Assembly (NCBI GenBank): GCA_026014485.1
Contig: JAOZIE010000001.1
Location: forward strand, 145,094-209,093
Direction: 5' to 3'
From: Candidatus Bathyarchaeota archaeon
Lineage (GTDB): Archaea > Thermoproteota > Bathyarchaeia > Bathyarchaeales > Bathycorpusculaceae
DNA: 64,000 bases
Every line of letters begins with the position of its first letter. The first letter of the stretch is position 1. The notes below the pieces were generated by a model that saw only the letters and a list, made by a program, of their open reading frames with translations, ran no database searches and was not told the origin of the DNA. The position numbers and the translations under genes were made by a program. This document shows positions 1 to 64,000 of the stretch, one piece after another.

Positions 1-1
1 A

Positions 2-286
2 GAACTCATAAAATATAGATTATACGACTTAAGGCACTACTTCGCAACAATGCTATACGCAAAAACTAAAGACATTCTATTAGTTAAGCAACAAATGGGG
101 CATAAACGCATTGAACACACTCTCATCTATACGCACCTAATCAACTTCACAAATGACGAATACATCTCAAAAACTGTCCAACTCGGAACACCAACAACAC
201 TAAAAGAAATATGCGAATTAGCCGAAGCAGGCTTCACCAAATTCACAGAAATAGAAGGATACCAAATATTTAAAAAACCCAAATAA
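2..286 (+). CDS. Tyrosine recombinase/integrase, C-terminal part (runs off the left edge)
   Basis: The frame is open from base 2 and ends at TAA 284-286; the start lies left of the window. The visible 94 residues are the C-terminal catalytic half of a tyrosine site-specific recombinase. DLRHYFA carries the second catalytic arginine, MGHKRIEHT carries the GH motif, and the tyrosine of TLIYTHL is the likely nucleophile. It would cut and rejoin DNA at the attachment site of the element. A short tail of about 40 residues follows the tyrosine. The neighbours are a replication initiator and small genes up to a tRNA 3' fragment at about 5509, as expected for an integrated plasmid or virus. Whether the N-terminal half is intact cannot be seen here. 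Confidence 0.85.
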   Translation, partial: ELIKYRLYDLRHYFATMLYAKTKDILLVKQQMGHKRIEHTLIYTHLINFTNDEYISKTVQLGTPTTLKEICELAEAGFTKFTEIEGYQIFKKPK

Positions 287-343
287 TAGCATATTAAAGC
301 GCCTATTTCATTTGTAAATAAAAAACGCATTATTTTTTTAAAG

Positions 344-1828
344 GTGATTTATAAAATAACTCCTATGCCCTGTCCAACATGTGGCTCAATCTTAGTTCGG
401 TTTGGAAAGTTTATCATTTGTCCTCAATGTAATAAAGTCCCAATTTTAAATAAAAAAAACGCTATCTTTGAACTATACAAAAATGAACTGGCCGTTGAGG
501 AACGAATTAACGAAATCATAAGAAAAGCGTTCAATAAAAATAAACTAATAATTGAACTATGTTGGGAACGAGAGCGATTTGCGAGAAAATTTTTCGAAGA
601 ATATCAAGCTCTTGAGGCCAATGCGTTTCTTTCTTCAAACTTATTAATTCTACGAATTATAACGGATGACTCTTTCAGCGGAAGGAAAACTGTTGAACCT
701 TATGAGATTAAAGCACTTATTGATGGATTTAAAGCAATTATCGAAAGCAAGGAGATTCGCTTTCTTCTTATGCAAGGTTTTGCAGAGCCAATGCCTCTGG
801 GTAATAAAATTCATTCACTATATAACGAGAAATATTTCCCGATTTTATACACATATGCAATTTACGACATTTTAGAAGAGGCTGAAGCTAAAGAGAAAAT
901 AAAAGAGTACTTACCGCTATTAAATCTGGCGAAAGCAAAAGCTAAAAAAACGCAATATTCACCAGAACTTTTTATCCATAAGTTCTATCCGACAATACAT
1001 CAATTTTATTGCTGTTTTTTTACAAGAAATGAATTGTATACAGAAGTATTCGGTTTACTAAAGCACTTCGCAAAAGAAAAACTAACTCCATATAACTTGA
1101 TGGCTTTGGTTAATTCATATTTAATGAATCATAATTCCCTTTATCATACTTCATCCTCTGAATTCATTAAACGTGCTAAAAAATATTTTAGAATGGATGC
1201 AAAAAAAATAAGAAATTCATTAATATTCAGCGAGCGGAATACGAAAATCTTTCCTTTTTTCGTTGAGATAAATGGACGAGTTTACATTTCTCACAGAGCG
1301 ACTTTTCTTGTTTTCATTTTATTACATGCAATAGTTTATAAAAAAATATTTGATAAAGAAACGGAAACGAAAAGTCGAGATTTTGAAAAAGAGGAAGTTA
1401 AGAAGATTTTTCAAAATATGGGTTGGCAGTATTTAACCAATATAACTGATAAAAAGAAGGCAACCCTTGAAATTGATGGAATTGCGATTTATGGACGGAA
1501 AATGATAGTTATCGAATGTAAAGGATGGAAACTAAAACCCTTCTCTGAATACAAAAATCAGCAAGACCAAATCACAAGAGACCTGAAAGGTATTGTGGAT
1601 GGACTAAAATATAGTAAACGCAAACCCAAGCCAATCCCCCCATTGCTCGAAAAAATCCAATTTGCGAAACAAAATATGTCTAAATGGGATTTAGACCCAA
1701 AAAAAATTGATAGCGTGGAGGGATTAATAATTTTAAGAAATTACCCGCCGATAACCGAATACAAGGGAATACAAATTAGTTGCATAAAAGACTTAGAAAA
1801 GAAATACAATTTTAGAACCTACCGCTAA
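344..1828 (+). CDS. Zinc-ribbon plus PD-(D/E)XK nuclease-like protein
   Basis: 494 residues. The N-terminus has a CPTC...CPQC zinc ribbon (about residues 10-30). The long middle part is alpha-rich and unrecognised. The C-terminal part has a restriction-endonuclease-like core: D378 in LEIDG, then E391 and K393 in VIECKGW, matching the D...ExK pattern of PD-(D/E)XK nucleases. Function is inferred: a DNA-cutting or DNA-handling protein of the integrated element, perhaps a defence or Holliday-junction type enzyme. The GTG at 344 lies inside a GGTGAT motif; an ATG at 365 (MPCPTCG) about 29 nt after an AT-rich TATA-like tract is an equally good start and would be nearly leaderless. The gene is AT-rich like the rest of the element. 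Confidence 0.6.
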   Translation: MIYKITPMPCPTCGSILVRFGKFIICPQCNKVPILNKKNAIFELYKNELAVEERINEIIRKAFNKNKLIIELCWERERFARKFFEEYQALEANAFLSSNLLILRIITDDSFSGRKTVEPYEIKALIDGFKAIIESKEIRFLLMQGFAEPMPLGNKIHSLYNEKYFPILYTYAIYDILEEAEAKEKIKEYLPLLNLAKAKAKKTQYSPELFIHKFYPTIHQFYCCFFTRNELYTEVFGLLKHFAKEKLTPYNLMALVNSYLMNHNSLYHTSSSEFIKRAKKYFRMDAKKIRNSLIFSERNTKIFPFFVEINGRVYISHRATFLVFILLHAIVYKKIFDKETETKSRDFEKEEVKKIFQNMGWQYLTNITDKKKATLEIDGIAIYGRKMIVIECKGWKLKPFSEYKNQQDQITRDLKGIVDGLKYSKRKPKPIPPLLEKIQFAKQNMSKWDLDPKKIDSVEGLIILRNYPPITEYKGIQISCIKDLEKKYNFRTYR

Positions 1829-1934
1829 GAAAACAATCATGAATTGGCGTTGGCGCGTAACTCCGCTTGCTGATAACTTCCGCTCTTGCTAAATGATAAC
1901 AAAAAGCACCAAAATTAGACACAAAGCACTATAC

Positions 1935-1974
1935 GCTGCGCTTCGCGGGCTTCGCCTCGCTCCGCTCCGCGCCA
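1935..1974. repeat. GC-rich low-complexity tract
   Basis: A short tract made of repeated CTTCG/CTCCG-like units sits in otherwise AT-rich DNA between two convergent genes. The base composition differs sharply from both flanks. Nothing in the surrounding 200 bases (1829-2025) looks like a gene. Its role is unknown; it could be a structured RNA end or a slipped repeat. Confidence 0.4.
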
Positions 1975-2025
1975 AGCAAAACACGCGAAAGCCAAACGAT
2001 ACGCAGACGGAACCCAACAAGATGC

Positions 2026-3132
2026 TTAGAACCAAGTAATTGTGGAAAAATCAAAGATGTTTGGCAAATTTTGTGCCTGCCAAACAGCGGAGAGGAGTGG
2101 AACTGCGGGAATAAGCGCCAATACAAGACCCAAAATGCCTATAATCAAAACAAGTCCTTTACTCTGAGATAATTTTTTCCAGAGACCGACATCAAACTCA
2201 AGCTCCTGATAGATATCTTCAACTTTAGTGATTGGTACACCCGCAATCTGTCGCGTTGCATATACAATATCTGTCAAATCCATGGGGTGCTTTAGCATCG
2301 ACGCAAAGTTGTTTAAAGCAGACTGAATTCGATATTTCTCTTCTTCATTCCTTGAAAGGTCAATGAGTTTAAAAAAATTGCAATAAAAGTTGAACCAAGC
2401 GAGACCTAATTTGAACTCAAACTTCATGTATAAATTAACATATCTTAACGCAATTTTGAATATTGCCGCGCGTTTCGTTGAACTTGACTCTAGGGGCACC
2501 ATTTGAAAAGCTACTCGAGCATTCATTTTATAATAATCAGAACAGCACCGAGACGAAACAACTGACTCTATAACCGAAAAAATGACTAAAAATATGGAGA
2601 AACCTGTAACCGAAAAAGTTGAACCAACAAAAATAACCAAGAAAAAATAAACGAAAAACACGTTAGCAAACACGTTAGCAATAAAAAAAGACATAGAGAG
2701 CAATACTAAAGAAATCACGTATATTATTAAAATGAGGGCAAAGTAGCGATAAACACTTCCCAACTTCCAATTCAAGATTTTAAAATAGTCAGAGGGGTTT
2801 GTATCTCCAACATCCCGCCAGAGGCATTCAACCATCAAAATTGCGACTGTTGGTACAAGAAGTATTAGTAGAATCCAAAACCCGCCAAGATGAACTGAAA
2901 CAAAAACAGGGACCATAATAGAGCTGATGATAGCATACCATAAAGAAAGGATGTGTAACTTATAGTAATGATTAACACAAAAAGACTTAAAATCTGGCAT
3001 ATACCGAAATAATTTGAAAAAACCGCGTACAATACTTAAGATTTTTTCTGTTGGTTTGTTACCTGTCCAGCTAAGCAAAGTATATACTATCGAAAGCAGC
3101 AGTCCTTTTTTACTAATCAATTTAACGTGCAC
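2026..3132 (-). CDS. Multi-pass membrane protein of unknown function
   Basis: 368 residues. Hydrophobic spans are visible at about 65-105 (two segments), 130-160, 160-190 and 328-355, separated by a charged region of about 120 residues (200-320). I do not recognise the family. It lies within the integrated element between the nuclease-like gene and the small genes next to the replication initiator, so a role in the element (membrane association, transfer or host interaction) is possible but only guessed. The upstream base region 3133-3228 has no clear ribosome binding site; a shorter start at an internal methionine cannot be excluded. Confidence 0.5.
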   Translation of the reverse strand: MHVKLISKKGLLLSIVYTLLSWTGNKPTEKILSIVRGFFKLFRYMPDFKSFCVNHYYKLHILSLWYAIISSIMVPVFVSVHLGGFWILLILLVPTVAILMVECLWRDVGDTNPSDYFKILNWKLGSVYRYFALILIIYVISLVLLSMSFFIANVFANVFFVYFFLVIFVGSTFSVTGFSIFLVIFSVIESVVSSRCCSDYYKMNARVAFQMVPLESSSTKRAAIFKIALRYVNLYMKFEFKLGLAWFNFYCNFFKLIDLSRNEEEKYRIQSALNNFASMLKHPMDLTDIVYATRQIAGVPITKVEDIYQELEFDVGLWKKLSQSKGLVLIIGILGLVLALIPAVPLLSAVWQAQNLPNIFDFSTITWF

Positions 3133-3228
3133 TTACCATTTTTAGTTGAATTCACATTATTAAGAATTTATACAAACTTATCCGTCTCATTAACAAAAAA
3201 GGGAATAAACGAACAACTTATCAAACGG

Positions 3229-3585
3229 TCACCGTTGACCGTTCATAGGTTGTTGAAAAGGCAAAGCAGACGAGATTTTAACGTAAGGAATCAAAGGAAG
3301 ATTGGGGTAACGCTTCTGAACATCAAGAACTCTCTCAGCAGCTTTACGAATCCTCTTGTAGTCACCAGCAGTAACCGACATCGTAGTTAAGTCACCCTTA
3401 AAATCTACCACTTCAACCTCATAGAGCTTTGTTGGTTTACCATTGAAAGTGCTATCAATCTGCTTTGGACGCTTCAAGACGATGAAAACCAACTCATTTT
3501 TTGGAAGGAAATTCTTTTCACCCTCAAGCAAAGAACCGAATTCTTCAACACTCGCATCCAATGTTTTAGCATCTTTAACGCTCAT
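3229..3585 (-). CDS. Small element-encoded protein of unknown function
   Basis: 118 residues, soluble, mixed alpha/beta, with no cysteines or membrane segments. A strong GGAGGTGA ribosome binding site lies just upstream of the ATG, so the gene is well supported although the family is not recognised. The N-terminal half is acidic and the C-terminal half basic. It is the last of three minus-strand genes (rep, 3586-3873, this gene) that follow each other closely and are probably one operon, so it may act in replication or copy control, for example as a single-strand DNA-binding accessory. That role is a guess from position only. Confidence 0.55.
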   Translation of the reverse strand: MSVKDAKTLDASVEEFGSLLEGEKNFLPKNELVFIVLKRPKQIDSTFNGKPTKLYEVEVVDFKGDLTTMSVTAGDYKRIRKAAERVLDVQKRYPNLPLIPYVKISSALPFQQPMNGQR

Positions 3586-3873
3586 TCAAATTTCACCTCC
3601 CCTCTCCCGTTGGCTATTAGGTGAGCAAAAGTCTAAGTCAATTTCTAAATCAGCACAAAAATGAAACTCTAAGAAATCCTGATAACAAACAGGCAAAACA
3701 GCCTTAGAATAATAGAACCGTTTAACCAAAAAAGTATGCCTAAAAGCACCATGCTTAAACGTCAACTCAAGAACAGGCGAATAAACATCATAATGAATAA
3801 CCACTTCTAAATGAGGAAGCGAAAAGACTTTTTCGCCAAGACAATGGGCATTAGAGAGAGAACACTTATTCAT
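3586..3873 (-). CDS. Small element-encoded protein, translationally coupled to rep
   Basis: 95 residues from the ATG at 3873 (MNKCSLSNAHC). This start overlaps the rep stop codon by 8 bases (ATGAATAA) and has a GAGGGG-like ribosome binding site, which favours it over an upstream ATG at 3900. The protein has several cysteines (residues 4, 11, and later C and FC positions) but no clean CxxC knuckle. The family is not recognised. Coupling to rep suggests a shared role in plasmid replication or regulation. Confidence 0.5.
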   Translation of the reverse strand: MNKCSLSNAHCLGEKVFSLPHLEVVIHYDVYSPVLELTFKHGAFRHTFLVKRFYYSKAVLPVCYQDFLEFHFCADLEIDLDFCSPNSQRERGGEI

Positions 3874-4789
3874 AGTGACCCCTCTTTTTAGGTGCTTCAA
3901 TCCATTTTACAGAACCGTCGTTATCGTACAAGTCATCCTCATATTCTTCTACCCACCATTGAGCATCAAGTGGGTCGCCTAAACCAACATATTTAACGGG
4001 AACCAAGTCATGACCGCAGATGGGGCAAACATGCTTTTTCTTACGCTCCCCAGCTACCAGTTTATGTTTAGTATAAGCGCAAACGCCAACCCATGAGCCA
4101 ACATGAGAACGAATCTTACGGTAAATTAGGGTAGCGTGGTTAAGCTGATAATAGGCAGTTCCAAAAACGGTCTTACGAGCACCTTTTACTTTAACAATGT
4201 AGCCATCCTTTAGGTTTAAGCGTCGAGTAAGACCTTCAAAGCCCGAACAGTTCCAGCATTCCAGCTTTGACTTTTTGCAGCCACGACAAGCACCATAACC
4301 GCCATCTAAGAAGCCTAAAAAATGGAAGTGCGGCGCATAAAACCAATGTGCAAACTCGCCAAAGTATGTCTCATTAACTCTATGGTAACGTTGAGCATGA
4401 AAAATCATAAAGCCACCCATAAAGCCACGGGCTTTGGCAGCCTTCAACGCTTTAACCTTAAGCGTCTCATAAGGCAGACTATAATCTGACACAGGACAAG
4501 AAACGATGATGTGTTCAGGCGAACCGAACTTTACATAGAACGGCTTAAAATTCTGCTCTACTCTATCGGCTTCCTTGATAGCCCAGCGCCTAAAACAAAC
4601 TGGACATTCAGGGCGGTCACAGCTATGATAAACGCGCCTAATGAAAACCTTGCCAGCATGGTTAACACCATCCAGAGTCATTAAACGGTGTAAATCCTCG
4701 CGTAAACAGCCGACATGACCCATGAATTGACCGCATTTATCATCCTTTTGTTTACCGTCTCCAACTCGGCGATATCCGAATTTTTCCAT
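3866..4789 (-). CDS. HUH-family rolling-circle replication initiator (Rep)
   Basis: 307 residues from ATG 4789. A zinc cluster HSCDRPECPVC lies at about residues 55-65, a motif with IIVSCP at about 94-99, and the HUH metal-binding motif PHFHFLGF at about 153-160. A later AYYQLNH (about 212-218) has two tyrosines either of which could be the nicking residue, and there is a second CPICGH zinc ribbon near 255. This order matches archaeal plasmid/virus Rep proteins that nick the double-strand origin. The frame is open further upstream to 4942, but that extension is hydrophobic and overlaps the divergent gene at 4897, so I take the internal ATG. No SD is clear at 4789. It heads a three-gene operon. 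Confidence 0.75.
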   Translation of the reverse strand: MEKFGYRRVGDGKQKDDKCGQFMGHVGCLREDLHRLMTLDGVNHAGKVFIRRVYHSCDRPECPVCFRRWAIKEADRVEQNFKPFYVKFGSPEHIIVSCPVSDYSLPYETLKVKALKAAKARGFMGGFMIFHAQRYHRVNETYFGEFAHWFYAPHFHFLGFLDGGYGACRGCKKSKLECWNCSGFEGLTRRLNLKDGYIVKVKGARKTVFGTAYYQLNHATLIYRKIRSHVGSWVGVCAYTKHKLVAGERKKKHVCPICGHDLVPVKYVGLGDPLDAQWWVEEYEDDLYDNDGSVKWIEAPKKRGHYE

Positions 4790-4896
4790 GTAATCAATTT
4801 GAGGAACAGACCAAACAGTCAAACAAGACACCGATAACACTAAAAGGTGAAACAACCCATAAACAGCAAGGGAAATTTCCCAATTCGGTGATGCTA

Positions 4897-5319
4897 ATGT
4901 CTGAATTAACAAAAAAATATTCGACAAATGAGGAATTAACAAAAAAATATTGCAAAGACAAATACTGCAAAATAATATTTAAAAAATTACTCTCAAATTT
5001 AGAAACAGAAACACATTCAACTCACCGCTATAAATACAAAAAACACTTCAAATATAACGAGTTAGTCAAATTAACCGAAACCGAAATGTCAGAACCAACT
5101 CTGAGAAAACACCTAAAACATCTTCAAGAAAAAGGAGTAATAACTAAAAAGGTTAAAACTGCATATCATACTTCTTACAGATTCAACATCGAACTAGACC
5201 TTTTGATTGAGATAATGAGAAAAGGAATACTATCAAAAAAAGAAAAGCATATGCTTGTAACGCCCGACAAATTAAAAAAAGGCGACGAAATTTTAACGCC
5301 AATGTACCCTATCAAGTAG
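4897..5319 (+). CDS. Winged-helix DNA-binding protein
   Basis: 140 residues. After a basic N-terminus the segment from about 50 to 100 reads as a winged helix: a recognition-helix region with SEPTLRKHLKHLQEKGVI, then a wing with TKKVKTAYHTSYRF. It probably regulates the element's genes, including the divergent rep. Start choice: a GGTGAT ribosome binding site at 4887-4892 fits ATG 4897 (4-nt spacing) better than the GTG/ATG at 4888/4891 that lie inside it. The 107 bases between this start and rep must hold both promoters. The N-terminus has two near-identical stretches (LTKKYSTNEELTKKYCKDKY), a small internal repeat. Confidence 0.65.
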   Translation: MSELTKKYSTNEELTKKYCKDKYCKIIFKKLLSNLETETHSTHRYKYKKHFKYNELVKLTETEMSEPTLRKHLKHLQEKGVITKKVKTAYHTSYRFNIELDLLIEIMRKGILSKKEKHMLVTPDKLKKGDEILTPMYPIK

Positions 5320-5470
5320 CAATAGGTCGCCTAATTTAGGAAATCACGCCACCGCAGACATCGGAGACAAGCTCCGAGTCTCGCACCCCAAAGCTTAAAG
5401 CTAGAAACCAACAATAACACAAATCGGTTTTAGACTATGAGCCAAGAGATAAGAGAACCCAATAAATCAG

Positions 5471-5509
5471 TAAGCCGTAAGGCAGGTTCGAATCCTGCCC
5501 GCAGCACCA
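5471..5509 (+). other. tRNA 3'-end fragment, likely attachment site (att) remnant
   Basis: The bases 5482-5498 form a perfect T-arm (GCAGG, loop TTCGAAT, CCTGC), followed by a 3' acceptor strand, discriminator A and CCA (to 5509). The matching 5' acceptor strand (GCTGCGG) and D-arm are not found upstream, so this is a tRNA 3' fragment and not a full gene. Such fragments are left at the distal end of elements that integrate into tRNA genes. With the integrase at the left edge, this marks the right boundary of the element; the intact tRNA should lie left of the window. A small hairpin (CGGAG ACAAG CTCCG, 5361-5375) precedes it. Confidence 0.65.
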
Positions 5510-5670
5510 CATTAGTACTTTTAATGAAGATTTTGGCGGAGGTCACATGTTGGTTTTTGAGGGATCTGCTTTTATTGCTGAGGCTGTCTGCCTTAGAGCT
5601 TTGCTGCTTTGCAATTCTTGCGTCTCATACAACGTTCCTGTCAATTTTTCATTGTTTAACTCATAGCTGT

Positions 5671-6024
5671 CTATATGAGTTCGACAACCAGCGCGGATTC
5701 TTTAACACGTTTCATTTTTCGCTTCCGCTTCTTTTTTAAATGGTTCTCAGTGGCAGAGTTCAGGTTGAATGGCTTACCCGTGGTGACTATTTTCTGGGGC
5801 AGAAACCTTTTCCAAGCACACAAAAAAGCCAAATCGGCGCTTTGCACTCTAGATTTGTCATGAAGCAGTTCAGGAGTCTTTTTCTTAATTGGGTACCAGC
5901 GCAAGCATCGCGAACAGAAAAGTACCCCTGCATTTACCTCATCTGTTTCTTCGAAAACGTATAATTCCAGCGGGAAACAGTCATCCGCGGGGCACACAAG
6001 AAGATGCAAAAGCTTGCGTTTCAT
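5671..6024 (-). CDS. Trm112-like zinc-ribbon protein
   Basis: 117 residues. The first 60 match the Trm112/YcaR family: LLHLLVCPADDCFPLEL, then a GVLFCSRCLRWYPI motif and a TPELLHD segment. Trm112 proteins activate SAM-dependent methyltransferases for tRNA, rRNA or translation factors. The first cysteine pair is CPADDC (four between) in place of the usual CPxC, so the zinc site may be altered. An unusual basic extension of about 45 residues (Lys/Arg-rich HLKKKRKRKMKR) follows the domain. A GGAG site 7-12 nt before ATG 6024 supports the start. It stands alone; its partner methyltransferase is not in the window. Confidence 0.75.
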   Translation of the reverse strand: MKRKLLHLLVCPADDCFPLELYVFEETDEVNAGVLFCSRCLRWYPIKKKTPELLHDKSRVQSADLAFLCAWKRFLPQKIVTTGKPFNLNSATENHLKKKRKRKMKRVKESALVVELI

Positions 6025-6457
6025 TTGAGGTCTCCATGGTCCAAATGAGTTCGTAAAGGTGTTTCCAAAGGATCCAAAACAGATTTTTCGGCAACAAACA
6101 CTGACTCATGTTTGTTAACCTCAAGACAAGCAGTCTCAATCTTCTCCAAACTGTTGCAGCCTCAAACATTTTATGTTTTCTGATAATGTTAAGAAAACGG
6201 TATGTTTCGGAAAAATACCAAAAAAGATAATTCATCGAATGAAAATAAGAGTTCGTTAAACTGCAAATTTTTGACAACTTAAGATGAAAAATGTTCTGCG
6301 ATAGCATGAACTATTGAAGGCTTTTCTTGCCCCCTGTTAAACTGATAAAAAAAAGTAGATTGATTCGTTTGTATTGGAGAAAAAAGGGAGGAGCGCTGCA
6401 AGCCGTATTTTTTAGGTTTCGCTTGCTGCTATTGCTTTTAGGCTTGTAGCCTACCCC
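6025..6457. other. Intergenic region without a recognised gene
   Basis: AT-rich DNA of about 430 bases between the Trm112-like gene and the end of the radical SAM gene. Open frames here lack ribosome binding sites and recognisable motifs. The end close to 6340-6380 may hold the terminator of the radical SAM operon, but no clean hairpin is visible. It also must contain the promoter of the Trm112-like gene. Confidence 0.4.
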
Positions 6458-7678
6458 CTATTTTGGAGGTTTGGTGTGCTTTGGGTTTTTTGTTTGCGAA
6501 GGCTTCACGGGCGTTTTTTGTTCTTTTTGGTTTATGTTTTGGGCGTGTGGCGGGGTTTTTCGGAATATTTTCTGGAAGGTTGGGTTGTCCTGAAGGGATG
6601 TACATAGGTCGCCGAACACGTCAGTTATCAATTGCTTGATGGTACAAAATGATTCGGCGTTGACGTGGACGTCTCCGAAGACATCATAGTTCATGGCAAC
6701 ACATCCGCCGGTGCATGCTGCTTTGTAGTTGCAGTCTAAGCATTTTTGGGGTTTTTCGCAGTAAGGCGCCGCTATCCGCCATTTCTCTGCCCAGCTGCGT
6801 TGATTTGGGTTGAAGCCGTGGTATATGTCTCCGATTTTGATTTCACGTGAGTCTACGAAGCGGTGGCAAGGGTAGAGTGTGCCGTCGTAGTCTACACCTA
6901 CTGCGCCTTGACCCAGACCGCATCTGGAAAGCCACTTTCGGTCTGTGCGAGTGACGGCGGCGTTTGCGTCGCGTATCCACATGCTAAAGACTGGGATACC
7001 CCGCTCCATCCATTTGCTATAGTAGTCTCTGAAGATTTCCAGTTCGGTTTTGAGCGTCGCTAAATCTTGGGGTGCCCAGTCAACCTCGTAGACGAAGTCC
7101 ACTGCCAGAGTAGTTAGTTTGTGTTCTTCTACGAGGGTGCGGATGCCTTCCGCTATGCCCTTTGTGGTTGAGGGAGTGACAGTCCATCGTAACTGCGGGT
7201 TGGGGTTGAGGTATTTTCTGACGTAAGATAGTCCTTTCCAAGCGTCGTCCCAACTGCCGGTGCCGTTTGGATAGACTCGGTTGGTGTTGTGACTTTCTTT
7301 TAGACCGTCGATAGAGCAGTTTATGCCGAAGTTGTATTGTTTCATCCACTGGGCGATTTCTTCGGTTATGAGGGTGCAGTTGGTGGTTGCACCAAATGTC
7401 CATTTGTGTCCTTCTTTGCGACATTTTTCGGCTATGTAGCGGATGATGTCGATGTTGCAGAGGGGTTCTGCACCGAAGAACCATATGTTGCCGTTTGGGT
7501 TAAGGTTCTGGCTGGCGAATTGAATTAGTTGGTCAGCGGTTTCTTTGGTCATTTTTCCGTGGGGTTGAGTCTCATTGAGTTTGTAAACGAAGCAGTATTT
7601 GCATTGGAGGTCGCATTCACTGGTGACCCAGGTGGTTAATTCTTTGAGGGGGCGTGGTTGGCTTTGGGGGCTACTCAT
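6458..7678 (-). CDS. Radical SAM/SPASM peptide-modifying enzyme
   Basis: 406 residues. The radical SAM cluster motif is CDLQCKYC (C22, C26, C29), with FFGAEPL (about 67-73) as the GGEP-like SAM site. The SPASM domain is canonical: C253, then G266-x4-C271, then C313-x2-C316-x5-C322-x3-C326 and C345, enough for two auxiliary Fe-S clusters. Enzymes of this type install thioether or C-C links or other changes in ribosomal peptides, or mature sulfatases; no sulfatase is nearby. The ATG overlaps the stop of the preceding 107-residue gene (ATGA), and that gene follows 10 nt after the cysteine-tail protein gene, so the three are one operon. The obvious inferred substrate is that cysteine-rich tail. 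The last 30 residues are a Lys/Pro/Gln-rich tail. Confidence 0.85.
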   Translation of the reverse strand: MSSPQSQPRPLKELTTWVTSECDLQCKYCFVYKLNETQPHGKMTKETADQLIQFASQNLNPNGNIWFFGAEPLCNIDIIRYIAEKCRKEGHKWTFGATTNCTLITEEIAQWMKQYNFGINCSIDGLKESHNTNRVYPNGTGSWDDAWKGLSYVRKYLNPNPQLRWTVTPSTTKGIAEGIRTLVEEHKLTTLAVDFVYEVDWAPQDLATLKTELEIFRDYYSKWMERGIPVFSMWIRDANAAVTRTDRKWLSRCGLGQGAVGVDYDGTLYPCHRFVDSREIKIGDIYHGFNPNQRSWAEKWRIAAPYCEKPQKCLDCNYKAACTGGCVAMNYDVFGDVHVNAESFCTIKQLITDVFGDLCTSLQDNPTFQKIFRKTPPHAQNINQKEQKTPVKPSQTKNPKHTKPPK

Positions 7679-7998
7679 TTGGGGAGGACCTTCCTTTTTT
7701 GGGCTGTGGGAACCAGGTTTAGTTCTATGAGGGTTTCCATTACAGTTTGCTTTATTTTTTCGTCAAGCAACAGCTTAAGTTGGTTTGGTTGTATGGGGGG
7801 CTGTGGGTTTCTGTTTGCAGGTTGGACCCTTTTCTGGTTGGGGGTTTGTAGCTGTCGGTTTGGGGCGGGGCGTAGCCGATTTGTGCTTTGACGAGCAGGG
7901 GGTTGCCCTGTTCGCCGTGCCTGATTCGACGCTGGACCATTTTGGTTGGGGATTTGTTGGTTTTTCCATTTCTGAGGATTGATTGTCGTGTTTTCCAC
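7675..7998 (-). CDS. Pro/Asn/Gln/Arg-rich small protein, middle gene of the radical SAM operon
   Basis: 107 residues. Residues 1-70 are low complexity, rich in Pro, Asn, Gln and Arg, and probably disordered; residues 72-107 look helical (QLKLLLDEKIKQTVMETLIEL). The stop overlaps the radical SAM start by 4 bases, which supports this frame over the two other open frames at the same place. The GTG at 7998 is part of a GGAGGTG motif, so the true start is uncertain. Family not recognised. By position it could be a scaffold or substrate-presenting partner of the radical SAM enzyme, whose own C-terminal tail has similar composition; this is inference. Confidence 0.55.
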   Translation of the reverse strand: MENTTINPQKWKNQQIPNQNGPASNQARRTGQPPARQSTNRLRPAPNRQLQTPNQKRVQPANRNPQPPIQPNQLKLLLDEKIKQTVMETLIELNLVPTAQKRKVLPK

Positions 7999-8008
7999 CT
8001 CCTGTTTT

Positions 8009-9793
8009 CTATTGGGCTTCGCAGTACATGCACATTAGCTGGCAGAAGTACTCACACCACTGGCAGTCCTCACAGGCGGACATGCATGTTTGGCATTCGA
8101 CTTCGCAGCCGGTCTGGCAAGCTAGTTCACACGCGGTCTGGCAAGCTAGTTCACACGCGGTCTGGCAAGCTAGTTCACACGCAGTTTGGCAAGTAAGTTG
8201 GCAGGTTGTTTGACAATAGGCATAGCATGGGCTGTTGCAGACTTGGCATTCTACTTCACAGGGTGCCTGGCATACTGTTTCACAAGTAGTGCAAGATACC
8301 TCGCAACCTACCTGACATGACAACTCACAGGTGTCTTGGCATGCTGTTTCACAAGTAGTGCAAGATACCTCGCAACCTACCTGACATACTGTTTCACAAG
8401 TAGTGCAAGATACCTCGCAACCTACCTGACACGCTGATTCGCAAACAGTGCAGGATACCTCGCAGGGGTATTGGCACGAAATATTGCATGCTTGGCATCC
8501 TTCGCAGACTTGGCATGGAATTACGCAGCCTTGACACGGCTGACATGATATGTAGCATTCATAGCAGATTTCTGAGAAGTATGCTGTTATTGTATGGTTT
8601 GTTGACTGGTCTTTGCTGACGCATAGGGTGTATGCGTCTACTGTGCCCACGGACTGGCTGTCTACTTGGACGTCGTCGATTTGCCACCAGTCGTCAGCAT
8701 GAATTATAAACTCTTGATCATTGCCGCAGGTTAGTGTGACTGTTCCTGATGGTACGATTCTTCCGTTTCCTTGTGCTACTGAAGCAGTTATAGTACCTGT
8801 GCAGTATACCGGATCAGTTTGGTATATTCGATAGACATTTATGCCTGTGTGCTGACCTTGTGAGCCATCTAGAGGGCCATCAACCATCCTAATTGGTACG
8901 GGACCGCGATTGGTCAGGGTGACGGTGTTTACTCCGTTATCATCATATGCACCGTTTTCGATTATGTTAAAGCTGGGGTATAATGGGAAAGATGCGTTGC
9001 TGATTAGGTAGTACTCTGCAAAAACGGAACCATTTACTCGGGCCTCTAAGGTGGTATATCTGTTAAGGCGGTCGTTGGCGTCGGCCCATACTTTGTTGAA
9101 GTTAAACAGGCAAATGCTTCCTGCTTGATAGTTATCTGTGCTGAAGCTGTTGAAGTTAAAGGTCCAAGCGAAAGATTGGTTAACGTCTAACGTGTGTAGA
9201 TCGTAGGGTCCACCTTGGACGTAGGAAATACCTAAGCCACCGTGAGTTTCAAAGTTACATGGACAATTTGTACCTGGACCCAAATTTCCGTCGGCACCAG
9301 TATATTCTTCGTCTGAACAGTATTCGCAATCCGCCTCCAAAGACAAGTTATACATCGAGTATGTGTATATTATCCGTAGGTTAGAGACGGTTATCCCAAC
9401 ATCGCCTTGATTCAGAAATCTGAGGGTGTTTATTCCATCTTCATTAAAATAAGGATTAAATGCGATATCAAAAGCTTGCCAGTTGCCATATCCTACACTC
9501 CCCGGGACAACACAATTAGAAAGAGTATTATCACCATTTAGCACAAAATGCATAGTATTTGGAGTGCTTGACGATGGAGGGTTTGCTTCTGCATAGAAAT
9601 ATACGCAGCACTCATTTTTTTCAGTGAAACATTTTGGTTTTTTGGGGGTGAACGTTAACGTTGCAAACTGCCCTGGCGGTATTATCGTACTAGCTAAACT
9701 CCATTGAGCGACGCCTCTTCCTCCTGGGTCGTCACCCTGTATGCTTGAGCTACATTGGTAGTTGTCAAATATTGAAAATGACGTTTGAGACAT
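8009..9793 (-). CDS. Large protein with a 50-cysteine repetitive tail, likely radical SAM substrate
   Basis: 594 residues, ATG 9793, with an in-frame TGA 15 bases upstream, so no signal peptide can be hidden. Residues about 20-150 and 180-325 are two related beta-sandwich-like modules (each with a DGINTLRFLN / NGVNTVTLTN strand followed by a tyrosine-rich strand). Residues about 330-405 resemble a divergent InlB B-repeat (Listeria-Bacteroides type). Residues 410-594 form a tail with 50 cysteines by my count, always 3 or 4 residues apart, mostly followed by Gln or Glu. It contains a 15-residue unit (CQVGCEVSCTTCETV) and an 8-residue unit (CQTACELA). First gene of the operon with the Pro/Asn/Gln-rich protein and the radical SAM/SPASM enzyme. 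Function unknown; a metallothionein-like or disulfide-rich protein is the alternative. Confidence 0.8.
   Translation of the reverse strand: MSQTSFSIFDNYQCSSSIQGDDPGGRGVAQWSLASTIIPPGQFATLTFTPKKPKCFTEKNECCVYFYAEANPPSSSTPNTMHFVLNGDNTLSNCVVPGSVGYGNWQAFDIAFNPYFNEDGINTLRFLNQGDVGITVSNLRIIYTYSMYNLSLEADCEYCSDEEYTGADGNLGPGTNCPCNFETHGGLGISYVQGGPYDLHTLDVNQSFAWTFNFNSFSTDNYQAGSICLFNFNKVWADANDRLNRYTTLEARVNGSVFAEYYLISNASFPLYPSFNIIENGAYDDNGVNTVTLTNRGPVPIRMVDGPLDGSQGQHTGINVYRIYQTDPVYCTGTITASVAQGNGRIVPSGTVTLTCGNDQEFIIHADDWWQIDDVQVDSQSVGTVDAYTLCVSKDQSTNHTITAYFSEICYECYISCQPCQGCVIPCQVCEGCQACNISCQYPCEVSCTVCESACQVGCEVSCTTCETVCQVGCEVSCTTCETACQDTCELSCQVGCEVSCTTCETVCQAPCEVECQVCNSPCYAYCQTTCQLTCQTACELACQTACELACQTACELACQTGCEVECQTCMSACEDCQWCEYFCQLMCMYCEAQ
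8111..8182. repeat. Three perfect 24-bp tandem repeats in the cysteine tail
   Basis: Copies at 8111-8134, 8135-8158 and 8159-8182 are identical; a degenerate fourth follows. Each encodes the 8-residue unit CQTACELA (on the minus strand). Identity at silent positions implies recent expansion by slippage or unequal recombination, so copy number probably differs between strains. Confidence 0.95.
8276..8431. repeat. Three near-identical 43-bp repeats in the cysteine tail
   Basis: Copies start at 8276, 8345 and 8389 (43 bases each, the last differing only at its end). They encode the GCEVSCTTCET part of the 15-residue cysteine unit. As with the 24-bp repeats, identity at silent positions suggests recent duplication within the gene. 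Confidence 0.9.
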
Positions 9794-9994
9794 TTTATCA
9801 GGCCTTCAATTTTTCAGTAAAAGAAAGTACCAGTATCTTGTGTAATATACCAAATGGAGTTTTTCAGAAATACTCTGCAATTTAGCTCAGAATTAATTTC
9901 TTCGAAAAATTATGAAAACATTAATGTTTGCTTTTTAAGCCATTGCCCTATAAGTTTTTAAGCAGTATTGCAGTGATTATTATGATGTATCGAT
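9794..9994. promoter_or_regulatory. Divergent intergenic region between the cysteine-tail operon and a surface propeller gene
   Basis: About 200 AT-rich bases separate the two divergent genes and must hold both promoters. A TATA-like CTATAAGTTTTTA (about 9950-9962) lies 35-45 bases before the ATG at 9995. The minus-strand promoter is not clear. Confidence 0.4.
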
Positions 9995-11323
9995 ATGAAA
10001 TTCGCTACGGTGACAACTATATCGGTGGCAGTCATTTTAGCAATTTTCGGTTTGGTGTTACCGGTTTATGCTGTGTCTACGTGGAGTGTGCAAACTGTGG
10101 ATGCAGTGGCTGTTTTATCAGGTGGTTTGGCTTTGGCTTTGGATTCTAACGGTAACCCGCACATGGTCTATGTGTATGCCCCCGAGGGCAGTTCCCAAAC
10201 AGGCGGGCATGTTGATGTGCACATGAATCCGCAGAGTCTCACGTATGCCAGCTGGAACGGCAAAACTTGGGAAAAACAAGCCATAGACTACTTTTATATC
10301 GCAAATTTGTCTACTCAAGTTGTCTTCTCCCTCAGCTACAGTAGCCTCAAATTAGACCCCCAAAACAACCCCCACCTAGTATACAGCATACCCAACCCAA
10401 ATAGCACTAAGCAATATCTCCTCAAATATGCATGTTGGACTGGTTCAGCTTGGAGCATCCAAACAGTTGATTATGGCATTAGGGGCGCTTTGGCTTTGGA
10501 TTCTTTTGGGAAGCCTCACATAGTCTATTCAGGGGCTGATGGGCAGTTAAGTTATGCAAGCTGGAACGGCTCAGCTTGGGCAACCCAAATTGTAGACCCC
10601 CAGTCAAGCCGAAGATTAACTGATATTAATAATTTGCAGTATTTGGCTTTGGATTCTGCCGGTCGACCGTATATTGTTTATGAGGTGGGGGCGGTGATTA
10701 AGTTTGCAACAAATAGCGTCACAGGCTGGACAATAGACACTCTCCTCACAGGCTTTGACACCACAGCGTTTCCGTTGGGGAATATTGTTTTGGACTCGAT
10801 GGGTTATCCACATTTTAGCTGCGGCATAAATGATTGGGTGATGTATGTCAGCTGGAACGGTTCAGCCTGGAATAGTCAAAAGGTTGTTTCGGGTATTGGC
10901 TTTTCTCACGGTACTTTTCTTGTTTTGGATAAAAACGATACCCCCCACATTACGTTTGCCAACAGTTCGGGCTATGTTGGTTACGCTCGCTGGACAGGCA
11001 CCTCATGGTTCGCTCAATTTGTAGCTCATGCAGCTTTGGCGGGTAATTCTATGCCTCTTGCTTTGGATTCAGCCGGCAACCCCCACATCGCCTATTTAGA
11101 CGTATTACTCACATATTACTTCACAGATGGAAAAATTATGTATACCACCGGCAATCAGTCCCTACAGACTCCCACACCAGCACCCACAGAAACGGCTGCA
11201 CCAACGCCTTCGCTTTCTATCCCCGAGATTAGCCCTTTGGTCACACTCCCGCTTTTGGCTTTGACAGCGGTGGTGGTTGTTATTGTTAAAATAGGAGTCA
11301 GGAGATTAAGAACAGAAACTTAA
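9995..11323 (+). CDS. Secreted, membrane-anchored beta-propeller-like protein
   Basis: 442 residues. A signal peptide (about 1-27, ending PVYA) is followed by about seven repeats of roughly 45 residues with LALDSxGxPHIVY and YASWNGSAW-like motifs, as in sialidase-like or FG-GAP-like propellers. A Thr/Pro-rich linker (about 385-405) leads to a C-terminal hydrophobic helix and a basic end (RRLRTE), an anchor typical of archaeal surface proteins. It acts outside the cell; the ligand is unknown. It diverges from the cysteine-tail operon. The ATG at 9995 gives the complete signal peptide; two ATGs just upstream (9982, 9985) are in other frames. Confidence 0.75.
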   Translation: MKFATVTTISVAVILAIFGLVLPVYAVSTWSVQTVDAVAVLSGGLALALDSNGNPHMVYVYAPEGSSQTGGHVDVHMNPQSLTYASWNGKTWEKQAIDYFYIANLSTQVVFSLSYSSLKLDPQNNPHLVYSIPNPNSTKQYLLKYACWTGSAWSIQTVDYGIRGALALDSFGKPHIVYSGADGQLSYASWNGSAWATQIVDPQSSRRLTDINNLQYLALDSAGRPYIVYEVGAVIKFATNSVTGWTIDTLLTGFDTTAFPLGNIVLDSMGYPHFSCGINDWVMYVSWNGSAWNSQKVVSGIGFSHGTFLVLDKNDTPHITFANSSGYVGYARWTGTSWFAQFVAHAALAGNSMPLALDSAGNPHIAYLDVLLTYYFTDGKIMYTTGNQSLQTPTPAPTETAAPTPSLSIPEISPLVTLPLLALTAVVVVIVKIGVRRLRTET

Positions 11324-11339
11324 CTAAGAAACATTTTGT

Positions 11340-11530
11340 TGCAACCAACCGCTTATGCGAGTTCAAACAACAGGGTCTACGCTTTGAACGCAACCAAGGA
11401 CGCATTTCTTGGGTCCTACTGGAAAATAGTTTTGAGTTCTCCAACCTTGTCGGAAGGTTTGCTTATTACGCAGGAGAGGGGAATCTTTACGCTTTGAATG
11501 CTTCTTGCTGCAAAAGCAGATTTGAAGTTA
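11340..11530 (+). pseudogene. Decayed fragment of a PQQ-type beta-propeller gene
   Basis: One frame reads NRVYALNATKD followed by SSPTLSEGLLIT; another continues as GEGNLYALNAS. Together these are consecutive blades of a YALNA-type propeller broken by a frameshift. No start, no full length. It resembles the blades of the large propeller genes at 35474 and 39971. The rest of the gap up to 11911 shows only degenerate short frames, including an open stretch 11794-11907 without a start codon. Confidence 0.6.
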
Positions 11531-11911
11531 TTCTGATGCAGAGTTGTTAGCCTTTTCAGACGGTGTCTTATACATGAACCCGTAAACTGGAGTGATATCA
11601 TAATCGTTCCGACCACATCTTCGACGCCTTGTTGGTTCCTTCACTTCAGCGCCAGAAGTTGCATTGTATGCGATCACAGTTCTGATGGTAATAGGCACGT
11701 TAAAAACTAAGGCATTGAGGCAAAAAGACTACTGCAATTGATATGAACGTGCCTGACAAAAAAAAAGGAACGCTGAATAAAGTCAAAGACTAAAAGGGTA
11801 CACCAGTTCAGATTTTTCTTGACTCGCAGCCAGTCGCTATTGATGTTTCGGAAACACTTCGTCTTATTTTAAAACGGCAAGCAGAACTGGAACCTGAAGA
11901 GTGGTAGGCGA

Positions 11912-13120
11912 TTGGATTTGAGCGACAAAATCAACAAATCAAGTTTCTCGAACCTGAAAATCTTATGGCATAGCGTGGCACCATGGATTGCCTCAGGATA
12001 CGGCAAAACAACTAGAGAAGTCTGCCGTAGACTACAAGAGCACGGTGCCAAAGTGATAATCTCCGCATATTACGGCGCAGAACCAGGGGGAGTCCCACCG
12101 TACGAAGTCCCAGTTTTCCCATCAAAAAATGGTTCCTTTGGCATAGCTTCAGCTGCCCAATACTGCAACCAGTACAATGTTGATGTAGGTGTGCTTTTTA
12201 CTGATTGGTGGGCGTTCAGCGAATTCCCTAAAGTCATTCCGAAAGCTACACTGTACGGACCCATGGACCACATCAACTACTCCGAGGAAATACTGAAGTT
12301 CACCCGAGACTACTACAAAATCATAGGCCTCTGCAAATGGCAGCAAAAATGTCTCGCAGACGTCGGCATAAAATCAGACTACATATACCACGGGGTAGAT
12401 GTGAACGTCTTTAAACCGTTAAATAAAAAAGAAGCAAGAAAAAGACTCGGCATAAAAGAAGAGGATGCATTTGTTTTTGGCACAGTTGCAGCTAACAGCG
12501 ATAAAGAAGACAGAAAATCACATACGCGATCAATGAAAGCAATGAAATACTTTTTGGAACAAAACCCCGACGTCAAAAACGTCATTTGGCTGTATCACAC
12601 AAGTCCAAACGCCCCTCGCGGCATGCCCCTCTCTTCAATCTCGCACAAATTGGGGTTAGACAAAATAATCAGATTCATGGACCCAAATTTGGAAAGCACA
12701 ATGCTCACAGAAGGAGCCTTAGCAACGCTGATGAACTGTTTTGACGTACACCTGCTTTGCAGCAAGCGTGAAGGATTCGGAATGCCAATCCTAGAGACCC
12801 AGGCTTGCGGCGTACCAAACATATGCCACGACTTCAGCAGCATGACAGAACTAGTAGAAGGCCACGGCTGGCTATGCAAATCATTAGGAACCGGACTGAA
12901 CCTTGAGACCACACCCCTTAACGCTGAAACCGCTACCCCAGACGTCTATGATATAGCGAGATGCATCAAAGAAGCATACTTCAGCCCAGACAAAGTGAAG
13001 AAATACGGAGAAGAATCCAGAAAATTCGCGCTACCATTCAACTGGGATGACATAGTCGAATACCGCTGGGTTCCAATTCTCGATAAAATGGCAAACAAAA
13101 TAAAAGCTGAACGAAGGTAG
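11912..13120 (+). CDS. GT4-type glycosyltransferase, first tandem copy
   Basis: 402 residues. N-terminal Rossmann-like domain begins at LKILWHS (residue 15); the C-terminal domain has the GT4 donor-site signature E-x7-E (E287 and E295 in SKREGFGMPILE) followed by ACGVPNI. It transfers a sugar from a nucleotide donor to an acceptor on the inner membrane face; donor and acceptor are not predictable. The frame starts at TTG 11912 or TTG 11918; neither has a clear ribosome binding site, and the conserved part begins later. A close paralogue follows 30 bases downstream. With the epimerase at 14841 and WecB elsewhere it suggests surface glycan synthesis. Confidence 0.75.
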   Translation: MDLSDKINKSSFSNLKILWHSVAPWIASGYGKTTREVCRRLQEHGAKVIISAYYGAEPGGVPPYEVPVFPSKNGSFGIASAAQYCNQYNVDVGVLFTDWWAFSEFPKVIPKATLYGPMDHINYSEEILKFTRDYYKIIGLCKWQQKCLADVGIKSDYIYHGVDVNVFKPLNKKEARKRLGIKEEDAFVFGTVAANSDKEDRKSHTRSMKAMKYFLEQNPDVKNVIWLYHTSPNAPRGMPLSSISHKLGLDKIIRFMDPNLESTMLTEGALATLMNCFDVHLLCSKREGFGMPILETQACGVPNICHDFSSMTELVEGHGWLCKSLGTGLNLETTPLNAETATPDVYDIARCIKEAYFSPDKVKKYGEESRKFALPFNWDDIVEYRWVPILDKMANKIKAERR

Positions 13121-13150
13121 CGTAAAACAGACAGTAACAAGGTGATATGA

Positions 13151-14359
13151 ATGAAATCTAATTCCGATAAACACAGACAATCACGCATGAAGCTTAAAAT
13201 CCTGTGGCACAGTACGGCGCCGTGGATTGCTTGCAGCTACGGAAAAGCAACGAAAGAAATATGCACCAGACTACAACAATCTGGATTCCGGCTTATAATC
13301 TCTGCATACCACGGTGCAGAGCCGGGCGGTATTGCTCCTTACCCTCTACCGGTTTTACCGTCTAAAGCTGGAATTCTCGGAATAAATTCGGCTGCGCAAT
13401 ATTGTAAGCAATATGGAATTGATGTTGGCATACTCTTTTCAGACCCCTGGGCGTTCAGGGATTTGCCGCCACAACTCCTTCCGAAAGCAACCTTGTACGG
13501 GCCTATGGATCAATTAAATTATTCTGAGGAAGTAATAGAGTTTTACAAGAAATATTGTAAAATAATTTCATTGTGTAAGTGGCAACAGAAATGCCTAACA
13601 GGGTATGGCCTAAAATCGGACTTGATATACCTTGGCGTAAACGTCGATATCTTCAAACCCATGGACAAAAAAGAGATTAGAAAAAGGATGGGCATAGACG
13701 AAGATGTCTTCGTTTTTGGAACCGTAGCTACAAATAATGAAAAAGATGACAGAAAAGGTCACACTTCAGCAATAAAAGCAATGCATTACTTTTTAGACCA
13801 AAATCCTGATGTCAAAAATGTCGTTTGGCTTTACCATACGATACCTGACAACCCTTATGGGCTGCCTCTCTCTTCGATCGCGCACAAATTTGGGTTAGAT
13901 AAAATCATCAAATTCATGGATCCAAGTTTGGCGAGCACAATGCTCAGTGAAGAAGAGTTGGCTTCTTTGATGAATTGTTTTGACGTGCATTTACTCTGCA
14001 GCAAGCGTGAAGGTTTTGGCATGCCTATACTGGAGACACAGGCTTGCGGCGTACCAAATATTTGCCATGAGTCCAGTAGCATGACGGAGCTGGTGGATGG
14101 ACATGGATGGCTATGTAAATCGTTAGGGACCGAACTAAACTTGGAAACCACCCCAATCAACGCCGAAACCGCCGTCCCAAACGTCTACGACATTGCCAAA
14201 TGCATACAAGATGCATACTTTCACCCAAACAAAGTCAAAAGCTATGGAGAAGAATCAATAAAGTTCGTATCGCAGTATAGTTGGGATAGCGTAGTTAAGA
14301 ACCAGTGGGTTCCCTTGCTGGATAAAATGGCAGCCACCATAAAACGACACAGAAGTTGA
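13151..14359 (+). CDS. GT4-type glycosyltransferase, second tandem copy
   Basis: 402 residues, same length and domain layout as the upstream copy and identical at most positions through the whole length, including the SKREGFGMPILE donor motif and CGVPNICH. A GGTGAT ribosome binding site at 13141-13146 fits ATG 13151. The two differ most in the loop after the donor motif and in the N-terminal 15 residues. This is a tandem duplication, with both copies intact, so they probably differ in acceptor or donor. Codon use differs a little between the copies (the second uses more T-ending codons), so the duplication is not recent. Confidence 0.75.
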   Translation: MKSNSDKHRQSRMKLKILWHSTAPWIACSYGKATKEICTRLQQSGFRLIISAYHGAEPGGIAPYPLPVLPSKAGILGINSAAQYCKQYGIDVGILFSDPWAFRDLPPQLLPKATLYGPMDQLNYSEEVIEFYKKYCKIISLCKWQQKCLTGYGLKSDLIYLGVNVDIFKPMDKKEIRKRMGIDEDVFVFGTVATNNEKDDRKGHTSAIKAMHYFLDQNPDVKNVVWLYHTIPDNPYGLPLSSIAHKFGLDKIIKFMDPSLASTMLSEEELASLMNCFDVHLLCSKREGFGMPILETQACGVPNICHESSSMTELVDGHGWLCKSLGTELNLETTPINAETAVPNVYDIAKCIQDAYFHPNKVKSYGEESIKFVSQYSWDSVVKNQWVPLLDKMAATIKRHRS

Positions 14360-14819
14360 TAGTTATGAACTTCTTTCGGTCATGAAAAACATTTTTGCAG
14401 AAGCCACTTTGGTCCACCAACACCGAAGCCAGCCCGCCTCAAAGTAGAAAAAAATAGCATCCAAAAGAAACACCGCCAGAAACAGTACACTTACCTAACA
14501 GGCTTCAAAGTCAAAAAACTCGATTGTTCTTCCAGCAGCTTCAAAGTTAAGAGTGGATCAAAAAGGCTTTTTCATGGTTCTGCTGAGAGGGCTGCGCCCT
14601 ATGATTTTTTGAATCAACGCTCAGTTTTTATGAAGTAAGTTCACTTTAACTAAGAAATTCATGGCAATTTTTCAATTTTTTTATCCCCACAAAAGCTTTG
14701 TTTTTAACTTTATTCCACCATGATTGTCGCAGTTACGTCATAATATTACACAATAATTGAACAGCTATTTCGGAAATCTCTCGTCTTCTGTAAAACTGTC
14801 CGTCCAATAGTATCGTATA
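14360..14819. other. Intergenic region, 460 bases, no gene recognised
   Basis: No frame with a ribosome binding site and recognisable product is seen. A small perfect hairpin AGGGC TGC GCCCT lies near 14588-14600 and could end transcription of the glycosyltransferase pair. The region is AT-rich towards 14640-14760, where the epimerase promoter should lie. Confidence 0.4.
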
Positions 14820-14840
14820 TTGACAAAAGCTGGGTTGAAA

Positions 14841-15839
14841 ATGGAAAGAAAAACTTGTCTTGTAACGGGCACAAGTGGCTTCATAGGGAGCCGGCTCGCA
14901 ACGGCCTTGGAAGCAAAAGGACAGAATGTCTACTGTCTGGAACGTTATGTTGCCGGAAAAACAATCTACAATAAACACTCAATTAAAACCGTGTTTGCAG
15001 ATCTAAATGACCATTTTGCCATTCAACAGATCATCAGGACCATAAAGCCGGAGGTGGTTTTTCACGTTGCGGCCTTGAGTCCTGTAGCATACAGCTATGA
15101 TCACCCAAGAGAAGTGTTAGAAACAAATTATCTCGCAACAGTCAATCTGGCTGAAACCTGCATGCGTGAAGCCTACTTGAAGCACTTTCTCTTCGCGGGT
15201 ACCAGCGAGGAGTATGGCAACCAAACTGTTTTCCCGATAGCAGAACACGCGTCACTTTTTCCCAATAGTCCTTATAGCGCAAGCAAAGTTGCTGCGGACA
15301 TGTATCTGAAGTACCTACATGAAACATATGAATTCCCTGTGACTGTACTTCGTCCCTTCAATACTTACGGAAGAACAAACGACACGCATTTCCTGGTGGA
15401 AAGTGTAATATGGCAGATGCTCAACGGCGACACCGTTAATCTTGGAATGGAAGACCCCATCCGTGATCTCATGTACGTATCTGACCATGTTAACGCATAT
15501 CTCGCTTGCTTTGAACAACCTCAACAATGCATAGGAGAAACTATCAATTTCTGCACTGGAAAGGGCTGGGCAATTCCAAAAGTCGCCCAACTCAGCGCAG
15601 AAATACTCAACTGGAAAGGAACAATCAACTGGAACACACTTCCGAAAAGACCAAATGACATAATGAATCTTACAGGAGCTAATGCGAAGGCAAGACAACT
15701 TCTAGGGTGGAAACCTGAATACGAACTGGAAGAAGGACTTGAACTCACAATCGGTGCACTAAAGCAGCAACAACCTGAGGTTTACGACGTAGTCAAATGT
15801 ATTCCTAAAAGTAATGCCAACCGGTCAAGCTGTAGGTGA
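14841..15839 (+). CDS. NAD-dependent sugar-nucleotide epimerase/dehydratase
   Basis: 332 residues from ATG 14841; a TTG at 14820 would add 7 residues. This is an extended short-chain dehydrogenase: TGTSGFIG dinucleotide motif near the N-terminus, LETNYLATVNL, the GTSEEYG segment, and the YSASK catalytic Tyr-x3-Lys. The layout resembles GDP-mannose 4,6-dehydratase and UDP-glucose 4-epimerase relatives; the exact sugar cannot be told. It should make a donor for the adjacent glycosyltransferases. Its stop overlaps the next gene start by 4 bases (GTGATGAAA), so the two are coupled. A decayed copy of its C-terminus lies at 16932-17063. Confidence 0.8.
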   Translation: MERKTCLVTGTSGFIGSRLATALEAKGQNVYCLERYVAGKTIYNKHSIKTVFADLNDHFAIQQIIRTIKPEVVFHVAALSPVAYSYDHPREVLETNYLATVNLAETCMREAYLKHFLFAGTSEEYGNQTVFPIAEHASLFPNSPYSASKVAADMYLKYLHETYEFPVTVLRPFNTYGRTNDTHFLVESVIWQMLNGDTVNLGMEDPIRDLMYVSDHVNAYLACFEQPQQCIGETINFCTGKGWAIPKVAQLSAEILNWKGTINWNTLPKRPNDIMNLTGANAKARQLLGWKPEYELEEGLELTIGALKQQQPEVYDVVKCIPKSNANRSSCR

Positions 15840-16679
15840 TGAAATATCCGATGATGTGTATTCAAGCTTTCAGATCTTTTCAAGACGCTATGCGAGATTT
15901 GGATGAGTGGGTAAAGACGTTTCCCGAAAGATACGATGTCATAGTAGGAATACCCAGAAGTGGTATGTTTGTAGCATCGTATATAGCAACAAAACTAGGT
16001 GTTCCGTTATCCACACCAGACGATTTTGTTAGAAATGAAATTTGGTTCACGTGCGTACTTAAGAAACCCACTGATATACATAAGATTCTTCTGGTGGATG
16101 ATGGCGTTGGCCGAATAGATGGGCAGATGAAACAGAACTTCTATAAAATCAAAACTGTTTTCCCAACTTTAGAAATCAAGAGAGCGTCTTTGTATATTTA
16201 CAAAAACGCTGTCGAAGCAGTTGACAGGTATTATGATTATCTAGACGACAACCACTTAAATAGGGAAGAATGGAATTTGCTTCATAGAAAATACGGCACT
16301 CTTGGGGTGGACATGGACGGCGTTTTATGTCATGATTGGGATCCTGCAAGGTATAGAACTTATGAGACATTTCTTCAAACCGCTGAGCCATTTATGATAC
16401 CGAAATTTAAAATTGATTTTATCATAACAAACAGACACAAAAAATACGCTAATGAAACAAGTGGAGTGGCTTAAGAAAAATGGTGTTAATTTTAATACTT
16501 TAATAATGAACGACGGTTCGATGAGTGCTGCAGAATTTAAGGTCAGATGCTTGATGAAACATCCTTGCGAGTGGTTTTGGGAAAGCAACTATGCTGAAGC
16601 GCTTTTTATCAACAAAGTCGTTGGCATGGCGGTTCTTAGCGTTGAAGGAATGAAATTGCTTCAACAGACAAAACCATGA
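15836..16679 (+). pseudogene. Phosphoribosyltransferase-HAD-like fusion split by a frameshift
   Basis: The first frame (15836-16474) has an N-terminal phosphoribosyltransferase domain: IVGIPRSGMFVASYIA, then ILLVDDGVG as the PRPP loop. It continues with a HAD-like start (LGVDMDGVLC) and DFIITNRHKKYANET. There it runs out of frame and stops after SGVA. The other frame continues directly with QVEWLKKNGVNFNTLIM to the end at 16679. The joined protein (about 280 residues) would be complete, so one indel near 16452-16460 breaks it. It could be a real mutation, a sequencing error or a programmed shift. The 5' end overlaps the epimerase stop, so it belongs to the same glycan operon. Confidence 0.7.
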
Positions 16680-16931
16680 CGACTTAGAAATGATTTGTGA
16701 ACATTCTGAAAGAGATGCCCTCATCACCATCATAACCATGAGTATCTTTACAAGATAGCACATCTAGGAAAAGCTACAGCAAAAGCAAAGCAACACAACA
16801 GGAGCCAAAGTTATGGTGCAAGGCTATTTTAGTGCACCGCATTTTGTCTGCAAAACTTTTGCAACCATAAAGGGTTGTGTAGCGTATTGTCACAATGCTT
16901 GCTTGGAAAGGGTTGTCAACAGAACACGGAC

Positions 16932-17063
16932 TCGAAAAGACCTAACGACCTCATGAATTTGACTGGCCAAAATGTAAAGGCAAAACAACTTCGATGAGGG
17001 ACACCGCAGTGCACGCTGGAAAATGGACTTAACCTGAGAATTTTCGCGCTGAAAAAGAAATAA
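16932..17063 (+). pseudogene. Relic of a second epimerase copy (C-terminus)
   Basis: The frame reads KRPNDLMNLTGQNVKAKQL, a stop, then LENGLNLRIFALKKK and TAA. This matches the C-terminal RPNDIMNLTGANAKARQL and EEGLELTIGALKQ of the epimerase at 14841-15839. It is a decayed duplicate. The rest of 16680-17430 shows no other recognisable gene, only scattered short frames. Confidence 0.65.
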
Positions 17064-17437
17064 ACTGCACATTAATAGAAAATGTCAAAGTAAAAGGCGT
17101 ACAATCTGCAAAATGCAAATGTAGAATTTGTCGTGTCGACACCAAGCTGCCAAAAAGGAAGCATAAGGCTTGGAACGAATTGAAACATAGTTAATGGTTG
17201 AAGCCTTGATTTTCCTGATGTTTAGTATCTTTGTTGTACTTTGTTGTACAATTGATGTTAAACCAAATGAGTGACATTAAACAACTGTTTAGGAGGGTCA
17301 GTAGGCAGAAGGGGTTAGAGGAGCTTGTATTATGCAAGGTTAACTAAGAGACTTTCGTTGTTTACGGGAGGCATGCTAACATCGGACAGATTCCTGCAAC
17401 CCAAGAAGAGTCACGTCTCCAAGTCTACGAGTTACGT

Positions 17438-17569
17438 ATGAAAAACCATCTATCCAGCCTTATTGACGTATGCAACATGGACGACGTTTTGGACCAAGCA
17501 ACAGACAAACAAGCAGCCTACATACTAGTAACACCACTGAAATCATTTAGAGAAGACTCAAACTTCTGA
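17438..17569 (+). other. Short open frame, possible gene remnant
   Basis: 43 codons from ATG 17438; the same frame is open upstream to a stop at about 17345 but has no start there. The peptide (MKNHLSSLIDVCNMDDVLDQ and onward) looks protein-like in composition, but no family is recognised. It is probably the end of a decayed gene. Two tandem copies of TTTGTTGTAC lie upstream at about 17230-17249. Confidence 0.25.
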
Positions 17570-17590
17570 AAAGAATAACAGGTTACTATG

Positions 17591-17611
17591 AAAGGGGCAA
17601 AAACCCCCTTT
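17591..17611 (+). terminator. Possible transcription terminator hairpin
   Basis: AAAGGGG pairs with CCCCTTT across a 7-base loop, followed by a T-containing AT-rich stretch. It lies 20 bases after the short frame above. The 410 bases from here to 18024 hold no recognisable gene. Confidence 0.4.
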
Positions 17612-18024
17612 AAAACTATTTTCTGTTTATAGCTTCCCCGATGTCCGTTTCTAAGTCAGGTCAAGAATTTAACAGAATCAGGTTTCACTTTAATTACACT
17701 CTCTCCTGTTGTGGAGTGTCGGTTCAACATCTTCTTTTTAAGGTTCTTTTTAATAATTCCACGACCCTGAGTAATTTACTATGAAAAGAAAGAGTGTAAT
17801 CGCTCCTAAAAGTAGCCAACTGGTGGATCCCAGGTTCATAACGTTCCAACCGCATTCCTTGTCGATTATCAGAAACATTTGAGGTTACCCCGACACTGCC
17901 GCATGTTTGCTTACCTTCAAAACTAATTCCGAAAAGCTACGATTGAGAATGTATCTAATCTAAAAGCTTAGAGTACCTTCAGGCATTAAGCAATGCACAA
18001 TCTTTACCATCGGAGGCTTAAAAC

Positions 18025-18249
18025 TTGGTTAAGTTTCAAAGGCGAATAGTGAAAAAGAGATATAAAAGAAACAAAGAGTACACGTACAATCGGTATTTGT
18101 TAGAGTTCCCAAGTAAGCTGAACGTAAAAATTGAACCTCACATATCTAAGAACTTCGATAATGTGTACGTCACCTTCACGGAAAATAGTGAGCAAGAAAG
18201 TGTAAACATATCACTTACGAGAAAGAACCCGAAAAAAGCTAACGCATAA
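18025..18249 (+). CDS. Small basic protein of unknown function
   Basis: 74 residues from TTG 18025, with a CGGAGG ribosome binding site about 9 nt upstream. The first 25 residues are strongly basic (FQRRIVKKRYKRNKEYTYNRYLLEFP); the rest forms likely beta strands (VYVTFTEN, SVNISLTRK). Proteins like this are common in archaeal plasmids and viruses, and the gene is the first of several small genes in an accessory stretch. No family is recognised. Confidence 0.5.
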   Translation: MVKFQRRIVKKRYKRNKEYTYNRYLLEFPSKLNVKIEPHISKNFDNVYVTFTENSEQESVNISLTRKNPKKANA

Positions 18250-18345
18250 AAACACCCCTAATAGGATACGATACCTTATTCCATGAAGTGTGCCCCCGCA
18301 ACATAATTTGAAAAACGAATTTTTACACATTCCCTGAAAAAATGG

Positions 18346-18527
18346 GCCTCGAAAAAACTTTCTGCATATAGAAACCTGCCTCGAAAAAACTATTCAAAAT
18401 ACACGAAGAAGCCATCGGCCAGCAATACCGATTCACATAAATCTGTCAATTTTGTAAACATTCAATGTCTCAAGTAATTTTCCCAATGGATTTCTCCACT
18501 CAGAATAATTTTGCCTCGATACAAACT
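18346..18527. repeat. Iteron-like short repeats
   Basis: GCCTCGAAAAAACT occurs at 18346-18359 and again at 18378-18391, 32 bases apart; a weaker copy GCCTCGATACAAACT begins near 18513. They lie in the 360-base gap (18250-18609) before a winged-helix gene and contain no gene. They could be operator or origin iterons of an element. Confidence 0.45.
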
Positions 18528-18609
18528 ACGATTGTGCTGATGATTAAAGTAATAAGTAACCTGTAGAGCCTAATTTAAATTTCACTTACCGGAGGGAAAC
18601 GGAAAAACT

Positions 18610-18996
18610 TTGGCGCGAAATAAGAGCAAAGGCACTTTACTTCGGGTTTTTAGTGGTCGAGAAGCTCGGTTAAACCGCGTCATATTTCTGATTCTATGCA
18701 CAAAACAACTCTTGACTAGCTACGAAATGTACCTTGAGATTAGAAAAGTCAAGGGCTTCAGGCATATAAAGAGGCAAAACGTCGACCGCCGAATAAAAGC
18801 TCTCCACGAGCAGTATTGGCTTAAGATAGATCGTGTAAAACCAGCGAAAGCGCACTTTCTATCTCCAGTATACAAGCTAACAATCAGAGCAATCGCTGCG
18901 ATGGAATTGAACAAGAAGAACCTAAATGAGTTTCTACAAACAGCCCCCGACGAGCAGCTTCAAAAACTAAGTGAAGTCCTTTCGGCGTATCCATAG
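18610..18996 (+). CDS. Winged-helix-like small protein
   Basis: 128 residues from TTG 18610, with a GGAGG site at 18592-18596. Residues about 30-90 read as a winged helix: LLTSYEMYLEIRKVKG, then IKRQNVDRRIKALHEQYWL as the recognition region and VYKLT as wing. The N-terminal 25 residues are basic. The C-terminus is helical and acidic. Probably a DNA-binding regulator of the local small genes; target unknown. Confidence 0.55.
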   Translation: MARNKSKGTLLRVFSGREARLNRVIFLILCTKQLLTSYEMYLEIRKVKGFRHIKRQNVDRRIKALHEQYWLKIDRVKPAKAHFLSPVYKLTIRAIAAMELNKKNLNEFLQTAPDEQLQKLSEVLSAYP

Positions 18997-19084
18997 GAGA
19001 TACGTCTCGTTATGGAAGCCTTTAACGAGATGATCTCTTTGTTTTAATGGATAGTTTTTATGCTGAGCCTCCGAGACCTTCACG

Positions 19085-19336
19085 GTGACTCATTTGGTTA
19101 ATCTTGTTGAAGAGTGGGAAGCCCTCGAAGAATATACGGGGGAAAAGTTGGGTTTTTACCAGATTTTAGACTGTGACGGCAAAGTGGAGGTTAGAATAGC
19201 CACTGGAAGGCTCGGTTTTAGGAGAGCTTTTGACAGGGCAGATGATATGTTGCTTGCGCGAATTTTATCTTTTTGCAGTAAGAGACAGTTCATCCAAATC
19301 AGCAAGAACGTTAGAGATGATGTCTTCTTCAAATAA
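19085..19336 (+). CDS. Small acidic protein of unknown function
   Basis: 83 residues from GTG 19085. Acidic N-terminus (LVNLVEEWEALEEYTGEKLGFY), then a beta segment (GKVEVRIATGRLGFRR) and a helical C-terminus. No family is recognised. A weak ribosome binding site only (CGGTGA overlapping the start). It is followed after 24 bases by a winged-helix gene and may be co-transcribed with it. Confidence 0.4.
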   Translation: MTHLVNLVEEWEALEEYTGEKLGFYQILDCDGKVEVRIATGRLGFRRAFDRADDMLLARILSFCSKRQFIQISKNVRDDVFFK

Positions 19337-19360
19337 ACAAGTAGGAAGGCGACCGGCTGT

Positions 19361-19657
19361 TTGGATCTAAAACGGTTACTTGCTTCTTCTATAAGACAAA
19401 GGATACTGGAGGCTCTTTCCGAGTCTAGAGGGATACTGCGTATGATGCAGCTTGTGCATAAAGTCGGCAGTCCTTATAACGAAGTTAACAGGAACTTGGC
19501 CATCTTGGAGGCAGAGGGCATAATCATTAACGACTGCTCTAAACCGGTTAAACATAGCGTCGTTAGAACAATAAGGCTGAACAGAGAAAACCCCAAAACC
19601 ACAACCTTGCTTCAAGCTCTGAAACTCTTGGGTAAGGAAAAAGAAGGTAAGCCGTAA
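19361..19657 (+). CDS. ArsR/MarR-like winged-helix regulator
   Basis: 98 residues from TTG 19361. It is a compact winged helix: SIRQRILEALSESRG, RMMQLVHKVGSPYNEVNRNLAILEAEGII as helix-turn-helix, and a wing with HSVVRTIRLNRENP. No ligand domain is present. It likely regulates neighbouring accessory genes. An AGGAAGG stretch about 15 bases upstream could serve as ribosome binding site. Confidence 0.6.
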   Translation: MDLKRLLASSIRQRILEALSESRGILRMMQLVHKVGSPYNEVNRNLAILEAEGIIINDCSKPVKHSVVRTIRLNRENPKTTTLLQALKLLGKEKEGKP

Positions 19658-19822
19658 GCCGCCGCTTATTACTGCCAATTTTTTGGCATCACACTGCTAT
19701 GTTGAACGAAAAACGTTAAACTAACTTAAAGGGAGGATGGAAAGTTTCTCCTTAAAAGTTTAATTTCGGAAATATCCCGTTCACCCTATTAAAGGCATCA
19801 AGCAAATGTCCTCTGAAGCAAA

Positions 19823-20134
19823 ATGCTAACTATAAAAAAACCAGAATGCCTAAAGGGGATAAAGTTAAGAAGCCCTACTTTAACAGTTAAGGGATTTGTT
19901 GTTTCTTGCGCCGACAATGCAAACGGTGCTGTTACCAGAAAATTTGATTGGGGAAACGCCCTTATTGATGCGGTCATCACGAGTGGGCTAACCTTTTTTA
20001 GTACATTGGGCGGCGGAACTGTGGCGGGATTGAGCTGCATATCTGGAGTAGAAGTTGCAATGGTAGCTGCTTTTACCCAGTTCTTCGTTTTTCTTGCTTT
20101 GAAGCGGGGTATAGTACAGACAAAAGAGACATAG
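19823..20134 (+). CDS. Small two-helix membrane protein (holin-like)
   Basis: 103 residues. The soluble N-terminal 40 residues are followed by two hydrophobic helices (about 45-68 with ALIDAVITSGLTFFSTLG, and 75-95 with VAMVAAFTQFFVFLALK) separated by a glycine-rich turn. The layout recalls small phage holins and other element-encoded membrane proteins, but no signature proves it. The 165 bases upstream contain an SD-less leader. The gene sits in the run of small accessory genes ending at a tRNA-end-like sequence at 20957. Confidence 0.5.
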   Translation: MLTIKKPECLKGIKLRSPTLTVKGFVVSCADNANGAVTRKFDWGNALIDAVITSGLTFFSTLGGGTVAGLSCISGVEVAMVAAFTQFFVFLALKRGIVQTKET

Positions 20135-20292
20135 GTTGGAGAACTAATCTTTGAAGGCTTGTGTTCACTTCAGATTAGTAAGCTCTTTTCTAGTTAAGGT
20201 GCCAAGAATCTGAAGAGCACTACTGTTTCTGTCGGGTGGCATATTTCATAAACACCTCGTTGTCCTTAAACTAAATAATCTGGACTGGTTTG

Positions 20293-20544
20293 ATGGAGAA
20301 ACGTAATATGCTCCAAATAGAATTTCCCCCAACACCAATTCTGCTCAAAGGCCAAGAACCCCCTGTTAATGAAAAACCGTACGTCGTTACCTTCGACTAT
20401 TCTTGGTCTGATAAAAATGAACGAAACATCGCAAACGGTTGTCCCACTAAAAAGGCGAGTACCAATTCCGGTTATTCAACTCTGCCTTCTTTCGAGGGTG
20501 AAGTCACGGTAACGTTTCCAAGCAAGGGAAAACAAAGGAGGTGA
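20293..20544 (+). CDS. Small protein of unknown function, upstream of a zinc-knuckle gene
   Basis: 83 residues from ATG 20293 (a TTG lies directly before it; ATG 20308 is also possible). Proline-rich N-terminal half (IEFPPTPILLKGQEPPVNEKP), then a serine/threonine-rich part. No motifs are recognised. The stop overlaps the GGAGGTGATG of the next small gene, which suggests co-translation. Confidence 0.4.
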   Translation: MEKRNMLQIEFPPTPILLKGQEPPVNEKPYVVTFDYSWSDKNERNIANGCPTKKASTNSGYSTLPSFEGEVTVTFPSKGKQRR

Positions 20545-20553
20545 TGTTTGGCC

Positions 20554-20697
20554 ATGACAACATCTAATTTTACCTGTCCAAACTGCGGCAGCACAGTTGA
20601 ACAGAGCAGATGCCAAGGCTGCAGAAGGAAAATCCACAGCTACAAATGCCCAAAATGCGGCGCAGACGTCCCAAACCCAGAATACAAAAGACCATAA
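20554..20697 (+). CDS. 47-residue zinc-ribbon protein with three CxxC knuckles
   Basis: ATG 20554 lies 8 bases after a very strong GGAGGTGAT site (20537-20545). The 47 residues have CPNC (8-11), CQGC (20-23) and CPKC (32-35), so a zinc ribbon with a spare pair is likely. Small proteins like this are frequent in archaea and may bind nucleic acid or assist larger proteins. No specific role can be assigned. It is short but well supported by the ribosome binding site and cysteine spacing. Confidence 0.6.
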   Translation: MTTSNFTCPNCGSTVEQSRCQGCRRKIHSYKCPKCGADVPNPEYKRP

Positions 20698-21059
20698 AAC
20701 CATCAAGTGTCCAATGTTGATCGCTACTAACGTCCGTTTATCCCTTTTCAGGTGCTAATTTAATCCTGCTCGGTGACTCTTGCCGATTTTTCCAAAAAGA
20801 GCCTCAGCAAAACAATCAGCAATCTTTTTGCATACCCTCTACTTCAAGTTTAATTCCACAATACAAAAATACCTAAACACAGAAAGTAGAAGGCAGCAAC
20901 AATGAACATAAAACTGGGAATTGTGAAACGACGGTTTAAACGACGGCGTTAAGCTAGCCCGCAGCACCATACAAACCCCAGAAATAGGGGCTTGTTTTGA
21001 GCAGTTTTTCGCTATCCCAACGCTAGAAATGCTGCTCTGTAGCTTGTCAGCTACACCCA
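20698..21059. other. Intergenic region with a second tRNA 3'-end-like sequence
   Basis: No gene is seen in these 360 bases. At 20957-20969 the sequence GCCCGCAGCACCA repeats exactly the last 13 bases of the tRNA fragment ending at 5509. The T-arm in front of it is degenerate (GGCGTTAAGCTAGCCC), and no rest of a tRNA is present. It may be an old attachment site. Confidence 0.4.
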
Positions 21060-21749
21060 TTATTTGTCGCTGTATCTTATGTAGTAGTAGAATATGAGGG
21101 CGGTTGCTGTGACGCTTCCGCCTCCGAAAACAAGCATCAAACAGGGGTTGTTCCTGATGAAACCGATTGCGAGTGACCCCCAAAAGATGAATACTGTAAC
21201 AGCGGCCACTGAAAGAAGCATAGCCCCTATTGTAACTGAGAGTGCAAAAGAGAAAATGCGGGTCTGAGCCATGTCGATTTCCTGTTTGGTAGCGCCTCTT
21301 GACAGCAGTTCTTTACGGTTTTCTAAGATTTTTGTTGTGTAGCTCAAAAAGATGAGGCATAAGACAGCTACCATTGCGGTGATGACGGTGAAGTTGAAGT
21401 TGCTGTAAGTCGCGGTGTTCGCTCTGAAAACTGGAAACCAAACTGCCGAGGATAACGGCAGCACTGAAAAAATTAGCGTTGCAGAAATAAAGATTGCCAG
21501 GAGGGTAATTTTATGTTTGCCTCCGAGAAGGAAAGTTAACGCCACCAGGGCAACGAAGATACCAAACATCAGAGTTTGGATAAGTTGGTCAAGACTTGAC
21601 ACGGAGGGTAGTATAAGGTGCAACAACTGCAGTGTAGTTGAAGTAGCCAAGCGGCAGGCTTCTGTCTGGACAAAACGGGCAAAGGTGACTACTGCAAGAA
21701 TAACTAAAGTTACAAACTGCGCTATGTACACGGTGGTTTGGCTATTCAT
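21060..21749 (-). CDS. Multi-pass membrane protein, last gene of the MoxR/DUF58 operon
   Basis: 229 residues with about six hydrophobic segments (near 7-25, 58-80, 82-105, 120-140, 170-192, 203-222). No family is recognised. The start overlaps the stop of the DUF58 gene by 4 bases, so it is co-translated with it. It probably supports the membrane complex of the operon. Confidence 0.55.
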   Translation of the reverse strand: MNSQTTVYIAQFVTLVILAVVTFARFVQTEACRLATSTTLQLLHLILPSVSSLDQLIQTLMFGIFVALVALTFLLGGKHKITLLAIFISATLIFSVLPLSSAVWFPVFRANTATYSNFNFTVITAMVAVLCLIFLSYTTKILENRKELLSRGATKQEIDMAQTRIFSFALSVTIGAMLLSVAAVTVFIFWGSLAIGFIRNNPCLMLVFGGGSVTATALIFYYYIRYSDK

Positions 21750-23611
21750 CTCCGTTTCACCTCTCGCAGTAACATGTGGCTGAGCGGTTGCGCGGTTGGA
21801 TTCCAGTCTACTACTGTGGCGCCTGCTTGGCGGAGTCTGGATTTCAACGGGTAGCCTTTGGCTTGAAGGATCTTAGCGCTTATTTTTTCTTCTTCTGTTT
21901 TTGCGGCAAAATAGTAGCTTTCGACGTTTATAACTAGCACAGATAGCGTTGTTCTTCTTCTGCTGTATTTAGCGAGTTCCTTGATGTCTTCGATCAAGTC
22001 GGATGTTTTGTCTTCGGTTAATGCGGTGATTATTATGCTGAGAGGGCTGTTTCCTATAAGAAATCGTCTGCATCTTTGTATTGCTTCTCGGAGCGGTTCC
22101 GGTCTGCCCATTTCCATGCGAAGAAGCTCTCGTGAAATCTTGAATCTTTGTCTTCTGCCGATGTCTGGGTAAACCATTGTGTGACGTTTGTTGTATGCGT
22201 AGACTCCGACAAAGCAGTCTCGTTCAAGGTAGTACTGTGAAAGGTCGTTTGCTGCAATGATGGCGTTTTCAAAGGCGTTGCTGATTGTCGTGCCGTGTGA
22301 GCCCATGGAGTATGATCCGTCTATGAATATCCAGACGAATTTCTTTCCCTCTTTTTCGAATTCGTTGATGAATGGTTTATTTAAGAAACCGCTGGATAAT
22401 CTGGCGGTTACTTTCCAGTTGATGTTCTTGTAGGGGTCTCCTGTGCTGTATTCTCGGATTTCTTTGAAGTCGGTTGTGACAATTCCCAGTCGACTTTGAG
22501 CGCCTAGTGGAAGGGGCAATTTGGAGAGTGCTTTTGTGTTTCTGATTTTTCTGAGTGGAAGCGATCTTAGCTGTACGGTGAAGGCTTGCTTTTGTGTAAA
22601 TTGTCCGCATAGTGTTTGTCTTAGTCCTAGTGCGTGTCTGAATTCCCATTCGATTCTGTCAAAGGCGTAGATACCGCGTTTGGTACACCTAACTTTGAAG
22701 CTTATTGTATCTTTTTTATCTTTGAAGCCTTTCCAGATTATTTTAAGGTTGTTGCCTTCTACGAGTTCGAAGTGTTCGGGAATTACGTCGCGGGCAATTA
22801 GCAGTCCTAAGCCTCCGTTGATTGTTACGTCGGTTGTTACTTCGATGTCTTCGCCGACGATGCAGGTAGTTTTGATTTCTCGACGTTTGAATTGTGTCAG
22901 TTTGGGTTGGTTGAAGACTAAGCCTAGTGCCACGAAGAATAGTGGAATCAGTCCGACGTATAGGAAAATGGGGTTTGCGAAAAGGATACTTGATAAAAGC
23001 ATCACTGCAAACAAAGACAGGTAACTTATTGGCGTTTTTGTTATGGTAGCTCGCAGATTTGTTGTTCGTTGGTTTAAGAAATCAGTGTACATGCTTCTTC
23101 GGATTTCGAAATTTTGTTCTCCTTGGCTTTCAGATTGCTGCAGTCTTTGATCTGCTGTTATAAATCGGGGCAGGTTTTCGTGTACCGCTTCGTAGTGTTG
23201 AAGCATTTTTTGTTCTGAGGGAAAGGTTTTTCCGCATTTGGGGCAGTTGGTTTCGATGTCGTTTGTTGCTAGCCAGGTTATCTCTCGGGGTTTTTTCTGT
23301 TGATTTTCTTTTTTGGGTATTTTGGTTGGTTGATTGTAGATGAATTCGTAGCAGTTGCTGCATAGTTTTCTTTTTTCGTAGGGGTTGTCTGGGTGTTTAA
23401 TGTTGATGCTTATCGTGTCGTAGAAATTTTTTTCTTTGAAGCTCAGGGGTTTTCCACAGCGGGCGCATTTTTCTTTTCGGTTAAAGGCGTATCCGATTAT
23501 GAATATAATTATGGCTATCGTTAATGCCATGACTAGAGGAGTGTTTATGAGCAGTAGGAGGAAACTTGTTATGATTGCTAAGAAAGCAGATTGTAGCAAC
23601 CCAGAAGCCAT
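21746..23611 (-). CDS. DUF58 / VWA-like protein with N-terminal zinc fingers
   Basis: 621 residues. Two hydrophobic helices (about 5-37) are followed by a CARCGKP...CSNC zinc ribbon (about 48-87) and a C2H2-like finger CPKC...HYEAVH (about 118-140). A second pair of membrane helices lies near 195-235. The C-terminal half is the DUF58 domain: YSTGDPYKNINWK and a VWA-like DGSYSMG (about 430) that would bind a metal. DUF58 proteins work with MoxR ATPases as chaperone-like assembly factors. The zinc fingers are an addition not usual in bacterial members. It is located between the MoxR gene and a membrane gene with overlaps or short gaps. Confidence 0.8.
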   Translation of the reverse strand: MASGLLQSAFLAIITSFLLLLINTPLVMALTIAIIIFIIGYAFNRKEKCARCGKPLSFKEKNFYDTISINIKHPDNPYEKRKLCSNCYEFIYNQPTKIPKKENQQKKPREITWLATNDIETNCPKCGKTFPSEQKMLQHYEAVHENLPRFITADQRLQQSESQGEQNFEIRRSMYTDFLNQRTTNLRATITKTPISYLSLFAVMLLSSILFANPIFLYVGLIPLFFVALGLVFNQPKLTQFKRREIKTTCIVGEDIEVTTDVTINGGLGLLIARDVIPEHFELVEGNNLKIIWKGFKDKKDTISFKVRCTKRGIYAFDRIEWEFRHALGLRQTLCGQFTQKQAFTVQLRSLPLRKIRNTKALSKLPLPLGAQSRLGIVTTDFKEIREYSTGDPYKNINWKVTARLSSGFLNKPFINEFEKEGKKFVWIFIDGSYSMGSHGTTISNAFENAIIAANDLSQYYLERDCFVGVYAYNKRHTMVYPDIGRRQRFKISRELLRMEMGRPEPLREAIQRCRRFLIGNSPLSIIITALTEDKTSDLIEDIKELAKYSRRRTTLSVLVINVESYYFAAKTEEEKISAKILQAKGYPLKSRLRQAGATVVDWNPTAQPLSHMLLREVKRR

Positions 23612-23614
23612 TAG

Positions 23615-24589
23615 CTAAGTTCCTCGTGTCCAGTCTTTGGGCACTTCCACTCCTTCAACTATTTCGTCAATTATGTCGCGAGGGTTAACGCCTTCCAGTG
23701 TTTGTTCCACTTTGAGGATTATTCTGTGGGACAGCACATCCTTTGCGAGAAGTTTCACGTCATCGGGGGTTACGAAGTCGCGTCCATAGGATGCGGCTAT
23801 GGCTCTTGCGACTTTTAGCATTGATAGACCGCCTCTCGGGCTTGAGCCAATCTCAATTTGGAAGTGCTCTCGTGTTTTGCGGACTATTTTTAGAACATAT
23901 TCGATGATTTTTTGGTCAAAGTACACGTTGTTTTCACATGTTTCCTGCATTTCTTTGAAGGTTGCTTGGTCTATTGTTGGAGATATTTCGTCTGTTGGGT
24001 CATCTTTTTTCCAATCGATTCGTCGTTTTAGGATTTTGCATTCTTCTTCTATGGTACTTACGTAACCGGTGCTTAGTTTGATGGCGAATCTGTCAATTTG
24101 CGCTTCGGGAAGAGGGTATGTGCCTTCTAGTTCTATTGGGTTTTGAGTTGCAATAACAAAAAAGGGTGGAACAAGTTTGTGTGTGGCTCCTTCGATGGTC
24201 ACTTGCTGCTCTTCCATAGCTTCTAGTAGTGCGGATTGAGTTTTAGGTGGGGAGCGGTTAATTTCGTCTGCTAGCAACACATTAGTGAATATAGGTCCTT
24301 TTTCTAGGGCGAAGGCAGAGTTTTCGTGTCTCCAGACCCGTGTTCCAATAATATCTGAGGGCAGAAGGTCGGGTGTAAACTGTATTCGACCCCAGTTGCA
24401 GCCTATAGATTTGGCAAAGGTTTTTGTCAACAGGGTTTTTCCTAGACCAGGATTGTCTTCGAACAACACGTGGCTGTTTGATAATCCGGCGCATAGGAGT
24501 TTTCTTAGGAGGAGTTCTTCTCCTACGAACACTTTGTCCACACTTTCAAGGATTTTGTCGCAGTTTTTTTTCATTTCTTTGAAATCCAT
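23615..24589 (-). CDS. MoxR-family AAA+ ATPase
   Basis: 324 residues. Walker A is EDNPGLGKTLLTK (about 39-51), Walker B is VLLADEINRSPPKTQSALLEAMEE (about 103-126), sensor 1 is VIATQNPIE, and the MoxR-type PEAQIDRF arginine-finger region follows. MoxR ATPases act with VWA/DUF58 partners to mature or insert metal or cofactors into protein complexes. Its partner is the next gene, 3 bases away. Length is normal for the family. No frameshift. Confidence 0.92.
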   Translation of the reverse strand: MDFKEMKKNCDKILESVDKVFVGEELLLRKLLCAGLSNSHVLFEDNPGLGKTLLTKTFAKSIGCNWGRIQFTPDLLPSDIIGTRVWRHENSAFALEKGPIFTNVLLADEINRSPPKTQSALLEAMEEQQVTIEGATHKLVPPFFVIATQNPIELEGTYPLPEAQIDRFAIKLSTGYVSTIEEECKILKRRIDWKKDDPTDEISPTIDQATFKEMQETCENNVYFDQKIIEYVLKIVRKTREHFQIEIGSSPRGGLSMLKVARAIAASYGRDFVTPDDVKLLAKDVLSHRIILKVEQTLEGVNPRDIIDEIVEGVEVPKDWTRGT

Positions 24590-24598
24590 TTTTTTGTC

Positions 24599-25735
24599 TC
24601 ACCAGTTTTTTCTAAATATGTCAGTATTTAGGTTTTGGATGGTTTTTTCTAACACTTGTTTTCTTTTTTGGAGCCGTTCTTCTTGAGCGAAGCCAGCTTC
24701 CCATGAAAAGATTAGTCTTGCTTTTGGGGGGTCTTGGTAGTTTATGAGGTCATTTAGGGCGGTCTCGATGAGGTATTCTGAGACGTCACGGTCGTTTAGA
24801 AAGTTAAATAGGAAAAGGAGGACGCCGTTCTTTTTGCCCTGCTGCAAAAACAAGTCTACGTTTTGGGAAAGTTTTTCAAATTCCTCTGTGGTTTTGAAGT
24901 TGAGCTCTTGTTTGTGTTTCCCCCAGTTCTCTAGAACCATTGGGGCTGAAATTTGATTGAGGTTTGACCTCATTTTGAAATAGCCAGCTGAGGCAAGTAC
25001 TCCAACGAATCCCCATTCGCCGATAAGTGTAAAGTTGGGGTTCATTCCGAAGAATGCGGGTCTGAGCAGAAACAGATAGGCGGCTGCAACTGAACCAATG
25101 ATAAATTTTTGTAGGCTGCGAGTCCCGATCCAGTCTCCTATCTTTTTGAGGGCTGCTTTTTTGGCGTAGCTAAATGGATAGAACAATGCGGTTGCTGCAG
25201 CGAAAAAGAAGCCGCAGGTGAAAATGTCGATTTCTACGGTAAGGTCTGTTGGGAAGTAGTCTAGGGCGGCGAATCTGAAAATGACGCCTATCCCTATAAC
25301 CATAAAAAATTTTACGAGGGCAAACAAAGAGATTTGTTTGTATTCCAAGAGGATCTTTTCTAGAGTGTAGTATCCAGATGCAGCTATAATCATTAGAAAA
25401 ATGTAGATACCTAAAATCTGAATTTGGGATGTTATGAGTTCGCTGGTAACTACAAAGAATGCGCCAAACGCAAGGGCAAATCCGAGCAGCAATCCTATTA
25501 TGGCTGAAACCAAGGTACCTTTGAAAAGTGTCTTGAAGATGCTTGCAGCTGCTAAGGATGATACTGTGGCTAAAATGAAGGGAAGACCACTGTTTAGAGT
25601 TGTGAAGACAAACTGCAGGTTATCATTTGAGCTTGTTGGCATCAAGTTGAATTCAAAGAGGACAATTAGAATAATTGCTATGGAAAGGTAGGCGGCGATT
25701 ATTAGGGCTACTTTTTGTGTTGTTTCTTTGTCCAT
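24599..25735 (-). CDS. Multi-pass membrane protein of the MoxR operon
   Basis: 378 residues; about eight hydrophobic helices in residues 8-255, then a soluble helical tail of about 120 residues ending in a basic KRKQVLEKTIQ region. The family is not recognised. The start directly abuts the stop of the transglutaminase gene and the stop is 9 bases before moxR, so it is inside the operon. It may be a membrane platform for the MoxR/DUF58 pair. Confidence 0.6.
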   Translation of the reverse strand: MDKETTQKVALIIAAYLSIAIILIVLFEFNLMPTSSNDNLQFVFTTLNSGLPFILATVSSLAAASIFKTLFKGTLVSAIIGLLLGFALAFGAFFVVTSELITSQIQILGIYIFLMIIAASGYYTLEKILLEYKQISLFALVKFFMVIGIGVIFRFAALDYFPTDLTVEIDIFTCGFFFAAATALFYPFSYAKKAALKKIGDWIGTRSLQKFIIGSVAAAYLFLLRPAFFGMNPNFTLIGEWGFVGVLASAGYFKMRSNLNQISAPMVLENWGKHKQELNFKTTEEFEKLSQNVDLFLQQGKKNGVLLFLFNFLNDRDVSEYLIETALNDLINYQDPPKARLIFSWEAGFAQEERLQKRKQVLEKTIQNLNTDIFRKNW

Positions 25736-28291
25736 TTAGACACCTGAATCGGGATTTTTGTTTGATGCGCCCCTGATGGAAATGTCAGAGAGGTACATTT
25801 CTTCATATTCTGGGCGGTTTAGGGTTGAGAGACTGTAGTTGGCTATTTCGAACAGTGAGACGAAGTTCTCAAGGGATTTTTTATCTGCAAGACGGGAGTA
25901 CTTAAGAACTGCATTTTGGAATTCTCTGGGTGTGGTCTCTTGATCGATGGGAGTTCCTTTGTCTTTTTGGAAGTGGAAGTCTTCTTTGAACATGTTAACA
26001 ACTTCCTCGGTGTAGTTGACCACTCTGAGAATCTTTACGGCGGTGCAGAGTGGCTTTTTAGATTTTTCGAAAAACTCGGCCGTTATCGTGTGCGTTCCTT
26101 TGTTGGAGTATTGAATTTCGAGTGTGGCTACGCCGGTTTCTCCAATGTTGAGGGTTTGGGTTTTTTGGTTGTCAAATTGGATGCTGACGGCGCCTTTTAG
26201 GGGTTCATTGTGTTTCTTTAGTTCGAATTCGATTTTTAACGGTTCGTTTACGCCCCAAACGTTTGGGAAGGGCTTGTTTATCTGGGGAAAGTTTATCTCT
26301 AACATTACGCCGCTTGGCGACGTTGGGGTTACAGGTTTGATTTGGGGTTTCTCTTCGGAGGCGACTGGTTCAGTCTTAGGTGCAAGATGGTTTTTTCTTC
26401 CACGTAGATAAAAAGCTGCGCCAACGACGGTCACTGAGGCTGATGATGCAGCAACTATGAGGATTAGCAGAAGGGGTGATTCCTTTTCTTTGTTGTCGTC
26501 TGGTGGCAGATCCGTTGGTGATGAAGAGGGCATTACGTCAGGCAGTACCTGTTTGACTTCAATTTGTCCGTCGGCTTGTGTTGGCAGGTAGTAGTTTGTT
26601 TCTGAGAATTGGAGGGAAAAAGCTACGTCGCCAGCTAATTCAGATATGGGGGTACATTGTAGGGTTGCGTACCCTGTTTGGTTTGTTGTTGCGGTTACGG
26701 TTTTTGTTTTCCCTTGTATGTTGTAGGTTAGTTGGATTTGGGCGTTTTGTATGGGTGTTTCGGTTGTGTTTTCGGTGAGTTGAGCTACAATGGCAAACGG
26801 TTGGGATTGGGTGACGTTTATAGTGCTTGTGGTGTTGAGTTGGGTCTGGGCTTTTACTCTCATTATGGGATCGCTTTCTGATCCATAATACAGGTCATTG
26901 CCGATGGTGGTTGCTATTACGTTATAGTCTCCAACGGGTGTACTGTAGAGAATTGCGCCCTGGACTTTGAAGAAGCCATTTGTGACTTCGGTGTATCCGC
27001 AGATTATACCGCCTTCGTCGTTTTTGTTTTCTTTCAATGTAACCGTTACTTTAAGTCCGCTGACGGGGTTTCCGTTTGCATCGGTCACGGTTCCTTGTAC
27101 CGTGAAGTTTTGTCCTTTTGTAGCTAACGAGGAAAGATTGGTTATTTTTGTTTCAGTTGAAACTGAAGGGATAGGTAATGGTTCGGGGGTAGACCCGTCA
27201 GATCCTGTTGCATCAAACTCTATCCAGCCAATTTCATTGAACAGTACTTCTGCCCATGCATGACCCTGATTTGCTCGTACTAGTTGGTAATCGAGACCTC
27301 CGTTAATCAAGAAGCCTGAGACCATTCTGGATGGTATACCTTCCGTTCTTAGAAGAAGAGTAAAAGCAGAGTTGAAGTTTGCGCAGACCCCCCTTTTCGC
27401 CTCAAATAAGAACCAAAGCACGGGTTCTTTGCCTGGAGGAGCACGTGAGTAATTTAGGTCATATGTGTAGTTTGTGAATAGATATTGTTGGATTGCGGTG
27501 ATTTTCTGATAGTCGGATGCTTCTGGGGGAATATTGATCGCGTTCAGTATTTCTTGGAGGCTTTGTCTAAGATTTTCAGGTACCTGTAAATATTGAGATG
27601 ATTGAGACCCTGAAGTGACGTGGGCGTTTTGAAGTGTGTTTAGGCTGAATTGGTAGTTTGTGAATTCTTCGTAGTAAGGCTGTGAGAATTTGTCAGAAGT
27701 GTAGAAGAGATGCTGCTGTGGATAATATGTTGCCTGAACGTTTTGCGTGAACTCCAGCCTGTTGGTGTAGTAAAGTGTTGGAACAAAGCCGCTACATGGG
27801 TTCACAACGTGAATTATTATAGATGATTCTGTTCTCTTTGAAAACAAGTTCATTTCTTGGGGGATAAGATCTCCCTTGTATGGTACTACTGTGAAGTCAG
27901 GCCCAAGAGACCACATGCCCCCGTTGTATTGAGCCGCAACTGCGCTTCTGATGTAGGTCGTTTCTGTTTTCCCGTAGATTTCCAGCACAGGTTCTTTCCC
28001 GCAGTCTCCTCCTTGGGAATTGATGAAGCAGTCCTTTTTCTCGATTGGTGTAGAACTTGGAATAGCCCCGTTGGGAGACGAGTTTGGTTCGGATGTGCCA
28101 TTATTTGGCAACGGTGAGCAGTTCCCAGGAGTAGGGTTGAGGGGGTTGTTTGTGTCTACCCCTACCCAGATGTAGGGTATCGAAGTCATAGTGCTACTCA
28201 GAAGAAAAGCCGCCAACACGACGCCGAAGGTTAACGCTACCAAAATCAAACGGCTATTTTGGCTACTTCCGCTGGGAGCACCCATAAACAT
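25736..28291 (-). CDS. Membrane transglutaminase-like protein
   Basis: 851 residues. N-terminal membrane helix (about 15-33). A transglutaminase core has the catalytic Cys303 in GVCANFN, His in QGHAWAEV and Asp in EFDATG. Ig-like/carboxypeptidase-regulatory repeats follow (about 385-560), then a second membrane helix (about 608-632), and a cytoplasmic region with a further beta domain and a helical end. The MoxR/DUF58/transglutaminase gene set is known from bacteria and archaea and is thought to process surface proteins or complexes. It is the first gene of the five-gene operon; the promoter must lie in 28292-28400. Confidence 0.8.
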   Translation of the reverse strand: MFMGAPSGSSQNSRLILVALTFGVVLAAFLLSSTMTSIPYIWVGVDTNNPLNPTPGNCSPLPNNGTSEPNSSPNGAIPSSTPIEKKDCFINSQGGDCGKEPVLEIYGKTETTYIRSAVAAQYNGGMWSLGPDFTVVPYKGDLIPQEMNLFSKRTESSIIIHVVNPCSGFVPTLYYTNRLEFTQNVQATYYPQQHLFYTSDKFSQPYYEEFTNYQFSLNTLQNAHVTSGSQSSQYLQVPENLRQSLQEILNAINIPPEASDYQKITAIQQYLFTNYTYDLNYSRAPPGKEPVLWFLFEAKRGVCANFNSAFTLLLRTEGIPSRMVSGFLINGGLDYQLVRANQGHAWAEVLFNEIGWIEFDATGSDGSTPEPLPIPSVSTETKITNLSSLATKGQNFTVQGTVTDANGNPVSGLKVTVTLKENKNDEGGIICGYTEVTNGFFKVQGAILYSTPVGDYNVIATTIGNDLYYGSESDPIMRVKAQTQLNTTSTINVTQSQPFAIVAQLTENTTETPIQNAQIQLTYNIQGKTKTVTATTNQTGYATLQCTPISELAGDVAFSLQFSETNYYLPTQADGQIEVKQVLPDVMPSSSPTDLPPDDNKEKESPLLLILIVAASSASVTVVGAAFYLRGRKNHLAPKTEPVASEEKPQIKPVTPTSPSGVMLEINFPQINKPFPNVWGVNEPLKIEFELKKHNEPLKGAVSIQFDNQKTQTLNIGETGVATLEIQYSNKGTHTITAEFFEKSKKPLCTAVKILRVVNYTEEVVNMFKEDFHFQKDKGTPIDQETTPREFQNAVLKYSRLADKKSLENFVSLFEIANYSLSTLNRPEYEEMYLSDISIRGASNKNPDSGV

Positions 28292-28641
28292 GTCTCCGCC
28301 GTTTGTTTTGCCTTGATACGGCTTTTAAGTTTTACGCAACTTCAAAGCGGGCAGACTGAAATTACCAAAAGTTAAAGGAGATGTGGATAAAAAGTTGGCA
28401 GGGATTTCTTTTGGACAGCTGCGGGTTTGTTTGCCTATTCAATGGTTGGTTCATGAAGCGGTATCTTTTCATGTAAAAAGGCGGCACTCATTCACGCAAG
28501 GATGCACGAGTAGTTATAGTAGCATTCAAAAGAAGAAAATCATCGTTGTCTGGACAAGGGGGAAGGCTGAACGATTTCAATTTGGACGCTCTGTTCTTCG
28601 TTAGTCAACAGTCACGTAGCGTTTTGCTTATGCCTATAGGG
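28292..28641. other. Intergenic region, 350 bases, no gene recognised
   Basis: It separates the MoxR operon start (minus strand) from the end of the corrinoid ABC operon (minus strand). Open frames here have no ribosome binding site or motif. It must hold the promoter of the transglutaminase operon. Confidence 0.4.
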
Positions 28642-29970
28642 TTAGCGGCTTTTTAGGGGGTGAAAAGCGTTTGGGGTAGTTTTATCCGCAGATTGCTTTT
28701 TCTGTTGTTGTAAGGTTTCTTCTAATGAGTTGAGCAGCTGAAGAAGTTCATTTGTGTTTTTTACTGTTATGGCGCCGTGGTTTTTCAGTTTTGTAAGGTA
28801 AGTGGAGGCTTTGCCCATGCTGAAGTCGCGCTCTGCGATGGGGGTTTCCTCTAAATTTATGATGGGTATCCCTGTTTCTTGGGCTTTTTCTGCAGCTTCT
28901 AAGTTTCGCAGATTACCCTCACCAAATTGAGTTGAGGCTATAACCAAAAAATCAGACTTACGTATCAACTCCAAGTTAGCTTGGTGGGATTCATCAGTTA
29001 TCGGAGAAAAAGACGCTTCTGTGACTGCTTGAATTTTGAGCAATTGGGCGGTTTCGTAATCTGTATCTAACAGGTGAAGAACCCCCGCCGTTACGGTGTA
29101 GCCTTCATCGGTCAGAATCTTCATCAAAGTGCTGCCAGTACCACCTCCAGAGACCATGTGAACGGTGAGGTTTTTTGGCGGCTGATTTTGGGGTTTGGAA
29201 AGAGGGGTAACGTGCAAGGCGCCAGTAACAGGATGCGTTTTTACAATGGCGTCAACTCGGAAGACCTTTTTCACGTTTTCTTTGGTAAGCGTTCTGCTTG
29301 ATTCGCCTACTGCAACGATTTTTCCATTCATCAAAAGAATCAAGGAGTCACAGTAGCGGGCGGCAAGATTAAAGTCATGGAAAACACCGACAATCAGCAG
29401 CTTCTTTGTTTTGCATAGAAGCGTAAGAAGGTCCATAATTTCCAGTTGATTACATATATCTAAGTGGTTTGTTGGCTCATCCAGCAAAAGGATTTGAGGC
29501 TCCTGTGTGAGGGCACGTGCAATAATCACACGTTGCCTTTCGCCACCGCTAAGCTCGGTAATTGAGCGGTCGGCGAATTGCCACGTATCCGTGAGGTCCA
29601 TGGCGTTCTTTGCTATATCTAAGTCTTCTTTTTTCTCCATACCGAACTGGGACATGTGGGGATTTCGACCCATAAGGACTATTTCTAGGGCAGTAAAGTC
29701 AAATGTTATCGGTGAGTCCTGAGGAACAACTGCAAGGCGCCGGGCAACATCCAACGTTTTAAGTTTGTATATGTCAGCTTCATCGATGAATATTGTTCCT
29801 TTAGTTGGTTTAAGTACTCGACTGATACTCTTGATTAAAGTAGACTTTCCTGAGCCGTTGGGTCCAAGGATTCCCCAAAACTCGCCGCTTTTTACTGCGA
29901 ACTGGACGTCGTCCAGAATCTTTGTGGACCCGTAGGAGCAGTCGATGCCGTTGATGTTCAAGTTAACCAT
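28642..29970 (-). CDS. btuD: Corrinoid-type ABC transporter ATPase with extra C-terminal domain
   Basis: 442 residues. The ABC domain (1-255) has Walker A GPNGSGKST, the signature LSGGERQR, Walker B ILLLDEPTN and the switch histidine region VFHDFNLA. It belongs to the FecE/BtuD group. Residues about 265-430 form an added Rossmann-like domain (VHMVSGGGTGSTLMKIL, VLHLLDTDYETAQLL, FLVIASTQFGEGNLRNLE) that standard BtuD lacks. It is the third gene of the importer operon, 10 bases after btuC. Siderophore or heme uptake is the alternative, but the btuF promoter module shared with cbiM favours corrinoids. The role of the extra domain is unknown. Confidence 0.82.
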   Translation of the reverse strand: MVNLNINGIDCSYGSTKILDDVQFAVKSGEFWGILGPNGSGKSTLIKSISRVLKPTKGTIFIDEADIYKLKTLDVARRLAVVPQDSPITFDFTALEIVLMGRNPHMSQFGMEKKEDLDIAKNAMDLTDTWQFADRSITELSGGERQRVIIARALTQEPQILLLDEPTNHLDICNQLEIMDLLTLLCKTKKLLIVGVFHDFNLAARYCDSLILLMNGKIVAVGESSRTLTKENVKKVFRVDAIVKTHPVTGALHVTPLSKPQNQPPKNLTVHMVSGGGTGSTLMKILTDEGYTVTAGVLHLLDTDYETAQLLKIQAVTEASFSPITDESHQANLELIRKSDFLVIASTQFGEGNLRNLEAAEKAQETGIPIINLEETPIAERDFSMGKASTYLTKLKNHGAITVKNTNELLQLLNSLEETLQQQKKQSADKTTPNAFHPLKSR

Positions 29971-29980
29971 TTTTTTTCGC

Positions 29981-31060
29981 CTAAACGTTGTATCCTTTCT
30001 TTTTTCTGCGAAGTAAATATATGAAGAACGGTGCGCCCGAGAGCGCTGTAATTATGCCTACAGGAGCTTCGCCTGAACCCATTACAACCCGGGACAGCGC
30101 ATCACAAAACATGAGGAAAGAGGCACCTACAATGGCTGAAACTGGTAGTAGAATTCTGTGGTCAGGACCTATTAAGACTCGTGTTAAGTGAGGAATAATC
30201 AAACCGACGAAGCCTATTAAGCCGCTGATGGAAACTGCGGCTGCGGTAAGGAAGGCGCCGCTGACAATTAGTATTAATTTTACTTTTTCTATTTCTACAC
30301 CTAAGTGTTGGGCTTGGTCTTCGCCTAATGCAAGGATGTTCAGGTTACGGGAATAGAAATAGGAAATGCATATTCCGACGATAACGAAGGGAAGAACAGC
30401 CCAAACTCTATCCCAGCTTTCGGTGGGTGCAAGGCTGCCGATTATCCAGAAAGTTAATCCGTGGAGGATTTTGTCGCTGGCGACTGTTTTTAGGTAGGTG
30501 ACTATAGCAGTTTGGAATAAGCTCATTGCTATTCCAACAAGAAGTAAAGTTGTAACTGGAACCCTTGAGCCTACTCGGGATATACCGTAAACTAAGAGCA
30601 CCGTTGTTAATGAACCAACGAAGGCAAAAATTTGAAGTGTATGCACTCCTAAAATGGAAACGCCAACGCCTAAAACCAATACTAATGCGGAACCTACTGT
30701 GGCACCTGTTGAGGCACCAATAACATAGGGGTCCGCCATTGGATTTCTGAATATTCCTTGGTACGTCACGCCTGCTGTTGCTAAAGCTGCCCCAACCAAG
30801 GCTCCGCATAAAACTCGCGGTAGCCTAATCTGCAGGATTATCACTTCAGCTGTACGCGTTATGTCTGTTGTTTCTACAAACGAGTTTAGCAAAGGCACTT
30901 GCTTTGTTAATATCCGTAAAATATCGTTGTAAGGTATAGGGGCATAACCGAGGTTAAGTGATAAAAAAAGAACAGCGATAAAGCCGAATAAAAGTATAAC
31001 TAAGTAGAGCTTCCAATGTGAAATACGTTTTAAATGCTTTTTTTCTGTGTCAGCCTTCAT
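29981..31060 (-). CDS. btuC: Corrinoid ABC transporter permease (FecCD family)
   Basis: 359 residues with about ten membrane helices. Family motifs are visible: LRLPRVLCGALVGAALATAG, GNPMADPYVIGASTG-like segment (RNPMADPYVIG), LALGEDQAQHLGV, and GLIGFVGLIIPHLTRVLIGPDHR, the cytoplasmic coupling loop. It forms the membrane channel for the substrate delivered by the binding protein at 31114. It ends 10 bases before btuD. Length is normal. Confidence 0.9.
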   Translation of the reverse strand: MKADTEKKHLKRISHWKLYLVILLFGFIAVLFLSLNLGYAPIPYNDILRILTKQVPLLNSFVETTDITRTAEVIILQIRLPRVLCGALVGAALATAGVTYQGIFRNPMADPYVIGASTGATVGSALVLVLGVGVSILGVHTLQIFAFVGSLTTVLLVYGISRVGSRVPVTTLLLVGIAMSLFQTAIVTYLKTVASDKILHGLTFWIIGSLAPTESWDRVWAVLPFVIVGICISYFYSRNLNILALGEDQAQHLGVEIEKVKLILIVSGAFLTAAAVSISGLIGFVGLIIPHLTRVLIGPDHRILLPVSAIVGASFLMFCDALSRVVMGSGEAPVGIITALSGAPFFIYLLRRKKKGYNV

Positions 31061-31113
31061 TGTAGTTCACAAAACGCACCATAATTAAAGGAAAAAAAAG
31101 GGGCGTGATGAAG

Positions 31114-32235
31114 TTACCCAAAGATCTCAGGATGAATTAACTGAGCTAGGGTTTCTAGAGCATCAACGAGTCGTGGTCCTGACCTAGAGATTATGTCTGC
31201 ATCAATCTCGTAGAGAGCATCATTTTGCACTGCATTTATGACATCCCAACCAGAACGCGTTTTCACTACTTCTATGGTTTCATAGAAGTTCTGTACACCC
31301 ATGTACATGTCAGGATAAATCATTACATCAGGGTTTTTCTGTATGATTGCTTCAGAACTCACAGTGGGCCAACTTGTTGTTGCGTCGTTGAAAATGTTTT
31401 CTCCGCCTGCTAAAGTTATCAGTTCATCAATAAATGTTCCGGGACCTGCACTCATCAAAGGTTCATTCCAGACTTCATGGTAAACCTTCGGGATTGTCTC
31501 TACGTTTGCTGTTTCATCAGCTACGGCATTAATTGCTGCTCTCATCGAACCTACTAGGGTTCCTGCGTCAATTTCATGTCCAGTTGCCCTGCCCACCATC
31601 AAGATGTCTTGAAGAACGCCATCGATAGTCTTCGCTTCTACAACTAGAACGTTGTATCCTAAGCTTTGGAGATTTGCTGCAGCATCTAAACTTCCTGAAC
31701 TTGCGAGAACTAAATCAGGTTCTAGCGCAACAATAGGCTCTACTGAAGGACCATAATAGCTACCTATACTGGTCATGTTTCCAGCTTCAATCCATGCAGT
31801 AAAGTTGTAGGGGTAGTCACAAAAATCGGTGACACCAACAACAGTGTCGCCCGCTCCGATCGCAAACAGAATTTCCGTGTTACTAGGTGCTAACGAGACA
31901 ACTCGTTCCGGAGGGGAAGTTAAGACTACCACGTTACCCATGGAATCAACTAACGTGACTTGCTGATATTCCTTGATTGTTTCTTGTTGTTCAGCGATTG
32001 TTTCTTGATATTCTGTTATTGTCGCTTGATAGTCAGCAATTGCTGCTTGATAGTCAGTAACTTGCCCTTCTAGAGTAGTTACTGTACTTTTTAGGTCATT
32101 AACAGAAGTCTCTAGTGTCCTGTTAGAGTTATCTAAACCAGATATTTGTCCTTGGAAAGCTACAAATCCATAGGTGGCAACAACTAAAGAGACAATTGCC
32201 AAAACTGCACCGATATAAACGATGTTTTTCTGCAT
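31114..32235 (-). CDS. btuF: Corrinoid ABC transporter substrate-binding protein, coiled-coil anchored
   Basis: 373 residues. A membrane helix (about 6-27) anchors the protein; no lipobox is seen. A coiled coil (about 30-92) with repeated YQATI/EYQETI units lifts the BtuF/FepB-type binding domain from the membrane. The domain starts with RVVSLAPSNTEILFAIGAGDTVVGVTDFCDYP. The coiled coil is an unusual spacer. A GGAG site lies about 10 bases before the ATG. The promoter carries the module shared with cbiM (32253-32306). First gene of btuF-btuC-btuD. Confidence 0.85.
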   Translation of the reverse strand: MQKNIVYIGAVLAIVSLVVATYGFVAFQGQISGLDNSNRTLETSVNDLKSTVTTLEGQVTDYQAAIADYQATITEYQETIAEQQETIKEYQQVTLVDSMGNVVVLTSPPERVVSLAPSNTEILFAIGAGDTVVGVTDFCDYPYNFTAWIEAGNMTSIGSYYGPSVEPIVALEPDLVLASSGSLDAAANLQSLGYNVLVVEAKTIDGVLQDILMVGRATGHEIDAGTLVGSMRAAINAVADETANVETIPKVYHEVWNEPLMSAGPGTFIDELITLAGGENIFNDATTSWPTVSSEAIIQKNPDVMIYPDMYMGVQNFYETIEVVKTRSGWDVINAVQNDALYEIDADIISRSGPRLVDALETLAQLIHPEIFG

Positions 32236-32252
32236 TTTTTAGCACTCCTTCG

Positions 32253-32306
32253 TTGGATAGATTATCCATCCATATAGATATAAAACTTCAGTTAACTAAA
32301 ATTAAA
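32253..32306 (-). promoter_or_regulatory. btuF promoter with cobalamin-linked operator module
   Basis: Read on the minus strand: TTTAATTTTAGTTAAC (32306-32291), then 18 bases with a TATA-like TTTTATATC, then TGGATGGATAATCTATCCAA (32272-32253). The last part is an imperfect inverted repeat (TGGAT...ATCCA) lying 18 bases before the btuF start, near the expected transcription start. The same two parts with the same 18-base spacing precede cbiM at 54351-54400 (14 of 16 bases and 13 of 13 bases shared). Confidence 0.75.
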
Positions 32307-32410
32307 CACAGATTGAATTAACCCCATGAGAATAGAACAGTACACTACCACAGACACCGCTGGAAGGCGAAAACATGCTTGAAAAACTGTAAAGCCAAGT
32401 GTTTATTCGG

Positions 32411-33325
32411 TTATGAAACGGTGCTTGACTTGATTACACAAGCAAGAAACTCCAAAGCATCCACAAGCCTAGGTCCAGGTCTTGAGATAAGGTCTCGGTC
32501 AACCTCAAAGAGGCAACTGTTTTTGACAGCAGTTATTGTTTCCCATCCGCGGCGTTTCTTCACTTCCTCAAAGCTCCCCCAAAATCGGGGAGTCCCAGGT
32601 ATTACAGGGAACACAACTATGTCGGGATTACGTTGAATGATTGTTTCTGGAGTGATTATTGGCCACTCTGATGCGGCGTCTCCAAAGATGTTTGTTCCAC
32701 CAGCCAAATCTACCAGGTTTCCTATCCAAGTTCCGGAACTTACACTCATGTATGGGTCATTCCAATTCTCAAAGTACACCAGAGGTTTATGGCGTAGTTT
32801 TTTTGATTCCGTAACTACGCGGGCTATTCGTTCTCTCAAGCTTTTTACCAGTGCTACAGCCTCTGAATCGGTTCCGCATATCCGCCCCACCGACAAGACA
32901 TCATCAAGAACGTCATTCAGACTGTGAGGAGATAACGTTAACACTGTTAGACCCATATTCCCAAGTTGTTTGGCGACTTCTGTTGTAAGTTCACATCTAC
33001 GGGTACATTTTTCCCTGCAATTATTCTCTTTTTTAGTACACTTAACGGTGGTAACTAAAACAAGGTCAGGTTTCAAAGAGGCAACTGCATCTATTGAGGG
33101 ATCCCAGTAACCGCCCACTGCAGTTATTTTTTCTTCCTTACGCTTGTCCTTAATTATAAGCGGATAATTACAGTAATCTGTGACACCGACAACCTTCTCT
33201 CCAGCTCCTGCGGCAAACAAAATTTCCGTGTTACTTGGAGAAAGAGAAACAATTCTTTTTGGCTGAAACTTCAGGTGTCCTACCGTTTTCAGAGCTTCTA
33301 GCATATCTTTCATTACCCGCCTCAC
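32411..33325 (-). CDS. Second BtuF-like protein, no signal peptide, with a cysteine cluster
   Basis: 304 residues. It matches the BtuF-type binding domain of the protein at 31114 nearly end to end (RIVSLSPSNTEILFAAGAGEKVVGVTDYCNYP, the TWIGNLVDLAGGTNIFGD segment, RPGPRLVDALEFLA). It has no signal peptide or membrane helix, so it should stay in the cytoplasm. An insertion CTKKENNCREKCTRRC (about residues 96-111) adds four cysteines that could bind a metal or Fe-S cluster. The start may be GTG 33325 or ATG 33313. It does not share the operator module, so it may be regulated differently. A cytoplasmic corrinoid-binding or carrier role is inferred. Confidence 0.7.
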   Translation of the reverse strand: MRRVMKDMLEALKTVGHLKFQPKRIVSLSPSNTEILFAAGAGEKVVGVTDYCNYPLIIKDKRKEEKITAVGGYWDPSIDAVASLKPDLVLVTTVKCTKKENNCREKCTRRCELTTEVAKQLGNMGLTVLTLSPHSLNDVLDDVLSVGRICGTDSEAVALVKSLRERIARVVTESKKLRHKPLVYFENWNDPYMSVSSGTWIGNLVDLAGGTNIFGDAASEWPIITPETIIQRNPDIVVFPVIPGTPRFWGSFEEVKKRRGWETITAVKNSCLFEVDRDLISRPGPRLVDALEFLACVIKSSTVS

Positions 33326-33535
33326 TGCATCTGCCGGTGAGGATGCTCTATTAAATGGGTGACTTTAGTATCTTTCTTAACGAATCATTCAATAAATCTT
33401 CAGGAACATTGTCTTTAGAGAAAAAATCTCGTTAATAGTAAAAAGCAACGTTGCAGGGTTAAAGTTTGAGGGGCAAGGTTTTACTGAGGTAAATATTCAA
33501 TTCACGCTTGTTCGATTCATGTTTGCACGTGTAGT

Positions 33536-34132
33536 TTACTGATTTTTCTCATGGGGCTGCAGGTTTTTTCGGGTATCTTCGGGGTCTAAGTAGCAAATCA
33601 GCGTAATCACGGGCAAATCCGGAACCAGCCGGGCTATCTGCACTTGCCTTATGTCTGAAATCTCCGTGTGACCCTCTCGTATCAAAACCTGAATTGCTGA
33701 GCCCACCCGTGGACCCTTAATTCGAATCATAATCTGTGCTCGGTAGGGGATGTCAAGTCTTTCTCGCGTGTCCTCGTCGTAGATAATGGTTTGCTCTTGA
33801 ACGGATGAAAGAGGTGGGTTGAGGAAAACTGGAAAATTGTAGGGCTGCGTGTAATGTGAACAAATAACGTAGTAACGGTATCTGCTGTTTCGACGCCAGT
33901 TATTCCTTGAAAAAAAGAATGGCACCTTCTCAACAGTAAGGCAAGCGCAAATTTCCTGCAGCTTTTTGGATTTCTCAGGAAAAACATTCAGCCCTTCAGT
34001 GTAAGCCACAATCATCGCCTTGGGCACGACATTTCCCTGTAACTGTATATAAGCTATGTGCATTTGAAAACACTTCAACGCTGCAGCCAGACAAGGTATC
34101 GCGCAACAAACGGTTTCTACTCTTTCACTCAC
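33536..34132 (-). CDS. Hypothetical protein
   Basis: 198 residues. The N-terminal 30 residues have five cysteines (VETVCCAIPCLAAALKC) and could be partly buried. The middle and the C-terminal part appear mixed alpha/beta. No family is recognised. It is divergent from the DUF1385 gene with 37 bases between the starts. A start at an internal ATG (for example MHIAYIQLQG) is possible. Confidence 0.45.
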   Translation of the reverse strand: MSERVETVCCAIPCLAAALKCFQMHIAYIQLQGNVVPKAMIVAYTEGLNVFPEKSKKLQEICACLTVEKVPFFFSRNNWRRNSRYRYYVICSHYTQPYNFPVFLNPPLSSVQEQTIIYDEDTRERLDIPYRAQIMIRIKGPRVGSAIQVLIREGHTEISDIRQVQIARLVPDLPVITLICYLDPEDTRKNLQPHEKNQ

Positions 34133-34169
34133 AATGGAGTTTTAAGCCAAAATACGGATACGTTAAATA

Positions 34170-35153
34170 TTGAGGTCACGCAGTATATTGGTTCAGTACA
34201 GCCTCAAATTCAGGAATAGGTCGGTGAAGAAACTGTCAGGTCAAAAAGGGAAAGAGGCATCGTTGGCGTTCGGCGGACAAGCACTCATAGAAGGCGTTAT
34301 GATGCGTAGCCGAAAAAACATGGTACTTTGCGTTAGGAAACCTAGCAAGGAAATCGTAACCAGTGTGGAACAGCTGAATCCTCTGGCAGATAGATACAAA
34401 GTTCTGGGCTTACCTTTTCTTCGCGGAATCGTTATGCTGTTTGAATCCTTCTACCTTGGCTTCAAAGGTTTGATGTTCTCAGCAAACGTTGCCCTTGAAG
34501 ACGATGAAGAGGACAACAAAAGTGAAAGCACAGCACTTAGCTACATGCACCTAGCCATAATAATCGCTTGTGTTGCGGGGATAACTGCAGTTTTCTTTTT
34601 GGGACCCTTCTTTTTGACCACATGGTTCAAACTTTCAGACTTAGCCTTCAACATTGTCGAAGCGCTAATCCGGTTAGGCATGTTCGTTGCTTACCTGACG
34701 ATTATTGCATCATGGAGCGAGTTCCGGCGGGTCCTCAGGTATCATGGAGCAGAACACAAGGCAATCAACGCTTACGAAGCAGGTGTACCTATGGATGTTG
34801 AACATGTTAAAAAACATTCGAGGCTGCATCCACGTTGCGGAACCAGCTTCCTCTTCATCGTTCTAGCCATAAGTATCGTGCTGTTCACGATTATGTCCAC
34901 GCTTATGCCCAATTCAGGGTTTGCATGGAGAATCGCTTACCGAATACTGTTGATCCCGGTAATAGCAGCTATAAGCTACGAGCTTTTAAGGCTCAGCGGC
35001 AAATACCGCAACAACATCATCTCAAGAATTCTTACCGTACCCGGAATGGGCTTCCAACTGCTGACTACAAAGGAACCCACCGATGACATGCTTGAAGTTT
35101 CCATCGCCGCCGTGAAAAAAGTAACCGAACTAACAACCGCTCCAAACACATAA
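34170..35153 (+). CDS. DUF1385 (YqhQ-like) membrane protein
   Basis: 327 residues at most. The family signature is clear: LAFGGQALIEGVMMRSRKNM, RKPSKEIV, then YHGAEHKAINAYEAG and HPRCGTSFLFIVL. About five membrane helices are present. The function of the family is unknown; it is found in Firmicutes and some archaea. Start uncertain: TTG 34170, TTG 34188 or GTG 34224 (KKLSGQKGKEASL), the last being closest to the conserved beginning. Confidence 0.85.
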   Translation: MRSRSILVQYSLKFRNRSVKKLSGQKGKEASLAFGGQALIEGVMMRSRKNMVLCVRKPSKEIVTSVEQLNPLADRYKVLGLPFLRGIVMLFESFYLGFKGLMFSANVALEDDEEDNKSESTALSYMHLAIIIACVAGITAVFFLGPFFLTTWFKLSDLAFNIVEALIRLGMFVAYLTIIASWSEFRRVLRYHGAEHKAINAYEAGVPMDVEHVKKHSRLHPRCGTSFLFIVLAISIVLFTIMSTLMPNSGFAWRIAYRILLIPVIAAISYELLRLSGKYRNNIISRILTVPGMGFQLLTTKEPTDDMLEVSIAAVKKVTELTTAPNT

Positions 35154-35473
35154 AAATTAATCTGCACCACCCGTTGGAACCTATTACCTTTTTATCTGCA
35201 AAGTTGCAATGCATCCACTTCTTGGCAAGTGTTTTGTAACGCAAGTGTCAACGAAGCGTTGTGGGATATTGTTTGAAGGGATAAGTTTTTCGCTTTTTGT
35301 TTGCTGGGGTTCTGCGGTGAAGTAAAAGAATGGAAACAAACTATTCGTTATCTACTGACCGTTTTGCCTCTAGGTACCCGCAGGAACCCTCTCAGCCTTT
35401 TTGGCACTATCGATTTTGATTTTTTTTTTTAAAAAAAAAGAAAAGGAAGGTTTGTGCTATCCTTTTAGACCGG
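35154..35473. other. Intergenic region with a T/A tract
   Basis: 320 bases between convergent genes. A run of T followed by a run of A (about 35409-35440) can fold on itself and could end transcription from both sides. No gene is seen. Confidence 0.45.
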
Positions 35474-38400
35474 TTAGGTTTTCCGTTTGGTATATGTGTA
35501 TGCTGCTACGACTACGATGACAACTACTATTACAGCAATTGCAACGTAGATGTATTCCATTGGCAGACCATCATCGGTAGTTGGTTCGGTTGTTGGAGTT
35601 GTTTCAGGTGCTGCAGTAGTAGCTGGGGGCGTTGCAGTTGCTTGAGGCGTTTGAGATTGCCCGGTTGGAGCTAGCAAGACGGTCAGTTCGTTCCATTGTC
35701 CGTTGGCTTTGTTATATGTCAGACCTGTAGCGTTTACGCCATTGTAGTAAACTACCCAGCCCCAAACTCCAACGTCAGTTGGGTTAACAGAGAAGCTGAA
35801 GTAGCCAGTGTTGTCAGTTGTCGCCGTTAGAGCCTCCTCACTTCCGTCAGGTTCAGTCAAACATAGTTCGACTGTTGCATCAGGAAGACCAGGATGCATA
35901 TCGCTGGCAACAGACACGTATGAACCGTTGTTCCATGTGAGCTGCATAGGATTTGCTGTTAGTTGTCCGCGGATTGAAAGGGTCTCGTTGTTCCACATTT
36001 CTTCGCCTTTGTTGGATTCTGCGTAGAGCGTGAAGTCAACAGCAGGGGAGTCGTCAAAGCAGTATACACACCCGTCAGAGGAGCCAACGTAAAGTTTGCC
36101 ATCCCAAACGGCGGGTGATGAGTCCACGTTTGATTTTGTCTGATACGAAGACAAAGCTAGACCGGTTATAGCGTCGATGCAAGTAACGCTGCCGACATCG
36201 CTGCTGATGTAGACTTTGGGACCGCGAACGTCGTCAACGTATAGAGCTGAAGAAAGTATCTGATAGCCAATCCATTGTTTCCAAGTACGGTTTCCTGGAC
36301 GGTCACCGCCAAAGCCAACAATTGCAATTGAACCACTTGTTGGATACGTCGCATTCATTGCAGTCACATGCATAAATTCAGAGATGTACAGTGTGCCTTC
36401 GTAGTATGTTGGAATGAAGAAGGCTTGCGAGTTTCCGGCTAATGATTGGTTCCATATGCTTTGACCAGTTGTTGCATCGAAAGCAAACATCAGAATACCA
36501 CCGCCCATAGACCCATTGGGTCGAGTTTGGTTCTTTCCAGTGTAGTCATAATCGGAGACTGCAAAACCATAGATTGAGCCACCGCCGACATATACTATGC
36601 CATTAGCTACGTTTGGAGTACCAGCGCACCACATGTCACAGTATATAGGAATACCTACACCTGGATTAAGTGGGAAGCTCTTCCAAAGTAAGTTACCATT
36701 GTTTGCGTTGAGAGCATACATATACGAGTCAGTTGAGGTTATGTAGATTACGCCGTTGGAGTATGCAGGTGAGCCGCCGATTGGACCGTTAGTAGCATAA
36801 GTCCAAGCTTCACTACCATCCGCAATATTAAGACAGTAAACCTTACCATCAAGAGAGCCGCAGTAGAGTTTGTCGCCTATGATGATTGGTGATGAGCGGG
36901 GTTGCCATTCAACTGGGAAGATGACATTAGTGATTAATCCACCAGCGTTGTGTTCCCAAACTTTGTCGCCAGTGTTAGCATCTAAGCAATAGAATTTGCC
37001 GTCATCAGAACCAGTATATACTCTTCCGCCAACAACTGCTGCAGAGGACATTACTCTGAAATCAGTAGAGAAGTTCCAGATTTTTTCACCGGTGTAGGCA
37101 TTTAGACAGTACCAGTTTTGGTCATGAGAACCTATGTACACCTTGCCATCAATAATTGCAGGTGAACTACCAACCTCTCCTTCTGTTTGGTATACCCATT
37201 TAGGATACGAAAGGTCAGAGGGGCCAGTTTGTCCAATTGCTACTCGTGGGGTGTCTAGGTTTCCTGAGAAACCAAATGCCCATGGATCTGCAGCTGCAGA
37301 ATCACCGATACAGTATAGGTAACCACCAGTGGCGGCATAGACATTTCCATATGCGATTGTTGGATTAGCAACATTGAGCCCCTCAATGCTCCACAACTGT
37401 GTTCCAGTGAAAGCATCAAAGCAAGTGAAGGCATATCCAGGCATCTCCAGACCAGCAGTCGCTCTTCCTGAGGGCTGGTCACATTTGCTTGCGTAAACTT
37501 TTCCGTCAGCAACAGCTACCGTGTTGTATGCAATATTATAGTAAGCAGGTTGCTTCCACAATAGGTCTCCAGTTTCAGCGTCCCAACATACAACCCACCC
37601 GTTTGGATCAACGGATATGGGGCAGTCGTAGATTCTGCCGTATGCGGCTGCGCCTTTGTAGGCGTAGTATGCTCGGGTTCCAAGAACGCTAGAGTCATAT
37701 TCCCATTCAATTTCGCCATTTTCCGCGTTAATGCAACTCATGTATTGAGACACTGCCGAACTGTACACTTTACCGTTATAGTATAGTGCAGATTGCTGCG
37801 GTAACCCAGTCTTGTGGGTGCGCCACAGGAATGTTCCGTCGCTACCATCTAAAGCGTATACTGCTGCTTGCGTAGTACCTAAGTAGACTTTTCCGCCGCC
37901 TGTGCTTAGTATTTCGGATGCCTCGTTAGCAACGTATTCCCATTCTATTTTGGGCTGTGTAGGGTCAGCTAAACTAATAGCTACTACCTTACCTTCGCTT
38001 GTGCGGTCATCGTAGGTTGTCACGTATTCCATCTTTAACTCACTGGAATATGCACCATAGAAGTATTGACCGCTTCCGGGCATACGCCCGTAGTATGGAG
38101 CTAAGGACAGGTTAGCTACGTATTCACCGTCTGAGATTCTGTGTACCTCTGGACCACCGCAGTTGACAAACATGTATGTATCGTCGATCTTAGATACAGA
38201 AGTAGTTCCAAAGCCAGATGCTCCGCTTTTGAGAGTGGCTTCCCATAGAGTGCTTCCAGTATAAGCGTCATATGCAGTTAGGCTAGTACCTGAAGCGATG
38301 AATGCTTTGCCATTGAAAACTTGGACTTGACTAGAGCCAGCAGGAACTTTGAACACAATGTTTGCGGTGCTAGGTGCTGCGCCAGGATTGAACCCAGTCT

Positions 38401-38521
38401 GCCCGTCGTCGCAACCATATTGAGGCCATTCGTACTGCGTTGAATCAGAGGAAGTTGTCTGTGCCTGAACAAAGGATCCTTGGTTTACAAGAACTGAACC
38501 TAAAATCATTGAGGACACCAT
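35474..38521 (-). CDS. Giant surface PQQ-type beta-propeller protein
   Basis: 1015 residues. Many blades of about 40 residues with VYCLNAxTGxxxW motifs form one or two PQQ/WD40-like propellers (about 30-820). A beta-sandwich of carboxypeptidase-regulatory type follows (VDFTLYAESNKG ... DNTGYFSFSV, about 830-950), then a Thr/Pro-rich linker and a C-terminal membrane helix ending KRKT. The signal peptide is cut short at ATG 38521: the frame stays open upstream to an AAGGAGG site near 38590 and would give a normal N-terminus, but has no ATG, GTG or TTG. A close paralogue lies at 39971. Function unknown; cell-surface binding or adhesion is likely. A TrmB-like gene lies upstream. Confidence 0.8.
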   Translation of the reverse strand: MVSSMILGSVLVNQGSFVQAQTTSSDSTQYEWPQYGCDDGQTGFNPGAAPSTANIVFKVPAGSSQVQVFNGKAFIASGTSLTAYDAYTGSTLWEATLKSGASGFGTTSVSKIDDTYMFVNCGGPEVHRISDGEYVANLSLAPYYGRMPGSGQYFYGAYSSELKMEYVTTYDDRTSEGKVVAISLADPTQPKIEWEYVANEASEILSTGGGKVYLGTTQAAVYALDGSDGTFLWRTHKTGLPQQSALYYNGKVYSSAVSQYMSCINAENGEIEWEYDSSVLGTRAYYAYKGAAAYGRIYDCPISVDPNGWVVCWDAETGDLLWKQPAYYNIAYNTVAVADGKVYASKCDQPSGRATAGLEMPGYAFTCFDAFTGTQLWSIEGLNVANPTIAYGNVYAATGGYLYCIGDSAAADPWAFGFSGNLDTPRVAIGQTGPSDLSYPKWVYQTEGEVGSSPAIIDGKVYIGSHDQNWYCLNAYTGEKIWNFSTDFRVMSSAAVVGGRVYTGSDDGKFYCLDANTGDKVWEHNAGGLITNVIFPVEWQPRSSPIIIGDKLYCGSLDGKVYCLNIADGSEAWTYATNGPIGGSPAYSNGVIYITSTDSYMYALNANNGNLLWKSFPLNPGVGIPIYCDMWCAGTPNVANGIVYVGGGSIYGFAVSDYDYTGKNQTRPNGSMGGGILMFAFDATTGQSIWNQSLAGNSQAFFIPTYYEGTLYISEFMHVTAMNATYPTSGSIAIVGFGGDRPGNRTWKQWIGYQILSSALYVDDVRGPKVYISSDVGSVTCIDAITGLALSSYQTKSNVDSSPAVWDGKLYVGSSDGCVYCFDDSPAVDFTLYAESNKGEEMWNNETLSIRGQLTANPMQLTWNNGSYVSVASDMHPGLPDATVELCLTEPDGSEEALTATTDNTGYFSFSVNPTDVGVWGWVVYYNGVNATGLTYNKANGQWNELTVLLAPTGQSQTPQATATPPATTAAPETTPTTEPTTDDGLPMEYIYVAIAVIVVVIVVVAAYTYTKRKT

Positions 38522-38827
38522 TAGTATAGCAAAGATAGTTGTAGCTTTTTTTAAAGAAAAATCGGTTTTGTTCGTTTTATTTTTTCCTCCTTAATAATTC
38601 TCCGCGTCCATTCTTTCAAAAAACCTAATAAAAATTGGCGAGTGTAAGGTTCACCATCAGGTCAGAAAAAAGTCACAACAAAAAAACCATAACAAAAAAT
38701 CCAATAAAACAAAAAAACCTGTTAAACAACACCTAAGCAAAACACATAACAAATAAAGTTTGCAATATTAACACCAACATAAAACACCACCACACCACCT
38801 CAAAAAAGATAAACGCCAAAAACACAA
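38522..38827. other. Intergenic region, AT-rich leader of the propeller gene
   Basis: 306 bases, strongly A/C-biased on the plus strand, between the TrmB-like gene and the propeller gene. It includes the AAGGAGG site near 38590 that fits an upstream start of the propeller protein. No gene is seen. Confidence 0.45.
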
Positions 38828-39631
38828 TCAAACGGGGCAACTTTTTGCGGGGCGGTTCCAAATAACCTCAAAATAGCTTTGTGTAAGAGTCAAAAGAACC
38901 AAATTATTTGACCAGTAAGCAGAAACCGCATATACATCTGTTTTTCGTGCAGTGCTTATACGAACTTCTTGAGAATCATATATACCGATGCATGCAGGAA
39001 TTCTGCCTTGAAAAAATTTTACCTTAAAGGCCGGATTCCGTTGGAGCATTTTTGATAGCGCTACTGGATGTTGCCTTTCCGTGAGATTTTCTATAATCAA
39101 ACGAATCTTAACACCTCTGGATAAAAGCTTCTTATATTCCTCTTGGTATTCACTACTGTGTCTTTCAAATTCTTCGAAAAAGGTAACAACATCATAGCTT
39201 TCCTTAAGGGCAACAAGTCTTTCATGCATTAGATTAGCAAGGTGCTCCCCTGAAGGTACCAAAAAGGTTCTCGATTCCCCTGTTTCAAGAGTATCTCCAT
39301 GCTCTACAGATGCAAAATTCACAATCATCTTCTGAGCTTTCTGTCGAATTTCTTGGTCTTCACGTTTTTTCCGTGTTAACAGTATAGTAAGACCTTCCGC
39401 GAGAGGAACTGCCTTAAATCTGATAGGCGAGACTATTAGTTTTTCAACCAAGCCATACTCTCTCAGCTTTGACATCACACGGTAAGTTTCTCCTCGATCC
39501 ACGTCGGATACTTTTGACACCGTGTTTACCGTCGCTTCACCGAGTCTTGTCAGATTGAAATATATCTTCGATTGAGAAAAAGAAAGACCCAGCATCATAA
39601 GAGTTTGTATAGATTCCTCTGTGATGGTCAT
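38828..39631 (-). CDS. TrmB-like transcriptional regulator
   Basis: 267 residues from ATG 39631 (a GTG at 39640 adds three). Winged helix in the first 75 residues (MMLGLSFSQSKIYFNLTRLGEATVNTVSKV... GETYRVMSKLREYGLVEKL) is typical of TrmB. The C-terminal part (about 110-260) resembles a PLD-like regulatory domain of the TrmB group and ends with a SAYWSNN segment. It lies upstream of, and in the same direction as, the propeller gene at 35474 and likely controls it. The paralogue at 43484 has the same relation to the other propeller gene. Confidence 0.75.
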   Translation of the reverse strand: MTITEESIQTLMMLGLSFSQSKIYFNLTRLGEATVNTVSKVSDVDRGETYRVMSKLREYGLVEKLIVSPIRFKAVPLAEGLTILLTRKKREDQEIRQKAQKMIVNFASVEHGDTLETGESRTFLVPSGEHLANLMHERLVALKESYDVVTFFEEFERHSSEYQEEYKKLLSRGVKIRLIIENLTERQHPVALSKMLQRNPAFKVKFFQGRIPACIGIYDSQEVRISTARKTDVYAVSAYWSNNLVLLTLTQSYFEVIWNRPAKSCPV

Positions 39632-39640
39632 AGACACCAC

Positions 39641-39970
39641 ACGCCCCTCTTCTGACGTATATTTCTCGAACTTAAGATTAGGCAGTGCTCCATTTCAATA
39701 AACTTGGGCTAATTTTTAGCCGAAACATAGTTGATTGGGATAACGCAAAGGTACGTTTTAAATAAAGAGTGATGGACCATACACTAAAAAAATAGCAATT
39801 GGGTTTTATTGATTCACATTTTGGAAACTACCGAGGGTATATGCTTGAATGAGAAAAATCAGAAAGTAAACAGGGAAAAACCATAATCTGGCAAAAACTA
39901 AACAACCCCGCTCAACTTGCCTCTCAAATCAGCCAGCTCAAAAAAGAAAAAAGGAAAAAATGGGGTTTAG
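39641..39970. other. Intergenic region, 330 bases, no gene recognised
   Basis: It holds the TrmB-like gene promoter and the end of the propeller gene at 39971. A purine-rich AAAAAAGAAAAAAGG tract (about 39940-39957, plus strand) lies just after the propeller stop. It recurs at about 43371, next to a relic of a similar gene end. Confidence 0.4.
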
Positions 39971-42900
39971 CTATCGCCTGCCCCGCCTAACAAAGACGTA
40001 GACACCAACGACAACAACAACCACAACAACCACAACAACAGCCACATACACATACTCAACAGGCAAACCATCAGAAGCCTCAGCCGAAGTACCAGTAGGC
40101 TCAACAGAAGAAGTCGGAACAACAGAACCAGCAGGAGTAGCAGTACTAGCTGGAGTAGCAGTAACTCCGGGTGAAGAGGGAGTAGCAGTACCAGTAGCTG
40201 CAGGTGTAGCCGAATTTCCGCTTGGCGCCTTGATGACGTTCACAGAGTTCCATTGACCGTTAACTGCGTTGTAAGTAAGCCCAGTCGTCCGTTGACCATC
40301 ATAGTAGACTACCCAGCCCCAAGCTCCAACGTCAGTTGGGTCATACGAGAAATCAAAGAAGCCATTATTGTCAGTAGTCGCCTTCAAAGCCACATTACTT
40401 CCGTCAGGTTTAGTCAGAGACAATTCTATAGTCGCATCAGGAAGACCAGGATGCATAACACTGGCAATAGGCACGTATACACCGTCATTCCAAGTCATTT
40501 CCATTAGGTTAGCAGTTAGTTGACCACAGATACTAATGGTTTCGTTGTTCCACATTTCAACGCCTTTGTTAGATTCTGCGTAGATGTTAAAGTCAACAAC
40601 AGGAGAATTATCAAAGCAGTAAATGTTCCGGTCCGTTCCACCAATGTACAATTTGCCTTCCCAGATAGTTGGAGAACCCTCAACGTTGGCACCCGTCTGA
40701 TATGCAGAAAGGCCAAAGCCACTTGTTGCATTGAGGCAGCTGACACTACCCACATCGCTACCAATGTAAACTTTCGCGCCGCGTATGTCGTCTGCGTAGG
40801 CAACTGAAGCAAGGATTTGATAGCCAATCCAAGAGGTCCATGTACGATTCCCAGCAACTTGATTAAAGAATCCAAGTGGTTGCGCAGGTCCAGAATCTGG
40901 ATTTGAAGCATTCATAGATGACACACGCATATGTTCGGGAATGTACAGGTTACCATTGAAGTATGTTGGCATCCAGACACCGCCTGAGTTACCTGCCAGC
41001 GTTTGATTCCAAATGATTGCTCCCGTAGTTACATCGAAAGCAGCCAGTCTCATGCCGCCGCCGAAAGCGCCGCCGCCGAAAGGTAGACCTTCTACAGTAC
41101 CGTAGGTGACACCGCCTGGAACGTAAACTACGCCGTTAGCAACGACGGGAGTACCAGTGCAGAAGTAATGATTAGGCCATGAGCCTCCGTATCCAACGCC
41201 CAAATTAAGGCCTATGCTCTTCCAGATGAAGTCGCCATTGTTTGCGTTTAAAGCATACAGGTGTGTGTCTGTGGAGGTTATGTAGATGACGCCATCAGAG
41301 TAAATGGGTGAGCCGCCTATGGGACCACTAGTAGCATAAGTCCAAGCTTCACTACCATCCGCAATATTAAGACAGTAAACCTTACCATCTAAAGCACCCA
41401 CATAGAGCTTACTACCAACCACTATCGGCGAAGAGCGTGACTGCAGTTCTTGAGGCATCAATATTTCCTTGAAGAGACCTCCAGCGTCGGCTCTCCATTC
41501 TTGCGTACCTGTCTCAGCGTTTAAGCAGTAAATGTATCCGTCGTCAGCACCCGTGAAAACTTTTCCGCCAACTACTGCAGCAGAAGACCCGATTTTATAT
41601 TCCGCCGTGAAGTTCCATATCTGTTTACCAGTATATGCATCGAGACAGTACCAAGTATGGTCATCAGAGCCAATGTATACTTTGCCGTCTACAACTGCGG
41701 GTGAGCCGCTGATTTTACCGTCTGTTGCGTACACCCATTTCGGAGAAGAAAGGTCCGAGGGGCCAGACTGACCAACAGCGACTCGGGTTTGATCGAGGTT
41801 TCCGACGTATCCAAAAGGCCAAGGCTTCGCTGTCGACGAGGTAGGAGTTGAATCTCCAATACAGTACAAGTATCCACCAGTGACAAAGTAGAGATTTCCG
41901 AAGGCAATTGAGGGGGTTGCAACGTTTAGACCTTCAATTGACCATAGCTCTGTGCCAGTGAAGGCGTCAAAACATGCAAGCGCGTATCCAGGCATCACCA
42001 GCCCAGCAGTTACTGACCCGGGGGCTTGGTCACATTTGCTTGCGTAGACTTTTCCGTCAGCTACAGCTACCGTGTTGTATGCAATGTTGTAATAGGCAGG
42101 TTGCTTCCAAAGCACATCCCCTGTTAGGGCATCCCAGCAAACAACCCATCCGTGCGGGTAATTAGGTATCGCACAGTCGTAATACCGTCCATAGGCCGCT
42201 GCGCCCCTATAAGCAAAGTATGCCCGTTCACCAAGTTCACTTGCATCATATTCCCATTTGACTTCGCCTGTGTCTCCATCCCAGCAGGTCACAGTCTGCG
42301 AGGAAGCAGCATGATAGAAATCACCGTTAAAGAACAAGCCGTGTTGCTGTACCACTCCAGTCTTAGGGGCTTCCCATAAGAAGTTTCCGTCTGTAGCATT
42401 TAATGCGTATAAGGTGTTTGCTGTAGTGCCCACAAAGAGTTTTCCGTCACCATAGCCTTGAATTTCTGAGACTTCCGAAACAGTGTAGGTCCATGCTAAC
42501 TTTGGATCTGTCGGGTCCGCTAAGCTAATAGCGTTCACTAGGCCTTTCAATGTGACCATGTCATAAGAGAGCACGAATTTCATTTTCAATGTACTGGACC
42601 AAGTGCCAGGGAAATATTGGGCACTTCCAGGATGGCCGCCGTAATAGGGTACAGTATAGTTAGCGACGAATTCCCCATTGTCAATTCGGTGAACTTCTGG
42701 ACCGTTACAGTCTACGAAAAGGTAGGTATCATCGATCTTAGTTGTCCCACCTGAGGAAGCCGCGGATCTCTGAAGAGGCACTGCCCATTCTTGTACACCA
42801 GTGAAGGCATTGAACGCATAAAGAGTGCTAGATCCGCCACCAAAACCCCCTCCGGTAACTGCAAAAACCTTCCCGTCGAAACCGCTTATAACGCCAGAAG

Positions 42901-43168
42901 CGGATGAGGCTACTTTCCACAAAACGTCTGGTGTGTTGGGTGCGGGTCCTGCGGAGAATCCAGTTTGGTTCTCGTTTGCTCCGCCTGTTGTCCATTCGTA
43001 TTGCAACGGATTGCCGTAATCTTTTGAAGGGGAAAGCGGGGCAGCTTCAACAGAATCCTTTACAACAACTGAATTGCCAAGCATCACTATAGTTGAAGAA
43101 AACAACAGCACTGCCAAGAATACTACAAAACTTCTAGAGATTGTATGTTTCAATTTAACATCCCTCAA
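39971..43168 (-). CDS. Giant surface PQQ-type beta-propeller protein, second copy
   Basis: 1065 residues. Signal peptide (about 1-43, ending SVEAA), PQQ-like blades (about 60-840), beta-sandwich (about 855-975), a long Thr/Pro/Ser-rich linker and a valine-rich membrane helix with a basic end (RRGRR). It is clearly paralogous to the protein at 35474 over the whole length, often identical in blade segments. The membrane helix is coded by a GTT/GTG-rich triplet run (about 40003-40043) that could slip. Function unknown; surface binding or adhesion is likely. A divergent TrmB-like gene (43484) lies upstream. Confidence 0.82.
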   Translation of the reverse strand: MRDVKLKHTISRSFVVFLAVLLFSSTIVMLGNSVVVKDSVEAAPLSPSKDYGNPLQYEWTTGGANENQTGFSAGPAPNTPDVLWKVASSASGVISGFDGKVFAVTGGGFGGGSSTLYAFNAFTGVQEWAVPLQRSAASSGGTTKIDDTYLFVDCNGPEVHRIDNGEFVANYTVPYYGGHPGSAQYFPGTWSSTLKMKFVLSYDMVTLKGLVNAISLADPTDPKLAWTYTVSEVSEIQGYGDGKLFVGTTANTLYALNATDGNFLWEAPKTGVVQQHGLFFNGDFYHAASSQTVTCWDGDTGEVKWEYDASELGERAYFAYRGAAAYGRYYDCAIPNYPHGWVVCWDALTGDVLWKQPAYYNIAYNTVAVADGKVYASKCDQAPGSVTAGLVMPGYALACFDAFTGTELWSIEGLNVATPSIAFGNLYFVTGGYLYCIGDSTPTSSTAKPWPFGYVGNLDQTRVAVGQSGPSDLSSPKWVYATDGKISGSPAVVDGKVYIGSDDHTWYCLDAYTGKQIWNFTAEYKIGSSAAVVGGKVFTGADDGYIYCLNAETGTQEWRADAGGLFKEILMPQELQSRSSPIVVGSKLYVGALDGKVYCLNIADGSEAWTYATSGPIGGSPIYSDGVIYITSTDTHLYALNANNGDFIWKSIGLNLGVGYGGSWPNHYFCTGTPVVANGVVYVPGGVTYGTVEGLPFGGGAFGGGMRLAAFDVTTGAIIWNQTLAGNSGGVWMPTYFNGNLYIPEHMRVSSMNASNPDSGPAQPLGFFNQVAGNRTWTSWIGYQILASVAYADDIRGAKVYIGSDVGSVSCLNATSGFGLSAYQTGANVEGSPTIWEGKLYIGGTDRNIYCFDNSPVVDFNIYAESNKGVEMWNNETISICGQLTANLMEMTWNDGVYVPIASVMHPGLPDATIELSLTKPDGSNVALKATTDNNGFFDFSYDPTDVGAWGWVVYYDGQRTTGLTYNAVNGQWNSVNVIKAPSGNSATPAATGTATPSSPGVTATPASTATPAGSVVPTSSVEPTGTSAEASDGLPVEYVYVAVVVVVVVVVVVGVYVFVRRGRR

Positions 43169-43389
43169 AATTACCGGTATGTGTAAGATATGAATTTAAG
43201 CAACAAGTGGTGTAACACACACTAAAAAAATCCAAAAATACAAATATTGATTCATTTTCAAACACATTCGTTAGATACAATACGCGACACTGAAAATAAA
43301 AAAATTAATAATAAAAAATTTGAATAAAACAAACAAACACCCCAAACGCAACTCAAAAGCTAATTTCAAAAAAGAGAAAAAGGAAAAGG

Positions 43390-43437
43390 GGTTTTAGCTA
43401 TCGCCTGGGCGTAACTATCACTAAAAAGGGAACAGAA
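43390..43437 (-). pseudogene. Relic of a third propeller gene 3' end
   Basis: On the minus strand the sequence reads ...LVIVTPRR and a TAG stop, followed by the same purine-rich flank (AAAAAAGAGAAAAAGG, plus strand) and TTTAGCTATCGCCTG that end the propeller gene at 39971. It looks like a leftover of a duplicated or recombined propeller gene. The rest of 43169-43483 has no gene and should carry the divergent promoters. Confidence 0.5.
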
Positions 43438-43483
43438 AACGTTATGAAATGCTTACAGTAATAAGGTAGTATGTGAAAATCTT

Positions 43484-44350
43484 ATGGGTCTGCGTCAAGA
43501 AAACACGGAAATGGAGTTTCTTCAAACACTGGGATTGACCCAGAATCAAGCAAGAGTTTACTTGGCTCTAATCCAATTTGAAAAAACGACGGCAAAAATT
43601 CTAGCAACCACCTCAAAATTAGCTGCATGTGATGTCTATCGAGTGATTCCTGAACTGCACAAACTGGGTTTACTGGAAATATTAGTGACCTCGCCTAAAG
43701 AATTTCAAGCCACACCACCTGAAGACGCAATAAAAATCTTGCTAAGACGAAGAAAAGAAGACTATGAAAGAACTCAGATGGAAGCAAAAGATTTCCTAAA
43801 AGGAATACATTTGGAAAAAGTCCCGCCAGTTACAGAAATCAAGAAAACTGCACTTATACCCTGCGGGTATAGAGCAATCCAGTTTGGTACACCAAAATTG
43901 TTAGCCACCAAAAAAAGATTAGACGCTATCCAAACAAACAGGCTTTTTCACCGTTTCATTAACAACTCTGCTGATGACCTAAAAAAGCTGTTACGAAGAA
44001 AAGTAGAAATGCGATTTATCGTTGAGAATCCACGGGGAATAGAGAAGCCCAATGAAGACCTCGATGCATTGTTGAAATACCTCAATTTTAAAGTCAGATT
44101 TGCTAAAAACAAGATCAAAGCATGTATCCTATTACACGATGACACGGATGCCTTCATAAGCACTTCACTTGACCCGATACACACACCGTCCTATTGGTCA
44201 AGCAATCCTTGTATGATTGCAGTCACCAGAAGCTACTTTGAAACAACGTGGAAAAAAGCTACAGAAAAGCCGAAAGTGTTCAATATCAACCTCACTGAAA
44301 GACAAATAGCTAAAAAGCACAAATTCGAAGAACTACACGTAAGGTTATAA
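43484..44350 (+). CDS. TrmB-like transcriptional regulator, second copy
   Basis: 288 residues. Winged helix in residues 10-80 (LQTLGLTQNQARVYLALIQFEKTTAKILATTSKLAACDVYRVIPELHKLGLLEIL). C-terminal regulatory domain with an ENPRGIE segment and SYWSSNP near the end, as in its paralogue at 38828. It diverges from the propeller gene at 39971 and likely controls it. The effector, perhaps a sugar, is unknown. The ATG at 43484 has no clear ribosome binding site; ATG 43511 (MEFLQTLG) is a second choice. Confidence 0.75.
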   Translation: MGLRQENTEMEFLQTLGLTQNQARVYLALIQFEKTTAKILATTSKLAACDVYRVIPELHKLGLLEILVTSPKEFQATPPEDAIKILLRRRKEDYERTQMEAKDFLKGIHLEKVPPVTEIKKTALIPCGYRAIQFGTPKLLATKKRLDAIQTNRLFHRFINNSADDLKKLLRRKVEMRFIVENPRGIEKPNEDLDALLKYLNFKVRFAKNKIKACILLHDDTDAFISTSLDPIHTPSYWSSNPCMIAVTRSYFETTWKKATEKPKVFNINLTERQIAKKHKFEELHVRL

Positions 44351-44880
44351 AACTATAACAAAGCCCTTCAAAGGAAAAATAAGTAGTCTTCCGCAAAGAA
44401 ACTCTTCAGGGATAGGTATAGGTAATTCCGCTACGCGACGAATAGCACTAACGACGATTACAGGTGGCCCTAATCGTAATCCTTGACACATCTCCACTAC
44501 GCTTACCACCTTATCTTTAACCCGCTGCCTCTGCAAGACCCAAACACAAGTTTAACACTAATAGTTTCAACCATATGCCTCTGGGCTCGGTGGCAGGGAT
44601 GATCATCAGGCACTTTAGCTATGACTACATATACGTCGGTACAAGAGCTACTCCAGCATTGTTTGGACTAAGGGTGCTACGTTGCCTTGGGGTATCTTAA
44701 GCGAAAAGGCGGCGTCACCGTAACGAATATCTGCGGGGAAGGTCTCTTTTCGCGGTTAATTGGAAATTCTTGCTTAAATTTACCCAGAAACCAACCGCGT
44801 GCCCCTCGGAAAACGAGGCGGATACACATGTTTTATATGGATTGACCCACCAATTACTCGCACAGCATATAACAGGTACA
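44351..44880. promoter_or_regulatory. Intergenic region with the GlpX promoter
   Basis: A TATA-like GTTTTATATGG at about 44829-44839 lies about 46 bases before ATG 44881, which leaves a leader of about 20 bases. A 41-codon frame at 44575-44700 has no ribosome binding site and no recognisable motif; I do not call it a gene. Nothing else is seen in the 530 bases. Confidence 0.45.
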
Positions 44881-45879
44881 ATGGTGAAAAAGATGGTAAC
44901 CTTAAGAGCATTAGCACCCTCATTAACCAGAATAACAGTAGCAGGAGCAGTTGGAGCAGCACTCCACATTGGACAAGGAAACTGCGACCTCATCGATGAC
45001 CAAGCTGTAGAATTCAGTCGAGCAGTACTCCATCAGACAGACGTAGAAGGCGAAGTCATCTGCTGTGAAGGACCCAAAGACAACGCGCCAAGCTTTGCCT
45101 ACAGAGAAAAAGTCGGCACAGGAAGAGGACCTAAAGTCGAGTTTGTCGTCGACCCTGTTGACGGCACAACCGCAGCCAGCAAAGGCAGAAAAGATTCCAT
45201 ATCTGCACTCGCCTGTGCACCATCGGGATGTTTCCAAATTCTGCCAGATGACGGCTACTACTTCAAGATAGCCACAAGCGATCATAGTTTAGGGACCCTC
45301 AGCGCAGATATGACTATAGAAGAAATTGTACGCACCGCCGCCAAAAACAAAGGCTTACCACTCACAAACTTCACCGTCATAATGCTCGAACGAGAACGCC
45401 ACAGCAACATTCTTAAACAACTTCGCAACCTTGGCGTACGCATACTTCTTATCCCAGACGGGGATATCGCCGCTGCAGTTGTCAGTTGCATCCCAAACAG
45501 CGGCGTTGACCTGCTTATCGGTGCAGGCGCAGGACCCGAAGCAACCATAGCCGCAACAGCAGTGAAGTGCCTCGGCGGAACTATGCTTGTCAAGGTTTGG
45601 AAAGACAAAAAAGACGATGCAAACCGCTTAGACCGCTTGAAAAAGGTTGGCGTAGATGTGGAGAAAACCTACGACCAAGATGAGTTAGCGAAGGGCAACG
45701 AATTGGTGTTTGCAGCTTCAGGCGTAACCAAAGGCGAACTTTTAGATGGCGTTCGGCTGATTCCAGACGGTGCAGTTGTCCAGAGTATTTGCATGCGTAT
45801 GCCAAGCGGAACCATAGAAAAATCCGAAACTAAACTGCGGTTTAAGGGTCACCCAGTTTACCAACAGTTCATTCCCTAA
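44881..45879 (+). CDS. glpX: Fructose-1,6-bisphosphatase class II (GlpX type)
   Basis: 332 residues from ATG 44881. It catalyses the dephosphorylation of fructose 1,6-bisphosphate in gluconeogenesis. Family motifs: GQGNCDLIDDQAVEF, the metal site VEFVVDPVDGTTAASKG, LIGAGAGPEATIAATAVKCLGG. The frame is open further upstream to 44770, but the extra 37 residues do not match the family, and the TATA element lies inside that stretch, so the later start is better. GlpX is typical of bacteria; most archaea use a bifunctional aldolase/phosphatase, so this may be a transferred gene. Sedoheptulose bisphosphatase activity is an alternative. Confidence 0.82.
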   Translation: MVKKMVTLRALAPSLTRITVAGAVGAALHIGQGNCDLIDDQAVEFSRAVLHQTDVEGEVICCEGPKDNAPSFAYREKVGTGRGPKVEFVVDPVDGTTAASKGRKDSISALACAPSGCFQILPDDGYYFKIATSDHSLGTLSADMTIEEIVRTAAKNKGLPLTNFTVIMLERERHSNILKQLRNLGVRILLIPDGDIAAAVVSCIPNSGVDLLIGAGAGPEATIAATAVKCLGGTMLVKVWKDKKDDANRLDRLKKVGVDVEKTYDQDELAKGNELVFAASGVTKGELLDGVRLIPDGAVVQSICMRMPSGTIEKSETKLRFKGHPVYQQFIP

Positions 45880-46075
45880 AACGCTCACACCAACCCCCTT
45901 CTATTTTTATGTTTAAACCTAACCGCGTCAAGCAAAAGATATCACTTCTTACCAAGACAACAGGAAGATACACTCAATTAGCCCACAGAACAAGAAGTAA
46001 AAAAACCTATACTATTATCATGCTTCAACCCGCATCAGAAACTCTAAAGGAACTCAGTCAACCGTCGTAAAGCGT

Positions 46076-47062
46076 TTAGGCATAGGGATTGCCACTTAGC
46101 TCCTGTAGGGCACGCAACCGTTTAACAATGTTGGGATGTGTAGATAACGCTTCTATTAGTCTATCGCCGAACGTGATTTTTTTGGCAAGAATGTCATCGA
46201 CGAGCTTCCGATTGCTCTCAAAGTAATTTAAGGCTTCCGAATCTGCCTGTGCAGTTTCAGGGTTAGCAATAAACAGTGATTTGAAGCCGTTGAAGCTCTG
46301 TGATTCCTGTTGCTGTCGGGGCATAGATTTGCGGGTTCTCGCGCTGGCATGAACGATTTTAGCTAAACCAGTGCTAAGTTTGTTGGCGCCGTTATCAACA
46401 ACGGAGACGCTGTGACGGTCAGCGTAATACTCACGTAGCCTGCTAACGTGGAGGGTGAAAAGGTTAAGCACCCAGCTGAAAGCCATAAACGCTATGCCGA
46501 TTAACGCGCCGCCCCCGTTGTTATCCCTGCTTTGTCGACCGCCAAACATGCCTGAAAGCAACAGGGAATAACCGATGTAGTAACATAGAGCAGGCAGGAA
46601 GCTGACAACCATCATGACTTGAACGTCACGGTGCTTAAGATGCCCAAGCTCGTGTCCCAAAACCGCTTCGACTTCGCCCTCGTTGAGGTTGCTAAGCAAA
46701 CCTTGAGTAACCGCTACTCTGCTGCCTGAAATCGGCGAACCATATGCAAAAGCGTTCGGCATGGGAATCTGCGCAAGCATAAGCTTAGGCGTGTTGATTC
46801 CGCTTTTGCGGCTTAAATCTGCAACCATCTGCTGTAGCCGGGGGTTTTCGCCTTGTTTCATCTCGCGCACCTTGTAGATTGCGCCTACAAGATACGGTGC
46901 AATGAGCCATTGAACTATGTTGAACGTTACAACTAGGATGCCTATGGTTAGCAGGTTGAAAGTTCCTGCCCACGTCAAAACTAAGCTGAAAACTAACGTG
47001 GATAAACCAAAGATAACCGCTAAAGTTGCAACCATGGAGAGGCGAAGTTTCCACAATTCCAT
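46076..47062 (-). CDS. htpX: HtpX-like membrane zinc metalloprotease
   Basis: 328 residues. Two N-terminal membrane helices (about 10-32 and 35-58), the catalytic HELGHLKHRD (about 138-147), two more helices, and the third zinc ligand in EYYADRHS. It cleaves misfolded membrane proteins with its active site at the cytoplasmic face. Length and order fit M48B proteases. A glycine/asparagine-rich loop (GGRQSRDNNGGG) links the later helices. It stands alone. The intergenic 45880-46075 is AT-rich without features. Confidence 0.9.
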   Translation of the reverse strand: MELWKLRLSMVATLAVIFGLSTLVFSLVLTWAGTFNLLTIGILVVTFNIVQWLIAPYLVGAIYKVREMKQGENPRLQQMVADLSRKSGINTPKLMLAQIPMPNAFAYGSPISGSRVAVTQGLLSNLNEGEVEAVLGHELGHLKHRDVQVMMVVSFLPALCYYIGYSLLLSGMFGGRQSRDNNGGGALIGIAFMAFSWVLNLFTLHVSRLREYYADRHSVSVVDNGANKLSTGLAKIVHASARTRKSMPRQQQESQSFNGFKSLFIANPETAQADSEALNYFESNRKLVDDILAKKITFGDRLIEALSTHPNIVKRLRALQELSGNPYA

Positions 47063-47293
47063 GTTGAATTACCCAGTTTCAACTGAACAAAACGCGCTTA
47101 TAATGTTTATCCCAACGCAAACCCAAAACCGGCGCACGATTCCGAATGAAAAGCAACAGAGCACAAAGGCAAGTGCCAACATAGAACCGTTGTAACCACG
47201 CTCCAGACTAAGAATTTCCTCAGGATGAATCAAAGAGATTAAAACCCATTAGCCCTCTATCATAAAAAGGTAAAAGGAAAGGAGATGCACCCA

Positions 47294-48373
47294 ATGAAAG
47301 CCGCCGTTATCTTAGGGACCAGACCTGAAATAATAAAATGTGCCCCCATTATACGTGAATGCCAAAGGTTACGCCAAGATTACTTTGTGCTACACACGGG
47401 ACAGCATTACTCCTACAATATGGACAAAGTCTTTTTTGAACAGCTGAAGCTGCCAGAAGCCAAATACAACCTTGACGTAGGCTCAGGCTTACATGGAAAA
47501 CAAACTGGCGAAATGCTAATCGGCATTGAAAAAGTGCTGAAGCAAGAACGGCCAGATGTAGTGCTGGTTCAAGGCGACACAAACACCGTGCTGTCGGGGG
47601 CAATTGCAGCCGCGAAACTCGGCATCAAAATCGGGCACGTTGAAGCGGGGTTACGAAGCTACGACCGTAGCATGCCCGAAGAAATCAACAGGGTCTTAGC
47701 TGACCACTGCTCGGACTTCCTGTTCGCTCCAACCGAAGAATCTATGCAGATCTTGATTCAGGAGGGTATAGACCGTGAAAGGGTATTCATGGTTGGCAAT
47801 ACAGTTGTTGACGCAGTCCGCCAGAACCTTAAGATAGCCAACACAGAGGCCCAGGTCTTCAACCGATTAGGGGTCGAAGCTGGAGAATACATGTTAGCTA
47901 CAAGTCATAGGCAAGAAAACGTGGATGACAAAAAAAGATATGCAGGAATCATCCAAGGACTCAGGCGTGTTCAAAACGAATTTGGCATCCCACTGATTTA
48001 CCCTGTTCATCCCAGAGCGAAAAAACAGCTCAACGCCTTCAACTTGGACACTGCGGGCTTAAAACTCGTGGAGCCTATGGATTACCTGACGTTTCTGCAG
48101 CTTGAAAGCAAAGCAAAGCTGGTGTTGACAGATTCAGGAGGCGTCCAAGAAGAAACATGTATTCTGGGCGTGCCATGTGTCACCCTAAGGGATAACACCG
48201 AGAGACCCGAAACTTTGTCCGTAGGTTCGAACATTCTTGCGGGCACCGAACCTCCAAGAATTCTCCAAGCAGCCAAAAAGATTTCTGCCAAAAAAGCAAA
48301 ATGGACTAATCCCTTCGGAGACGGCAAAACAGGACAACGGATAATCAAGGTGTTGATTGACCGCTTTTCATGA
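47294..48373 (+). CDS. wecB: UDP-N-acetylglucosamine 2-epimerase (non-hydrolysing)
   Basis: 359 residues. It interconverts UDP-GlcNAc and UDP-ManNAc for surface glycans. Motifs: GTRPEIIKCAPII, LHTGQHYSYNMDKVFFEQL, GHVEAGLRSYDR with PEEINR, TSHRQENVDD and DSGGVQEE. Start: GGAG at 47281-47284 fits ATG 47294 (9-nt spacing) better than ATG 47285, which follows it directly. It stands alone, far from the glycosyltransferases at 12-14 kb, but belongs to the same general pathway. Confidence 0.92.
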   Translation: MKAAVILGTRPEIIKCAPIIRECQRLRQDYFVLHTGQHYSYNMDKVFFEQLKLPEAKYNLDVGSGLHGKQTGEMLIGIEKVLKQERPDVVLVQGDTNTVLSGAIAAAKLGIKIGHVEAGLRSYDRSMPEEINRVLADHCSDFLFAPTEESMQILIQEGIDRERVFMVGNTVVDAVRQNLKIANTEAQVFNRLGVEAGEYMLATSHRQENVDDKKRYAGIIQGLRRVQNEFGIPLIYPVHPRAKKQLNAFNLDTAGLKLVEPMDYLTFLQLESKAKLVLTDSGGVQEETCILGVPCVTLRDNTERPETLSVGSNILAGTEPPRILQAAKKISAKKAKWTNPFGDGKTGQRIIKVLIDRFS

Positions 48374-48411
48374 GCAGAAAATCAAAACGGGAAAACTCGA
48401 AAGAAGGGGAG

Positions 48412-50787
48412 TTAGGGTCCGTTGTATGTGTTGCCTATTGAAACTGCATCGTAAAAGACTTGATGTGCCACATTTGTGCAGTCGCTGAATAAGCCCACAT
48501 TAACCGAAGTCACATATCCAGCACCAGCCGAATTCTTATTAGACAAACCTATAATCTGATCCCCATCAAGCCAAACACCATACTCACCCAACAAAGAATC
48601 AACCTTCACATACAACTCCAAACAATACCACGTATCCAAAGAAAAACTGTAAGAACAATCCGCATATTCCCAGCCAGCACCATTCCTATAACCAAGCTCC
48701 ACAAACAAACCACCACCACTCCTAGCAAAATTAACAAAACACAAATCCGAAGAACCACCAAAACCCATAACAAAAAAATACGTACCCACAGAAGGCAACG
48801 CACCACCAAACTTAAAATACGCACGACAATAAACCACAGACTCCCCATCCAAACCAACACCACAAAAACCAGAAGGCCAAAAACCACCAGACACATCAAC
48901 ACCAGCACAACACGCCCCCTCAACACCACCCAAACCAACAACACTCAAAGAACACCCAGAAGACACAAACTCCGACCACGCCGAAAAATCACCACTCTCA
49001 AACCCATCCTCAAAAAGAACCACAGTTGGTTGGGTTACCGCTTTGAAATAAGCGACCAAAGTGTGGCTGGTTCCTGCGGCTTGTGTGGGCAAAGTTATAG
49101 GATTTGCGGTCAGGTTGTTTCCGTCAAACAACCAATAGCTAAACGCGTAATTCGCAGTGGGTGAAGCGGTAACCGTCAAAGCTCCGGAGGTAACGTTGAC
49201 GACGCCTAAGGGGGTTGTGGTTCCACCAACGGAGCCGTCCACGTTTATGGAAACGAGCCACCCGTAAGGAGCAGGGTTTTGTTTGAAGAACGCAACCAAA
49301 GTGTGATTTGTGCCTGCAGTTTGGGCGGGTAGGACAATTGGATTTGAAGTTAAGTTAACGCCGTCAAATAGCCAGTAATCAAAAGAGTAATTCGTCGCTG
49401 GATACGCGGTAACGGTTAAGGTACCTGAAGTAACGTTTTGCAGTCCAGATGGGGCCGTAGTTCCACCTGTGGACCCATTCACGGAAACCGATACAAGCCA
49501 GCCTTCAGGCTGAGGGACAGGTGTAAAGAAAGCTAATAGAGTATGGTTTGTTTCAGCGGTTTGGTTTGGCAGGGTCACAGGGTTTGAAGTTAGGGTATTC
49601 CCGTCAAAGAGCCATTTGCTGAAAGAGTAGTTCGCTGTGGGAGTTGCCGTCACGGTTAAGGTCCCTGAAGTGACATTTTGAGGTCCAGACGGGTTTGTCG
49701 TACCACCAACAGAACCGTTAACGCTAACGGAAAGCAGCCACCAGTTTGGCGGTGGAGAAACCTCTGTGAAGTACGCAATTAAACTGTGGCTTGACCCTGC
49801 AGACTGCGAGGGCAAAATAACTGGATTTGACGTCAAGTTGGCGCCATCAAACAGCCAATAACTAAAAGAGTAGCCTGATGCAGGAGTAGCCGTAACCGTC
49901 AAAGACCCCGAGACGGAAACCGCCCCAGAGGGGCTAGTGCTACCGCCCAATGTTGGGTTTGACCCAATCGACACGGACCAATTGCTTGGTGGAGTAACTT
50001 GAGCCATCTCTTCTATCATGCTCCATGTCAACACATCGGGATTGCCCATATCTGGACTGGCACCGTTGATGTAACTTGTTCCAGCAAAACCATACTCTTT
50101 GAACAGAGGCCACACTTGAGTGTAATCCGTAACCCAACCATCGTCGAAACTTATAACGACAACCGCCTTTTGACCGTCATAAGCCGTGTATGCATCTCGC
50201 ATTGTTAAAGTTAACAGATTACCTTCATTTTGCTGCTCTTGGAGATAGCCCAAAATTTGCTCTAATCGGGTAGGGGTTATACCATAAGCGATTGGAGGGT
50301 CAGATACAGCATGAGTGTACAAGTTCAGTAACCCCTTATTGGCTATAGTTTCGTTTATCCAAGCTTTTATTTGGTTTAAACTTGTGTCTGCCTGCAAACT
50401 TGCACATGATAATGTATACCATTCAGGAACAGGGTAAGGCTCGGGGAAATAACTGCCTCCGCCTGCTGTTCTTCCACTTAGCCTAAACTGCGAAACTACA
50501 CTAATCACTTGACTGTTATACAGTCCTTCGGGGTAAGCAAAATGCAGAGGGGGAGGCAAACCGTGCTCCTGAAAAACAGAATCCATCGTTTGAAGCTCCC
50601 ACAGAATTTGGCTACTGTTTAGTAATACAAGCTGCGCGTGGTCAAAGGTATGGTCTTCGAAATTCCAAGCAGGTCCTGACGCAGGCGTATCCGCTTTCAC
50701 CGACGATACAAAAACTGGAGAACATGCGCCAATAACTACTACCGCGATTATAATTAAGGCTGCAACTGAGCCCAAACCTCTGACCAT
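48412..50787 (-). CDS. Secreted NodB-like deacetylase with permuted order, four B-repeats and a foreign-looking C-terminal domain
   Basis: 791 residues. Signal peptide (about 1-32). The NodB/CE4 motifs are all there but in rotated order: HTFDH (46-50), FAYPEG (83-88), LYTHA (156-160), and only then FDDGW (214-218) and LTWSMIEEM (253-261). In usual CE4 enzymes FDDG comes first. Four repeats of about 79 residues (270-585; GxTxPSG, TVTATP, YSFxYWLFDG, AFF) resemble InlB B-repeats. The last 200 residues start with FEDGFESGDFSAWSEF, as in LamG-like domains; their coding DNA (about 48540-49020) is almost only G and T on the coding strand. It would remove acyl groups from a polysaccharide outside the cell. 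Confidence 0.75.
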   Translation of the reverse strand: MVRGLGSVAALIIIAVVVIGACSPVFVSSVKADTPASGPAWNFEDHTFDHAQLVLLNSSQILWELQTMDSVFQEHGLPPPLHFAYPEGLYNSQVISVVSQFRLSGRTAGGGSYFPEPYPVPEWYTLSCASLQADTSLNQIKAWINETIANKGLLNLYTHAVSDPPIAYGITPTRLEQILGYLQEQQNEGNLLTLTMRDAYTAYDGQKAVVVISFDDGWVTDYTQVWPLFKEYGFAGTSYINGASPDMGNPDVLTWSMIEEMAQVTPPSNWSVSIGSNPTLGGSTSPSGAVSVSGSLTVTATPASGYSFSYWLFDGANLTSNPVILPSQSAGSSHSLIAYFTEVSPPPNWWLLSVSVNGSVGGTTNPSGPQNVTSGTLTVTATPTANYSFSKWLFDGNTLTSNPVTLPNQTAETNHTLLAFFTPVPQPEGWLVSVSVNGSTGGTTAPSGLQNVTSGTLTVTAYPATNYSFDYWLFDGVNLTSNPIVLPAQTAGTNHTLVAFFKQNPAPYGWLVSINVDGSVGGTTTPLGVVNVTSGALTVTASPTANYAFSYWLFDGNNLTANPITLPTQAAGTSHTLVAYFKAVTQPTVVLFEDGFESGDFSAWSEFVSSGCSLSVVGLGGVEGACCAGVDVSGGFWPSGFCGVGLDGESVVYCRAYFKFGGALPSVGTYFFVMGFGGSSDLCFVNFARSGGGLFVELGYRNGAGWEYADCSYSFSLDTWYCLELYVKVDSLLGEYGVWLDGDQIIGLSNKNSAGAGYVTSVNVGLFSDCTNVAHQVFYDAVSIGNTYNGP

Positions 50788-51016
50788 AAAAGTGAAAAAC
50801 TCCAGTTAATGACTGCGTCTAGAAAAATTTTAAGAGTTGTGATTGCATCAGTGTACCCACAATTGCCAAATTCAGATAACAATTTTTTTCAGGAGCTACC
50901 AAATAATAGCCAAATCTGCATCAAACAAGCCGCAAAAACCTTGAGAAACAACGGTCTTTCTCAAATGAAGCAAACAGCATCGAGAGGCGCTCTGCGGAAT
51001 TCAAACAAAAACAGGC

Positions 51017-51403
51017 TTATTTCTTAACGACAAGAACGTTACACTGAGCATCACTCACAACTTGTTTTGAAACGCTGCCCAGCAACATCGAAACTTTACC
51101 GCCTAACCCTCGACTCCCCACAACAATCAGGTCAAAGTTGTCTTGCTTAGCCATAGCCACCAAAGCTTTTGCAGGGTTGGAACCAAAAACGGATTCTGCC
51201 TCGTACTTTATGGACCTATTCTCCAGCGCATTTATTGCCTCTTCGATAACTTCATGAGCTTTCTTTTCGTTACCTTTCTCGTAGAAAGTGACTATTCGTA
51301 TAAAACCCGAAAACAGGTCAGCTACAGTTACAGCTTCAACTAATGCTTTTTTGGCCTGTGGAGAACCGTCAACACCTACAAGTATTCTGATCTTGGGGAA
51401 CAC
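51017..51403 (-). CDS. Universal stress protein (UspA family)
   Basis: 128 residues, a single Usp domain. RILVGVDGS at the N-terminus and the ATP-binding GSRGLGGKVSMLLGSVS near the C-terminus fit the ATP-binding subgroup. Single-domain Usp proteins are common in archaea; the exact role is unknown. The region 50788-51016 between it and the deacetylase-like gene has no gene. Confidence 0.88.
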   Translation of the reverse strand: MFPKIRILVGVDGSPQAKKALVEAVTVADLFSGFIRIVTFYEKGNEKKAHEVIEEAINALENRSIKYEAESVFGSNPAKALVAMAKQDNFDLIVVGSRGLGGKVSMLLGSVSKQVVSDAQCNVLVVKK

Positions 51404-51593
51404 TCGTTATCAAACATCAATAGTTTTTTGAACAGATAACATTTTCTGTAAATTACGATAAACGGAAAACTGTTGAGGCGCTCCCGTACTATCCGTCTCG
51501 TTCGTATACTGACAGTGGATAAGCAGTCTACAGGCACTTGTTTTGTGTTAACCCTTAAATAGCCATATTGAACACAGAATTTTCCGAAAACAA

Positions 51594-51905
51594 TTGGAAA
51601 AGCATCAAAAGAAATTTCACTTTCAAGAAATCAATTGGATAATCTGCTTTCCAGCCGATGGAAACACTGGAAAATACCGCGACTACGATGTCATGCTTGT
51701 AGAAGTAAAAAAGAGTCACGCAAGAAAAGCCAAGTTAGGCGAAATTTTGGATGAATCAAAAATCGACCAGAACTACCCGCATACAGTAGGCTATTTTAAA
51801 GCATGTTCAGGCGAGGCGGCAGCGTTTATGCCCGAGTATCTTGAGTTAAGGGAAATCAGAACGGTTGAAGAGTTCTGGGCTTTCCTTAACGCCCTAAACA
51901 TTTAG
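51594..51905 (+). CDS. Hypothetical small protein
   Basis: 103 residues from TTG 51594. Mixed alpha/beta. A segment MLVEVKKSHARKAKLGEI and a C-terminal EFWAFLNALNI are the clearest parts. No family is recognised. It has no clear ribosome binding site. The 190 bases upstream (51404-51593) must hold its promoter and that of the divergent Usp gene. Confidence 0.45.
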   Translation: MEKHQKKFHFQEINWIICFPADGNTGKYRDYDVMLVEVKKSHARKAKLGEILDESKIDQNYPHTVGYFKACSGEAAAFMPEYLELREIRTVEEFWAFLNALNI

Positions 51906-51995
51906 ACTCCAGAGCCCGCCTCAGCTATAATCCTTATCGACCTGTTAAAGCAATAAATACGCATTTATCCTTAACTTTAAACGTCGGATGATAAT

Positions 51996-52913
51996 TTGCA
52001 GAACACCCAAACGGCAAAAACACAGTTGAAAGCTAACAGCAGTCAAACGGTTTCTTTACCTGAGGGCAGGCAACTTGGTTATCTCTCCGTAGGGGAAGGC
52101 GAGCCAGTGGTCTATTTCCACGGCACCGCAAGCAGCCGATTGGAACTGCTTCTTCTCAAAGACCTCGCGTACACGTACCAGTTTAGGTTAATCGGCTTTG
52201 ACCGCCCAGGCTATGGACTATCAACTTTTGCCCCACGTAGGAAACTGAGCGATATCAATGCAGACATCAACTTCTTGGCTGACCATATTGAGCTGGACAA
52301 GTTTGCTGTGCTCAGCTGGTCAGGTGGGGGGCCGTTCGCTCTAGCTTACGCGTCGCACTTTTCTGAACGCGTAACTAAAATGGTGGTTGTTGGTTCACCC
52401 GCGTTGCCTTTTGACGCTTCAAAGGCACACAACAATAATCCTCTGGCGCGTTTCGCCATGAAAGTCCCACCTGTTGCCATGTGGGTTCTGAGGATGATAC
52501 GGAATTCAGTTTTGAACGCCAACCAAGACATAGAAGCATTCTTAAACTCAGACCGCGGCAGAAAAATGCTTGCCGAATGGCCCAGTTCCGACCAAAAGTT
52601 TTTTGCCAATCCAGCGTGGCTGAAGTTAATGTACGGTTCAATGGCGGAAGGCTTTAGGCAAAACAATGATTCGGTAAAAACGGTCTTTCAGGAGCATCGG
52701 TTGTTCATGAAGCCATGGGATGAACCTTTATGGCGCATTCCTCGAAACAAACTCGCTGTTTGGCAGGGCGCTGAAGACAGAACGTGTACCGTAGAAAACG
52801 CTCACAATCTTGTTGAAGCTGTTGCAGGAGCACATCTAGAGGTGTTCAGCGATGAGGGACACTGTGTTATGTTCAATAAACTTGACAAACTATCTTTGGA
52901 ACTCCGCAAATAA
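51996..52913 (+). CDS. Alpha/beta hydrolase
   Basis: 305 residues from TTG 51996. Motifs: oxyanion YFHGTASS, DRPGYGLS, nucleophile elbow SWSGGG (serine in GxSxG-like form), a catalytic aspartate near AEDRTCT and histidine in DEGHCVMF. The substrate is not predictable. The start has no strong ribosome binding site; the first recognised strand begins at about residue 20. It is followed by a CBS protein in the same direction. Confidence 0.8.
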   Translation: MQNTQTAKTQLKANSSQTVSLPEGRQLGYLSVGEGEPVVYFHGTASSRLELLLLKDLAYTYQFRLIGFDRPGYGLSTFAPRRKLSDINADINFLADHIELDKFAVLSWSGGGPFALAYASHFSERVTKMVVVGSPALPFDASKAHNNNPLARFAMKVPPVAMWVLRMIRNSVLNANQDIEAFLNSDRGRKMLAEWPSSDQKFFANPAWLKLMYGSMAEGFRQNNDSVKTVFQEHRLFMKPWDEPLWRIPRNKLAVWQGAEDRTCTVENAHNLVEAVAGAHLEVFSDEGHCVMFNKLDKLSLELRK

Positions 52914-52979
52914 TTTTTTCGAAAAAAATAAAGAGCAATATTTTTAACCGCTGAAGGCCCTCTTTTCATCTTGAGAGTT

Positions 52980-53396
52980 ATGCCCAAAGTAGAAGAGGTC
53001 ATGACAAGAGGCGTTTTAACCGTTGACAGCAACACAACTGTTGTAGAAGCCGCAGAGTTAATGGCCCAAAAAGGAGTGGGAGATGTGGTGGTCACAGAAA
53101 ATAACCGCCCAAGAGGGATAGTCACTGAAAGAGATTTCGTCAGAAGAGTCATAGCAAAAAAGAGGCCGCTGGATACCAAAATCGCGGATGTAATGACCAC
53201 ACCGCTCATAACCATCGAGCCCGATGCTTCGCTTAATGAGGCGGCTAGGAAAATGGTTAACAACAAAATCAGGAGACTACCGGTCATCAAGGAACACAAA
53301 CTTGTTGGAATAATTGTGGTTTCCGATTTTGCCAAGCATCTGAGCAAAAAGACGCTGACAGAAACTGTATTGGAAGCAATTTGGCGCTACCCATAG
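52980..53396 (+). CDS. Tandem CBS-domain protein
   Basis: 138 residues, two CBS domains (about 1-58 and 70-130). They bind adenine nucleotides and act as energy sensors. VEEVMTRGVLTVDSNTTVVEAAELM and IADVMTTPLITIEPDASLNEAARKM are the repeated CBS starts. ATG 52980 lies about 30-40 bases after a TATA-like AATATTTTTAACC, so the mRNA is probably leaderless or nearly so; a TTG at 52971 is less likely. Partner unknown. Confidence 0.88.
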   Translation: MPKVEEVMTRGVLTVDSNTTVVEAAELMAQKGVGDVVVTENNRPRGIVTERDFVRRVIAKKRPLDTKIADVMTTPLITIEPDASLNEAARKMVNNKIRRLPVIKEHKLVGIIVVSDFAKHLSKKTLTETVLEAIWRYP

Positions 53397-53482
53397 AACA
53401 GAAACGCCCTTGACTACCAAACATGCTTAAGTTCGGGTAACCGTTGTCTACACGTTAAATTTTGGTTAAGTTACTTTGAGAG

Positions 53483-54334
53483 CTACCTTGAGGGTTCTCG
53501 CATGATTCTTGCGTCTTTCACTTCGTAGATTACTTCAGCTACGTTTCTCAGGTTTATTGTGTCTATCTCTTCAATCATGCGGTTAACCATTCTTCCGACA
53601 ACTAGAACAAACACGTTCAAGCCTCTGGATGCGGCTATGGCTGCGGCGCTGCTGATGCCGAATTCAAGGTCAGCTGTGAGCCCCATTTTGTTCAGGACAG
53701 CTCTTCCGACTGCACCCATTACGCCGACGCGGTCTGGTTTGAAGTCATCGTAAAACGATTTAACTTTAACTAAGTCAACTGCTCTTGACCCGCCTCTTCT
53801 TATGCTGGGCAATTTAACAATGAGTATCTTGCCATGTTTCAGTTTGAGTTTTCCCTGCAGATTCTTTAACCCAAGGTCTTCTTCAGGTTTTGCGTTTGCC
53901 ATAGCGGTACCTTTGGCTTCGGCGTTAGGGTCATCTGTAGCCACGGTGTACATTACGCCTTCCTTCATTATGATGCCTACCTCGTCTCCTGCTTTGACTG
54001 ATTGGGTGGCTATAGCGGGAAGGGCACGTTCAATTTTCATTTCGCGTTTGATTGAGGTAAGGTAGTCCTCCAAGTGCCTCAGGTCGTCACGGAGTTTTGC
54101 TGTTCCCTTAGCGGTAAGCCGGTAGTCTGCGCGCTCTGAACCCGTTTCGAGTAGACCTTCTTTAGCTAGTTTTTTGAAGTACTTGGATACTGCCTGAATT
54201 GTAATACCTAATGCGTCGGCTATGTCTTTTTGTTTGACGTGGGGTTGGTTACGCATTATTTCTATGAGAATTTGGAATTTGGTTAATTCGCCTTTGTCGC
54301 GTAAGAACAGGTTTTTCGAGGTCTTTCTCGGCAA
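53483..54334 (-). CDS. Winged-helix regulator, candidate cobalt/cobalamin regulator
   Basis: 283 residues from TTG 54334. Winged helix in residues 15-85 (IEIMRNQPHVKQKDIADALGITIQAVSKYFKKLAKEGLLETGSERADYRLTAKG). The C-terminal domain (about 120-283) has KAGDEVGIIMKEGVMYTV and a glycine/alanine-rich GVMGAVGRAVLNKMG stretch, and may bind a small ligand. It is divergent from cbiMNQO with an 89-base gap that contains the shared promoter module, one part of which lies 16 bases before this gene's start. The ligand could be a corrinoid or cobalt; this is inferred from position only. Confidence 0.7.
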   Translation of the reverse strand: MPRKTSKNLFLRDKGELTKFQILIEIMRNQPHVKQKDIADALGITIQAVSKYFKKLAKEGLLETGSERADYRLTAKGTAKLRDDLRHLEDYLTSIKREMKIERALPAIATQSVKAGDEVGIIMKEGVMYTVATDDPNAEAKGTAMANAKPEEDLGLKNLQGKLKLKHGKILIVKLPSIRRGGSRAVDLVKVKSFYDDFKPDRVGVMGAVGRAVLNKMGLTADLEFGISSAAAIAASRGLNVFVLVVGRMVNRMIEEIDTINLRNVAEVIYEVKDARIMREPSR

Positions 54335-54350
54335 TTCTGGTTAACCCAAA

Positions 54351-54400
54351 TTTAACTTTAGTTAAACAAAGATTAATAAGTGTTTGGATGGATAATCCAA
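54351..54400 (+). promoter_or_regulatory. cbiM promoter with cobalamin-linked operator module
   Basis: TTTAACTTTAGTTAAA (54351-54366, an inverted repeat), 18 bases containing a TATA-like ATTAATAAG, then TGGATGGATAATCCAA (54385-54400, inverted TTGGAT...ATCCAA). The same layout and spacing occur before btuF at 32253-32306. The first part also lies in the promoter region of the divergent regulator, so autoregulation is likely. Confidence 0.75.
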
Positions 54401-54423
54401 TTCAATAAGAGGTACAAGACACA

Positions 54424-55122
54424 ATGCACATAATGGAAGGATTTCTACCCTCCCCATGGTGGGAAATCTGGTTTGCGATCACCATACCAATAGTCGCGTA
54501 TGGAATCTACCGGCTCACCAAAATCACGAAAAGTCATCCTGAAGCTAAGCCGCTTTTGGCGCTTATGGGGGCATTCATTTTTGTTCTTTCAGCCCTCAAA
54601 CTGCCTTCAGTTACGGGCAGTTGTTCGCATCCGACTGGAGCAGGGTTAGCTGCGGTAGTTGTTGGACCAGGCATCACATCTGTTCTCTCGCTAATTGTTC
54701 TGGTATTCCAAGCTTTGCTTTTGGCTCACGGAGGATTAACAACACTTGGCGCTAACACATTCTCAATGGGGATTGTTGGACCATTCGCAGCATACGCCAT
54801 TTGGATAGCCGCAAAAAAAGCGCGGTTACCAACTTCGGTAGGAGTGTTTCTCGCGGCTACACTGGGGGATTTACTCACTTACGTCACTACTTCAGCTCAA
54901 CTTGCAGTTGCTTTCCCGTCAAACGGGGGCATCATGGGGTCATTCCTGAATTTCGGAGGAATCTTTGCAGTCACACAAATTCCGTTGGCGATAGGCGAGG
55001 GCATCTTGGCAGTAATACTGTTTGACTTCTTGGCTAAGTACAAAGGAAAACTCTTGGACAGCCTAAAGGTCATAAAATTGCCCACAGTTGGAGCTACCGG
55101 AAGACAGGAGGAAGGACAATGA
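54424..55122 (+). CDS. cbiM: Cobalt ECF transporter substrate-specific membrane protein CbiM
   Basis: 232 residues. The N-terminal MHIMEGFLP is the family's conserved start, where the terminal amine and His2 bind Co2+. About six to seven membrane helices follow, with [21 protein letters not shown] as the second conserved motif. With CbiN it captures cobalt for the CbiQ/CbiO module. The stop overlaps cbiN by 4 bases. The promoter module upstream (54351-54400) fits control by corrinoid or cobalt status. Confidence 0.95.
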
Positions 55123-55394
55123 ACCAGAAGCATCTCATCCTTGTAATAATCATGGTAGCTCTTTTTGTGGCGCCACTTATTCTTAGCCCGGCTTCGGATT
55201 TTGAGGGGGCAGACGGCGCTGCCGAGCAGGCGATAAGCGACACAGGCTACACGCCATGGTTCACCCCAATTTGGGAACCGCCAAGTGGCGAGATAGAAAG
55301 CTTGTTGTTTGCGCTACAAGCAGCTATTGGCGCGATAGTTATAGGTTACTTTGTCGGGTACGAGAAAGGAAAGAGGGCAAAGAAAAAAGAGTAA
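55119..55394 (+). CDS. cbiN: Cobalt transport protein CbiN
   Basis: 91 residues. Two membrane helices (about 5-25 and 60-80) flank the extracytoplasmic loop [13 protein letters not shown]...[17 protein letters not shown], the part that works with CbiM in metal binding. Its ATG overlaps the cbiM stop (ATGA). Length is typical. Confidence 0.95.
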
Positions 55395-55412
55395 CCTAAA
55401 CCAGTTTATACA

Positions 55413-56222
55413 ATGGATGAAAAGATGAGCCACAGCGACATTTACACGCAGATTGACAGATGCGCCTATACCAACCGATTTGCAAAGACCAGCCCCACCA
55501 CCAAAATCTTTTTTGCACTCTCAGCACTCATAATAAGCGTCTCTTCCACTTCGCTGATTGCCCCCATAATAATATTTGCATCAACCACGCTCCTGTTGCT
55601 GTATTTCGCCAGAGTTCGCGTTCGCTTGTATTTATTCCTCCTTGCATACCCCACCTTCATGGTCACCTTAAGCTGCCTGTTCATAGCCCTCTTCTTTGGT
55701 ACAGGTCAACCCATAGCGGAAATTGCGCTGCCATGGTTCAATTGGACCATATTCAGAAGCGGTGTAGCCATGAGTATCGCAACGTTCTTCCGAGTTGAAG
55801 GTGCAGTATCTTGCCTGTTCTTTTTGGTGCTCACCACTTCCGTTACGGACTTGTTCATAACGCTGCGAAGAGCACATGTACCTAAAGTTCTTGTTGAAAT
55901 GTCCCTGTTAATCTACAGGTATATATTCGTCCTCTTAGAAGTCACAGGTAAAATGAACACCGCCCAGAAACTGCGCCTTGGACACTCAGGGGTAATGCGT
56001 AGAATCCGCTCCCTTGGGTTGCTTGCGGGTAATCTCTTCATCCGAACCTTAGAACAGGGCGAACGTACCTTCACCGCTATGAATGCCAGAGGATACGATG
56101 GGGAAATCCGAGTACTTGAAGACATGCCCCCGTCCAGCAAAACCGCGCTGGCAGGAATCGCTGTTTTTGATGCAGCACTTGTGGTTGCAGTGTTATTTAC
56201 GATGAACATTGGAGTCGTGTAA
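55413..56222 (+). CDS. cbiQ: Cobalt ECF transporter transmembrane protein CbiQ
   Basis: 269 residues (ATG 55413 or ATG 55425). About five membrane helices and the coupling motif ARRAHVPKVLVEMSLLIYRY-like region (LRRAHVPKVLVEMSLL, about 150-166) plus a second arginine-rich helix near RIRSLGLLAGNLF. It transmits ATPase movement to CbiM. It ends 4 bases before cbiO. Confidence 0.92.
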   Translation: MDEKMSHSDIYTQIDRCAYTNRFAKTSPTTKIFFALSALIISVSSTSLIAPIIIFASTTLLLLYFARVRVRLYLFLLAYPTFMVTLSCLFIALFFGTGQPIAEIALPWFNWTIFRSGVAMSIATFFRVEGAVSCLFFLVLTTSVTDLFITLRRAHVPKVLVEMSLLIYRYIFVLLEVTGKMNTAQKLRLGHSGVMRRIRSLGLLAGNLFIRTLEQGERTFTAMNARGYDGEIRVLEDMPPSSKTALAGIAVFDAALVVAVLFTMNIGVV

Positions 56223-56226
56223 ACGG

Positions 56227-57087
56227 ATGCTCTTCAAGTTAGAGAATCTATCCCACCGCTACTCAGACGGCACCCTCGCACTGGATAATGTTAATTTGGA
56301 TTTCGCGAAGGGAGAAAGAATCGCCCTGCTAGGCACCAACGGTTCAGGAAAAACCACGCTCTTAAACCACCTGAACGGTATCCTACAACCGACTTCGGGC
56401 AGAATACTTTTTGAAGACCAACCACTTAAGTACGACGCCAAATCCCTACTTAACCTAAGAAAAAGAGTAGGCTTCATATTCCAAGACCCCAACGACCAGC
56501 TTTTTGCGCCAACCGTGGAACAGGATGTCGCCTTCGGTCCCCTAAACCTTGGGCAACCTGCAGATCAAGCTAAAAAAGCCGTTGAGGAAGCCCTTAAGGT
56601 TGTGGGCATGGCGGAGTACGCGGAGAAGCCACCCCACTTTTTGAGCTATGGACAGAAAAAACGTGTCGCCCTCGCCGGAGTCCTCGCCATGCAGCCTGAA
56701 GTCATCGTCATGGATGAACCTACTTCAAACTTGGACCCCCGTGGAACTAGCGATATCCTTCATTTGCTCTTGCACCTGAACAAGGAATTTGGGCTTACAC
56801 TGCTTTTGGCGACTCATGATGTGGATATGGTGCCGCTGTTTGCTAACAAACTCTGCATCCTCAACAAGGGCAAGTTGGTAACTACAGGTTCACCTGTGGA
56901 ACTTTTCTCCAACACTAATCTCATCAGGGAAGTCAACTTGCGCTCACCTAGGATAACGCATCTTTTTGAGGTGCTGAAAAAAGAGAACAACCTGTCCGTG
57001 AATCCCCAACTACCGTTGACAATCAGCGAAGCACGAAAAGAGATCCTGAGACTTCTATATTTAGAAAACCCATTCGAGAATTATTAA
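56227..57087 (+). CDS. cbiO: Cobalt ECF transporter ATPase CbiO
   Basis: 286 residues from ATG 56227. Walker A is LGTNGSGKTT, the signature is LSYGQKKRVALAG and Walker B VIVMDEPTSNLD. The Q-loop region FQDPNDQLFAPTVEQDVAFGP is typical of ECF-type ATPases. An upstream TTG (56209) in the cbiQ end is unlikely. The final ~50 residues are a C-terminal extension. The 250 bases after it (57088-57337) separate it from the convergent cbiH and show no gene. Confidence 0.93.
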   Translation: MLFKLENLSHRYSDGTLALDNVNLDFAKGERIALLGTNGSGKTTLLNHLNGILQPTSGRILFEDQPLKYDAKSLLNLRKRVGFIFQDPNDQLFAPTVEQDVAFGPLNLGQPADQAKKAVEEALKVVGMAEYAEKPPHFLSYGQKKRVALAGVLAMQPEVIVMDEPTSNLDPRGTSDILHLLLHLNKEFGLTLLLATHDVDMVPLFANKLCILNKGKLVTTGSPVELFSNTNLIREVNLRSPRITHLFEVLKKENNLSVNPQLPLTISEARKEILRLLYLENPFENY

Positions 57088-57337
57088 AAGGCAGATTAAT
57101 GAGAGCACTTGTAAAGCCTCAATTCGTTGAGTAAACGTATTAGGCGTACTGCACGGGTTAAAGCCGGGATACGGGCGGGGTTTGACGTTCATAGTTCTTA
57201 TGCACCAGCAAAACACCCAAAATAGCTTTTCAACAGGGTTATCAGGCCAAGCGTTCCCACGGTCTTCCGCGTCATATCCTCCAAAACTATTTTTGGCTAT
57301 CTACTCATGGTGGTGGGTCTGCTGAGAAGGCTATATC

Positions 57338-58168
57338 CTATTTATCTAGATGGTAACCTCTCGGTGTAACCATTCGCCCGTTGACTATTCTAGTGGTTGA
57401 GTTGCCTACGATAACTGTGGAGACCATGTCAATTTCTTCACAAAGCAAATCTTTCAACGTGGAAATGACCGCGCCTTCTTTGTCTCGACCTGCCTGTCGA
57501 ACTATACCCACAGGCGTCTCAGGTTTCCTGTACTTTAAAAGTATCTTATGAGCTTTGGCCAGCGGCTTTTTGCGACCGAGACTCTGTGGGTTATACAAAA
57601 CGATAACGAAATCAGCGTTTCCCGCTGCGTGCAAACGTCTTTCAATTAGTTCCCAAGGAGTCAGCAGGTCGCTGAGGCTGATAACCGCGAAATCAGTAAC
57701 CAAAGGCGCACCCAACTTGGAAGCCGCAGCCGTAGCTGCAGTAACGCCAGGAACAATTTCGATGGGAACACCTGCGTTTTTTATGGCGGCTGCTTCTAGA
57801 ACTACGCCTGCCATGCCGTAGACACCTGGGTCCCCACTGCTTACAACGGCAACGGCTTTGCCTTCAACGGCTTTTTCGATTGCGGTTTTGGCTCTATCTA
57901 CTTCGCGCCCCATCGTACCTGAAACCACTTCTGCAGTAGGCTTAACGATACCTCGGACTAATTCTATGTAGGTTCTGTAGCCTACAACGGCGTCTGCTGT
58001 TTCGATTAAGCGACGTGCTTTAGGCGTCATATGTTCCACGTTGCCGGGTCCTATGCCGACGACGCTTATTCGCCCTCTGCAACCGCTACCGTCACGCCGT
58101 TCAACTTCATCTTTTTCAGTATCAAATGTGCGTTTTTTCCTGCTGCTATCAGTGCTGCTTGTTCGCAT
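57338..58168 (-). CDS. cbiH: Cobalt-precorrin-3B C17-methyltransferase
   Basis: 276 residues with the ATG 58168. It methylates C17 and contracts the ring in anaerobic cobalamin synthesis. The core begins at RISVVGIGPGNVEHMTPKA, the SAM-binding GxGPG of the tetrapyrrole methylase family, followed by VVSSGDPGVYGMAG and GVTAATAAASKLGAP. The ATG lies 103 bases inside cbiG in another frame and gives a 32-residue extension; it does have a GGAGG site. No other start codon exists closer to the core. Last gene of the cobalamin operon. Confidence 0.88.
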   Translation of the reverse strand: MRTSSTDSSRKKRTFDTEKDEVERRDGSGCRGRISVVGIGPGNVEHMTPKARRLIETADAVVGYRTYIELVRGIVKPTAEVVSGTMGREVDRAKTAIEKAVEGKAVAVVSSGDPGVYGMAGVVLEAAAIKNAGVPIEIVPGVTAATAAASKLGAPLVTDFAVISLSDLLTPWELIERRLHAAGNADFVIVLYNPQSLGRKKPLAKAHKILLKYRKPETPVGIVRQAGRDKEGAVISTLKDLLCEEIDMVSTVIVGNSTTRIVNGRMVTPRGYHLDK

Positions 58169-59151
58169 ACTCCTCCAACTCCAATTTTTTTCTCAACTAA
58201 CTTTGAATCAGGAGACAAGTCTTCATGCTTTACCGCTCGAAGCGTCTCCACGCTGAAGAACTCGTATTTCAGCCCCAGTTTTTCGGCTGCAGAAATCATG
58301 CTCTGAGAATCCTGTTTTATGTCAACTGTGGCTAAGCCGTCTATTCGCGCTATAGGCAAACTCACTTTGTTCAAGGCGGCGTCCACAGCTTTCAGAACTT
58401 GGTTTTCGGTCACTTCTTTTCTTGCTCCAAGTCCCAAAACAATTTTTTTTGGCTTGACAACTGTAACAGGTTTCTTAAACCCAGCTGCTGAAAGGGATTC
58501 AGTTGTAACTATCACCACAGCATCGTATCGGCTCACGATTTCCTGCGCGGCCTCAGGGTTGGTTACCCGTTCAATTATGTAACTTTGAACCAAATCTAAA
58601 GGAATCTTCACGTCACCAACCAAAACCAACGCCAAACGCTTCCCATCCACTAAAGCCGAGTTCACGACAACAAGGCTCTTTGGATTCACAATCGTCAAAT
58701 GCAGAGTTCGCGCAAGTTCATCTGCGCTCTGAAAACCCAGAACATCCGAGGCTGTGGTGATTACCGCAGTGCCACCTATGCCTTTAGCAATGATTTTGGC
58801 AAGTTCGTTTGCACCACCATAATGCCCCGAGAGCAAACTGATGACGAAATTGCCGTTGGCGTCGACGGCTAAGACGGCGGGGTCAACCAGCTTGTTCTGT
58901 AGGTGTGGAGCCACAGCTCGAATTATTATCCCCGCAGCCATAACCGCAACTATTGCGTCCACTGTGCTATAGGTTTCTTTGATGAATTCATCAAGCTTTT
59001 GTTCTATCGGAATCACACCTTCGCGCCCATACTTTTTTGGCGCATGAACCGTGCATGTGAGCTCTAGAGTATCAAGTGCAGATTTGATTTTGAGCGCGGT
59101 TTCTACTCCGCGGCGCGTAATGGCAACGACGGCGATTCCGTTGGAGTACAT
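58066..59151 (-). CDS. cbiG: Cobalt-precorrin 5A hydrolase
   Basis: 361 residues. It opens the ring-A lactone and releases acetaldehyde. The N-terminal part has IIIRAVAPHLQNKLVDPAVLAVD and SLLSGHYGGANELA; the C-terminal domain has LGLGARKEV, the CbiG C motif. The start overlaps the stop of cbiF by one base. The 3' end overlaps the start of cbiH. Confidence 0.9.
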   Translation of the reverse strand: MYSNGIAVVAITRRGVETALKIKSALDTLELTCTVHAPKKYGREGVIPIEQKLDEFIKETYSTVDAIVAVMAAGIIIRAVAPHLQNKLVDPAVLAVDANGNFVISLLSGHYGGANELAKIIAKGIGGTAVITTASDVLGFQSADELARTLHLTIVNPKSLVVVNSALVDGKRLALVLVGDVKIPLDLVQSYIIERVTNPEAAQEIVSRYDAVVIVTTESLSAAGFKKPVTVVKPKKIVLGLGARKEVTENQVLKAVDAALNKVSLPIARIDGLATVDIKQDSQSMISAAEKLGLKYEFFSVETLRAVKHEDLSPDSKLVEKKIGVGGVCEQAALIAAGKNAHLILKKMKLNGVTVAVAEGE

Positions 59152-59915
59152 TATTCTGTGCCTTTGCGAAAGCCTGTGGTGAAAGCGGGGTCATAAAGTT
59201 TTGACAGGTCATAGGCTTTGGGGTCAAAGACTTTTCCTACGAAGATAAGGGCGGTTTGGGTTATGCCTTCAGCGTTTACTTTGCCAACAATATTAGTTAG
59301 GGTGCCTTTGACGATTTTCTGCTCTGGCCACGTAGCCTTGTAAACTACTTGGACAGGCGTATCTTTGGGGTAACCGCCTCTTTGAAGGTCATCAACAACC
59401 CGCGCGATATGGGGCGTCCCAAGAAAGATAACCATGGTTGCCTGATGTTTAGCAAGGTCAACGAAACGTTCAGATTCGGGGACAGGAGTTCTACCTTCGG
59501 GGCGCGTGATGATTATAGTCTGAGAAACATTCGGCAAAGTCAACTCGCGGTTAAGAGCTGCAGCGCCGCCTTGCAGGCAGCTAACGCCGGGAATGCGGAA
59601 GTATGCTATGCCTTCTTTGTCAAGGAAGGTCATTTGTTCTTGTATAGCGCCATAGAAGCTTGGGTCGCCGTCGTGAACACGAGCGACAAGTTTTCCCGCT
59701 TTAACAGCTTGCGCCATGATTTTTTGGACTTCGGGCAAGCTCATTTTGGCGCTGTCGTACAACTCCGCATCTTTCTTGCAGTACTTGAGGTATTGAGGGT
59801 TTAGCAGGCTGCCTGCGTAGATAACCACATCGGCTTTTTCCATCCACTTCTTGCCTTTGATGGTTATTAGTTCAGGGTCGCCGGGTCCCGCTCCTATGAA
59901 AACAACTTTACTCAA
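59151..59915 (-). CDS. cbiF: Cobalt-precorrin-4 C11-methyltransferase
   Basis: 254 residues. SAM-dependent methylation at C11. VVFIGAGPGDPELITIKGKKWMEKADVVIYAGSLLNPQYL is the CbiF-type N-terminus; RVHDGDPSFYGAIQEQM and FRIPGVSCLQGGAAALNRELTLPN are further family blocks. The ATG overlaps the cbiL stop by 4 bases. Confidence 0.93.
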   Translation of the reverse strand: MSKVVFIGAGPGDPELITIKGKKWMEKADVVIYAGSLLNPQYLKYCKKDAELYDSAKMSLPEVQKIMAQAVKAGKLVARVHDGDPSFYGAIQEQMTFLDKEGIAYFRIPGVSCLQGGAAALNRELTLPNVSQTIIITRPEGRTPVPESERFVDLAKHQATMVIFLGTPHIARVVDDLQRGGYPKDTPVQVVYKATWPEQKIVKGTLTNIVGKVNAEGITQTALIFVGKVFDPKAYDLSKLYDPAFTTGFRKGTE

Positions 59916-60676
59916 TGTGTACTCACCTTTTTACTATTAATCGTCATCGGATTTCTCTTCACGATAGCCACTGAAAAATAATCTTCGGTTATATCCCAAC
60001 TTTGCATGTCAGCAAGCTTTCCGACAAGAACCTTTTCTTCAGGCAAAGTACACCGCTTCACCAAAGCAACGGTGGAACCTTCGCTGAAGCCCGCCCTTGC
60101 CAAGTTCGGAATCAACATTTTGACGCGGTTGGCGCACTTCATGAACACAAGGGTATCCGCGTGTTTAGCGGTGTCCTCAATTATCAAGGGCTCAAGGTCT
60201 GAGGGAATTATGGCTACCACCTCATCCTTTAAAGCAAGGGGCAGTTGGGTGCTTGCCGCGGCGGCAGTCACTGAGGTTACACCTGGAATAATTTTGAGGG
60301 TCACTTCGGGGTAGAGCTCTTTCACGTTCTGATGTAGATAAAGAAAGGTACTGTAGAGCATGGGGTCGCCCAACGTGATGAAGGCAAGAACCTTACCAGT
60401 TTTCGCCTTGGCAGCAACAATAGAAGCGTTTTTTGCCCACAGCCTCTTCACGTTCAAGTTCTCTTTGCTCATAGGAAAAACAAGCTCAAGAATCTCCACG
60501 GGTGTCTGTCTGTCATGAAGGATTTGCTTCACCATCCCAAGAGCCATGCTTGCTTTGTCAGCGTGAGATTTTGGGACACAGATAACATCTGCTTCATTTA
60601 GGGCTTTTACCGCTTTAACCGTGATGAGTTCGGGGTCGCCAGGACCAACACCTATGCCGATAAATGTTCCAGTCAA
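59912..60676 (-). CDS. cbiL: Cobalt-precorrin-2 C20-methyltransferase
   Basis: 254 residues. SAM-dependent methylation at C20, the entry to the anaerobic branch. Blocks: FIGIGVGPGDPELITVKAVKAL, LAFITLGDPMLYSTFLYL and IIPGVTSVTAAAASTQLPLA. The start lies 7 bases after the cbiT stop. Length is normal. Confidence 0.93.
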   Translation of the reverse strand: MTGTFIGIGVGPGDPELITVKAVKALNEADVICVPKSHADKASMALGMVKQILHDRQTPVEILELVFPMSKENLNVKRLWAKNASIVAAKAKTGKVLAFITLGDPMLYSTFLYLHQNVKELYPEVTLKIIPGVTSVTAAAASTQLPLALKDEVVAIIPSDLEPLIIEDTAKHADTLVFMKCANRVKMLIPNLARAGFSEGSTVALVKRCTLPEEKVLVGKLADMQSWDITEDYFSVAIVKRNPMTINSKKVSTH

Positions 60677-60683
60677 CTTTGCA

Positions 60684-61277
60684 CTATTCCTTTGTAGCTG
60701 AGATTACTATAATTGGATTTCTAGCTAACATCATGGTTCCGCTGCTTACGGGTTTTCCCTTAGCCACAAGAACCTGTACAACATCCACATCCTTAAACGC
60801 CGACTTTTTCAGTTCGTCCAATGCAGTGTAGGCGGTTTCCAGCAGAATCGCGTTTACCACTATTCTGCCGTTAGGTTTCAGTTTTCTGTGGGCAGCCTGT
60901 ATGGTTTCTCTTAAAGCGCGGCTACCGCCTACAATGATGGCGTCCAGTTCAGGCAGGTTTTCCAGGGCGGCAGGGGCTTTTCCCTGCGTTACCTGAACGG
61001 TGGCTTGTAACCCGAATTTTTTGATGTTACCAGTGGTTAGCTTGACGGCTTCCTCGTCCCCGTCTACCGCGTATACTTTGCCTTCTGGAGCGACCTGCAA
61101 CCCCGCTTCCACCGTTAAGCCGCCTGTGCCGCAGCCGACATCCGCAACCACAAAGCCTTGGCTTAGCCGAGCTTTGGAGATGGTTAAGACCCGGATTTCC
61201 TCTTTTGTTGGTCCAGGCACGAGGTCACTCTGATTGAACAAGTCGTCGGGTACTCCAGGAGTTTTGTAGGGCCACAT
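60684..61277 (-). CDS. cbiT: Cobalt-precorrin-6B C15-methyltransferase/decarboxylase
   Basis: 197 residues. Class I methyltransferase with VADVGCGTGGLTVEAGLQV as SAM motif and the N-terminal GVPDDLFNQSDLVPGPTKEEIRVLTISK typical of CbiT. Methylates C15 and decarboxylates the C12 acetate. Separate from CbiE here, though adjacent (one base apart), as in archaea. Confidence 0.92.
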   Translation of the reverse strand: MWPYKTPGVPDDLFNQSDLVPGPTKEEIRVLTISKARLSQGFVVADVGCGTGGLTVEAGLQVAPEGKVYAVDGDEEAVKLTTGNIKKFGLQATVQVTQGKAPAALENLPELDAIIVGGSRALRETIQAAHRKLKPNGRIVVNAILLETAYTALDELKKSAFKDVDVVQVLVAKGKPVSSGTMMLARNPIIVISATKE

Positions 61278-61964
61278 TCATTTGTCACACTCAAAGTTAC
61301 GTTTAGCTTCAGGAGGTTTTATAACCATCACACAAAGAGAAGCACAAACCTGCTTCGAAACCGCCTCCAAAGTTGTTTCCACAACTTTTTCGTTACGTAA
61401 GGTAAGATTTTCGCAGAGGAACACTGAAGCTTCTTTGTTTGCGCTCATGCGCAACAGATAAGAGGCGATTTCGCACGGTGGAAAAGCTTTTGGTTCAGGG
61501 AGCAGCATTACGGTTTTTGCCGCTTTAACAGCCTCGGCGAGGGCACTCTTGTTCTCGTTGTTTACGCCATTATGAAAAGTGAAAAGGATAATGTCATCCC
61601 AGCACATGCAGAGCCTAGCCGCACAAACCTGAACTGAACTTACACCTGGAATAACATCTACTTCAATGCCCTTTTCGATAGACCGCCGTAAAACTGAACC
61701 TAGAAGCCCCGAAAAACCAGGGTCGCCAGTCGACAAAATGGCGACTATTTTGCCGTTTTTGGCGGATTCACCTGCATATTTGAGGGATTCTTCTACGTTT
61801 TTGGCTGTTAACGTTACGGTTTCGCCTCTGATGTCGTGTTGAAGGAGGCTTAGAGTTTTTTGGGCGCCTAAGACAACTTGAGCTGCCTGCACGGCGTTTC
61901 TTGCCGCTGGCGTCACGTATTCAGGTGAACCGGGACCTGTTCCGATTATGCTGAGTTTACCCAT
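61278..61964 (-). CDS. cbiE: Cobalt-precorrin-7 C5-methyltransferase
   Basis: 228 residues. SAM-dependent methylation at C5. LSIIGTGPGSPEYVTPAARNAV is the SAM loop; ILSTGDPGFSGLLGSVLRRS and VIPGVSSVQVCAARLCMCWDD are further CbiE blocks. The start overlaps the end of cbiD by 19 bases. Confidence 0.92.
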   Translation of the reverse strand: MGKLSIIGTGPGSPEYVTPAARNAVQAAQVVLGAQKTLSLLQHDIRGETVTLTAKNVEESLKYAGESAKNGKIVAILSTGDPGFSGLLGSVLRRSIEKGIEVDVIPGVSSVQVCAARLCMCWDDIILFTFHNGVNNENKSALAEAVKAAKTVMLLPEPKAFPPCEIASYLLRMSANKEASVFLCENLTLRNEKVVETTLEAVSKQVCASLCVMVIKPPEAKRNFECDK

Positions 61965-63043
61965 TGCTCGTAGCCTCTTGCGTTTTCGTCTGTTCCTAGA
62001 ACGTTTCCGTCCATAGAAACAATTATGATGCCAACTTTGATTTGGTTCTTTGCCCGTTCAGTTATGCGTATATGGATTCGTTGGGCTATTTTGTCGTAGG
62101 TGACTTTTGCCAGATTGATTTTGTTGAGGATGCCGGTTGCTTCTTCGGTTGTGTTTGCCTGCAGTATCTGGTTTACCGTCTCGGTGTCTGCGCCTGCTGA
62201 GGCAGCGTAAGCAGCGATTACCTCGTTTCGGGCGTCCCCCATCTTGTAGTGGGTGTTAAAGATGCCTGCAGCCAGCTTCACCAGTTTACCTGAATGCCCC
62301 AGAAACACGATTTCCTTAACGCCTTTCTCAACAGCCTGCTTTAGCATAAACCCCACGAAGTCACCTGTCTGCACAATCTGGTCGTCAGGAACCCGAAATA
62401 GCTGCTTTGTTATTCTTTCGCCTATGCTGCCTGGAACAAAAAACACTCTTTCGTAGCCGTGGGCTATGGCTAAGTCGATTTGGGGCACCAACGAACGCCT
62501 GCACGCCTCCTGCGACAGCGGTTTCACTACACCTGTTGTGCCGAGTATGCTTATGCCGCCGACTATGCCCAGTTTCGCGTTGAGGGTTTTCTCCGCGACT
62601 TTTTCGCCTCCAGGAACAATAATGGTTACTTCAACGCCCCTGCCCGCTGGCAACGCTTCTTTGACGGCGTCTGTTATCATCTTTCGGGGAACAGGATTAA
62701 TAGCTGACTCGCCAATGGGCACTTGCAGCCCTGGCTTGGTGACTTTGCCTACTCCTACGCCGCTTTTTATGGTGATTTCGCCGTCGTCAGTTAACTTCAC
62801 GGTGGCGGTTATGTCTACGCCGTTGGTTACGTCGATGTCTTCGCCTGCGTCTTTCACGACCGTTGCTTCTGCGGAGTCACCGAGGTTCTTGCAGTTCTTA
62901 ACTGGTATCTCAAAACGGATGCCAATCGGTGTGGGAATAACCACGTGGTCAACACATTTGTCTGTCAGCGTGATTAATGCGGCTTTGGCTGCGGCTGCCG
63001 CGGAAGCGCCCGTGGATATGCCGTACTTTAAGAAACGCGCCAT
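61946..63043 (-). CDS. cbiD: Cobalt-precorrin-5B C1-methyltransferase
   Basis: 365 residues. Methylates C1. KYGISTGASAAAAAKAAL at the N-terminus, PGLQVPIGESAINPVPRKMI, GGISILGTTGVVKPLSQEA and VFLGHSGKLVKLAAGIFNTH are CbiD signatures. Ends with a few residues overlapping cbiE. Starts 3 bases after the cbiX/C stop. Confidence 0.93.
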   Translation of the reverse strand: MARFLKYGISTGASAAAAAKAALITLTDKCVDHVVIPTPIGIRFEIPVKNCKNLGDSAEATVVKDAGEDIDVTNGVDITATVKLTDDGEITIKSGVGVGKVTKPGLQVPIGESAINPVPRKMITDAVKEALPAGRGVEVTIIVPGGEKVAEKTLNAKLGIVGGISILGTTGVVKPLSQEACRRSLVPQIDLAIAHGYERVFFVPGSIGERITKQLFRVPDDQIVQTGDFVGFMLKQAVEKGVKEIVFLGHSGKLVKLAAGIFNTHYKMGDARNEVIAAYAASAGADTETVNQILQANTTEEATGILNKINLAKVTYDKIAQRIHIRITERAKNQIKVGIIIVSMDGNVLGTDENARGYEQWVNSA

Positions 63044-63046
63044 CAG

Positions 63047-64000
63047 CTATGTCCCTTTCTGAGTTTCTGCCTCCGCCATCGCCAGCAACGCGTTGAAAAC
63101 GGCTACTGCAAGTGGGCTTCCGCCTTTGCGGCCTTTAACAATGATAAAGGGCACAGGCAGCTTTGACACTGTTACCTTGGATTCTGCTGCGCCCACGTAA
63201 CCAACTGGCGTTGCCACAATTAAGGCGGGCTTTGCCTTTCCCTGCTTAACCGCTTTTGCCAGTTCGAAGGCAGCAGTTGGGGCGTTTCCTATGAGAAATA
63301 TTGCACCGTCTAAGCCTTCCTCGACTGCAAGGCGCGTGGCGGCAACTGAACGAGTGACAGACTCATCCTTAGCTATGGTGGTGGCACGTTTATCGTCAAT
63401 GTAAGTGAGGATTTTGCCGCCGAATTTCTTTAGCCTTGCCTCGGTTATGCCTGCCTTCACCATCTTCACGTCCGTCACGACTTTTGCACCTGCAGTGATT
63501 GCGGCGACTCCTGCTTCGACGGCGCCGTCACTGATAACTATGCCTTTGGCGAATTCAGGGTCAGCGGTAGTGTGAACTACTCTCTCGATTACGGCAGCAT
63601 GATTCTTAGGCGCGTTATTCAGAATTTCTTTGATTTCGGGTCGGATGAACTTCATGCTTTCTTCATACATCTGCCGTGAAGCTGTAGGGGCGTCTGCTCC
63701 GTAAGGTGTTTGAGCTGTTTCGCGGATTTTTTTGCCAATTGCCCGCAGAGCTTTTTCCTCCAAGATTTCGGCTATGCGTTCATCGGCGCCGATGGGTTCC
63801 CCGTAAATCAGCTGAATACCTTTGTCAGAAATCTGGGATTCCTTTGCCTTTGTGGCGATTAACTCGGGAATTTCTTGCGTTGTGTGTACTCCGGGTGCCA
63901 GGAACGCGGGTATAAGGACAACTTTTTTTACGCCTTTCGCCGCAATGGAGTCAATTGCTTCAGGAATTGTAGGTGTGTTTTTGACCATGAAGCATATTTC
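63047..64000 (-). CDS. CbiX-CbiC fusion: cobaltochelatase end plus precorrin-8X methylmutase (5' end outside window)
   Basis: The frame is open to the right edge, so the start lies outside. The visible N-terminal part (about 90 residues) is the end of a small CbiX-type cobaltochelatase (PTIPEAIDSIAAKGVKKVVLIPAFLAPGVHTTQEIPELI). From about residue 105 it is CbiC: MKFIRPEIKEIL, the catalytic histidine in RVVHTTADPEF, and SDGAVEAGVAAITAGAKVVTDVKMVKAGI. CbiC moves the methyl from C11 to C12. The fusion would join cobalt insertion and the late ring rearrangement in one chain. First of the operon visible here. Confidence 0.88.
   Translation of the reverse strand, partial: EICFMVKNTPTIPEAIDSIAAKGVKKVVLIPAFLAPGVHTTQEIPELIATKAKESQISDKGIQLIYGEPIGADERIAEILEEKALRAIGKKIRETAQTPYGADAPTASRQMYEESMKFIRPEIKEILNNAPKNHAAVIERVVHTTADPEFAKGIVISDGAVEAGVAAITAGAKVVTDVKMVKAGITEARLKKFGGKILTYIDDKRATTIAKDESVTRSVAATRLAVEEGLDGAIFLIGNAPTAAFELAKAVKQGKAKPALIVATPVGYVGAAESKVTVSKLPVPFIIVKGRKGGSPLAVAVFNALLAMAEAETQKGT

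Follow-up and report, generated by a model that had tools for sequence, protein, structure and literature searches.

QhpD/PeaB is a SPASM enzyme that cross-links Cys to Asp or Glu in a protein subunit. The CXXX-repeat systems (TIGR04115 maturase, TIGR04117 target) carry a Cys-Xaa-Xaa-Xaa repeat beside a SPASM enzyme, and CefB (NF038107) acts as a SPASM maturase with a regular Cys repeat; both arrangements resemble the one described here. PapB joins Cys to Asp or Glu, accepting Cys-Xn-Asp with n = 0-6, and Glu (PMC9413430). The cassette analyzed here lies in the window, the whole 64-kb stretch of DNA under study, which comes from an uncultured archaeon, most likely one of the Bathyarchaeia. From sequence comparison its enzyme probably introduces thioether cross-links into the Cys tail of a viral-derived, fibre- or adhesin-like protein, with a small protein bridging the two.

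The first-pass annotation had described three packed minus-strand genes, a tail with 50 Cys spaced 3-4 apart, and an enzyme with CxxxCxxC and a complete SPASM Cys set. The ORFs, gap and overlap were borne out as stated, the tail was confirmed by chain count and both enzyme motifs were located. The tail and small-protein genes are separated by a 10-base gap, and the small-protein and enzyme genes share a 4-base ATGA overlap. The exact start of the small-protein gene is uncertain because its GTG at 7998 overlaps a Shine-Dalgarno-like AGGAGGTG. The features are as follows:

8009..9793, minus strand: Cys-tail protein, 594 aa, presumed substrate (ORF; homologue upstream of the enzyme in 8/8 full-length Bathyarchaeial cassettes)
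9353..9721, minus strand: first beta-sandwich domain, residues ~25-147 (AlphaFold2 model, mean pLDDT 70)
8816..9235, minus strand: second beta-sandwich domain, residues ~187-326, with a conserved INIYR-type strand at its end (alignment and AlphaFold2 model)
8576..8800, minus strand: Ig/InlB-repeat-like domain, residues 332-406 (weak Big_3_5 match; pLDDT mostly high)
8021..8566, minus strand: Cys-repeat tail, residues 410-591, with its 50 Cys 3 or 4 apart (Cys chain count)
7675..7998, minus strand: small protein of 107 aa, rich in Pro, Asn and Gln, presumed to be a recognition or adaptor peptide (alignment of relatives and the G067 fusion, loci L029 and L030)
7678..7779, minus strand: conserved C-terminal helix motif VMETLIELNLVPTAQKRK of the small protein (E88, L90, I91, L93 and L95 invariant in 8/8)
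6458..7678, minus strand: radical SAM/SPASM enzyme, 406 aa (Pfam, NCBIfam and CteB matches; seven SPASM Cys)

A single chain of exactly 50 Cys makes up the tail; 15 of its gaps measure 3 and 34 measure 4, and one extra Cys lies 19 residues before it. Among the other ORFs of at least 40 aa in the 64-kb window, no chain of even 5 Cys was found. Units of 24 bp and 45 bp, duplicated in tandem, account for the growth of part of the tail. Lys and Arg are nearly absent from the Cys tails. Gln or Glu directly follows 37 of the 50 tail Cys, compared with a mean of 14.0 and a maximum of 25 in 20,000 shuffles. In 137 Bathyarchaeial CxxxC units, a set not selected for C[QE], the residue after Cys was Gln in 50% and Glu in 30% (together 80%). 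The corresponding values for 1,456 viral CxxxC units, a set chosen partly for C[QE], were 46% and 45% (together 91%). The tails of one relative genome, G067, contain few Glu.

The N-terminal domains gave fold matches with low TM-scores to BcsB, PNGase F, a CBM22 tandem and phage tail proteins; the low scores limit the assignment to 'beta-sandwich, CBM-like'. The Ig/InlB-like domain is missing from four relatives, in G079, G072 and G067, where the alignment has a gap. No export signal was recognised in the Cys-tail protein on inspection by eye. Recurrent neighbours of the cassettes are GT4 glycosyltransferases (in the window and at L025, L028 and L030) and BNR or PQQ beta-propeller proteins. 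As modelled, the domains, taken with these neighbours, fit a fibre- or adhesin-like surface function. In an empty-site comparison, the tested flanking genes were not found in congeners.

A search of 151 genomes located close enzyme homologues (62-67% identity) in six other genomes as seven full-length copies; in a seventh genome, G081, the enzyme copy is broken by the contig end. A Cys-tail protein lies directly upstream of the enzyme in all seven full-length relative copies. When Bathyarchaeia, provirus and viral contigs and the contig L380 were taken together, each of the 13 readable members of the enzyme clade had a Cys-repeat protein nearby; in 12 of these the two genes share a strand, with the enzyme gene downstream. 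At 14 other SPASM loci of the same genome group, no Cys-repeat ORF was present in the fetched stretch (0/14). The N-terminal double beta-sandwich also occurs without a Cys tail, in paralogues L401-L404 and L420-L422. Genomes G043, G074, G076 and G089 hold tail-less N-domain paralogues and no clade enzyme; in G006 and G070 the clade enzyme is present, but the tail-less paralogues are elsewhere in the genome. Since the tail-less paralogues sit apart and none of the 14 other SPASM loci has a Cys repeat, the enzyme tracks the Cys tail. The co-occurrence in other archaeal genomes that had been proposed as a check was thus found, with enzyme and Cys tail forming a conserved unit. Tail-protein homologues lacking a radical SAM gene, which had been listed as evidence against cross-linking, do exist at the level of the N-domains, but these also lack the Cys tail. 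The other listed objection, an enzyme beside a sulfatase, found no support, as none of the tested neighbours is a sulfatase.

In five of the seven full-length relatives, a small protein with a gene of its own, 61-67 aa long, is encoded between the tail and enzyme genes. At the two G067 loci there is no separate small gene, and the small-protein motif is at the C-terminus of the Cys-tail protein. In an alignment of 8 sequences the invariant residues were confined to the C-terminal helix (ETLIEL) plus one Asn, so that the middle gene, whose conservation had been left to be checked, keeps its helix in 8/8. Pfam and NCBIfam profile searches returned no RRE/PqqD-like match in the enzyme or the small protein. 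The small protein is probably a recognition or adaptor piece, because in G067 it is naturally fused to the substrate and not to the enzyme. The first-pass annotation had seen no separate recognition element; judging by the conserved helix and the G067 fusion, the middle gene probably is one.

More distant relatives were obtained from other archaea, viruses and bacteria. A phylum-wide profile search located L043, in another archaeal family. Here a virus-like tail module, with PHROG matches to tail-fibre and protease families, contains the enzyme gene together with genes for a small protein and for two short CxxC-repeat proteins of ~30 Cys each. The L043 small protein ends similarly to that of the window (hhalign P 2e-4, probability 46%). 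L438, from another family of the same class, begins with a fibre-like protein, followed by a pair of Cys-repeat proteins with 42 and 44 Cys, then a small protein and finally the enzyme; its gene order is that of the window, and its viral nature was judged by eye. The L438 small protein consists of a Cys cluster, a Pro/Gln-rich linker and a helix. The same enzyme/Cys-repeat pair is carried by viral contigs L232 and L198, and the contig L380, which is filed as part of a Clostridiales MAG, encodes close homologues of both the enzyme and the Cys-repeat protein. In several contigs (L060, L311, L313, L336) the gene order is a tape measure or similar protein, a structural protein with a terminal Cys repeat, and the enzyme; PHROG and Pfam tail matches also place viral loci in a tail context. 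At L327 and L337, sequence resembling a Hint (intein-type) domain follows the Cys repeat. In bacteria, large Cys-repeat proteins adjoin the enzyme at several loci, among them those of Clostridium tepidiprofundi DSM 19306 (isolate) and Clostridiaceae bacterium M8S5 (complete genome). A BhlA-family holin and a sigma-70-like gene adjoin the pair in C. tepidiprofundi.

A maximum-likelihood tree of the enzymes was rooted at the midpoint, with L438 and L380 left out. The eight chromosomal Bathyarchaeial enzymes formed one clade (100/99), which grouped with L043 (98/88), then L232 (100/96), then L198 (99/97). In this tree the chromosomal clade is nested inside viral enzymes, and the cassette presumably descended from a viral to a chromosomal setting.

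When IMG/VR was scanned with DNA patterns for Cys repeats, 54 loci had tails kept by a C[QE] filter. A SPASM enzyme was present in the fetched stretch at 28 of these, compared with 16 among 270 loci lacking a tail of this kind (Fisher p 9e-15); several of the 16 (L060, L198, L368) do carry Cys repeats, which the strict filter had missed. In the whole records behind the remaining tail loci, the enzyme was found in 10/20 compared with 2/40 control records; the 10/20 viral Cys-repeat records with no SPASM gene may be fragments. One set of pattern matches was rejected because most were low-complexity sequence or belonged to a phage CSxC repeat of a different kind, the latter occurring at L066, L088, L118 and L141 with no radical SAM neighbour in the stretch. 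Genome pattern matches (e.g. Spartobacteria, Nitrosarchaeum, a Pirellulaceae MAG) were also discarded, because a true C[QE] tail was missing or the stretch held no enzyme. These counts suggest that the enzyme/Cys-tail pairing is widespread. It is apparently undescribed, no account of a viral or archaeal pairing having been found in the open-access papers searched; subscription papers and bioRxiv lie largely outside that coverage. The archaeal setting stressed in the first-pass annotation is therefore not distinctive: viral contigs widely carry the pairing, which lies in tail modules wherever their gene context is readable, and it occurs in some bacteria.

Cys placed 3-4 residues apart would be equally compatible with metal binding or with a solenoid lined by Cys. 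The tail could accordingly be a metal or Fe-S scaffold, metallothionein-like or electron-conducting, with the SPASM enzyme acting elsewhere or sharing the operon incidentally. CxxC and CxxxC spacings are able to bind metals, and CxxC clusters are present in several viral enzymes and in the L043 and L438 small proteins as well. However, the enzyme follows the Cys repeat across many unrelated architectures, the Gln or Glu after Cys is left unexplained, and the tails have almost no Lys or Arg, unlike typical metallothioneins. A scaffold of this kind is considered unlikely.

The enzyme has the radical SAM motif C22xxxC26xxC29, with the core starting near residue 15, and seven SPASM Cys (C253-x12-G-x4-C271, C313xxC316x5C322x3C326 and C345). 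CxxxCxxC and the seven-Cys set are invariant in 8/8 Bathyarchaeial enzymes. The match to Pfam Radical_SAM was 1.6e-16. The best NCBIfam model was PapB (NF047865) at 2e-66 and 224.5 bits, below its cutoff of 340. PapB was the best model for all 8 Bathyarchaeial enzymes, with QhpD second, and SCIFF was also among the best-scoring models for the window enzyme. The window enzyme fell under the cutoff of every named SPASM family tested. The best solved relative was CteB (PDB 5wgg, 3.4e-31). The AlphaFold model of the enzyme was poor (pLDDT 58). The cross-linking proposed in the first-pass annotation agrees with these top matches to thioether-forming SPASM maturases (the PapB, QhpD and SCIFF models and the CteB structure).

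A different change at or near Cys, such as alpha-carbon sactionine links, formylglycine oxidation, epimerisation or carbon-carbon links, is also improbable. The SPASM enzymes do include anaerobic sulfatase maturases, sactisynthases and cyclophane formers, each of which matches the window enzyme, but at lower scores; the best scores belong to thioether-forming, non-alpha-carbon families (PapB, then QhpD), and dozens of regular Cys suit cross-linking better than a single catalytic residue. A Cys-ladder solenoid whose Cys are left as free thiols or joined in disulfides, paired with the enzyme only through a shared tail-module location, is very doubtful: many genes cluster in tail modules and CSxC-repeat phage proteins occur with no radical SAM neighbour, but the pairing also holds for cassettes on chromosomes, away from any viral module, and for bacterial loci with the enzyme as direct neighbour.

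The sequences themselves show the gene pairing, its conservation, the fusion, the viral relatives and the phylogeny; for the preferred thioether cross-linking, we infer the tail as substrate together with the chemistry, acceptor residues, adaptor role, direction of descent, export route and biological role. A dedicated radical SAM/SPASM enzyme would modify the Cys-repeat tail of the neighbouring large protein, converting tail Cys to intrachain, ranthipeptide-like thioether cross-links, perhaps to the Gln or Glu after Cys. A thioether to the gamma carbon of Gln or Glu is the favoured guess, because PapB joins Cys to Asp or Glu and Gln or Glu follows Cys here; the acceptor logic is uncertain because Gln is as common as Glu and the G067 tails have few Glu. 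The cross-linked tail might then form a rod that, in an anaerobe, is rigid without the help of disulfides. The C-terminal helix of the small protein would join substrate and enzyme, mostly in trans, and in cis where it is fused. The modified protein would be tail fibre-like or adhesin-like, bearing carbohydrate-binding-type beta-sandwich domains, and the cassette may have originated as a viral tail-gene module that is now chromosomal in Bathyarchaeia. With somewhat less than even confidence, it is further suggested that radical SAM enzymes which thioether-staple the Cys-repeat domains of tail proteins into stiff rods free of disulfides are widely encoded by the tailed archaeal and bacterial viruses themselves, and that Bathyarchaeia domesticated one such module, with the helix protein as recognition element, for a host surface or released protein. 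If true, radical-SAM protein cross-linking would extend from small peptides to large structural proteins, giving viruses and anaerobes a redox-independent chemistry for covalent stiffening and making available a natural enzyme with which long repeat proteins could be stapled. The related pairs in cultured C. tepidiprofundi DSM 19306 and in the complete genome M8S5 are open to direct proteomics.

Of the known systems, PapB/PapA has the same SPASM layout as the window enzyme, and its substrate has Cys with nearby acidic residues. The window system differs in its large multidomain protein with 50 Cys, its separate small partner protein and the presence of Gln as frequently as Glu after Cys; no RRE domain or N-terminal leader as in PapB systems was found, and the window repeat is C-terminal in its substrate. 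QhpD/PeaB (TIGR03906) is the second-best model, yet the enzyme scores 148.8 bits (cutoff 453), and, in contrast to QhpC, quinohemoprotein genes are absent from the window cassette. Against the CteB/SCIFF maturase (TIGR03974), a thioether former by model name, the enzyme scores 134.1 bits (cutoff 425), and it lacks the ~90 residues preceding the CteB match. Against TIGR04115 it scores 115.8 bits (cutoff 350). The window tail, in which the repeat is the end of a large protein, is unmatched by TIGR04117 and had 0 families at E<=1 among the NCBIfam target models; the viral L336 tail protein weakly matches TIGR04117 (9.9e-9, 35.2 bits, below the cutoff of 50). Compared with Cys-every-fifth CefB, the spacing is 3-4, not 5, and the score is 108.4 bits (cutoff 600). 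The anaerobic sulfatase maturase model TIGR03942 gave 93.1 bits (cutoff 349.45), and the tested neighbours include no sulfatase. The locus had been put forward as unlike known systems; this holds for its large multidomain substrate and not for the repeat, since Cys-repeat radical-SAM targets are already in NCBIfam (CXXX-repeat, Cys-every-fifth). By these profile scores, the window system resembles the radical SAM systems of the Cys-repeat or ranthipeptide type but stands outside any curated family.

The following genes lie near the cassette in the window:

3866-4942, Rep_1-like replication initiator, weak match (E 0.017)
5671-6024, Trm112-like protein
9995-11323, BNR-type beta-propeller protein, probably with a C-terminal membrane anchor
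11912-13120 and 13151-14359, tandem pair of GT4 glycosyltransferases

BNR/PQQ propellers were repeated neighbours of the related Bathyarchaeial cassettes L024, L025 and L028 and also adjoined tail-less paralogues (N-terminal beta-sandwich homologues without the cysteine tail) in L403, L420 and L422. Homologues of the GT4 glycosyltransferases were again located close to the cassette in L025, L028 and L030, and, as judged by eye, also next to a tail-less paralogue in L421. The weak Rep_1-like match suggests that an integrated element adjoins the cassette. A protein similar to the Trm112-like one was observed in L404 (3779-4105), adjoining a tail-less jelly-roll paralogue.

Substrate-like CxxC clusters are borne by the enzyme N-termini of viral loci L232, L198 and L060 and by the N-termini of small proteins from other archaeal families (L043, 9980-10240; L438, 4433-4765), with self-modification or a docking mimic as possible roles. 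The viral tail proteins of L327 (6582-9833) and L337 (1006-4341) contain the cysteine repeat followed by an apparent Hint/intein-type domain, hinting that they may self-cleave after modification.

Among loci filed under bacteria, L380 (JAFGAC010000196.1) comprised Bathyarchaeia-like cassette genes on a contig assigned to a Clostridiales MAG, a placement that is probably misbinning. The cysteine-repeat protein and enzyme of L377 (Clostridium tepidiprofundi) are adjoined by a BhlA-family holin and a sigma-70-like gene, and similar genes were seen by eye in L388 (Vallitalea MAG); this setting suggests holin-mediated release.

A phage cysteine repeat of a different kind, CSDCSGC-type, was present in L066, L088, L118 and L141, with any radical SAM gene absent from the stretch examined at each. 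Short NCCQANCCQTCQGCQ peptides adjoin a distant SPASM enzyme in L171, L184, L203 and L239 and probably constitute a separate RiPP family.
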